Shown piece after piece: positions 1 to 32,259 of a stretch of DNA of 32,259 nt (position 1 is the first letter of the stretch; each line of letters starts with the position of its first letter). The DNA is from an uncultured Bacilli bacterium. GTDB taxonomy: Bacteria > Bacillota_I > Bacilli_A > RF39 > UBA660. Under the pieces are notes generated by a model. The model did not search any database, was not told the DNA's origin, and worked only from the letters and a program-made list of their open reading frames with translations. Position numbers and translations under genes: made by a program. The DNA is taken from positions 1-32,259 of the forward strand of contig CALVRE010000003.1 in assembly GCA_944358455.1 (NCBI GenBank). Direction: 5' to 3'.

Positions 1-218
1 TTCGCTTTGGTAAAATGATTGGTTCAAAACAAGATCGAACCATAATAGAAGAGTATAAAAATCATACGACGATCGAAGGTCTTTATACTTTAAAATCAAT
101 CTATCAATTATTGGGAAATAAAAAAATCGAACTTCCCATTATCGATCTTATTTACGATATTGTCTTCCATGAACGAGACTGTCAAGAATTACTCACTTTT
201 TTAATTGAAAAAGAATAG
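1..218 (+). CDS. gpsA: Glycerol-3-phosphate dehydrogenase [NAD(P)+], C-terminal part (5' end outside window)
   Basis: Codons are in frame from base 3, and the gene is cut by the left edge, so only about 71 C-terminal residues are present. The visible start RFGKMIG matches the GpsA 'NR(R)FG' segment. The following TTIEGLYTLKSIYQLL and IELPIIDLIYDIVF match the family pattern 'EG..TAK..Y.LA...+.+P+.+.+Y.++'. GpsA reduces dihydroxyacetone phosphate to sn-glycerol-3-phosphate for phospholipid synthesis in the cytoplasm. The ATG at 15 is an internal Met, not the start. The gene ends in TAG at 216-218 and converges on the next gene, with which it shares a terminator hairpin. The identification rests on a short tail, so the full gene should be checked in the neighbouring sequence. 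Confidence 0.83.
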   Translation, partial: RFGKMIGSKQDRTIIEEYKNHTTIEGLYTLKSIYQLLGNKKIELPIIDLIYDIVFHERDCQELLTFLIEKE

Positions 219-240
219 AGATAGGGAACTATCTCTTTTT
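217..240. terminator. Bidirectional intrinsic terminator between gpsA and the YgjV-like gene
   Basis: Arms AGAGATAG (217-224) and CTATCTCT (229-236) are perfectly complementary around a GGAA loop. T residues follow on the plus strand, and an A-rich stretch precedes the stem, giving T on the minus strand. The stem overlaps the stop codons of both convergent genes. Confidence 0.8.
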
Positions 241-729
241 GTATCGTATTAAAGCAATAATCCCAGATATAATTTCAAGAATATTGCCAACAACAGTTAC
301 ATAAGCGCCCACTTTCATATTATAATATATCCAAACAAAAGCAGCGATGATAAAAATCCACCTAGTAATCGTTAAATTTTTTTGCCATACAGAATAACTA
401 TAAGCCAATGTAATAAAAACAGGGATTAAACCAAATATATCTCGATAAGTGAGAATACCAAAAACAACGATGATAAACGAGAAAAAAAGAAATGATGAGC
501 CTGTTGTATTTCTTTTTTTCTTTTCATCATCATAAAAAACCCATGAACGAAAAAAAGAAATAAAATTCATGAAAGATGCCGACATAGCACCTAACAGAAA
601 ATATTGAATTCCATAAATGCTATTCGCTATCGCCTGACAAAGTAATACATTTTTCTTTTCTCTTTGTTGAATACTGATCACCCAAGTAATAATCGCTAGT
701 ACTCCCAATATTTGTGCTAATAGATTCAT
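229..729 (-). CDS. YgjV-family integral membrane protein
   Basis: A 166-aa, strongly hydrophobic protein with about five to six predicted membrane segments; the first is LLAQILGVLAIITWVISI near residues 3-20. The layout resembles the YgjV (Imp-YgjV) family of inner-membrane proteins: an N-terminal 'AQ..G..A...' helix, a central 'NSIYGIQYFLLGAMSASFMN' segment and a C-terminal 'GNILEIISGIIALIR' segment comparable to 'EGSFLLMNGLNIIRF' in E. coli YgjV. The molecular function of this family is not established. The ATG at 727-729 follows a GAGGTG ribosome-binding site. The gene stands alone, with its own extended -10 promoter and the shared terminator at its 3' end. The family call is from pattern memory; the membrane topology is a direct reading. 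Confidence 0.72.
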   Translation of the reverse strand: MNLLAQILGVLAIITWVISIQQREKKNVLLCQAIANSIYGIQYFLLGAMSASFMNFISFFRSWVFYDDEKKKRNTTGSSFLFFSFIIVVFGILTYRDIFGLIPVFITLAYSYSVWQKNLTITRWIFIIAAFVWIYYNMKVGAYVTVVGNILEIISGIIALIRYKKR

Positions 730-745
730 ATGACACCTCTATCTT

Positions 746-754
746 ATTATATCA
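746..754 (-). promoter_or_regulatory. Extended -10 promoter for the YgjV-like gene
   Basis: The minus strand reads TGATATAAT, an extended -10 (TGn-TATAAT) about 17 nt upstream of the ATG. The -35 region falls in the T tract of the rpsR terminator and is poor. Confidence 0.45.
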
Positions 755-763
755 AACAGAAAC

Positions 764-791
764 AAAAAAAGAATACCTTTCCGTATTCTTT
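764..791 (-). terminator. Intrinsic terminator of the rpsF-ssb-rpsR operon
   Basis: The minus strand has a perfect 9-bp stem, AAAGAATAC (791-783) with GTATTCTTT (776-768), a 6-nt loop and a run of T to 764. The stem starts at the rpsR stop codon. Confidence 0.88.
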
Positions 792-1008
792 ATTTTACAA
801 ATGGAATTAAAGCCATAAAACGTGCTTTTTTAATTTCATTTGCAATATGTCTTTGATGCTTTGAACAAGCGCCTGTAATTCTTCTAGGTAAGATTTTTCC
901 TTTATCACCACTAATATATTTTTTGATGATATCTACATCTTTATAATCAATGCTTTTTCCAGCACACATTTGACATACTTTTTTCTTTTTTCTGTAAAAT
1001 TCAGCCAT
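790..1008 (-). CDS. rpsR: Small ribosomal subunit protein bS18
   Basis: A 72-aa basic protein, normal for S18. It shows the VCQMC Cys pair (residues 12 and 15), the central ILPRRITG segment and the C-terminal [20 protein letters not shown] that contacts 16S rRNA. S18 pairs with S6 on the platform of the 30S subunit. The retained Cys pair, with Cys48 (GACSKH), suggests a zinc-binding (C+) paralogue type. The start is set by AAGGAGG 8 nt before the ATG. It is the last gene of rpsF-ssb-rpsR, 15 nt after ssb, and is followed at once by a strong terminator. This gene order is standard in Firmicutes. Confidence 0.97.
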
Positions 1009-1023
1009 CGTTATTCCTCCTTA

Positions 1024-1512
1024 TTAGTCTAGGAAATTATCGTCGATGGATACACTATCACCAAAGTCAGCAAATGGATCATCAGCGATATTCACATCAT
1101 TTGATGGAGTATCTTGATAATCATAAGGGCTAGGATTGCTATTCATATTATTATATCCTTGATTGTAATTACTTTGTGCCCTACTTTGACTCTGACTCTT
1201 TGACTCTAAGAATTGTACCGAATCTGCTACTACTTCAAAAGTATACCTCTTAGTGCCATCTTGCCCATCATAACTTCCTGTTTGAATTCTTCCTTCAATT
1301 GATACTAAACTACCTTTGTCAAGAAAGTTGCATACGTTTTCTGCTTGTTTTCTCCAAACAACAATATTGATAAAGTCAGCTTCTCTTTGTCCCTGAGCAT
1401 TCGCAAAAGTACGATTAACAGCAACTGAAAATCTCGTTACTGGTAAATTACTATTCGTATAACGCAACTCAGGTTTCGCCGTTAGTCTTCCAACTAAACA
1501 TACTCGATTCAT
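1024..1512 (-). CDS. ssb: Single-stranded DNA-binding protein
   Basis: A 162-aa protein. Residues 1-105 form the OB fold: [18 protein letters not shown], the FSVAVNR strand, the [13 protein letters not shown] segment and the [29 protein letters not shown] end. It binds ssDNA as a tetramer at forks and repair sites. Residues 106-145 are a Gln/Ser/Asn-rich linker, followed by an acidic tail. Oddly, the last residues are IDDNFLD rather than the usual DDDLPF, so the conserved terminal Pro-Phe that docks partner proteins is not present in standard form. The reading of the last codons is clear (TTC CTA GAC TAA). It lies between rpsF and rpsR and follows GAGG 8 nt before the ATG. Confidence 0.96.
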
Positions 1513-1528
1513 CGTATTACCTCATTTC

Positions 1529-1819
1529 TTACTTCTCAATTTTAGTGATCAAATGACGGATGATATCATTACTGATTAATGCAAGACGATCAAATTCCTT
1601 GATTGCTTTATCATCATTTGCTTCTAATTCATAAACAAAATAGTATCCACTTTTGAATTTTTTGATTTCATAAGCCAATTCTCTTTGTCCCATTTCTTTT
1701 GAATCAGTTATTTTCGCACCATTATTAGTTAAGATATCTTCGAAGTTTTTTACAACTGCTTTCACTTCTTCTTCTCCTAATGTTGGTCTAACGATAAACA
1801 TAATTTCATAGTTCTTCAT
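1529..1819 (-). CDS. rpsF: Small ribosomal subunit protein bS6
   Basis: A 96-aa protein starting MKNYEIMFIVRPTL, the standard S6 N terminus. The middle has KITDSKEMGQRELAYEIKKFKSGYY (family 'G.R.LAY.I.K...G.Y') and the end has ALISNDIIRHLITKIEK ('.+++RHL+.+'). S6 forms a heterodimer with S18 on the 30S platform. A strong AAAGGAGGTG lies 8 nt upstream of the ATG. First gene of the rpsF-ssb-rpsR operon, behind a good sigma-A promoter and a roughly 60-nt structured leader. Confidence 0.97.
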   Translation of the reverse strand: MKNYEIMFIVRPTLGEEEVKAVVKNFEDILTNNGAKITDSKEMGQRELAYEIKKFKSGYYFVYELEANDDKAIKEFDRLALISNDIIRHLITKIEK

Positions 1820-1846
1820 TATTCCACACCTCCTTTTGGTCTTTTG

Positions 1847-1880
1847 GCTTCATCTGAAGCAAGGAGTAAATTAATACTCG
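1847..1880 (-). promoter_or_regulatory. Structured 5' leader of rpsF (possible S6:S18 autoregulatory element)
   Basis: Two short hairpins lie between the predicted start of transcription and the rpsF ribosome-binding site: GAGTA/TACTC (1864-1879) and the palindrome GCTTCA-TC-TGAAGC (1847-1860). Many bacteria carry an S6:S18-binding RNA in the rpsF leader, so position and structure suit such a role. I could not match the known consensus base by base, so this is an inference. Confidence 0.3.
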
Positions 1881-1886
1881 CTTTAG

Positions 1887-1915
1887 ATTATAACAAATAA
1901 TTGTGGCAAAGTAAA
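1887..1915 (-). promoter_or_regulatory. Sigma-A promoter of rpsF-ssb-rpsR
   Basis: The minus strand reads TTTACT (-35, 1915-1910), a 17-nt spacer and TATAAT (-10, 1892-1887) preceded by TGT, an extended -10. Transcription would start near 1880. Confidence 0.72.
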
Positions 1916-1989
1916 GTTTTATTTTATTCTTTTCCTAAGTTCACTCACCCATAAAACATTCTGAATTGCAAGATATCACACCTTTTATG

Positions 1990-2016
1990 AAAAAAGTAAA
2001 CCATAAAGTTTACTTT
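1990..2016 (-). terminator. Intrinsic terminator downstream of ychF
   Basis: The minus strand has AAAGTAAAC (2016-2008) pairing perfectly with GTTTACTTT (2001-1993), loop TTTATG, then T residues to 1990. It lies 43 nt past the ychF stop. Confidence 0.82.
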
Positions 2017-2059
2017 CTTCTCTAATCTATGTTTTCATTTTCTAAAAAATGCGAACTAT

Positions 2060-3160
2060 CTAAACATTAAAACGAAAATGACAAATATCTCCATCTTGCA
2101 TAACATATTCTTTTCCTTCTAAGCGCATCTTACCAGCTTCACGAACCTTTTGTTCATTCCCACATGCTTTTAAATCATCGAAACTCATTACTTCCGCACG
2201 AATAAAGCCACGCTCGAAATCCGTATGAATAATGCCAGCACAAGCAGGAGCTTTCATTCCTTTACGAAACGTCCATGCTTTTACTTCATCACTTCCAACT
2301 GTAAAATAAGTTGCAAGTCCTAATAAATCATACGTCGCTTTAATCAATTGATCAAGACCACTTTCTTCGATTCCCAAATCTTGTAAAAATAAAGCCTTAT
2401 CCTCATCATTTAATTCTACCAGTTCTGATTCGATTTTAGCACATACGACAATTACTAAAGCATGTTCGGAAGAAGCATATTTTCTCACCTCTTCGACATA
2501 AGCATTATCTTTTTCTAAAAGCTCATCTTCATTGATATTTGCCATATAAATAATGGGTTTTAAAGTAAGGAGATTAAATGGTTTCAATATTTTACGTTCC
2601 TCTTCATCCAATTCCAATCGACGAGCTGGAATATTCTGTTCCAAAGCTTCTTTTATTTTCGTCAAAACATTTACTTCCGCTAAAGTTTCTTTATCTTTTG
2701 CCATAACTGCTTTTTTACCGATACGATTAAGTCGGTTGTCGATCACTTCCAAATCTGCAAGCATCAATTCTACATTGATAATTTCAATATCGCGAATAGG
2801 ATCGACAGTTCCCTCTACGTGAATAATATTATCATCTTCAAAACAACGTACCACTTCGACAATCGCATCTACTTCACGAATATGACTTAAAAATTTATTT
2901 CCAAGACCTTCACCAGCAGAAGCTCCTTTAACAAGACCAGCAATATCAGTAAATTCAAAAGTTGTGGGAATCATACGTTCTGGTACATATAAATGTTCCA
3001 AATACTCTAGACGTTTATCTGGAACCGTCACCACACCAATATTGGGATCGATCGTCGCAAATGGATAATTAGCAGCTAAAATATTTTTCTTTGTAATGGC
3101 GTTGAATAATGTTGATTTTCCCACATTTGGGAGTCCTACAATTCCTGCCGTTAAACTCAT
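2060..3160 (-). CDS. ychF: Redox-regulated ATPase YchF (Obg-family OLA1-type)
   Basis: A 366-aa protein from the preferred start, the same length as B. subtilis YyaF. The P loop is GLPNVGKST (residues 9-17). The Obg-type G domain carries DIAGLVKGAS, and the usual NKxD is replaced by NINE within YMANINEDE, which explains ATP rather than GTP preference in this family. A TGS domain closes the protein (TDFERGFIRAEVMSFDD, EGKEYVMQDGDICHFRFNV). YchF associates with ribosomes and affects stress responses. An upstream in-frame ATG at 3172 has AGGA touching it, whereas the ATG at 3160 follows GAGGG by 6 nt, so 3160 is chosen. ychF sits next to rpsF as in B. subtilis but has its own promoter and terminator. 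Confidence 0.95.
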   Translation of the reverse strand: MSLTAGIVGLPNVGKSTLFNAITKKNILAANYPFATIDPNIGVVTVPDKRLEYLEHLYVPERMIPTTFEFTDIAGLVKGASAGEGLGNKFLSHIREVDAIVEVVRCFEDDNIIHVEGTVDPIRDIEIINVELMLADLEVIDNRLNRIGKKAVMAKDKETLAEVNVLTKIKEALEQNIPARRLELDEEERKILKPFNLLTLKPIIYMANINEDELLEKDNAYVEEVRKYASSEHALVIVVCAKIESELVELNDEDKALFLQDLGIEESGLDQLIKATYDLLGLATYFTVGSDEVKAWTFRKGMKAPACAGIIHTDFERGFIRAEVMSFDDLKACGNEQKVREAGKMRLEGKEYVMQDGDICHFRFNV

Positions 3161-3186
3161 ACTATCCCTCATTCCTAATATTATTC

Positions 3187-3195
3187 ATTATAACA
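3187..3195 (-). promoter_or_regulatory. Extended -10 promoter for ychF
   Basis: The minus strand has TGTTATAAT about 27 nt upstream of the preferred ychF start. No good -35 is visible. The -10 lies in one arm of an AT-rich inverted repeat (TTCATTATAA / TTATAATGAA). Confidence 0.45.
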
Positions 3196-3221
3196 TTATT
3201 TTATAATGAAAAAAAGAGCAT

Positions 3222-3584
3222 TTATTTGCCTTTCCTTTCATGAGTCTGTCCTATTTCTTGTACTTCTGTTTCAATATATTGTCTTAAAACATCGTTGACT
3301 TCTTCTATTCGTTTTTGAATCATAAATGACTTTTCTTTATTTTCTAAATTAGCTTGAAGTTCCGCATCTAAACGCCCCAAAAGATCCAAACATATTTTCT
3401 GATGATATCTGTCATAATTAGGATGATTATGATGGTATACATTAAAATAACGCTTATTTAATGCTTCTCCAATAATTGGACTATTTTTAAAATAACAATT
3501 TGGTGTTCCATACCCACATAATTGAAAATCCAATAAAAAAAGTTCTGCTTCCCTTTCTGTTTTCGTCAATATGCGTTCTTTCAT
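3222..3584 (-). CDS. Hypothetical protein, His-rich centre, predicted helical C terminus
   Basis: I do not recognise this 120-aa protein. It is soluble, with no signal peptide or membrane segment. It opens with basic/acidic helix-like sequence (KERILTKTEREAELFLLDFQL), then a Cys/Gly/Pro/Asn segment (CGYGTPNCYF), a His/Tyr/Asn cluster (VYHHNHPNYDRYH) that could bind metal, and a long amphipathic C-terminal stretch rich in Glu and Arg (LDAELQANLENK to YIETEVQ). The start is chosen at the ATG at 3584, where AGGTGAT is well placed; a GTG at 3593 and an ATG at 3590 lie inside or upstream of that site. It lies between ychF and abgT with its own weak promoter. The reading frame is intact and has a plausible ribosome-binding site, so the gene is probably real. 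Confidence 0.65.
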   Translation of the reverse strand: MKERILTKTEREAELFLLDFQLCGYGTPNCYFKNSPIIGEALNKRYFNVYHHNHPNYDRYHQKICLDLLGRLDAELQANLENKEKSFMIQKRIEEVNDVLRQYIETEVQEIGQTHERKGK

Positions 3585-3603
3585 TTTCATCACCTGCTCG
3601 AGT

Positions 3604-3632
3604 ATTTTAACACAACTTCAAAAGAAAAACAA
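3604..3632 (-). promoter_or_regulatory. Weak promoter upstream of the 120-aa hypothetical gene
   Basis: The minus strand reads TTGTTT, 17 nt, then TAAAAT preceded by TGT. The -35 is weak (3 of 6) and overlaps the abgT terminator. Confidence 0.35.
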
Positions 3633-3644
3633 GCAAAAGCTTGT
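3621..3644 (-). terminator. Intrinsic terminator of the parA-parB-mscS-DUF951-abgT operon
   Basis: The minus strand has ACAAGC (3644-3639), loop TTTT, GCTTGT (3634-3629), then TTTTCTTT. It starts one base after the abgT stop codon. Confidence 0.75.
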
Positions 3645-5168
3645 CTATAAAGTTGGATAAGTACCAACACCAATTGGTAATCCCACAATATACCACCCAA
3701 TTAAAATTAACAACCAAACACCTACAAAGAGTAAGAATGATGGCATTATTTTACGAATAGTACCAAATATCGTGATTTTATTTTCTTCATCATAATTATA
3801 TTTTTGTAAAAAGGCAAGCATCACGATAAAATAACCGAACATTGGAGTGATACATCTTGATAAACCATCGGCCGCACGAAAGATAAATTGTGTAAAGTCC
3901 GGTGTAATATTTGATCTCATGAATAATGGTACAACCAATGGATTTAATAATGACCACTTAGTTTCTGTCGATGGAATCATGATTCCCATTAAAATAACGA
4001 TTATAAATAAAGTAACGATAAGTGGAATTCCCGAAAATTGCAACGTACTTAAAAAGCTTATCATACGACTAGATAATACCGTACCCAAATTTGTCCAATT
4101 AAAAATGGAAATCATCTGAGAAGCAAAGAACATAAGTACAAACACATAACCAACATTGTCGAATCCCTTAGATAGACCTAAACTATAATCATTACTTGAT
4201 TTGATATTCCTAGAAATGTAACCATATAATAAACCACATATCATAAGAGCCATTACTAATAAATAAATAAAACATTGACCAAACGGTGAATCCGTGCCCA
4301 TCAGTTGCTCAATATAAGTGGCAGCCGAAGTATCTAGTAAAATTCCCGATCCAGGAAGACCCGGTATTATGAAATAAATAATAATCAAAGAAAAAATTAA
4401 AAACGTAATACTACTAACAAATAAACCTTTTTTAGAAACTCTTACATCTTCATCTAATAAAGGTGTTTTCTTAGGGTATTTAGAGGCTAACAATCGCTCA
4501 ATAATAATGGTACCAATAATGGTCAAAATAGCTGTACTACCTAACATTATATAAATTGTAGATAATAAGTGAAACGTATAGTTCTGATCAACCTCTAATG
4601 CAGCCGAAATTTGTGTCGCACTCCCTAGTAAAGCATCCGTATAATTAAAAATGATACCCGTTCCGTAACCAACACCAATTCCTAAAAAGGTCGTAAGAAT
4701 CCCTAATCGCGAATTTCTTCCCACATATTTATAAAAGACACCAGCCAAAGGAATCAAAAAAGCATAGCTATATTCGCCAAAAAAACTAGAAATAATGCTG
4801 ATGAACAAAGTAATCATGGTAATCGTACTATTTTTCCATTTTTTACATGGACTAAAAGCAGCTTTAAATAAACCACTTTTTTCACCAATTCCAATTCCTA
4901 TTAGAGCAATAATCAAAATAACCAACGGTTCAAAAATAGTTAAATTAGTAATAACATTCCCGAATAGAAAACGGATTCCCTCAGGAGTGAAAATATTATT
5001 GATGGTAACTAAAGATGTCTCTAATACACCATTGTGAATCGCTGTTTGTTGACCTTCAAATCCAAGAACTGATAAAAGGCTACTCAAAAGAATAATCAAT
5101 AAAGTGATAAACATGATTGTAAAGACAGGACCTAGTAAACGCTTTTCACGCTTTTTGTTCTTTTTCAT
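3645..5168 (-). CDS. AbgT-family transporter (p-aminobenzoyl-glutamate transporter-like)
   Basis: A 507-aa polytopic membrane protein, the usual AbgT length of about 510. It begins with a basic cytoplasmic KKNKKREKRLLG and a first membrane segment near residues 14-35. Family-like segments are FGNVITNLTIFEPLVIL with IGIGIGEKSGLFKAA, the hairpin motif NVGYVFVLMFFASQMISIFNWTNLG, and the C-terminal TKWSLLNPLVVPLFM followed by FIFRAADGLSRCITPMF. AbgT proteins take up p-aminobenzoyl-glutamate, a folate breakdown product; the relatives MtrF and YdaH have been reported to export sulfonamides, so direction and substrate are uncertain here. AGGAGG precedes the ATG. It is the last gene of the parA operon, 8 nt after DUF951. 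No functional link to segregation is evident. Confidence 0.86.
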   Translation of the reverse strand: MKKNKKREKRLLGPVFTIMFITLLIILLSSLLSVLGFEGQQTAIHNGVLETSLVTINNIFTPEGIRFLFGNVITNLTIFEPLVILIIALIGIGIGEKSGLFKAAFSPCKKWKNSTITMITLFISIISSFFGEYSYAFLIPLAGVFYKYVGRNSRLGILTTFLGIGVGYGTGIIFNYTDALLGSATQISAALEVDQNYTFHLLSTIYIMLGSTAILTIIGTIIIERLLASKYPKKTPLLDEDVRVSKKGLFVSSITFLIFSLIIIYFIIPGLPGSGILLDTSAATYIEQLMGTDSPFGQCFIYLLVMALMICGLLYGYISRNIKSSNDYSLGLSKGFDNVGYVFVLMFFASQMISIFNWTNLGTVLSSRMISFLSTLQFSGIPLIVTLFIIVILMGIMIPSTETKWSLLNPLVVPLFMRSNITPDFTQFIFRAADGLSRCITPMFGYFIVMLAFLQKYNYDEENKITIFGTIRKIMPSFLLFVGVWLLILIGWYIVGLPIGVGTYPTL

Positions 5169-5176
5169 AATTCCTC

Positions 5177-5365
5177 CTAATACGTAATTACTTTCTTAAG
5201 TTTCTTATTAAAATCAATTCTTGGTAACATGATACTTCTACCACATTTTAAACATTTAATTTTAATATCGGCTCCAACACGAATAATCTCCCATTCATTA
5301 GAACCACAAGGATGCGGCTTTTTCATCATTACGATACTACCTAATTTATACTCCTTTTGCATCAT
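5177..5365 (-). CDS. DUF951 family protein (YyzM-like) with CxxC
   Basis: A 62-aa protein beginning MMQKEYKLGSIVMMKKPHPCG. The pattern 'G..V.MKKPHPCG.N.W.+.R.GADI+IKC..CGR.+ML.R..F' is the DUF951 signature; the Cys of HPCG and the CLKCG pair suggest a small zinc ribbon or nucleic-acid-binding OB-like fold. The function is unknown. The ORF can be read further upstream inside mscS, but AGGTGG 6-7 nt before the ATG pair at 5365/5362 sets the start and gives a normal family length. It overlaps the mscS 3' end by 20 nt, so translation is probably coupled. B. subtilis yyzM has the same neighbourhood near ychF and spo0J. Confidence 0.82.
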   Translation of the reverse strand: MMQKEYKLGSIVMMKKPHPCGSNEWEIIRVGADIKIKCLKCGRSIMLPRIDFNKKLKKVITY

Positions 5366-6146
5366 ATACCACCACCTGTGAGGAAGGAATGGTAATTCCC
5401 TCTTTATCAAAAGTATCTTTGATTGCCTTTCTAATTTTAGCAGCAACTAAAGATTGCTCCAAAGGTTCTGTCATAGCTGTAACCCGAATGCGAACACCAT
5501 TCACATCTAAACCAGTCACCCCAAACAACTCGACATCACCAACTAATTTGTCGATTTCTTTCGTCAATTTTTTGCATAATTTATCCAACACAGACACAAC
5601 ATGATCTAAATCTTCTTTATAAGATACCTCAACATCGACGATCGCTAAAGAAGAAGATTGACTATGATTGATCACTTCTGTAATGGTACCATTTGCAACT
5701 GTCATAATTTCTCCAGTATAAGCACGAATCTTGGTTGACTTCAAACCAAGAGCAACCACTTCTCCTTTGAAATCATTGATAGTCACAGTATCACCAATAT
5801 TATACTGGTTATCAAAAACAATAAACACTCCAGCAATAAAATCTTTAATCATATCTTGAAGAGCAAGTCCAATAATTAACCCAACAATTCCTAAAGAAGC
5901 TAGAATGGCACTTGTATCGACATTATAAACCTCTAAAATCATCAAAATAACAATAATAGCAATTACATATTTGATGACATTATTAATTAAACTAATAATC
6001 GTTTTTTTCTTACGATCATCGACTCCTTTGGCCTTATGACGATAAGTTCTTTTTAAAAGTCGACTAATAACTAAATAAATACAAGTACCAATTAAAATAT
6101 AGAAAATAGGATTAACGATCTCTTTAATTAATATTTTTTCTAACAT
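5346..6146 (-). CDS. Small-conductance mechanosensitive channel (MscS family)
   Basis: A 266-aa membrane protein. Two N-terminal membrane segments (about residues 10-28 and 57-75) precede the pore helix region GIVGLIIGLALQDMIKDFIAGVFIVFDNQYNIGDTV, which has the Gly/Ala-rich TM3 and the MscS signature. The beta domain (FKGEVVALGLKSTKIRAYTGEIMTVANGTI) and the C-terminal alpha/beta domain (VDVEVSYKEDLDHV to GITIPSSQVVVYD) follow. MscS channels open under membrane tension to release solutes during osmotic downshock. The length is close to YkuT-type channels of Firmicutes. AGGAG is 6 nt before the ATG. It lies 9 nt after parB in one operon. MscS genes near soj-spo0J-like loci also occur in other Firmicutes. 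Confidence 0.9.
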   Translation of the reverse strand: MLEKILIKEIVNPIFYILIGTCIYLVISRLLKRTYRHKAKGVDDRKKKTIISLINNVIKYVIAIIVILMILEVYNVDTSAILASLGIVGLIIGLALQDMIKDFIAGVFIVFDNQYNIGDTVTINDFKGEVVALGLKSTKIRAYTGEIMTVANGTITEVINHSQSSSLAIVDVEVSYKEDLDHVVSVLDKLCKKLTKEIDKLVGDVELFGVTGLDVNGVRIRVTAMTEPLEQSLVAAKIRKAIKDTFDKEGITIPSSQVVVYDAKGV

Positions 6147-6155
6147 ATAATTCTC

Positions 6156-7046
6156 CTATTCTTTTACATTTAGGATTTCTAAAATACGATTTAAATCTGC
6201 TACACTAGTAAAATGAATTTCAATCTTCTTTTCTTTAATTTTAACTTTCGTATCCAATTTGTCACGAAGTAAGTCTTCTACATATTTATAATCTTTATTT
6301 TCTTCACGACTACGACGAGTAATTTTGACTTTTCGTTCAAAGTCATTTCCTTCTGTCATTCGTTCTAAATCACGAACAGGCAACTTTTCGTTCACCACTT
6401 TTTCAGCTATTTCGACAATCTTATTTTGATCCTCTAATTTACTCAACACACGAGCATGGCCCATCGTGAGTTCTTCTTTTACAACCATATCTTGAACTTC
6501 GCGAGGCAAACGTAATAATCCTAACATATTCGTAATATGACTTCGACTTTTTCCTACTTTTTTAGAAAGTTCTTCTTGAGTAAGATGAAGATTATCGATC
6601 ATGCTTCGATAAGCAGTCGCTTCTTCGATCGCACTTAAATTCTCGCGTTGTAAATTTTCTAATAATGCGATTTCCATCATCTGCTCATCGGTAAAAGCTC
6701 GTATGATAGCAGGAATTTTCTTAAGACCAGCAAGCTTACTAGCTCTTACTCGTCTCTCACCAGCAATAATTTCATATCCTTTGATACTCTTCTTGACGAT
6801 AATTGGTTGAAATACTCCATGCTCCTTAATGGATTCCGATAATTCTGTCAAAGTTTCATCCTTAAAAAATTTACGAGGTTGATAAGGATTTGGACGTAAA
6901 TCATCGATATCTAGTTCCATGATTTCTTCATTAGAAGCCGTTTCATAAATTTGTCTTTCCATGGCTTCAATATCTAAATTTTCACTATCAAATAAAGACT
7001 CTAATCCTCGCCCTAATGCACGTTTTCTAGTTTCCATTTCGCTCAA
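6156..7046 (-). CDS. parB: Chromosome partitioning protein ParB/Spo0J
   Basis: A 296-aa ParB-CTPase. The N-terminal RALGRGLESLF is the ParA-activating peptide. The CTP-binding domain shows LRPNPYQPRK (51-59), GERRVRAS (96-103) and ENLQREN (130-136). The central helix-turn-helix (about 155-177, LTQEELSKKVGKSRSHITNML) binds parS, and the C-terminal part dimerises. ParB loads at parS, slides as a CTP clamp and recruits SMC. Its expected targets are the parS copies at the right end of this window. The start is TTG at 7046 with AAGGA 5 nt upstream; an ATG at 7037 (9 nt further in) is the alternative but has no good ribosome-binding site. It overlaps parA by 20 nt. Spo0J rather than Noc is inferred from its pairing with parA. 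Confidence 0.95.
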   Translation of the reverse strand: MSEMETRKRALGRGLESLFDSENLDIEAMERQIYETASNEEIMELDIDDLRPNPYQPRKFFKDETLTELSESIKEHGVFQPIIVKKSIKGYEIIAGERRVRASKLAGLKKIPAIIRAFTDEQMMEIALLENLQRENLSAIEEATAYRSMIDNLHLTQEELSKKVGKSRSHITNMLGLLRLPREVQDMVVKEELTMGHARVLSKLEDQNKIVEIAEKVVNEKLPVRDLERMTEGNDFERKVKITRRSREENKDYKYVEDLLRDKLDTKVKIKEKKIEIHFTSVADLNRILEILNVKE

Positions 7047-7812
7047 TCACTTCCTTTGCTAAATTCAGATAAGCTTCTGTTCCTCTACTTTGTGGGTCAT
7101 AAGCAATGATTGGTTTGCCATGACTTGGTGCTTCTGAAAGTCTAACTAATCTTGGAATAATGGTATCATATACTCGCTCTTTGAAATAACTCTTTGCATC
7201 TTCTACAACTTCCAATCCTAAATTAGTACGAGAGTCTAACATCGTTAAAAGAACTCCCTCAATTCCCAACGTTGGATTCAAACTTTTTTGAGCTAGACGA
7301 ATCGTATTCAATAGTTGCATAATTCCTTCTAACGCAAAAAATTCGCACTGTAGTGGAATAATAACGGAATCAGCCGCCGTAAGCGCATTGGTCGTCAGTA
7401 ATCCTAAAGATGGTGGACAGTCGATCAATATATAATCAAATTCAGTTCTTGCCTCACTTAAATATTTCTTTAACTGCTCATTTTTAGAAAAACCTGGATC
7501 CATCTTACTCTTTTCGACAAGTTCGATATCAGCACCTGCCAAATTGATCGTCGCCGGAATTACATACAAATTTTTAAACTTTGTCTTAATGATAACATCA
7601 TCTAATCTCGCTTCATCGATCAACAAATCATAAATGCTTTTATTGATATCCGCCTTATTGAGTCCTACTCCTGTTGTAGAATTTCCTTGGGGATCCAAAT
7701 CAACTAATAATACACGTTTTTTTAAAACGCCTAAGGAAGCTGCTAAATTAATACTAGTAGTGGTTTTTCCAACACCACCTTTTTGATTAACCAAAGCTAT
7801 AATCTTTCCCAT
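7027..7812 (-). CDS. parA: Chromosome partitioning ATPase ParA/Soj
   Basis: A 261-aa protein, close to B. subtilis Soj at 253. MGKIIALVNQKGGVGKTTTS carries the deviant Walker A (KGGVGKTT, residues 11-18); VLLVDLDPQGNSTTGVG is switch I and YILIDCPPSLGLLTTNAL is Walker B with its surroundings. The ATP-bound dimer binds DNA non-specifically, and ParB stimulates its ATPase. Together with parS the pair drives origin segregation and, in Bacillus, modulates DnaA. An in-frame ATG at 7824 exists, but the ATG at 7812 matches the conserved N terminus and follows GGTGA. First gene of the five-gene operon. B. subtilis has noc just upstream of soj; here that position is an AT-rich gap and then ftsH. Confidence 0.95.
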   Translation of the reverse strand: MGKIIALVNQKGGVGKTTTSINLAASLGVLKKRVLLVDLDPQGNSTTGVGLNKADINKSIYDLLIDEARLDDVIIKTKFKNLYVIPATINLAGADIELVEKSKMDPGFSKNEQLKKYLSEARTEFDYILIDCPPSLGLLTTNALTAADSVIIPLQCEFFALEGIMQLLNTIRLAQKSLNPTLGIEGVLLTMLDSRTNLGLEVVEDAKSYFKERVYDTIIPRLVRLSEAPSHGKPIIAYDPQSRGTEAYLNLAKEVIERNGN

Positions 7813-7842
7813 GTCTCTCACCATCTTCTAATCATACTACTT

Positions 7843-7871
7843 ATTTTATCAAAATTTTACTAATAAGTCTA
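7843..7871 (-). promoter_or_regulatory. Candidate sigma-A promoter of the parA operon
   Basis: The minus strand reads TAGACT (-35, 7871-7866), a 17-nt spacer and TAAAAT (-10, 7848-7843) preceded by TGA (extended -10). The leader would be about 25 nt. Confidence 0.5.
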
Positions 7872-8152
7872 TCTTATTGATAAGAAAAAATAAATTGCTA
7901 AAAAGGTAAAGAAAACATCAAATAAGTTGACAATTTTCTACTATGATTTGACAATTTTAAATAAAAAGGTAGTACAAAATGTCTTTTTAAAATTCATTTT
8001 CTTTCTTTACTTATTATGTATTAAAGCAAAAAAGGTAATATTTTATCAAAATATATTAAATTCTTAATATTCTTATAAGAACACTATCCATCAAAGAATT
8101 CATTTGTCAAATACAAGAATCAATCGTTCTATCTTGTGATTTTCAACCGTAA
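7872..8152. other. AT-rich intergenic gap between ftsH and parA
   Basis: No gene is supported here. The stretch is very AT-rich, with a tandem direct repeat of TTGACAATTTT (7927-7937 and 7948-7958, period 21), a perfect 12-bp palindrome TTCTTATAAGAA and an inverted repeat TCTTAT-TG-ATAAGA. No parS-like or DnaA-box cluster is seen. Two minus-strand ORFs of 15 and 18 codons lack ribosome-binding sites. The repeat may be operator-like, but nothing identifies a regulator. Confidence 0.4.
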
Positions 8153-8180
8153 AAAAAGAAGATTTATTGATCTTCTTTTT
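8153..8180 (-). terminator. Intrinsic terminator of tilS-ftsH
   Basis: The minus strand has AAAAAGAAGAT (8180-8170) pairing perfectly over 11 bp with ATCTTCTTTTT (8163-8153), a 6-nt loop, and T residues continuing to 8151. The loop contains the ftsH stop codon. Confidence 0.88.
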
Positions 8181-10161
8181 CTAATTCCTTGATCAGTTCT
8201 TCTTTGGTCATTTTCGTGTAACCTTTGATCTTTTTTTCTTTTGCCAGATCTTTCAATTCTTCGAGTGTTAAATCAGATAGATCAGCTTCTTTAAAATCAC
8301 TTGCATCGATTTCACCATCTTCATCAGGCATATGACCGTTTTGTACTAAGTAATCGATTTGTTCTTTCGTAATCGTTTCGTATTCCAAAAGCGTATTCGC
8401 AATTAAATCTAATAAATCACGATTTTCTTTGATAATTTTTTCTGTTACTTTATAACAATCATCGATAATCTTACGCATTTCTTGATCGATTTCAAATGCT
8501 ACTTGACCAGAGAAATTACGACTCTTATTATAGTCTCTTCCTAAGAAGACACTTCCATCTTCTTGGGTCTCAAATTGAACTGGTCCCAATGAACTCATAC
8601 CATATTCCGTTACCATCGCACGAGCAATCTTCGTCGCTTTTTGAAAATCGTTGTGTGCACCTGTCGTGACTTCTCCAAAGACTTGCTCTTCCGCAACACG
8701 ACCAGCAAGTAACCCACTAATACTTTCTAATAATTGTTTCTTAGTTGATAAATAGGTTTCTTCTTTTGGAAGCATCAAATTGTATCCTCCAGCATTTCCA
8801 CGAGGAACAATGGTGATTTTTTGAACTTCATTCGCACCATCTAACTTGATACCAACAACCGCATGACCAGCTTCATGATATGCGACGACACGTTTTTCAT
8901 GTTCTGTATATTTATGAGATTTTTTAGCAGGTCCCATCAAAACACGATCTTGTGCTTCGTCGATTTCGGCAATGCCGATCGCTTCTTTATTTCGGCGAAC
9001 TGCTAAAAGAGCTGCTTCATTTAATAAGTTTTCTAGATCGGCTCCACTAAAGCCTACCGTACGTTTTGCAATATTAGCAAGGTTGACACCTTTCGCAAAT
9101 ACCTTATTACGTGCATGCACTTCTAAGATTTCTTCGCGACCTTTTACATCGGGAAGAGCAACCGTTACCTGACGGTCAAAACGTCCAGGACGAAGTAATG
9201 CCGGATCCAAAACATCAGGACGATTCGTAGCTGCAATAATAATAATTCCCTCATTTGCTCCAAATCCATCCATTTCGGTAAGCAATTGATTTAAAGTCTG
9301 TTCTCTTTCATCATGACCTCCACCAATACCAGAACCACGTTGACGTCCAACAGCATCGATTTCATCGACAAAAATTAAACATGGGGCATTATGTTTCACT
9401 TGTTTGAACATATCACGAACACGACTCGCACCAACTCCAACGAAAAGTTCGACGAAATCAGAACCACTGATGTAGTAGAATGGTACATTTGCTTCTCCAG
9501 CAACCGCTCTAGCTAGTAACGTCTTTCCTGTTCCAGGAGGACCAACTAATAATACTCCCTTTGGAATACGAGCTCCTAAACGTTGGAACTTCTTTGGATT
9601 TTTCAAGAAGTCAATCAATTCTGCAACTTCTTCTTTTTCCTCTGTAAGACCTGCAACATCGTTAAACGTTACTCTCTTCGTATCTTCATTTAAACGAGCA
9701 CGACTCTTTCCAAAATCCATCGATTTATTATTGCTACCAACTTGTCTTGTAATGAAGAAGAAAGCTCCTCCAATCAAAATAAGCATTGGCAACACATTAA
9801 TAACAAATAGAAGTAATGTACTTGATTCGGGATCTGGTGAAGTCGTCATTTTAAAGCCATAAAGGTCTCTTGCCTCTAAAACTTCATTCATCACAGCTTC
9901 TGCTAATGGAACACGAACAAAGAACGTTTCGTTATCATTATATCCTTTCATCTTTCCTGTAATTTCGTAGACACTAGCTCTACTTTTAGGAACGATGACA
10001 ACCTCAGTAATTTCTTCCTTTTCTGCTTGTTCCATAAATTCATCATAAGTGAGCACATTTACCTTTTGATTTAAAGCATTAAAGAAATATACAACACTAA
10101 TTAAGACTAAAAACAAGACTAAATAAGAAAGTAATCCTTTTTTTACATTCTTTTTATTCAT
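8164..10161 (-). CDS. ftsH: ATP-dependent zinc metalloprotease FtsH with C-terminal Rho_N/HeH-like domain
   Basis: A 665-aa membrane AAA+ protease. Membrane helices lie at about residues 11-29 and 115-137, flanking an extracytoplasmic domain. The AAA module has Walker A GPPGTGKT (207-214), Walker B FVDEID (264-269) and the second region of homology ending GRFDRQ (326-331). The peptidase has HEAGH (429-433), with Asp505 in HNDF as the likely third zinc ligand. FtsH degrades misfolded and regulatory membrane proteins as a hexamer. The usual acidic tail is replaced by an ordered-looking segment, about 629-661, with '[26 protein letters not shown]', resembling Rho_N/HeH/SAP-like helix-extended-helix domains, which often bind nucleic acid. 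AGGAG precedes the ATG. It lies 15 nt after tilS, as the pair in B. subtilis minus hprT. Confidence 0.96.
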
Positions 10162-10176
10162 TCATTTTCTCCTTTC

Positions 10177-11502
10177 TTAATAGTACCTTAGTATTATATC
10201 ATACTTTTCTGTTTTTGTTTTATCAAATTTACTTTTCTTAAGTCCTGGTAACCAAACAATTTTATCGTCGCTATCTACAACCACAGGCCAAAGGTTTCTT
10301 TCTTCCATTTTTATTTTAGAATCGATAAAAATATCGTTTACTTTTTTTCTTCCTAACATACCCTTTACTGCCATTTTATCACCATTATGACGAGTTCTAA
10401 CATGAAGAGGAAACTTTACCTCATTCGCTGATAGGCGACAAATATTATTATTATCTAAATTCGTTCCTTCGATTACTTCGATCGATTTTCCATTTGGAAG
10501 TGAAACATAATCGATAAGCTCGACTTCATACCCCTCATCAACATGTTCTTCCTTTACGAATGTCAATGTTTGATAAGCCTTTATCGCTTTGATATTATTC
10601 GGTAGATGAATACTAGCATTGGCTTTTTTAGAACGAATCAAATTCAAAATAAGTTCCGCATGATGATCCGTTATCAACATCAAGTCATCCTGATAAGTTT
10701 CTTCTAAAATAAAATAGATAATCTTTTGTTGAATAACGGGATCCTCTTTTAAAAATAAATCAATATCCAATACTTGTTGTGGATATACCTTCTTCATCAC
10801 TTTTTCTACCTGCTTATCAATATAACGATTGTATTCTAATAATGTTTTACTAAATTTATAAAACTTATTATGAACATTTGGATCTTCTTCCTTAAATTCT
10901 GGAACGATATATTTACGAAAACGATTACGCGTATAGACATCTTTCTGATTCGAAGCATCTTGCACATAAGGAATTTTATGAACCTTACAATATTTTATTA
11001 TCTGATCCTTCGTCATATGAATAAGTGGTCTTAAGATACGATAATCCCCCATATCCAGTTCTTTTGAAAAACCACTATATCCGCGAAGTGTGGAACCTCG
11101 TACGATACGCATTAAAATCGTTTCGATCAAATCATCTCCATGATGAGCAGTAAGTAAATATTTTGCATGGTATTTATGAACGATTTGACTAAAATAATAA
11201 TATCGCTTACTACGAGCTTCATTGTGGAAGTTATCATCGCCATAGTCTTCGATCGTCATACTTTCAAATACTACTCCATGATTGAAACAAAAACGTTCGA
11301 CAAAGACTTTCTCATTTGCACTTTCTTTTCTTACATTATGATTCACATGTGCACATACTACTTCGATATCAAGTGCTTTTTTAATACGAATCATAAGTGA
11401 CAAAAGAGCCATAGAATCAGGTCCTCCCGACACTCCAACGACAACCGTATCCCCATAGGAAATGCGAACATCATCCATTAAATAACGATATGCCTCTTCC
11501 AT
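10177..11502 (-). CDS. tilS: tRNA(Ile)-lysidine synthetase
   Basis: A 441-aa PP-loop ATPase. The P-loop-like SGGPDS motif is at residues 25-30, followed by VCAHVNHNVRKES and the TAHHGDDLIETILMR motif typical of TilS. Further downstream come LIHMTKDQIIKYCKVHKIPYVQDASN and NRFRKYIVPEF. The C-terminal TilS domain contains RTRHNGDKMAVKGMLGRKKVNDIFIDSKIK. The enzyme converts C34 of tRNA-Ile(CAU) to lysidine so that it reads AUA, and is essential. The tadA gene at the other end of the window is the matching wobble-editing enzyme for tRNA-Arg. AGGTG is placed 5 nt before the ATG. First gene of tilS-ftsH, after the ung terminator; a possible extended -10 (TGTTATAGA) is just upstream. Confidence 0.95.
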   Translation of the reverse strand: MEEAYRYLMDDVRISYGDTVVVGVSGGPDSMALLSLMIRIKKALDIEVVCAHVNHNVRKESANEKVFVERFCFNHGVVFESMTIEDYGDDNFHNEARSKRYYYFSQIVHKYHAKYLLTAHHGDDLIETILMRIVRGSTLRGYSGFSKELDMGDYRILRPLIHMTKDQIIKYCKVHKIPYVQDASNQKDVYTRNRFRKYIVPEFKEEDPNVHNKFYKFSKTLLEYNRYIDKQVEKVMKKVYPQQVLDIDLFLKEDPVIQQKIIYFILEETYQDDLMLITDHHAELILNLIRSKKANASIHLPNNIKAIKAYQTLTFVKEEHVDEGYEVELIDYVSLPNGKSIEVIEGTNLDNNNICRLSANEVKFPLHVRTRHNGDKMAVKGMLGRKKVNDIFIDSKIKMEERNLWPVVVDSDDKIVWLPGLKKSKFDKTKTEKYDIILRYY

Positions 11503-11528
11503 CTTAACACCTCAAATCTATTCTATAA

Positions 11529-11551
11529 CAAAAACTTGCCAGTAGCAAGTT
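11529..11551 (-). terminator. Intrinsic terminator of agcS-ung
   Basis: The minus strand has AACTTGC (11551-11545), loop TACTG, GCAAGTT (11539-11533), then TTTG. The stem begins at the ung stop codon. Confidence 0.8.
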
Positions 11552-12243
11552 CAGACCTCTATTTTATCCTTACTTTCTCGATTATCCATATCTCCCCAAT
11601 AGATTGGTTCCATATTCGCTTCTACTAAATAACGATTGATCTTTGAAAAAGGACGACTTCCAAAGAAACCACGCGAAGCAGATAATGGTGAAGGATGTGG
11701 GCTTTCTACAATCTTGTGCCAAGGGTTGGTAATTAATGCTTTTTTACTTCTAGCATAACTTCCCCATAGAACAAAAACAACTGGTTTTTGTCTTTCATTT
11801 AATTTCATAATGATATGATCGGTAAATATTTCCCAACCTTTATCTTTATGAGAGAGCGGTTTATCCTTTTCGACACTCATAATCGAATTTAACATCAAAA
11901 CTCCTTGGTGAGCCCAATCACTCAAATTATTATGAACACGATGAATTCCTAAATCACTTTCTAATTCTTTATAAATATTTTGTAAAGAAGGTGGTCTGCG
12001 CACTCCATCTAAAACCGAAAAAGATAAGCCATGTGCTTCATTTTCACCGTGATAAGGATCCTGGCCTAGTATCACAACTTTTACTTCATCATAATCAGTA
12101 TAACGCAATGCATTAAAAATATTTTCATAACGTGGATAACAAATTTTATGACGATATTCATTTTTGACAAATGTTCCTAATTCACGAAAATAAGGTTGTT
12201 TCATTTCATCTTTTAATACAATATCCCATTTCTTATTAATCAT
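11551..12243 (-). CDS. ung: Uracil-DNA glycosylase, family 1
   Basis: A 230-aa protein with the catalytic water-activating motif GQDPYHG (about residues 60-66, Asp62), the Pro-rich RRPPSLQNIYKELE segment, GVLMLNSIMSV, VFVLWGSYARSKK and the DNA-intercalation motif HPSPLSASRGFFGSRPF. It removes uracil from DNA to start base excision repair. The length is normal for the family (about 225). Two adjacent ATGs lie at 12246 and 12243; GGTGAT leaves better spacing for the second. It starts 11 nt after agcS and is probably cotranscribed, an arrangement with no obvious functional meaning. Confidence 0.96.
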   Translation of the reverse strand: MINKKWDIVLKDEMKQPYFRELGTFVKNEYRHKICYPRYENIFNALRYTDYDEVKVVILGQDPYHGENEAHGLSFSVLDGVRRPPSLQNIYKELESDLGIHRVHNNLSDWAHQGVLMLNSIMSVEKDKPLSHKDKGWEIFTDHIIMKLNERQKPVVFVLWGSYARSKKALITNPWHKIVESPHPSPLSASRGFFGSRPFSKINRYLVEANMEPIYWGDMDNRESKDKIEV

Positions 12244-12254
12244 CATATCACCAA

Positions 12255-13568
12255 TTATATTTTACCACATTTTTTCGCTTTATAAATAACAAGTTCTTCT
12301 TTTATCTCATTTCGCAAGTTTACTAAAGCATAAGTATTGATGATTGCCAGAAGTGCAACCAATAAATCGACGATCTTCCAAAGTACGCCCGATGATACGA
12401 TCGAACCTAAAAATAAAATCAACAAAGTAAATAACTTTAAAAATAATAAATAAATTGGCTTCATCTTGATAAACAGATACTTTAAACTTGATTCTCCATA
12501 ATAATAACCAGTTAAAATGGTCGAAAAAGAAAATAAAACAATACTTAAAAACACGACCCAAGTACCAATATTTCCTAGATGAAATTGAAAAGCATATTGT
12601 GTAATTTCAATTCCATTGATGTCCCCTAGTACTAATTCTGTATAATTAGAAGTCAAAATGATAAAGGCTGTCGCCGTACAAATGAGTAACGTTGTAATAT
12701 AAATTCCAATCATTTGAACAAATCCCTGACTGGAAGGATCACCACTATCCGTCGTAGAAGAAGCAATACTACCAGTTCCCAAGCCTGCCTCGTTCGAAAA
12801 TAAACCTCTTTGGATACCAATGATAAAAGTAGGAATAAAACCACTGAAAAAAGATTTAAATTGGAATGCTCCCTTAACAATACTCCATAAGATAGATGGC
12901 ATAAGTTGAATATTGATACATATTATATAGAAAGCTACCAATAAATATAAAAGAGTCATAACAGGGACAATTTTACTGGTTGCATCAGCAATTTTCTTCA
13001 CACCACCAAAAATAATCAACGCCGTAAGTATGACAATACAAATGCCTACAATCATAGGATCGATGGGAATCATTTCTTCGATCGATTTTACGATGGTATT
13101 AGACTGAATTCCTAAAAATCCTCCAATATAACTGATCAATATCAAAATTGCATAAATGCTACCTAACGTTTTATTTCCTAATCCTTTCTTTATATAATAA
13201 GAAGGTCCTCCTTTATAAACATCACCTTGATCTTTTTCTTTATAAATAATTCCTAATACAGTTTCACAATAAGCATTAATGGCTGATAAAATAGCAATAA
13301 CCCACATCCAAAAAATACTCCCCACTCCACCCAGATAGATGGCAAGAGCAACTCCAGCTATACTTCCAACCCCAATTCGTCCAGCCAAAACCATCATAAG
13401 TGCTTGAAAAGGACTAATACCAGTTCCTTCTTTTTTTTTGAATAAATTTCGAATCATTTCGATCACATTAAATTGAATAAATCCTAATTGATAACTAAAA
13501 TAAAGACTAGAAAGTAAAATCATAGCAGTCGCAATTGCCCATAAAATTTGATTTAAAATTGTAAGCAT
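12255..13568 (-). CDS. Alanine/glycine:cation symporter family protein (AgcS)
   Basis: A 437-aa polytopic membrane protein with about ten to eleven hydrophobic segments. AGCS-family patterns include GTGISPFQALMMVLAGRIGVGSIAGVA, VYKGGPSYYIKKGL and GIQRGLFSNEAGLGTGSIASSTT, the last being the diagnostic 'G..RG+FSNEAG+G'. These carriers import alanine or glycine with Na+ or H+. The exact substrate cannot be read from the sequence. GGTGAT precedes the ATG. It is first in the agcS-ung unit and has a good TTGACA promoter close upstream. The sequence is intact. Confidence 0.93.
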   Translation of the reverse strand: MLTILNQILWAIATAMILLSSLYFSYQLGFIQFNVIEMIRNLFKKKEGTGISPFQALMMVLAGRIGVGSIAGVALAIYLGGVGSIFWMWVIAILSAINAYCETVLGIIYKEKDQGDVYKGGPSYYIKKGLGNKTLGSIYAILILISYIGGFLGIQSNTIVKSIEEMIPIDPMIVGICIVILTALIIFGGVKKIADATSKIVPVMTLLYLLVAFYIICINIQLMPSILWSIVKGAFQFKSFFSGFIPTFIIGIQRGLFSNEAGLGTGSIASSTTDSGDPSSQGFVQMIGIYITTLLICTATAFIILTSNYTELVLGDINGIEITQYAFQFHLGNIGTWVVFLSIVLFSFSTILTGYYYGESSLKYLFIKMKPIYLLFLKLFTLLILFLGSIVSSGVLWKIVDLLVALLAIINTYALVNLRNEIKEELVIYKAKKCGKI

Positions 13569-13580
13569 AGAGTATCACCA

Positions 13581-13608
13581 ATTTTAGTATAAAACTTATT
13601 TCTGTCAA
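13581..13608 (-). promoter_or_regulatory. Sigma-A promoter of agcS-ung
   Basis: The minus strand reads TTGACA (13608-13603), a 16-nt spacer and TAAAAT (13586-13581). The leader would be very short, about 6-12 nt. Confidence 0.55.
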
Positions 13609-13620
13609 AAAAAGGCGAAA

Positions 13621-13646
13621 GAAAAAGTAGAGATTATTTCTCTACT
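13621..13646 (-). terminator. Intrinsic terminator of rsmA-acetyltransferase
   Basis: The minus strand has AGTAGAGA (13646-13639), loop AATAA, TCTCTACT (13633-13626), then TTTTTC. The loop contains the stop codon of the acetyltransferase gene. Confidence 0.84.
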
Positions 13647-14149
13647 ACATATTCCATTAACCAAGCATCTTGCCAAATACCTTCATGAAGCTCATGAGCA
13701 CGTAATCGTTTTTTCTTATGAAATCCTGATTTTTCATAACAGCGAATAGAACGAGTATTGAAAACAAGTGGATCCAAAACTACATAATCGATCGTAGATG
13801 GGATCGTATTTAAATAAAGCGTAATAAATTTTGTCCCTAATCCGTGATTCCATAAAGAAGGAACACCAATAAATAAATCAATTCCCATAACATTCAAATC
13901 ATCAGAATATCCATATTCTTGATATTCCAAAGAGTCTAATAAATAACTCTGCATATAACCTATTGGCTCTCCTTGATATTCTAAAATCATTCGATTAATG
14001 GGATCAGAATTATAAAATTTTCTTTCGATATCTGCATCATGAAAGGTTTGATCTCTTCCTTCGTAATAAGCTAATACTTCGGGATCAGTAAGCCATTTAA
14101 GCAAGTATTTTTTATCGTCTTTCGTGAGGCTTCGAATCTTCGTGTCCAT
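13634..14149 (-). CDS. GNAT acetyltransferase resembling aminoglycoside 6'-N-acetyltransferase AAC(6')
   Basis: A 171-aa GNAT protein. The residue pattern follows AAC(6')-Ie (the N-terminal half of the AAC(6')-APH(2'') enzyme) closely from memory: 'KWLTD..VL.YY.GRD', 'EY...PIGY.Q.Y', 'D.FIG.P..W..G+GTK', 'V+LDP..N.R.IR.YEKSGF' and 'L..HELHEG...D.WLMEY'. The Gly-rich WNHGLGTKF is the acetyl-CoA pyrophosphate loop. Such enzymes acetylate the 6'-amine of aminoglycosides; housekeeping relatives with other substrates exist, so resistance is an inference. The ATG at 14149 lies inside the 3' end of rsmA (38-nt overlap) with no clear ribosome-binding site, which implies translational coupling. There is no mobile-element sequence around it. 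Confidence 0.82.
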   Translation of the reverse strand: MDTKIRSLTKDDKKYLLKWLTDPEVLAYYEGRDQTFHDADIERKFYNSDPINRMILEYQGEPIGYMQSYLLDSLEYQEYGYSDDLNVMGIDLFIGVPSLWNHGLGTKFITLYLNTIPSTIDYVVLDPLVFNTRSIRCYEKSGFHKKKRLRAHELHEGIWQDAWLMEYVVEK

Positions 14150-14978
14150 CTAACACATTCGCCATTTCTACAAAGATTTCAATAGGAAGTTGTTCTGCAC
14201 GAACACTGAGATCAAGATGATACTTTTTTAACACGGACTCAATTAATTCCAAATGATAAAGACCATTTAAATTATTACGTAACGTTTTTCTTTTTTGTTT
14301 AAAACTGTTACGAACCAAATCAAAAAATAACGATTCATTTTGAATTTCATAAGATGTTTGCTTCCGTACTAATTCTAAGACAATACTATCGACATTAGGT
14401 TTTGGCAAAAAAACATTACGGCTGATATCCAATATTTTTTTTACATCAAAATAATAGTGTAAATAAACCGATAAAGAATTATAATCTTTCGTACCAGGAA
14501 CGGCCTTAAAACGATCCCCTACTTCTTTTTGAACCATAATGACTAACTTTTGAACAGGAATTCCTTCTTCAATTATTTTCATAATAATCGGAGTTGTAAT
14601 ATAGTAAGGAAGATTGGCTACAACATATAGTTGATCATATTCATAATCTTGTAGATCATCTAACACATTTGCTTTTAAAAAATCTTCATAAATAACACGT
14701 ACATTATCAAATTCATGTAGTGTTTCTTCTAAAACAGATTTTAAACTAGTATCGATTTCATAACATAATACTTGTTTTGCTTCTAATCCTAAATAATAAG
14801 TAAGAGATCCCGCTCCAGGTCCTATTTCTAAAACCAAAGTATTTTTATCAATACCAGCTTTATTCATGATAGCACGTATAATATTTTCATCAACGATAAA
14901 ATTTTGGCCAAAATTCTTTTTCAAATTAAAACCATGTTTTTCTAATAACAATTGGATTTTTTTAGGTGAATATTCCAT
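14112..14978 (-). CDS. rsmA: 16S rRNA (adenine1518-N6/adenine1519-N6)-dimethyltransferase RsmA/KsgA
   Basis: A 288-aa Rossmann-fold methyltransferase. FNLKKNFGQNFIVDENII is the family N-terminal signature, EIGPGAGSLT (51-60) the SAM-binding loop, EDF the acidic loop and NLPYYIT (122-128) the catalytic motif IV. MVQKEVGDRF and FLPKPNVDSIVL follow. It dimethylates two adjacent adenines in helix 45 late in 30S assembly; loss gives kasugamycin resistance. AAGGGG sits 6 nt before the ATG. It has its own promoter and overlaps the downstream acetyltransferase gene. In B. subtilis ksgA follows rnmV and yabE; here no rnmV is present beside it. Confidence 0.96.
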   Translation of the reverse strand: MEYSPKKIQLLLEKHGFNLKKNFGQNFIVDENIIRAIMNKAGIDKNTLVLEIGPGAGSLTYYLGLEAKQVLCYEIDTSLKSVLEETLHEFDNVRVIYEDFLKANVLDDLQDYEYDQLYVVANLPYYITTPIIMKIIEEGIPVQKLVIMVQKEVGDRFKAVPGTKDYNSLSVYLHYYFDVKKILDISRNVFLPKPNVDSIVLELVRKQTSYEIQNESLFFDLVRNSFKQKRKTLRNNLNGLYHLELIESVLKKYHLDLSVRAEQLPIEIFVEMANVLDGHEDSKPHERR

Positions 14979-15006
14979 ATGATTCCCCTTCCATAAAACT
15001 ATATAG

Positions 15007-15035
15007 AGAATAACATGTCTTCATTGGATAGTCAA
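15007..15035 (-). promoter_or_regulatory. Sigma-A promoter of rsmA-acetyltransferase
   Basis: The minus strand reads TTGACT (15035-15030), a 17-nt spacer and TATTCT (15012-15007) preceded by TGT. It lies 28 nt upstream of the rsmA ATG. Confidence 0.62.
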
Positions 15036-15047
15036 GTAAGAAAGGTA

Positions 15048-15070
15048 ATAAAAAGAGGCTTACCAGCCCC
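15048..15070 (-). terminator. Intrinsic terminator of tatD-3D protein unit
   Basis: The minus strand has GGGGCT (15070-15065), loop GGTA, AGCCTC (15060-15055) with one G-U pair, then TTTTTATT. It overlaps the stop codon of the 3D-domain gene. Confidence 0.7.
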
Positions 15071-15764
15071 ATCTTTGTACACTAAATTTCACATTTCGAC
15101 TGGTTGCATTTCCTTCACGAGCAGCCGCCTGTGATTCAAACGCTAAATCCATCCATACTTGACCTTCAGCCCAAGCATTTCTCATCGAACTACCACTATC
15201 TAATACAACCCCATAAAAAGGTTCCATAATTCCATTGTCAACAAGTACGATCGTTCCACAAGGAAACTTGTTATTGGCAGCTGCCAAAATACGAACTTCT
15301 CCATACTCGTCATCTTGATAGTAAATTCCATCGTTAATCAAACTATGATTTGTACGATCCTTAGTAAAACAAGCAACATTTCCAACTGCACTACAACCTG
15401 GACAATCTGGACCATAGCCTGTTAATCTTCCAACATATTCACCATAATCCCCAGTACCGACTTCGATGACCTCAGTAACAGGACTAATTAAAACCTTTTC
15501 TTCATTGGTTTCTTTATCCGTATAAGTCAAACCATCGACACCTTCCACTAATGTTCTTTGAACGTTAGAAGGAAGACTGGAATTATAATTGTACTCTGTA
15601 TCATGTTCGATAACCGTATTCACGACATTTAAATTTTTACTTTCATTTTGATTACTAACTACCGTCTCTTGTTCATCCGTATTGATCAAACCGAACAAAG
15701 ACGCTGTCGAAACAATAATTAAGCTCAACCATTTACCTACTGCTTGCAGTAAATATATATTCAT
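15060..15764 (-). CDS. Secreted or membrane-anchored 3D-domain protein with a G5-like segment (YabE-like, short)
   Basis: A 234-aa protein. A hydrophobic N-terminal segment (about residues 8-25, LSLIIVSTASLFGLI) serves as signal peptide or anchor. Residues about 70-105 look like a G5 domain (RTLVEGVDGLTYTDK, SPVTEVIEVGTG). The C-terminal 3D domain runs from YVGRLTGYGPDCPGC to the end and has conserved Asp in VVLDSG and VWMDLAF. The 3D domain of YabE, Rpf-related and MltA-type enzymes is linked to peptidoglycan cleavage. It is much shorter than B. subtilis YabE (about 437 aa) and lacks the DUF348 repeats. The start is ATG 15764, with AGGTGA 5 nt upstream; a GTG at 15773 is inside that site. 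It follows tatD by 37 nt, as yabE follows yabD in B. subtilis. Confidence 0.85.
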   Translation of the reverse strand: MNIYLLQAVGKWLSLIIVSTASLFGLINTDEQETVVSNQNESKNLNVVNTVIEHDTEYNYNSSLPSNVQRTLVEGVDGLTYTDKETNEEKVLISPVTEVIEVGTGDYGEYVGRLTGYGPDCPGCSAVGNVACFTKDRTNHSLINDGIYYQDDEYGEVRILAAANNKFPCGTIVLVDNGIMEPFYGVVLDSGSSMRNAWAEGQVWMDLAFESQAAAREGNATSRNVKFSVQRWGW

Positions 15765-15801
15765 TTCTTTCACCTCATATTTGTTTCACATCAAAATCTT
15801 A

Positions 15802-16566
15802 TCATAATTCACTATCTAAGTCAAATTGGGAAATAGCGTTTTTCGTTGTCTCTTCCAAGACTTTTTCTTGGGAAATATTTTTAATTTCCGCTATTTTCTG
15901 GGCAACATAATAGATATTATAAGGCTCATTGCGCGTTCCACGATATGGTTCCGGAGTCAGATAAGGAGAATCGGTTTCCAATAACAAGGAAGAAATTGGT
16001 ATTTCCCGAACCACTTCTACTAGTCTATGAGCATTTTTGAATGTCACGACTCCACCAATTCCTAGCTTCACTCCTAATTTTACAAAATTCCATGCCATTT
16101 CCAAACTAGAACTATAGCAATGCATCACGCATTTCATTTCCTCAACATGATGTTCTTTTAAAATATCATAAGTATCCTGAATAGCATCACGACTATGAAT
16201 CACGATCGGCTTATGATATTTTTGTGCTAATGTGATTTGTTCGATAAAAATATTTTTTTGAAGTTCTTTATCGAACCCTTCATAGTGATAATCAAGTCCT
16301 ATTTCACCAATACCAACAATCTTAGGATTCTCCAGTTGTTTTTCGATCCATTCGATGTTCTCTTTATTATATTCGTCTACCTCACTTGGGTGAATACCAA
16401 TCGTCCCATAAATATTAGGATACTTTTTACAAAGTTCGATGACTTCATAATTGGACTGCATATCAGCCCCACTTACTATCATGATATTCTTGTCCATTCT
16501 CTTTATGACATTTTCTAAATCCGGATAATCTTTCTTACTTAAATGGCAATGGGTATCAATCATCAT
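15802..16566 (-). CDS. tatD: TatD-family metal-dependent DNase (YabD-like)
   Basis: A 254-aa TIM-barrel hydrolase. Metal ligands are visible in order: DTHCHL (HxH, residues 4-9), GEIGLDY (Glu), IHSRDA (His), HCYS (His) and ETDSPYLTPEPYRG (Asp). TatD proteins are 3'-5' exonucleases implicated in DNA repair and peroxide damage; the in vivo substrate of the Firmicutes YabD group is not settled. The length is normal (about 255). The first of two ATGs, at 16566, has GAGG 7 nt upstream. It lies between the small membrane gene and the 3D-domain gene. A TGGTATAAT sequence inside the preceding terminator arm could be its own extended -10. Confidence 0.94.
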   Translation of the reverse strand: MMIDTHCHLSKKDYPDLENVIKRMDKNIMIVSGADMQSNYEVIELCKKYPNIYGTIGIHPSEVDEYNKENIEWIEKQLENPKIVGIGEIGLDYHYEGFDKELQKNIFIEQITLAQKYHKPIVIHSRDAIQDTYDILKEHHVEEMKCVMHCYSSSLEMAWNFVKLGVKLGIGGVVTFKNAHRLVEVVREIPISSLLLETDSPYLTPEPYRGTRNEPYNIYYVAQKIAEIKNISQEKVLEETTKNAISQFDLDSEL

Positions 16567-16580
16567 ATTATCACCTCAAT

Positions 16581-16613
16581 AAAAAAATTATACCACACAC
16601 AAGGTATAATTTT
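16581..16613 (-). terminator. Terminator of the small membrane gene, with an embedded possible -10
   Basis: The minus strand has AAAATTATACC (16613-16603) pairing with GGTATAATTTT (16594-16584) over 11 bp, an 8-nt loop, then T to 16581. The distal arm carries TGG-TATAAT, a possible extended -10 for tatD; that part is inference. Confidence 0.82.
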
Positions 16614-16784
16614 CTATGACTTCCTCTTAAGATAAATTAATCTGATCACACAACAGATGATGAAAGCTAAATAAAGCATATCAATCATTTCAAATTTTGC
16701 CAGTAGACTCCCCACTATGATTAATGATAATGCTAGTAAAACCAATACAACACACATCGTATCGTTTTTCTTTTCCGTCACCAT
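16614..16784 (-). CDS. Small two-helix membrane protein, unrecognised
   Basis: A 56-aa protein starting MVTEKKND. Two hydrophobic stretches, about residues 10-29 (CVVLVLLALSLIIVGSLL) and 33-50 (MIDMLYLAFIICCVIRLIYL), end in a basic KRKS tail. No family is recognised. An in-frame ATG at 16802 exists, but AGGGAG sits 5 nt before the ATG at 16784, which is preferred. It has its own candidate promoter and a strong terminator, so it is likely expressed as a single gene between metG and tatD. Its function is unknown. Confidence 0.6.
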   Translation of the reverse strand: MVTEKKNDTMCVVLVLLALSLIIVGSLLAKFEMIDMLYLAFIICCVIRLIYLKRKS

Positions 16785-16821
16785 ACAATCTCCCTCTAGC
16801 ATCTTTTATCACGACAATACC

Positions 16822-16830
16822 AATATACCA
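16822..16830 (-). promoter_or_regulatory. Extended -10 promoter for the small membrane gene
   Basis: The minus strand has TGGTATATT with a weak TTCATA 17 nt upstream of TATATT. The predicted start is about 30 nt before the ATG. Confidence 0.42.
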
Positions 16831-16900
16831 CGAAAATCCAAGAATATGAAAAGAAAGCCATCTAAAACTTTCGACATTTTACAACATTTGACAAGATAAT

Positions 16901-16933
16901 AAAAAAGAAGGCCTTTCTAAGCACCTTCTTTTT
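16901..16933 (-). terminator. Intrinsic terminator of metG
   Basis: The minus strand has AAAAAGAAGG (16933-16924) pairing with CCTTCTTTTT (16911-16902) over 10 bp around a 12-nt loop that contains the metG stop codon. T continues to 16901. Confidence 0.83.
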
Positions 16934-18500
16934 CGTGATAAGCCTCAATTTCTTGTAACTTCTTTTCTTTATCGATACGAGCAAAAAGTGGCTCTGGACG
17001 ATTTAAAATAATTCCATAATCAAGTCCTTTAAAAGTATCTAACGAATCAACATAACGATTTTCTGTATTAAGTTGATGGAAGATAGCATTTGCAGTATCT
17101 GGCAAAAAGGCTTGCAGCAAGACCGCACCATGACGAATCGATTCTAAAAGATTATAAAGAACTGTCGCTAATCGTTCCTTCTTCGTTTCATCTTTTGAAA
17201 GCGTCCAAGGCGTTGTTTCATCAATATATTTATTACATCTTCTAAAAATTTCAAAAATTTCATCGATCGCATCGGCAATACGTAACTCATTCATATGAAC
17301 TTCTACTTTTTTAGGTGTTTCCAACACTAAATTAATTAATTCTTGGTCGATCGGTTCCATTTCTTTTGGTTCCAGCACGACCCCTTCAAAATATTTATGA
17401 CTCATACTGATAGTACGATTCACTAAATTCCCTAAAATATTAGCTAAATCAGAATTAATTCTTTCAATCAACAACTCGTAAGTAATTGTTCCATCACTAG
17501 AAAAAGGAATTTCGTGTAGTAAATAATAACGAACGGCATCGACTCCAAATAAATTGACAAGTTCGTCTGCATATATGATATTTCCTTTCGACTTACTCAT
17601 CTTATCATTTCCTGTCAATACCCAAGGATGACCAAAAATTTGTTTTGGGAGTGGTAAATCAAGTGCCATCAACATGATTGGCCAATAAATAGTATGGAAA
17701 CGTAAAATATCTTTTCCAATCAAATGAATGTCAGCTGGCCAATACTTTTTAAATTCTTCACTAGAGTTTCCGTCGACATCATAACCCAAAAAAGTAATAT
17801 AGTTGCTTAAAGCATCAATCCAAACATAGATTACATGCTTATCATCGAAGGTTACAGGAACTCCCCAATCAAATGATGTTCTAGATACACAAAGATCCTG
17901 TAGACCTGGTTTTATAAAGTTATTCATAATTTCATTCTTACGGCTTTCTGGTTGAATAAAATCTGGATGTTCCTCGATATATTGTTCCAATCGTTTCGCA
18001 TAATTATCTAGCTTAAAGAAATAAGCTTCTTCACTTGCTACATGGACTTCTCTACCACAATCTGGACACTTTCCATCGACTAATTGACTTTCCGTAAAGA
18101 AGGATTCACAAGGAGTACAATAAAGTCCTTCATATCTTCCTTTATAAATATCTCCTTGATCATATAATTTTTTAAAGATCTTTGCTACCATCTCTTTATG
18201 AGCAGGATTACTAGTTCTAACAAATTTATCATAACTTGTATTCATGACATCCCAAATACGACGTACTTCTAATGCAACTTCATCGACAAATTCTTGTGGA
18301 TCCTTCCCTTGTGCTTGCGCTTTTAATTGAATCTTCTCACCGTGTTCGTCTGTTCCCGTCTGAAAATAAACATCGTAACCTAATAATCTCTTATAACGTG
18401 CAATCGCATCTGCTAAAACAATCTCATAAGTATTTCCAATATGAGGTTTTCCAGAAGTATAAGCAATTGCCGTTGAAATATAAAACTTCTCTTTCATCAT
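16917..18500 (-). CDS. metG: Methionyl-tRNA synthetase
   Basis: A 527-aa class I synthetase. FYISTAIAYTSGKPHIGN holds the HIGH-type motif (HIGN, 20-23). The zinc-knuckle insertion has YCTPCESFF and KCPDCGRE. FDWGVPV and YVWIDALSNY follow, then KMSKS near residue 303 and the anticodon-binding helical domain. It charges both initiator and elongator tRNA-Met. The protein stops after the anticodon domain and lacks the C-terminal Arc1p/Trbp111-like domain that makes B. subtilis MetS about 664 aa. The ORF extends upstream, but AAGGAG 6-7 nt before the ATG at 18500 and the conserved N terminus set the start. It is controlled by the T-box leader just upstream. As in B. subtilis it lies next to tatD, here with a small gene between. 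Confidence 0.96.
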   Translation of the reverse strand: MMKEKFYISTAIAYTSGKPHIGNTYEIVLADAIARYKRLLGYDVYFQTGTDEHGEKIQLKAQAQGKDPQEFVDEVALEVRRIWDVMNTSYDKFVRTSNPAHKEMVAKIFKKLYDQGDIYKGRYEGLYCTPCESFFTESQLVDGKCPDCGREVHVASEEAYFFKLDNYAKRLEQYIEEHPDFIQPESRKNEIMNNFIKPGLQDLCVSRTSFDWGVPVTFDDKHVIYVWIDALSNYITFLGYDVDGNSSEEFKKYWPADIHLIGKDILRFHTIYWPIMLMALDLPLPKQIFGHPWVLTGNDKMSKSKGNIIYADELVNLFGVDAVRYYLLHEIPFSSDGTITYELLIERINSDLANILGNLVNRTISMSHKYFEGVVLEPKEMEPIDQELINLVLETPKKVEVHMNELRIADAIDEIFEIFRRCNKYIDETTPWTLSKDETKKERLATVLYNLLESIRHGAVLLQAFLPDTANAIFHQLNTENRYVDSLDTFKGLDYGIILNRPEPLFARIDKEKKLQEIEAYHEKEGA

Positions 18501-18582
18501 AACACTCTCCTTTGTTATTTTTATAAATAAGATCAACTAGTATAATACATAATATTAAAATTCTGAAAAAAGGAACCTATCA

Positions 18583-18627
18583 TCACATCCGTTTTCCTCG
18601 CCAAATATATTCTTCCCTCTTTCTCAT
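18583..18627 (-). CDS. Possible 14-codon leader peptide between T-box terminator and metG
   Basis: Immediately after the T-box terminator the minus strand has AAGGAGG, 9 nt, then ATG and an ORF reading MRKREEYIWRGKRM with TGA stop. The ribosome-binding site is one of the strongest in the window. Translation would occur only on read-through transcripts. About 80 nt separate its stop from the metG start; in between is AGGAA...TTCCTTTTTT, a weak hairpin with a T tract. It could be a regulatory or remnant reading frame; nothing but the ribosome-binding site supports it. Confidence 0.3.
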   Translation of the reverse strand: MRKREEYIWRGKRM

Positions 18628-18646
18628 TACGATCATCCTCCTTAAT

Positions 18647-18884
18647 AAAAAAATCACATCCTATAAGGACGTGATGACGTGGTACCACCTTAATTTATGT
18701 ACGACAGACGCAATTCTTCGTACACCTTATTATTTAACGCATAAATACGGATTAATCTACTAGTGATACTCATCGACTAATCGATTCCAGAATCATTCGA
18801 AGTTTTCCAATCTCGTTTGCTTTCACCTAACCAAACTCTCTAAAGAGATCTTTCAACTCTTCTTTCCTTCAACATCTTTAAACT
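18647..18884 (-). promoter_or_regulatory. T-box riboswitch leader of metG (Met specifier)
   Basis: The minus strand carries the T-box sequence AAGGTGGTACCACG (18691-18678), followed by an intrinsic terminator: TCACGTCCT (18674-18666) pairing with AGGATGTGA (18662-18654), then seven T (18653-18647). Upstream are AGAGAG and a GGTTAGGTGAAAGC segment typical of Stem I. The likely specifier is AUG at 18796-18794, in the context TCGA-ATG-ATTCTGG. Uncharged tRNA-Met would pair with the specifier and the T-box bulge to block termination and raise MetRS synthesis. The T-box identity is clear; the specifier position is read by eye. Confidence 0.92.
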
Positions 18885-18890
18885 GGCTGT

Positions 18891-18919
18891 ATTATAACAT
18901 ATATCATTTTATTCTTCAA
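18891..18919 (-). promoter_or_regulatory. Sigma-A promoter of the T-box/metG transcript
   Basis: The minus strand reads TTGAAG (18919-18914), a 17-nt spacer and TATAAT (18896-18891) preceded by TGT. The -35 lies within the last codons of spoVT. Confidence 0.72.
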
Positions 18920-19442
18920 GATGTTTTGCTAAAAATTGAGCAGCTATCCCAGCAATTTTACCATCAGAGTCAGTAATACTTTCTTCTTCCGAAAAAATAA
19001 TAACAGCTCCAGCTGGATCTCCACTTACTACGATCGTACTGATAACATAAGTTCCCAATTCCTTCTCATTATTCGTAATCTCTAATTCCTTTTCAAACTT
19101 TTCGATCAAAGATTCACGACGATATATTGATTTTTCTAACTTTTCACTAATATTCTTTCCTAAATATTTCTTTTTTAAATTACCGGTTGCTGCAATTACT
19201 TTATCCGTATCAATAATGAAAACATTATGCTTCGTAAAAGCATAGATAGAATCCGTAAAATCCTGAGCAAAATCCTCGATTTTATTCATAAGAGAATATT
19301 TTTTCAATAGGATATTTTCTTTATCGTCAATATAAATTTCTAAACTTTCTCCCTCTTTGATACGCAATGTTTTACGAATTTCTTTCGGAATTACAATTCT
19401 TCCAAGTTCATCAATTCTTCTAACCACACCAGTTGCTTTCAT
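18909..19442 (-). CDS. spoVT: Stage V sporulation protein T-like AbrB-family regulator
   Basis: A 177-aa protein (SpoVT of B. subtilis is 178). Residues 1-50 are the AbrB-type swapped-hairpin DNA-binding domain, MKATGVVRRIDELGRIVIPKEIR and LRIKEGESLEIYID, nearly identical to SpoVT. The rest is a GAF-like domain ending GDPAGAVIIFSEEES and AAQFLAKHLEE. In Bacillus SpoVT modulates sigma-G-dependent genes in the forespore; homologues also occur in lineages not known to sporulate, so this gene alone does not prove sporulation. GAGG precedes the ATG. In B. subtilis spoVT follows mfd, as here apart from the inserted ppaC. Confidence 0.92.
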   Translation of the reverse strand: MKATGVVRRIDELGRIVIPKEIRKTLRIKEGESLEIYIDDKENILLKKYSLMNKIEDFAQDFTDSIYAFTKHNVFIIDTDKVIAATGNLKKKYLGKNISEKLEKSIYRRESLIEKFEKELEITNNEKELGTYVISTIVVSGDPAGAVIIFSEEESITDSDGKIAGIAAQFLAKHLEE

Positions 19443-19490
19443 AAAAACCTCACTTTCTATCCATATTTTGTCTAAAATAGATAAATTTAT

Positions 19491-19519
19491 ACTTGAGAAT
19501 TGGAAAAATGTGCTATAAT
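19491..19519 (+). promoter_or_regulatory. Promoter of ppaC
   Basis: An extended -10 TGC-TATAAT (19511-19519) has ACTTGA 17 nt or TTGAGA 15 nt upstream. Transcription would start near 19526, about 33 nt before the TTG start codon. Confidence 0.6.
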
Positions 19520-19558
19520 ATCTATACTATTTGGCATTTTAAAAAGGAGGCAGTAAAT

Positions 19559-21181
19559 TTGAAAAAAATATACGTTTTTGGTCACAAAAAACCAGATACC
19601 GATAGTGTAACATCATCGATCGCACTATCTTATTTAAAACAATGCTTAGGAATGAATACAGAACCAAGAGTTCTGGGAGATATCAATAATGAAACAAAAT
19701 TTGTCTTAGAATATTTTCAAGTTCAACAACCAAAATATTTAAATGACGTAAAATTGCAAATTAAAGATTTAAATTATCGCCGTGGATATTTCATCAGCAA
19801 CAAAGAATCAATTTTAAAAGGATTCCAATATATGAGTGAAAAAGGAATCAGTACGATTCCTGTCGTCGATGATAATAAAAAGTTTGATGGTGCCCTCGCC
19901 ATGAAAGATATTGCAAGAAATCAAATTAGCGGAGATTACGAACGTTTATTTACTTCCTATGATCATATTATCGAAACATTAGATGGAGAAGAGATCTTAC
20001 GTTTCGATGATGAAATCGATGGTGAATTGCTAGTTGCTTCTTTTAAAAGTACAACATTTATTGAAAATGTAAATATTACCGAAAGAACCATTTTAATTGT
20101 TGGGGACCGCCATAGTATCATTGAATATGCTGTTGAAAGTGGAGCTAAATTATTGATTATAACCGGTAATCATCAAATCAAAGAAAAACACATCGAAATT
20201 GCTCGACAAAATAAAGTAAATATTATTCGTACTCCTCATAGTAGTTTTGATACATCGATTCATGTCGGATTAAGTAATTATATTAAAACCATCAAATATA
20301 CTCATGATCTACTATGTTTTGATGAAGATCGTGATGTTAACGATCTTATTGAAGCATCTAATAAAACAAGGTTTAGTTACTATCCAATTGTCGATAAAAA
20401 GAACAATTGTTTAGGACTATTGAAATTGGCAGATTTACAAGATCGATCACCAAAAAAAGTAATTCTTGTCGATCACAATGAATATGCGCAAAGTGTTGAT
20501 GGTATCGAAGAAGCAGAAATTTTAGAAGTTGTCGATCACCATAAAATCGGCAATATCGGTACCACTCTTCCAATCAATTTTCGTAATATGCCAGTTGGTA
20601 GTACTAATACGATTCTCTACTTACAATTTCAAGAAAATCATATCAAAATTCCAAAACAAATTGCTGGATTAATGCTATCTGGTATCATCTCTGATACATT
20701 ACTCTTAAAATCACCAACAACAACAGAATTGGATAAAAAAGCATTAAAAGAACTTGCCAAAATTGCAGAAATCGATTATCAAACATATGGTATGGAAATG
20801 TTCAAAAAAGGTTCTTCGATCAAAGGAAAAACCAAAGAAGAAGTTCTTTATACCGATTTTAAAAATTTTGAAATTGATAATAAGAAAGTAGGAATTGGAC
20901 AAATTAATACCATGGATATTACCGAATTTTTAAACGAAAAAGAAGAATATCGTAATTTGATTAATAAAGTGGCCTCTCAAAATGAATATTATATTGTAGC
21001 TTTATTTGTAACGGATATTATCCACAATGGATCTTATATTTTCTATAATGATAGCGCACAAGATACTCTCGATAATTGTTTTGGGGAACCAAATATCGAA
21101 CAAGGAACTTACCTAGATGGTTATGTTTCACGTAAAAAACAAATCATTCCTGCGATCATGCGAATTATGGAAAGAAAATAA
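19559..21181 (+). CDS. ppaC: Manganese-dependent inorganic pyrophosphatase with CBS-DRTGG-CBS regulatory insert
   Basis: A 540-aa family II (DHH) pyrophosphatase. The catalytic half starts KKIYVFGHKKPDTDS (GHxxPDTDS metal site) and resumes after the insert with VDHNE, VVDHHKIG (the DHH motif) and MPVGSTNTI; the DHHA2 domain ends with SRKKQIIPAI. Between them, about residues 68-300, lie two CBS domains (STIPVVDDNKKFDGALAMKDI; SYYPIVDKKNNCLGLLKLADL) around a DRTGG-like domain. In characterised CBS-PPases AMP/ADP inhibit and ATP or diadenosine polyphosphates activate. The start is TTG at 19559, with AAGGAGG 8 nt upstream; the ORF continues upstream without a ribosome-binding site. It is the only complete plus-strand gene, with its own promoter and terminator, set between spoVT and mfd. 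Confidence 0.94.
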   Translation: MKKIYVFGHKKPDTDSVTSSIALSYLKQCLGMNTEPRVLGDINNETKFVLEYFQVQQPKYLNDVKLQIKDLNYRRGYFISNKESILKGFQYMSEKGISTIPVVDDNKKFDGALAMKDIARNQISGDYERLFTSYDHIIETLDGEEILRFDDEIDGELLVASFKSTTFIENVNITERTILIVGDRHSIIEYAVESGAKLLIITGNHQIKEKHIEIARQNKVNIIRTPHSSFDTSIHVGLSNYIKTIKYTHDLLCFDEDRDVNDLIEASNKTRFSYYPIVDKKNNCLGLLKLADLQDRSPKKVILVDHNEYAQSVDGIEEAEILEVVDHHKIGNIGTTLPINFRNMPVGSTNTILYLQFQENHIKIPKQIAGLMLSGIISDTLLLKSPTTTELDKKALKELAKIAEIDYQTYGMEMFKKGSSIKGKTKEEVLYTDFKNFEIDNKKVGIGQINTMDITEFLNEKEEYRNLINKVASQNEYYIVALFVTDIIHNGSYIFYNDSAQDTLDNCFGEPNIEQGTYLDGYVSRKKQIIPAIMRIMERK

Positions 21182-21184
21182 GTA

Positions 21185-21216
21185 AAAAAGAACATATGAA
21201 ATCATATGTTCTTTTT
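21185..21216. terminator. Bidirectional terminator between ppaC and mfd
   Basis: AAAAAGAACATATGA (21185-21199) and TCATATGTTCTTTTT (21202-21216) are perfectly complementary over 15 bp with a 2-nt loop, flanked by T on both strands. It serves the convergent genes ppaC and mfd. Confidence 0.88.
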
Positions 21217-21248
21217 ATTTATTGATCAGTAATATAAGGATTCAATCG

Positions 21249-24200
21249 TTATTTTGAAATTGCCTTTTCTAAGACCTCCATCAAATCAATTAAATAATAA
21301 ATAAAATGCTTATCCAATTTAATAGTGTCTAATATAATACTGAGTCTTCCCAATTTCATTGAGAAACGAAACATACGAGAAATACGATTTGCCTCCATAA
21401 ACAATAACTCGCCATCTACTTTTTCGGTTAATTCCTTAGACAAAACAATTTCAACAAAGTTTTTCGTTTGATTAACCTTTTGAATATTAAGTTTATGCGC
21501 TAGTTTCTCAAACCATTCTTCATACATATAAATCAATAAACTTTCGCTGATCGTTCCAAAACGATCTTCCAATTCCTGTTTTGTCTCATATAATTTCTCG
21601 TAAGAATCAATTTGATTGATCTTCTTATGAATTTCAATTTTTAATTCTTCTTCCGTTACATAATCATCACTAATTGTCGTTTCAACATCCAATAGTGGTT
21701 GTACATCTGGTTCTTCCTCTTTAATCTCTTTTCCTTTCAATCTGGCAATTTCTTCATTCAACATATTGAGAAATAATTCCATTCCCACACTATCCACAAA
21801 GCCAGCTTGTTCACTTCCTAGAATATCACCAGCCCCGCGAATGGACAAGTCACGCATAGCGATCGCAAAACCACTTCCCAACTCTGTAAAATCTTTAATA
21901 ACTTTTAATCTTTTGGTAGCAATCTCACTCAAAATACGTCCTTTATCATACATAAGATAACAATAAGCAATTTTATTACTTCTTCCCACTCGACCACGAA
22001 TTTGATATAGCTGAGAAAGACCAAAATGATCTGCATCCATGATAATTAACGTATTCACATTCGGAATATCAATACCTGTTTCGATGATGGTCGTACATAG
22101 TAAAACGTCATATTCATGATTCGTAAATTTCATCATCACTTCTTCAATTTCGTTTTTACTCATACGACCATGTGCAAAAATCATACGAGCTTCTGGAACC
22201 AAACGACTTAACTCTTCCATTTTCAGTTCCATATCATCAATATGATTGTAAAGAATAAAAACTTGACCTTGACGAGATAGTTCTTTATATATTGCATCTC
22301 TTATGATTTGTTGATTTTCTGCGAGCACATAAGTTTGAACCGGATAACGATTGATGGGCGCTGTTTCGATCAATGATAAATTACGAATACCCGTCATCGA
22401 CATTTGCAAAGTTCTTGGAATTGGAGTTGCTGACAAGGTAAGAACATCAATATTATTCTTGTATTGTTTAATTTTTTCTTTATGCTTGACACCAAAGCGT
22501 TGTTCTTCATCGATTACTAACAAACCTAAATCTTTAAATTTGACATCATCACTTAAAATACGATGCGTCCCAATGACCACATCGATCGTCCCTTTTGAAA
22601 CTCCCTCCAATATTTTCTTCGTTTCTTTAGAGGTTACAAAACGATTCAAAAGAGCAATATTCACAGGAAAAGAGCGAAAACGATCAATTGCATTTTGATA
22701 ATGTTGACTAGAAAGAATAGTGGTAGGACAAAGAAAAGCAACTTGTTTTCCCGATAAAACGGCCTTCATAATTGCACGAAAAGCTACCTCGGTCTTTCCA
22801 AAACCAACATCACCACACAAAAGACGATCCATCGGATGAGGACTTTCCATATCTTTTTTGATTTCTTCCGTCACTTTTAATTGATCAGCTGTCTCCTGAT
22901 ATTCAAATTCTCTCTCAAAGCGAAGTTGATCTTCATCATCTTTTTGAAAAGCAAAACCTGGAGTCGATTCTCTTATCGCATATAATTTCAAAAGCTCTCC
23001 AGCAATATCTTCGATTTTCTTTTTGACACGAAGCTTCGTTTTCTCCCACTCTGTACTTCCCAATTTATTCAATTTTGGAATCGCACCATCACTGGCCGAA
23101 TATTTGCTGATCAATTCGATTTTCTCAACAGGAATGTATAAACGATCACCATCTTTGTATTCAATATTTAAATAATCCTTTTTTAGCCCATTCTTCGTTA
23201 ACGTTCGAATACCACAATATCGTCCAATACCATGAGCAACATGAACAACATAATCACCTAAATTTAATTTAGTAATATCACGTATCTTCGTTCCAAATTT
23301 AAATTTCGTTTTATATTGTGTATTACCATCTTTCTTATTAAATAATTCTCGTTCACTGATAACCACATAATTTTCAAATTGAAAACCACTTTGAATATTT
23401 TTGATAATGATATTAATTTGATTTGGAATAATTTCATCCTCATTCGTCAAAAGTAGATGTTCATTTTCTAAATCATCGACTAACTTATTCGCTTTATATC
23501 GATTACTAAGACAAATGACAACTGTCTTCTTTTCCTTTAAATAACGATTTAATCTTTCACTAATTTCTTGCGCGGAACCTTTAAAAACTTCAATTTCGCG
23601 AGAATCATATTTTTGTGTATTAAATACGCCATTTACAATATTGTCAAAATTCATAAGATAAAAAGGCTGTTTTGGAAAAATAGATTGGAAATCATTCATA
23701 TATTTTGTATCGCCAGGAAATCCTTGACTAATACTATATTGCATCATTTCATCTAATAATAATTGATATCCTACTTCGATCTGATTGTAATCGATAAAAG
23801 CTACAAAATCAGAATGTAAATAAGCAAGAATATTTGTTACTTTCGTATAGCTTGGTAAATCCTTTTGTTTTAAATTAAAATGATCGAGTGATTGATCTGT
23901 CAAAAATTCTGTATTTGGATAGATCGTTACTTCCGATAACGTATTAAGAGTCAATTGCGTATCAACATCAAATTCACGAATCGAATCAATTGTATCCCCC
24001 CAAAATTCAATACGAATTGGAGTGGGAGAACTAATAGGAAAAATATCAACAACATATCCACGTACTGCCATCTCCCCGGTTTTGTTTACTAAAGTTTCTC
24101 GCACATATCCCATTTGAAATAACTGATCAATCAAATCCTCAGGAGCATAATCATGATTTACTTGAAGACGCAACAAATTTTTTTGATAAACTTCAGGAAA

Positions 24201-24545
24201 TGGTAAATAACGCAGATATCCCATTAGATTAGTCACGACGATTCGCGGTCTTCCATCAAGTAAAGCATTCATACTTTCCAATCGCGTAATTTTAAATTCT
24301 GGACTAATAGCTAATGCTTCACTCGTCAAAAAATCATCCATTGGAAAAAATAAAACATCTTTCGTATAACTACAAATCGCATCATAAAAACGATTCGCCT
24401 CATATAACGAATTAGTAACCACTAACATAGATTCCTTCAATTGTTCAAATCGTTCTGCTAAATATAATGCTTTTAATTCATCCGTAAGTCCAATGACACC
24501 ATTGCACTTTTTGTCAAAAGTAAAAGTATCTTTAAAAATCTTCAT
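21249..24545 (-). CDS. mfd: Transcription-repair coupling factor Mfd
   Basis: A 1098-aa SF2 translocase, slightly shorter than B. subtilis Mfd (1177). The N-terminal UvrB-homology region (VVTNLMGYLRYLPFPE, MGYVRETLVNKTGEMAVRGYVVDIFP) is followed by the RNA polymerase-interacting domain with GDYVVHVAHGIGRYCGI. The RecG-like motor has Walker A DVGFGKTE near residue 582, DEEQ near 677, LSATPIPRTL and QIRGRVGRS. The C-terminal TRCF domain follows. Mfd removes RNA polymerase stalled at lesions and recruits UvrA. The start is ATG 24545 with AAGGAGG 7 nt upstream; a GTG just before it is less likely. It comes directly after pth, as in B. subtilis, but a terminator separates them. Confidence 0.97.
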   Translation of the reverse strand: MKIFKDTFTFDKKCNGVIGLTDELKALYLAERFEQLKESMLVVTNSLYEANRFYDAICSYTKDVLFFPMDDFLTSEALAISPEFKITRLESMNALLDGRPRIVVTNLMGYLRYLPFPEVYQKNLLRLQVNHDYAPEDLIDQLFQMGYVRETLVNKTGEMAVRGYVVDIFPISSPTPIRIEFWGDTIDSIREFDVDTQLTLNTLSEVTIYPNTEFLTDQSLDHFNLKQKDLPSYTKVTNILAYLHSDFVAFIDYNQIEVGYQLLLDEMMQYSISQGFPGDTKYMNDFQSIFPKQPFYLMNFDNIVNGVFNTQKYDSREIEVFKGSAQEISERLNRYLKEKKTVVICLSNRYKANKLVDDLENEHLLLTNEDEIIPNQINIIIKNIQSGFQFENYVVISERELFNKKDGNTQYKTKFKFGTKIRDITKLNLGDYVVHVAHGIGRYCGIRTLTKNGLKKDYLNIEYKDGDRLYIPVEKIELISKYSASDGAIPKLNKLGSTEWEKTKLRVKKKIEDIAGELLKLYAIRESTPGFAFQKDDEDQLRFEREFEYQETADQLKVTEEIKKDMESPHPMDRLLCGDVGFGKTEVAFRAIMKAVLSGKQVAFLCPTTILSSQHYQNAIDRFRSFPVNIALLNRFVTSKETKKILEGVSKGTIDVVIGTHRILSDDVKFKDLGLLVIDEEQRFGVKHKEKIKQYKNNIDVLTLSATPIPRTLQMSMTGIRNLSLIETAPINRYPVQTYVLAENQQIIRDAIYKELSRQGQVFILYNHIDDMELKMEELSRLVPEARMIFAHGRMSKNEIEEVMMKFTNHEYDVLLCTTIIETGIDIPNVNTLIIMDADHFGLSQLYQIRGRVGRSNKIAYCYLMYDKGRILSEIATKRLKVIKDFTELGSGFAIAMRDLSIRGAGDILGSEQAGFVDSVGMELFLNMLNEEIARLKGKEIKEEEPDVQPLLDVETTISDDYVTEEELKIEIHKKINQIDSYEKLYETKQELEDRFGTISESLLIYMYEEWFEKLAHKLNIQKVNQTKNFVEIVLSKELTEKVDGELLFMEANRISRMFRFSMKLGRLSIILDTIKLDKHFIYYLIDLMEVLEKAISK

Positions 24546-24569
24546 CACGATTCCTCCTTTCTAAGCGCC

Positions 24570-24593
24570 AAAAAATGATACTTTAGGTATCAT
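24570..24593 (-). terminator. Intrinsic terminator of the dnaX-pth operon
   Basis: The minus strand has ATGATAC (24593-24587), loop CTAAA, GTATCAT (24581-24575), then T to 24570. It overlaps the pth stop codon; partial read-through could feed mfd, which has no clear promoter. Confidence 0.75.
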
Positions 24594-25153
24594 GGTATAT
24601 GATTATATTTACTCATCAATTCTAAAAATGATATCTGTAAATAATCATCTAAAACTTCTAGCAAAAATTGAAATTCTTCTTTCAAAACTTTTTGGTCTTC
24701 CACACTAAATTTTCCCAATACATAGTCAGCAGTATCCATATTTTTGTCATGAGAAATACCAATTTTTAATCTTTTATACTCCTGAGTTCCAAGATGTAAC
24801 TCGATATTTCTTAAACCATTATGTCCCCCACAACTACCTTTTTGTTTTAATTTATAACGTCCAATTGGAAGATCTAAATCATCGGAAATAACAAGCAGAT
24901 CAGAAACAGGAATTTTATAAAATTTCATAATATCAACGACTACTTCACCTGATAAATTCATATATTTTTGTGGTTTCAATAATATTACTTTTTCATCGCC
25001 AATATATCCTTCTGCATATAGGCCACTCATCTTACTTTTCGTAAATTCTAAATGATGACGTTGCGCAAAAAGATCGAGTAACATAAATCCCACATTATGA
25101 CGTGTTTTCTCATATTCGCGTCCAGGATTTCCCAATCCTACTATCAATTTCAT
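24590..25153 (-). CDS. pth: Peptidyl-tRNA hydrolase
   Basis: A 187-aa protein beginning MKLIVGLGNPGREYEKTRHNVGF, with the catalytic His19 and Asn9. Further matches are KPQKYMNLSGEVV, ISDDLDLPIGRYKLKQKGSCGGHNGLRNIE (the second family signature) and RLKIGI. The enzyme frees tRNA from prematurely released peptidyl-tRNA and is essential. AGGTGAT lies 3-5 nt before the ATG. It is the last gene of the dnaX operon, 8 nt after rsmI. In B. subtilis (spoVC) it is near mfd too. Confidence 0.96.
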   Translation of the reverse strand: MKLIVGLGNPGREYEKTRHNVGFMLLDLFAQRHHLEFTKSKMSGLYAEGYIGDEKVILLKPQKYMNLSGEVVVDIMKFYKIPVSDLLVISDDLDLPIGRYKLKQKGSCGGHNGLRNIELHLGTQEYKRLKIGISHDKNMDTADYVLGKFSVEDQKVLKEEFQFLLEVLDDYLQISFLELMSKYNHIP

Positions 25154-25161
25154 TCTATCAC

Positions 25162-25998
25162 CTAATCCTTATGATAAATCTGATATACTTCATTCTTATT
25201 CATATTTCTTTCTTTCGCAACTAATTTAATGGCATCTTTATTAGTATAGCCTTCTTTTATATATAGATTAACATGCTCGATCACACTTAAATTGTCGAAT
25301 GTTTTTTGTTCATGATTTCCATCCACTACAATAACAAATTCTCCCTTAGCACCTACGACCTCTTTTTCTACTTCAGAAATCGTTCCACGATATACTTCTT
25401 CAAATTTCTTGCTTATTTCCCGGGAAATAGAAATCTGACGATCTCCTAACACTTTTTTCATTAAAACTAGTGTTTTTTCAAGTCGATGAGGCGCTTCATA
25501 GAATATTAGTGTATAAGGTACACTTTTGATTTTTTCTAATTCTTTCTCTCGTTTACTATCTTTATTGTTTAAAAATCCATAAAATAGAAAAGGCTGTGGA
25601 TTTAAACCGGACATAATAAGTGCTGGAATAAGTGCCGTTGCTCCAGGAAGTCCAACTACATTATAACCGTGATTGATTGCTACTGCAGCAAGATCATATC
25701 CTGGATCACTAATAACCGGTGTTCCTCGATCACTAACAACCGCTACATCATAACCGCCCTCTAAATAAAAAAGTAACTTATCACTATTCAATTCTTCATT
25801 AAATTTATGACTAGCAATTAATTTCTTCTTAATATTAAAATGATGTAACAATAAAGAAGTAACTCGTGTATCTTCTGAAAAGATCACTTCTACTGTTTCT
25901 AACACTTTTATTGCTCGATACGTCATATCTTCCATATTCCCGATCGGAGTAGGTACCAAATAAACGGTTGGCGTATCATTATAGCTCTTTTGCGACAT
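25162..25998 (-). CDS. rsmI: 16S rRNA (cytidine1402-2'-O)-methyltransferase RsmI
   Basis: A 278-aa tetrapyrrole-methylase-fold enzyme. VYLVPTPIGNMEDMTYRAIKVL is the N-terminal signature, FSEDTRVT and SDRGTPVISDPGYDL the SAM/Gly-rich loops, and LPGATALIPALIMSGL and IFYEAPHRL complete the core. It methylates C1402 of 16S rRNA in the P site. The ORF extends to a TTG at 26016; the ATG at 25998, a few bases after the trmN6 stop, fits the family N terminus and has a modest GAG upstream. The gene carries a perfect TATTTCCCGGGAAATA palindrome inside its coding sequence, reported separately. In B. subtilis rsmI is yabC, also downstream of yabB. Confidence 0.96.
   Translation of the reverse strand: MSQKSYNDTPTVYLVPTPIGNMEDMTYRAIKVLETVEVIFSEDTRVTSLLLHHFNIKKKLIASHKFNEELNSDKLLFYLEGGYDVAVVSDRGTPVISDPGYDLAAVAINHGYNVVGLPGATALIPALIMSGLNPQPFLFYGFLNNKDSKREKELEKIKSVPYTLIFYEAPHRLEKTLVLMKKVLGDRQISISREISKKFEEVYRGTISEVEKEVVGAKGEFVIVVDGNHEQKTFDNLSVIEHVNLYIKEGYTNKDAIKLVAKERNMNKNEVYQIYHKD
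25415..25428. promoter_or_regulatory. Exact match to the B. subtilis Noc-binding sequence
   Basis: ATTTCCCGGGAAAT, identical to the published B. subtilis Noc-binding palindrome, sits inside rsmI; the symmetry extends one base on each side. Whether this organism has a Noc protein cannot be seen here. Confidence 0.6.
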
Positions 25999-26002
25999 AT
26001 CA

Positions 26003-26728
26003 TCATCTCGATTCAAAATATTCTTTTATTTGATCTGTATAAGATCCATCTTCATTATGAGAATAAAGTGGAGAAAGAATTTTTAATCCTGGTTTACCAT
26101 TTTTTCTTCCTTCCACCAACAATATATTAGCATCTTTTCCTGATTTTGGATAAACAAATTGAATTTTTTTTGGTTCAATATTATATTTTCTCATCATTTC
26201 TAATATCGACACTAATCTTTCAGGCCTATGAACAAGTGCTAAAACACCATTATTCTTTAGTAATTTACGACTAATTTTCATGATATCTTCCAGTTCTAGC
26301 TGGTATTCATGGCGTGCAGATGTCTTCGCCTCATTATCGTTAACTAAAGAAGTCTTAGAATATGGAAAATAAGGGGGATTACAAGTAATGCAATCAAAAG
26401 TATCTGTTTCGGTCATTTTGCTATATTCTTTAATATCTGCACAAACAATTTCAATTTGTGATTCTAAATGATTTAGTTTGACACTTTCCTGTGCCAATTG
26501 AAAAGATTCTTCTTGAATTTCGACACCAATTATTTTAGCATTCGTTTTCGTAGATAAAATTAAAGGAATAGGCGCATTACCTGTTCCAATATCCAATATT
26601 TTATGAATACGCGAATTCAGAGTAATAAAATTAGGTAACAAAACCGAATCCAAAGAAAAGCGAAACATATCTTTTCTCTGCACAATTTTTAAATTTTCGT
26701 ATCCAAGCAGATAATTAACATTTTTCAT
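26003..26728 (-). CDS. trmN6: tRNA1(Val) (adenine37-N6)-methyltransferase family protein (YabB/TrmN6-like)
   Basis: A 241-aa class I SAM-dependent methyltransferase. FRFSLDSVLLPNFI is typical of the YabB/YfiC group; LDIGTGNAPIPLIL is the SAM loop, VEIQEESFQLA the acidic strand, and NPPYF the N6-adenine catalytic motif. The B. subtilis homologue YabB holds the same place next to rsmI. The TrmN6 activity is known in E. coli; the Firmicutes substrate is inferred. The ATG overlaps the ricT 3' end by 14 nt, with GAGG 9 nt upstream. The GIY-YIG protein YazA that follows yabB in B. subtilis is absent. Confidence 0.88.
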   Translation of the reverse strand: MKNVNYLLGYENLKIVQRKDMFRFSLDSVLLPNFITLNSRIHKILDIGTGNAPIPLILSTKTNAKIIGVEIQEESFQLAQESVKLNHLESQIEIVCADIKEYSKMTETDTFDCITCNPPYFPYSKTSLVNDNEAKTSARHEYQLELEDIMKISRKLLKNNGVLALVHRPERLVSILEMMRKYNIEPKKIQFVYPKSGKDANILLVEGRKNGKPGLKILSPLYSHNEDGSYTDQIKEYFESR

Positions 26729-27506
26729 CTAGTAAAACCTCAACATCTCCAAAGTTTGGGACCAGTACATGATATTTGCGATTTAATATATCAATACTAG
26801 AAACCGTTCCCTCTCCTTTTTCAGTTTCTACTTTAGTACCGATTTTGGGCATTCCTTTACGAGAGGCAGTATAATTATCATCCTCATATTTTAAACAACA
26901 TAAAAGACGTCCACATACTCCATTAATTTTGGATGGATTTAACGCAATGCTTTGATTTTTTGCCATATTGATCGATACAGAGTCAAACTCAGATAAAAAG
27001 CTAGCACAACAAAGTTGACGTCCACAAATTCCCATTCCACCAATTTCCTTAGCCTTGTCACGAACACCAATCTGACGAAGTTCAATTCGCGTATGATAAA
27101 TAGACGCTAAATCACGCGCTAATGAACGAAAATCAACACGACTATCAGCAAGAAAATGAAACAGTAATTGTTCACGTTCAAAAGTAAAGCTGGAATCGAT
27201 GATATACATTTTTAAATTATATTTTTGAATCAATTCACGGCATTTTTTTATTGCCTCTTTTGCATCTTCTAAGTTTTTATTATGTTTCTGTCGATCTTTT
27301 TTGGTTGCCAAACGAACGATATTTTTCAAGGGCAACTTTAATTTTTCTTCTTCAATTTCAATCATATCTTCTTCAACTTGTCCAAATTGTAAGCCACGAT
27401 CAGTTTCTACAATAACAGCATCCTGTTTTTTTAAAGATAAATTTCCAGGAGAAAAATAATATATTCTTCCTTTTGGCTTAAATGAAATTCCTACTACTTT
27501 TAACAT
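26715..27506 (-). CDS. ricT: RicT/YaaT, PSP1-domain subunit of the Ric (Y) complex
   Basis: A 263-aa PSP1-domain protein. The N-terminal VVGISFKPKGRIYYFSPG is followed by VIVETDRGLQFGQVEED, then YIIDSSFTFEREQLLFHFLADSRVDFRSLARDLA. The Cys cluster CGRQLCC...CGRLLCC matches the iron-sulfur ligands of RicT. In B. subtilis RicT with RicA and RicF supports RNase Y-dependent mRNA maturation, sporulation and competence. Its place after holB is conserved. YabA, which lies just after YaaT in B. subtilis and restrains DnaA, is missing at this spot. GGGAGG sits 6 nt before the ATG. Confidence 0.93.
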   Translation of the reverse strand: MLKVVGISFKPKGRIYYFSPGNLSLKKQDAVIVETDRGLQFGQVEEDMIEIEEEKLKLPLKNIVRLATKKDRQKHNKNLEDAKEAIKKCRELIQKYNLKMYIIDSSFTFEREQLLFHFLADSRVDFRSLARDLASIYHTRIELRQIGVRDKAKEIGGMGICGRQLCCASFLSEFDSVSINMAKNQSIALNPSKINGVCGRLLCCLKYEDDNYTASRKGMPKIGTKVETEKGEGTVSSIDILNRKYHVLVPNFGDVEVLLDEKC

Positions 27507-27509
27507 TTT

Positions 27510-28493
27510 TTACCTCCCTTCAAATGATAAGATCAACTTGTCCATCATTAGATTAATATTAGCATTTACTTTTATTTCTTTTTGCTTTTCTAATAAAATA
27601 TTAATTTTTGAACTAACTGATTCAATCGTATTTTTATCCGAATGAGCCATTCTTATGATTGTATCTTCATACGATTTCATCACTTCAATTGGACGATCCA
27701 ATAAAACATTCATAATATCTTTATAAATAATAATCATAATTTCAAAAGCTTGGGCAATACTTTCCTTATCTTTGAAAACATCAAACCACATATGATTCAT
27801 ATATAATAATACTTCTTTGCCATGTTTTTCATAGTAATCGACAAATTTGATTATTTTTTCAATTTTTTCAACATTTTTTTCATCCTGTATATAATTTTGC
27901 AAAGATACTTCATTATCCATTAAAATACTACCAATTCGAAATAGCGTTTCATTCTCTGTATGGTAATGATCTAGCATTTCTTTCATCTGCATTTTTCCAA
28001 ATGATATAATCTGACAACGTGATACGATTGTATTCAATAATTGATACAAATTATCGGTAAGTAAAATAGCAATAATATTTTCTTCTGGTTCTTCTAAAAA
28101 TTTTAAAATCGAATTAGCGGCAGCCGTATTCAATTTTTCAGCATGATTAATAATATATATTTTTTTATTTGCTTCCACCGACTTTTTACTAAATTCTTCC
28201 TGCAACTCTTCTAATTGTTCTTTCTTAATCCAAAGTCCATCTGGCTCGATAATTTTAAGTTCGGTAAAGTTTCCATCATCGATTCTTTGGCATTGTGTAC
28301 AATTACCACAATCCTTCAAATTAGTCAAATGATTAGGACAAAGTAAAAACTTTGCAAATGCTAAAGCGATATCCATTTGTCGTGGATATCCTTTCGTTTC
28401 AAATAAATAAGCATGAGAATTACGATTTTTGATAACCGCATTTTTTAAAATACGATACACGATAGGTTGCAAATCCTTATAATCATCTAACAT
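27510..28493 (-). CDS. holB: DNA polymerase III subunit delta'
   Basis: A 327-aa clamp-loader subunit. SHAYLFETKGYPRQMDIALAFAKFLLC replaces the P loop (no GxxGxGKT), as expected for the non-catalytic delta' subunit. The zinc module is CPNHLTNLKDCGNCTQC, then IYIINHAEKLNTAAANSILKFLEEPEENIIAILLTDN and the SRC motif (VSRCQIISF). It works with DnaX and delta to load the beta clamp. A GTG at 28502 touches the ribosome-binding site; the ATG at 28493 is preferred, although its spacing is long (about 11 nt). dnaX, the partner ATPase gene, opens the same operon. Confidence 0.93.
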   Translation of the reverse strand: MLDDYKDLQPIVYRILKNAVIKNRNSHAYLFETKGYPRQMDIALAFAKFLLCPNHLTNLKDCGNCTQCQRIDDGNFTELKIIEPDGLWIKKEQLEELQEEFSKKSVEANKKIYIINHAEKLNTAAANSILKFLEEPEENIIAILLTDNLYQLLNTIVSRCQIISFGKMQMKEMLDHYHTENETLFRIGSILMDNEVSLQNYIQDEKNVEKIEKIIKFVDYYEKHGKEVLLYMNHMWFDVFKDKESIAQAFEIMIIIYKDIMNVLLDRPIEVMKSYEDTIIRMAHSDKNTIESVSSKINILLEKQKEIKVNANINLMMDKLILSFEGR

Positions 28494-28506
28494 ATATTTC
28501 ACTTCC

Positions 28507-28704
28507 TCAAAAGACTACCAATAGTATCACAATAAACGATAATAAAGCTGGTAATCCTAAAATAGTAAGTGCTGATACAGTAATGATATTGATTGGAACC
28601 ATCAAATTTAATGGCGATACAATCAGATTATAACCATATAATACAAAAGCACTAAAAACTACTTTTTTTAATATATGAAATAATTTCTTTAATATCGTTT
28701 TCAT
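28507..28704 (-). CDS. bofA: BofA-like pro-sigma-K processing inhibitor family protein
   Basis: A 65-aa membrane protein with two hydrophobic stretches. The C-terminal part, 'N.+..PLNL.VPINIITV.AL.ILG+PAL', follows the BofA pattern 'N.+GG.LGIHVPINLVTTAISGILGIPGI' of B. subtilis, and the gene has the same place after recR. In Bacillus BofA holds SpoIVFB inactive in the outer forespore membrane until sigma-K is needed. Family members also occur without an evident sporulation program. The start is ATG 28704, with GGGTGA 5 nt upstream; a GTG at 28713 overlaps that site. Cotranscribed with recR and holB. Confidence 0.78.
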   Translation of the reverse strand: MKTILKKLFHILKKVVFSAFVLYGYNLIVSPLNLMVPINIITVSALTILGLPALLSFIVILLVVF

Positions 28705-28742
28705 AATATTCACCCATAATATTTTATGAGTCTAATGTTGTT

Positions 28743-29348
28743 TTATGAACGAGAAATTTTTTTGCGATCTTCGAGTGCCATCTCCAAAGTAAGAGAATCG
28801 ATATATTCCATATCAGCCCCCAGAGGAACCCCGTGAGCAATCTTGGAGACAATAACATTCATACCTTCTAATTTTTTTAAAATATAAAGAGCAGTTGTTT
28901 CTCCTTCAATACTTGGTTTAACAGCAATAATCACTTCTTTGATATCATGATCTTCAATTCTTTTAATAAGAGTATCGATATTAATATCATCAGGATTAAT
29001 ACCATCTAACGGTGAAATCAATCCATCTAACACATGATAGTCTCCATGATAGGTTCCTACCTTTTCAAAAGAGATAACATTTTTCGGTTCTTCTACTACA
29101 CAGATAGTTTGATGATCTCTTGTATTATCTTTACAAATTTCACAAACATCATCTTCCGATAAATTATTGCAAATTTTGCATCGTTTTATCTTCGTTTTCA
29201 CATCTCGCACAGATTCGGCAAAAAGTTCAGATATATTGTCATCTAATTCCATACAAGCCAAAGCATATCTTTCAGCTGTTTTCTCTCCAATACCGGGAAT
29301 TTTTTTAAAGCATTCGATCAAATTACGAATATATTTAGGATATCCCAT
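28743..29348 (-). CDS. recR: Recombination mediator protein RecR
   Basis: A 201-aa protein. The N-terminal helix-hairpin-helix is IECFKKIPGIGEKTAERYAL. The zinc finger has CKIC (57-60) and CEIC (69-72). The Toprim domain begins ICVVEEPKNVISFEK, with LDGLISPLDGI and the C-terminal KIAHGVPLGADMEYIDSLTLEMAL. RecR with RecO helps load RecA on SSB-coated DNA. The start ATG at 29348 overlaps the ybaB stop (TGATG), and AGGA is 9 nt upstream, so translation is coupled. The ybaB-recR pair is widely conserved. Confidence 0.97.
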   Translation of the reverse strand: MGYPKYIRNLIECFKKIPGIGEKTAERYALACMELDDNISELFAESVRDVKTKIKRCKICNNLSEDDVCEICKDNTRDHQTICVVEEPKNVISFEKVGTYHGDYHVLDGLISPLDGINPDDINIDTLIKRIEDHDIKEVIIAVKPSIEGETTALYILKKLEGMNVIVSKIAHGVPLGADMEYIDSLTLEMALEDRKKISRS

Positions 29349-29644
29349 CAAAATAATCCTGGCATTCCTTGGGTAAATTTACCCATTCTTTTTTCTGTTT
29401 CTTGATCCACTTGCTTTGCTGCATTATTTACAGCGACAACTAACATATCTTCAATCATTTCAATATCGTCTTTCTCCAAACTATCAGCATCAATTTTCAC
29501 TTTTAAAAGTTCTTTTTTACCATTCATCTGAACGCTAATCATAGAACTTTTCCCCTCAAAAATCATTTTATCGATAGTATCTTTCTCGTTCATCATATCT
29601 TTTTGCATTTTTTGTGCTTGTCTCATCATTGCTTGTATATTCAT
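29348..29644 (-). CDS. ybaB: Nucleoid-associated protein YbaB/EbfC family
   Basis: A 98-aa protein, normal length. MNIQAMMRQAQKMQKDM is the typical Met/Gln-rich amphipathic N terminus; VQMNGKKELLKVKIDADSLE and DDIEMIEDMLVVAVNNAAKQVDQETEKRM complete the tweezer-like dimer fold. YbaB proteins bind DNA and sit between dnaX and recR in many bacteria. AAGGA precedes the ATG. Stop and recR start overlap. Confidence 0.95.
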   Translation of the reverse strand: MNIQAMMRQAQKMQKDMMNEKDTIDKMIFEGKSSMISVQMNGKKELLKVKIDADSLEKDDIEMIEDMLVVAVNNAAKQVDQETEKRMGKFTQGMPGLF

Positions 29645-29659
29645 TTTATTCCTTCTTTC

Positions 29660-31432
29660 TTATTCATAATGTACTAAATCACCAAATAATGATTCGATTT
29701 CATTTTTATCATTTTCTTCTTCATCTTTAAAAAGATCATTCAAATCGATTGTTTCTTCTTCGTATTCATATTTTTTCGTTTTATTATTAAATTCGTTTTT
29801 GATTTTATCCCATTCATTTATGTCAGTCGAAATAGCATGATATTTCTTATGAAAAACCTTTTCTAAAACTGCATCAATATTTATAAGCGATTGGTTAAAA
29901 ATTTCCGATAGTCGCTCATTTGGAAAAACATAAACCAAATAATCATTTCCAATAGCTTTCAATGTTCCATCCAAAATCATGGACACCCACTCTGAATAAT
30001 CGGCATCTAAAAGATAAGTATGTAACAACTCTGACTGTTTTTTAAATTCAAGTAATTCTCTTTTATTAAAACTTGCTAAAGCATTATTGATTCGAATTGC
30101 TTTCAGCTTTTTCAATTCTTCAATTTTAGTTTCATCAAAAACTTTTCCCGGGAAATATTTAATGGTCGTTTTTGATGATACTTCATTTTTAATTTCTGAG
30201 TTAGAGGAATCAGATGATAAATTTAAAGTTGAACTGCGTTTTGTTTTCAGCTCGATAGTTGTTTTTTCATTTTGATCATCATTAAGCGCCTTTTTTTCAT
30301 GTTTTTTCAAGGAATTTTCTTTTTGCGTATCAGATACGTTAATTAGTTTTTTTTCACTATTTAATTGTTTAATAATCGATAATTCTAATATCATTTTAGG
30401 ATTATTAGATAATTTCATGTCATTAAGCGCTAAATTAAACTCATGAATCATCCCCAATAAATTTTCTGATTCAATTTGATCTTTTAGTTCAAGATAAATT
30501 GGCAAATTCATTTGATTATTTTCGAAATATTTTGGTACTACTTTACTCAGCAATAAATTTCTCAAAAACAAAATAATTTCTTCTGTCAATTTAACTAAAT
30601 TTTTACCACTATCATTACATTGATCAATCATTTCAAACAGTTCTTGAATATTTTTATGAATTAAGCTTTTGACCAAAAACTGTATTTCTTTTTGAGTTAA
30701 TGTTCCATTCACATCATGAACATTCTTAACGGTAATTGTTTGATTATCTTCCACATAAGAAATAACTTGATCTAACATGCTGATAGAATCCCTCATACCA
30801 CCATCGGATAATCTAGCAATTTCTAAAAGAGCATCTTGATCGATCTTAATATTTTCTTGTTCTACAATATAATGTAATCGTTGAACCAGGTTATTTTCAC
30901 TAATCTTTTTAAAATCAAAGCGTTGACAACGTGACAATATAGTTGTTGGAATTTTATGAGGATCTGTTGTTGCCAAGATAAAAATGATATGGGCTGGAGG
31001 TTCTTCCAATGTTTTCAATAATGCATTGAAAGCCCCTACTGTAAGCATATGTACTTCATCAATGATATAAACTTTATATTTACTAGAAGCGGGAACTAAA
31101 TTCACTTTACTCTTTAATTCTCTTATTTCATCGACTCCATTATTAGAAGCAGCATCGATTTCAATAATGTCTGTCGTTTGTTTATTATTGATTTGTGTAC
31201 AACTAACACATTCATCACAAGGGATAAATCCATTTAAATTTGTACAATTAACAGTTTTAGCCAAAATTTTCGCAACACTAGTTTTCCCAGTACCTCTTGG
31301 ACCAGTAAACAAGTATGCATGACTTAATTTATTATGAGTTATTTCGTTTTTTAAAGTTTTAACAATCACATCTTGTCCAACTACATCATCAAATGTGGAA
31401 GGTCGATATTTTCGATACAATGCTTGGTACAT
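29660..31432 (-). CDS. dnaX: DNA polymerase III subunits gamma/tau
   Basis: A 590-aa clamp-loader ATPase. It starts MYQALYRKYRP. Walker A is GPRGTGKT (44-51), zinc ligands are C63 and CDECVSC (72, 75, 78), Walker B is IIDEVHML with DEVH at 125-128, and the SRC sensor is in TTILSRCQRFDF. Domain III ends near residue 360, then a charged Lys/Asn/Ser/Thr linker leads to the tau C-terminal part with acidic ETIDLNDLFKDEEEND. Tau couples polymerases to the loader and helicase. Within the linker the frame reads GAA AAA AAG, an A-AAA-AAG slippery heptamer; a -1 shift would stop after two codons and give a 383-aa gamma-like protein. GGGGTGAT lies before the ATG. First gene of the operon to pth. Confidence 0.97.
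   Translation of the reverse strand: MYQALYRKYRPSTFDDVVGQDVIVKTLKNEITHNKLSHAYLFTGPRGTGKTSVAKILAKTVNCTNLNGFIPCDECVSCTQINNKQTTDIIEIDAASNNGVDEIRELKSKVNLVPASSKYKVYIIDEVHMLTVGAFNALLKTLEEPPAHIIFILATTDPHKIPTTILSRCQRFDFKKISENNLVQRLHYIVEQENIKIDQDALLEIARLSDGGMRDSISMLDQVISYVEDNQTITVKNVHDVNGTLTQKEIQFLVKSLIHKNIQELFEMIDQCNDSGKNLVKLTEEIILFLRNLLLSKVVPKYFENNQMNLPIYLELKDQIESENLLGMIHEFNLALNDMKLSNNPKMILELSIIKQLNSEKKLINVSDTQKENSLKKHEKKALNDDQNEKTTIELKTKRSSTLNLSSDSSNSEIKNEVSSKTTIKYFPGKVFDETKIEELKKLKAIRINNALASFNKRELLEFKKQSELLHTYLLDADYSEWVSMILDGTLKAIGNDYLVYVFPNERLSEIFNQSLINIDAVLEKVFHKKYHAISTDINEWDKIKNEFNNKTKKYEYEEETIDLNDLFKDEEENDKNEIESLFGDLVHYE
30143..30156. promoter_or_regulatory. Near-match (13/14) to the Noc-binding sequence inside dnaX
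   Basis: TTTTCCCGGGAAAT differs from the B. subtilis Noc palindrome only in its first base. It lies in the tau-specific half of dnaX. Confidence 0.45.
30290..30296 (-). other. Candidate -1 frameshift (or slippage) heptamer A-AAA-AAG in dnaX
   Basis: In the zero frame the minus strand reads GAA AAA AAG GCG CTT AAT at codons 379-384. After a -1 slip the next codons are GGC GCT TAA. The heptamer is the same as in E. coli dnaX. No upstream Shine-Dalgarno-like stimulator or strong downstream hairpin is visible. Confidence 0.4.
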
Positions 31433-31454
31433 ATAATCACCCCACGTCTATTTC

Positions 31455-31463
31455 ATTATAGCA
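31455..31463 (-). promoter_or_regulatory. Extended -10 promoter of the dnaX operon
   Basis: The minus strand has TGCTATAAT about 20 nt upstream of the dnaX ATG. The -35 region overlaps the T tract of the tadA terminator and is weak. Confidence 0.5.
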
Positions 31464-31479
31464 TTTTTCCTTTGATAAT

Positions 31480-31510
31480 AAAAGGAGTTAAACAAAATTT
31501 AACTCCTTTT
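31480..31510 (-). terminator. Intrinsic terminator of tadA
   Basis: The minus strand has AAAAGGAGTTAAA (31510-31498) pairing perfectly over 13 bp with TTTAACTCCTTTT (31492-31480), loop TTTTG, then ATTATC. The T stretch lies mainly in the distal arm. The stem overlaps the tadA stop. Confidence 0.78.
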
Positions 31511-31945
31511 ATTTTTAAAAAAATTCTTTAATAACAGTTGTGATTCTGATTCACAAACACCTTTTTTTACCATAACATTATGATTATTTTTTTTATTATT
31601 TAGAACTTGATCAATACTTTCAACAAAGCCAAACTTTTCACTTGCAGTTGCATAAACTAAAGTTTTGATTCTGCTCTGAAGAATAGCTCCAGAACACATT
31701 AAGCATGGTTCTAACGTAACATATAAAACACAATCGTCGAGATGCCATGTTTTTAACTTTTTGCAAGCCTTTTCTATAGCAATAATTTCCGCATGTTTTG
31801 TAGCAATTTGTTTACATTCTTTCAAATTATGAGCACGAGCTATTATTTTATTATTTTTTACGATCACTGCTCCTACAGGAACATCACCTTTTTTATAAGA
31901 TTTTTTTGCTTCTTTTAAAGCTTCTATCATATATTTTTCATTCAT
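31499..31945 (-). CDS. tadA: tRNA(Arg) adenosine(34) deaminase
   Basis: A 148-aa protein. MNEKYMIEALKEAKKSYKKGDVPVGAVIVKNN is the conserved N terminus. The zinc site is HAE (51-53) and PCLMC (Cys81, Cys84), with Glu53 the proton shuttle. It edits A34 to inosine in tRNA-Arg(ACG). The ORF continues upstream through the SRP RNA gene, but GGTGAT directly before the ATG at 31945 and the family N terminus fix the start. B. subtilis has the order tadA-scr-dnaX; here the RNA gene comes before tadA and the tadA terminator leads directly into the dnaX promoter. Confidence 0.95.
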   Translation of the reverse strand: MNEKYMIEALKEAKKSYKKGDVPVGAVIVKNNKIIARAHNLKECKQIATKHAEIIAIEKACKKLKTWHLDDCVLYVTLEPCLMCSGAILQSRIKTLVYATASEKFGFVESIDQVLNNKKNNHNVMVKKGVCESESQLLLKNFFKNKRS

Positions 31946-31962
31946 ACTATCACCAAACATAT

Positions 31963-32042
31963 AAAAAAGGCACACACATTCAGAGGTTTCTGAGGCTGCT
32001 ATCTTCCGATCCTGACCTGGTCCAAAACTTAAATGTTGTGCC
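31963..32042 (-). ncRNA. ffs: Signal recognition particle RNA, short (4.5S-type)
   Basis: The minus strand from 32042 begins GGCACAAC and ends GTGTGTGCC at 31969, closing one long hairpin, followed by T residues to 31963 that make it its own terminator. The apical part has GGTCAGGATCGGAAGATAG followed by CAGCCTC: GTCAGG, the GGAA tetraloop and AGCAGCC are the conserved domain IV that binds Ffh. The predicted length of 74-80 nt is much shorter than the 271-nt B. subtilis scRNA and lacks the Alu domain. A well-spaced promoter places transcription start exactly at the first G. Confidence 0.92.
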
Positions 32043-32048
32043 GTTATC

Positions 32049-32077
32049 AATATATACCATTTTCACTTTAAAATCAA
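32049..32077 (-). promoter_or_regulatory. Sigma-A promoter of ffs
   Basis: The minus strand reads TTGATT (32077-32072), a 17-nt spacer and TATATT (32054-32049). Six bases later is the first G of the SRP RNA. Confidence 0.7.
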
Positions 32078-32085
32078 CGTTTTTT

Positions 32086-32099
32086 ATTTCCCGGGCAAT
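32086..32099. promoter_or_regulatory. Near-match (13/14) to the Noc-binding sequence between ffs and the parS array
   Basis: ATTTCCCGGGCAAT differs from ATTTCCCGGGAAAT at one position. It lies 19 nt from the first parS copy and just upstream of the ffs promoter. Confidence 0.5.
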
Positions 32100-32117
32100 A
32101 TTTTTTACGTTTATCTA

Positions 32118-32133
32118 TGTTTCACGTGGAACA
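32118..32133 (+). promoter_or_regulatory. parS site, copy 1
   Basis: TGTTTCACGTGGAACA, the exact reverse complement of the B. subtilis parS TGTTCCACGTGAAACA. It is the expected loading site for the ParB encoded at 6156-7046. Confidence 0.93.
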
Positions 32134-32160
32134 TTACTTTATTTTTTTTACGTTTATCTA

Positions 32161-32176
32161 TGTTTCACGTGGAACA
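32161..32176 (+). promoter_or_regulatory. parS site, copy 2
   Basis: Identical 16-mer in the same orientation, 43 bp after copy 1. Confidence 0.93.
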
Positions 32177-32202
32177 TTACTTTATTTTTTTACGTTTATC
32201 TA

Positions 32203-32218
32203 TGTTTCACGTGGAACA
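32203..32218 (+). promoter_or_regulatory. parS site, copy 3
   Basis: Identical 16-mer in the same orientation, 42 bp after copy 2. Confidence 0.93.
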
Positions 32219-32244
32219 TTACTTTATTTTTTTAAGTTTATCTA

Positions 32245-32259
32245 TGTTTCACTTGGAAC
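32245..32259 (+). promoter_or_regulatory. parS site, copy 4, degenerate and cut by window end
   Basis: TGTTTCACTTGGAAC: one G-to-T change in the central CACGTG core, and the last base is outside the window. The core change breaks the palindrome and probably weakens ParB binding. Confidence 0.75.

Follow-up and report, generated by a model that had tools for sequence, protein, structure and literature searches.

The gene directly behind rsmA/ksgA in the window (the whole 32,259-nucleotide stretch of DNA analysed here, from an uncultured Bacilli bacterium) encodes a GNAT N-acetyltransferase resembling AAC(6')-Ie and AAC(6')-Im, and it is a clade-restricted accessory gene that occupies a variable slot in an otherwise conserved ancestral block. 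The account that we favor as a whole, with some reservation, is that this accessory gene encodes a probably active AAC(6')-Ie/Im-like enzyme that entered the slot a single time, an entry shared with a related genus. Below, g1 denotes the genus of the window (two genomes sampled, including G001) and g2 the related genus (five genomes, represented by loci L042 and L045 to L048).

Gene structure and overlap with ksgA

The GNAT gene (13634 to 14149, minus strand) starts with ATG and encodes 171 amino acids, and its 5' end shares 38 nt (14112 to 14149, minus strand) with the 3' end of ksgA (14112 to 14978, minus strand; 288 amino acids). An in-frame TAG (14150 to 14152, minus strand) stands immediately upstream of the ATG and fixes the start, and residue R6, five codons in, is kept in at least 90% of the 49 aligned homologs, so that no other usual start removes the overlap. 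The original prediction was therefore exact on this point. The C-terminus of the window KsgA, which reads through the overlap, is about 10 amino acids above the clade median; its tail of 29 residues past the RAE motif is the longest among 82 relatives (median 19), indicating that the ksgA frame now continues beyond its usual end into the GNAT gene and that the overlap probably arose in this way. The same 38 nt are shared in G001, the sole other g1 genome, and the slot gene of all five g2 genomes overlaps ksgA on the same strand by 4 to 8 nt; among the relatives read at ksgA, these two genera are the only ones in which the GNAT gene was found in the slot.

Inspection by eye found no clear Shine-Dalgarno sequence upstream of the GNAT ATG. 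Judging from the overlap, translational coupling to ksgA is possible, and the GNAT could be expressed from the ksgA transcript. The protein is 98% identical between the two g1 genomes (G000 and G001), with a dN/dS of 0.33 that comes from seven changes and gives a weak signal of purifying selection.

Protein family, predicted fold and active site

The window GNAT belongs to Acetyltransf_8 (PF13523; 64.7 bits against a Pfam gathering cut-off of 27). The highest-ranking NCBIfam models were those for AAC(6'), and none came near its cut-off: scores with the models for Ie, Im, Ian and A10 were 116 to 132 bits against cut-offs of 340 to 450, with 123 of 340 bits for the Ie family, 116 of 350 for Im and 132 of 400 for A10. 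In a phmmer search against solved structures the best matches were AAC(6')-Ie (1.9e-33) and AAC(6')-Im (5e-33). An AlphaFold2 model built on 49 homologs (mean pLDDT 96.4) placed 6BFF, 6BFH and 4QC6 as the top three Foldseek hits, with E-values of 3.8e-19 for AAC(6')-Ie and 7.2e-21 for AAC(6')-Im, followed by AAC(6')-Ib and spermidine acetyltransferases; superposition on AAC(6')-Ie and -Im gave TM scores of 0.91 to 0.93. The likeness to these two enzymes is far above chance, and the AAC(6')-Ie-like character originally assigned to the protein was borne out by both sequence and predicted fold.

The closest comparison is with AAC(6')-Ie (PDB 4QC6), the acetyltransferase half of AAC(6')-Ie-APH(2'')-Ia, on which the model superposes with a TM score of 0.93, an rmsd of 1.5 and 43% identity. 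Both proteins have the equivalents of Asp99, Asp136 and Tyr34, a GxGT loop and the HELHEG motif; unlike AAC(6')-Ie, the window GNAT has no APH(2'') partner, Trp54 loop or accompanying mobile element. AAC(6')-Im (6BFF/6BFH; TM 0.91 to 0.92) is likewise monofunctional and shares an acidic residue at position 35 as well as Asp99, whereas the window GNAT lacks Trp54 and lies in a separate clade, and the 39% identity is too low for inferring substrate range.

With reference to the published structures (PMC5722643), the substrate-pocket residues Tyr34, Asp99 and Asp136 are kept as Y29, D91 and D126. Asp91 (13877 to 13879, minus strand) is the counterpart of Asp99 of AAC(6')-Im, which orients the 6'-amine (PMC5722643). 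The pyrophosphate loop for acetyl-CoA, GLGT at residues 103 to 106 (13832 to 13843, minus strand), is intact and, as G103-L-G105-T, fits the Q/RxxGxG/A type. The Trp54 loop, which stacks on the aminoglycoside in AAC(6')-Ie/Im (PMC5722643), has no such tryptophan here: in the alignment, the alpha3-beta2 loop is shorter and carries Asp in that column. Trp54 is also missing from most Bacillales homologs.

The window GNAT is probably soluble and active as an acetyltransferase. Acetyl-CoA would be bound at the GLGT loop, Asp91, Asp126 and Tyr29 would hold an amine substrate, and the acetyl group would be transferred to that amine, for which an aminoglycoside 6'-amine or some similar amine compound is the most likely candidate; a housekeeping substrate, as first suggested, is possible. 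AAC(6') enzymes intrinsic to the chromosome have a precedent in AAC(6')-34 of Paenibacillus, which raised the kanamycin MIC in E. coli from 8 to >128 (PMC5155152).

Chromosomal context and distribution

On the minus strand, the window reads metG, tatD, a gene for a G5/3D protein, ksgA, GNAT, agcS, ung, tilS, ftsH, parA and parB, in line with a conserved block of mfd, a DHH/DHHA2 phosphatase gene, spoVT, metG, tatD, G5/3D and ksgA on one side of the slot and ung, tilS, ftsH, parA and parB on the other. Between ksgA and ung lies agcS (12255 to 13568, minus strand), encoding a Na+:alanine symporter, which comes and goes across the clade; ung (11551 to 12246, minus strand), encoding uracil-DNA glycosylase, forms the right border. 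An AbgT-family transporter gene (3645 to 5168) adjoins the parA/parB side of the block. No transposase or integrase was found among the scanned window genes, consistent with the original description of a locus free of mobile elements. The further description of an ancestral block fits the surroundings, which are conserved and chromosomal, and does not extend to the GNAT itself.

The slot was read in about 80 relatives, and the GNAT occurs in it only in g1 (2/2 genomes) and g2 (5/5). In the other relatives, about 75 including some rearranged at ksgA or cut by a contig end, the slot either is empty, so that ung or agcS comes next after ksgA, or is occupied by unrelated genes such as those for DUF7666, PDDEXK_2, NUDIX or small unknown proteins. 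The family has 146 sampled genera with a ksgA match, and the GNAT was found at this position in two. Strong homologs of the window GNAT are scarce in the family; a scan of genomes from 84,980 species returned 302 homologs, the best 80 of which are mainly from Bacillales chromosomes (Brevibacillus, Paenibacillus, Halobacillus and others) and are 40 to 50% identical to it. These share with the window GNAT a short alpha3-beta2 loop and Glu30, and differ in lying away from ksgA and on a separate branch.

The membrane form in g2

The g2 slot protein has 318 to 336 amino acids, with an N-terminal stretch of about 125 residues that contains three to four predicted membrane helices and is followed by the GNAT domain (L042:1105-2061, L045:1111-2100, L046:1405-2403, L047:1438-2406 and L048:1111-2121). 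It shares with the window GNAT the slot between ksgA and ung-tilS, a place in the same group and Leu128, but differs in this membrane N-terminus and in its cofactor site: none of the five g2 proteins keeps both acetyl-CoA loop glycines together, against 83 of the 84 other alignment rows, and the Tyr29 position is His in four of the five. The equivalents of Asp99, Asp136 and His165-Glu166 are invariant in g2. Its GNAT domain still matches the AAC(6')-Im/Ie fold in a model with a mean pLDDT of 71, whose membrane part is of low confidence. Between species, dN/dS of the GNAT domain is 0.10 to 0.34, indicating purifying selection; for the cofactor-loop region it is higher in all pairs, at 0.16 to 1.48. 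These are rough estimates, given the saturated synonymous sites and the shortness of the loop region.

Loss of the loop glycines together with fixed substrate-side residues and purifying selection suggests that the g2 protein is a maintained membrane pseudo-acetyltransferase. A more specific reading, that it could be a sensor or binder of amines resembling aminoglycosides, with its origin in a resistance-type enzyme that g1 still has intact in the slot, is speculative and in our judgment unlikely. A Pfam search of the membrane domain gave nothing convincing, and no copy of it was found in the genome of the window. The domain was also considered as a wider family, which was ruled out since it occurs in g2 alone among 386 family genomes, with two further matches being marginal. 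It is plausible that g1 lost the membrane part through a deletion that also created the 38-nt overlap.

Phylogeny and origin

A 100/100 clade unites AAC(6')-Ie and -Im with sequences from gut Clostridia and Atopobiaceae; it includes L116, L144, L146, L039 and L040, and the window GNAT falls outside it. The g1 and g2 GNATs group together with an SH-aLRT of 93 when outgroups are in the tree and at 81/85 without them, which is moderate support. Leu128 is common to both and found in none of the 84 other alignment rows; Leu56 and Glu61 are common to them as well. In a tree of concatenated neighbouring genes, g1 and g2 fall inside one 14-genome clade (100/100) and are not sisters, being separated within it at 94/98 and 90/96.

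It is fairly likely, and the better reading, that one entry was followed by later losses rather than that two captures took place. The GNAT would have entered the ksgA slot in the common ancestor of g1 and g2 and then have been lost or replaced in related genera; because the two genera are not sisters, a single entry requires several losses. In g2 the slot gene would have acquired its membrane fusion, and its cofactor loop would have degraded. Two independent captures, with each genus taking a different AAC(6')-like gene into an insertion-prone slot, would suit a slot that accepts many unrelated genes, the splits in the concatenated tree and the only moderate support for the GNAT grouping; AU tests reject none of the alternative GNAT placements, and the g1 protein, at 39 to 43% identity to g2, is no closer to it than to its Bacillales homologs. 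Nevertheless, the two proteins share Leu128, Leu56 and Glu61, and no AAC(6')-like slot gene occurs in the other relatives read, although strong Ie-type homologs are found at other places in a few family genomes; we regard double capture as possible and rather unlikely.

The idea that the mobile AAC(6')-Ie resistance domain has its intrinsic chromosomal ancestor, or a close source, in the window GNAT had been put forward on its resemblance to that enzyme, and the 43% identity and nearly identical fold speak for it, as does the AU test, which does not reject the Ie/Im clade as sister of the g1 GNAT (p 0.277). The 100/100 clade nevertheless excludes the window GNAT, and much closer relatives of the mobile gene exist within the family itself (L039 at 333 bits, L040 at 324 bits with an APH-like part). 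Because the gene is restricted to the g1 and g2 slots and because of these trees, it is better regarded as a clade-restricted accessory gene, and such an ancestry is very improbable. A functional link to KsgA and kasugamycin sensitivity, in which the GNAT would protect the ribosome as a co-translated partner or would acetylate a ribosomal substrate, could be read from the same-strand overlap in both genera. However, following genes often overlap ksgA whatever they are (ung by 7 to 14 nt, the DUF7666 gene by 16 nt), relatives fill the slot with unrelated genes, none of 83 homologs elsewhere adjoins ksgA or ung within flanks of 2.5 kb or less, and the nearest solved structures are aminoglycoside and then spermidine acetyltransferases. 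A literature search for ksgA linked with an acetyltransferase gene found nothing relevant, and we consider a KsgA module improbable. The reading of a single entry by an accessory enzyme is thus the one retained here.

Related genes and significance

Mobile-type AAC(6') relatives occur in three genomes of the family of the window, G399 (L039), G114 (L040) and G516 (L249). In uncultured members, L040:676-2040 (454 amino acids) and L249:583-2037 (484 amino acids) are AAC(6')-Ie-APH-like bifunctional genes, their APH-like part being identified from its likeness to the bifunctional enzyme already described. L039:653-2812 holds an AAC(6')-Ie-like gene in a row with putative APH-like and nucleotidyltransferase-like genes, possibly a resistance cluster. 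Other architectures include fusions of an AAC(6')-like GNAT, with GrpB as the partner domain in Sporosarcina (L083:1940-3037 by Pfam; L092:1316-2410 and L095:1940-3031 by matching length and layout) and a flavodoxin-like one in a Clostridiales MAG (L144:1940-3025), and proteins of about 525 amino acids in the family (L061:454-2037 and L066:1474-3048), in which a C-terminal AAC(6')-like domain with a WFEQR motif follows two other parts.

Our results add, for uncultured Bacilli with small genomes, a chromosomal AAC(6')-like gene that is restricted to one clade and distinct from the mobile resistance lineage. With an intact soluble form in g1 and a loop-degraded membrane form in g2, a single chromosomal slot would offer a testable case of catalysis being lost from a resistance-type enzyme while the binding face is kept.
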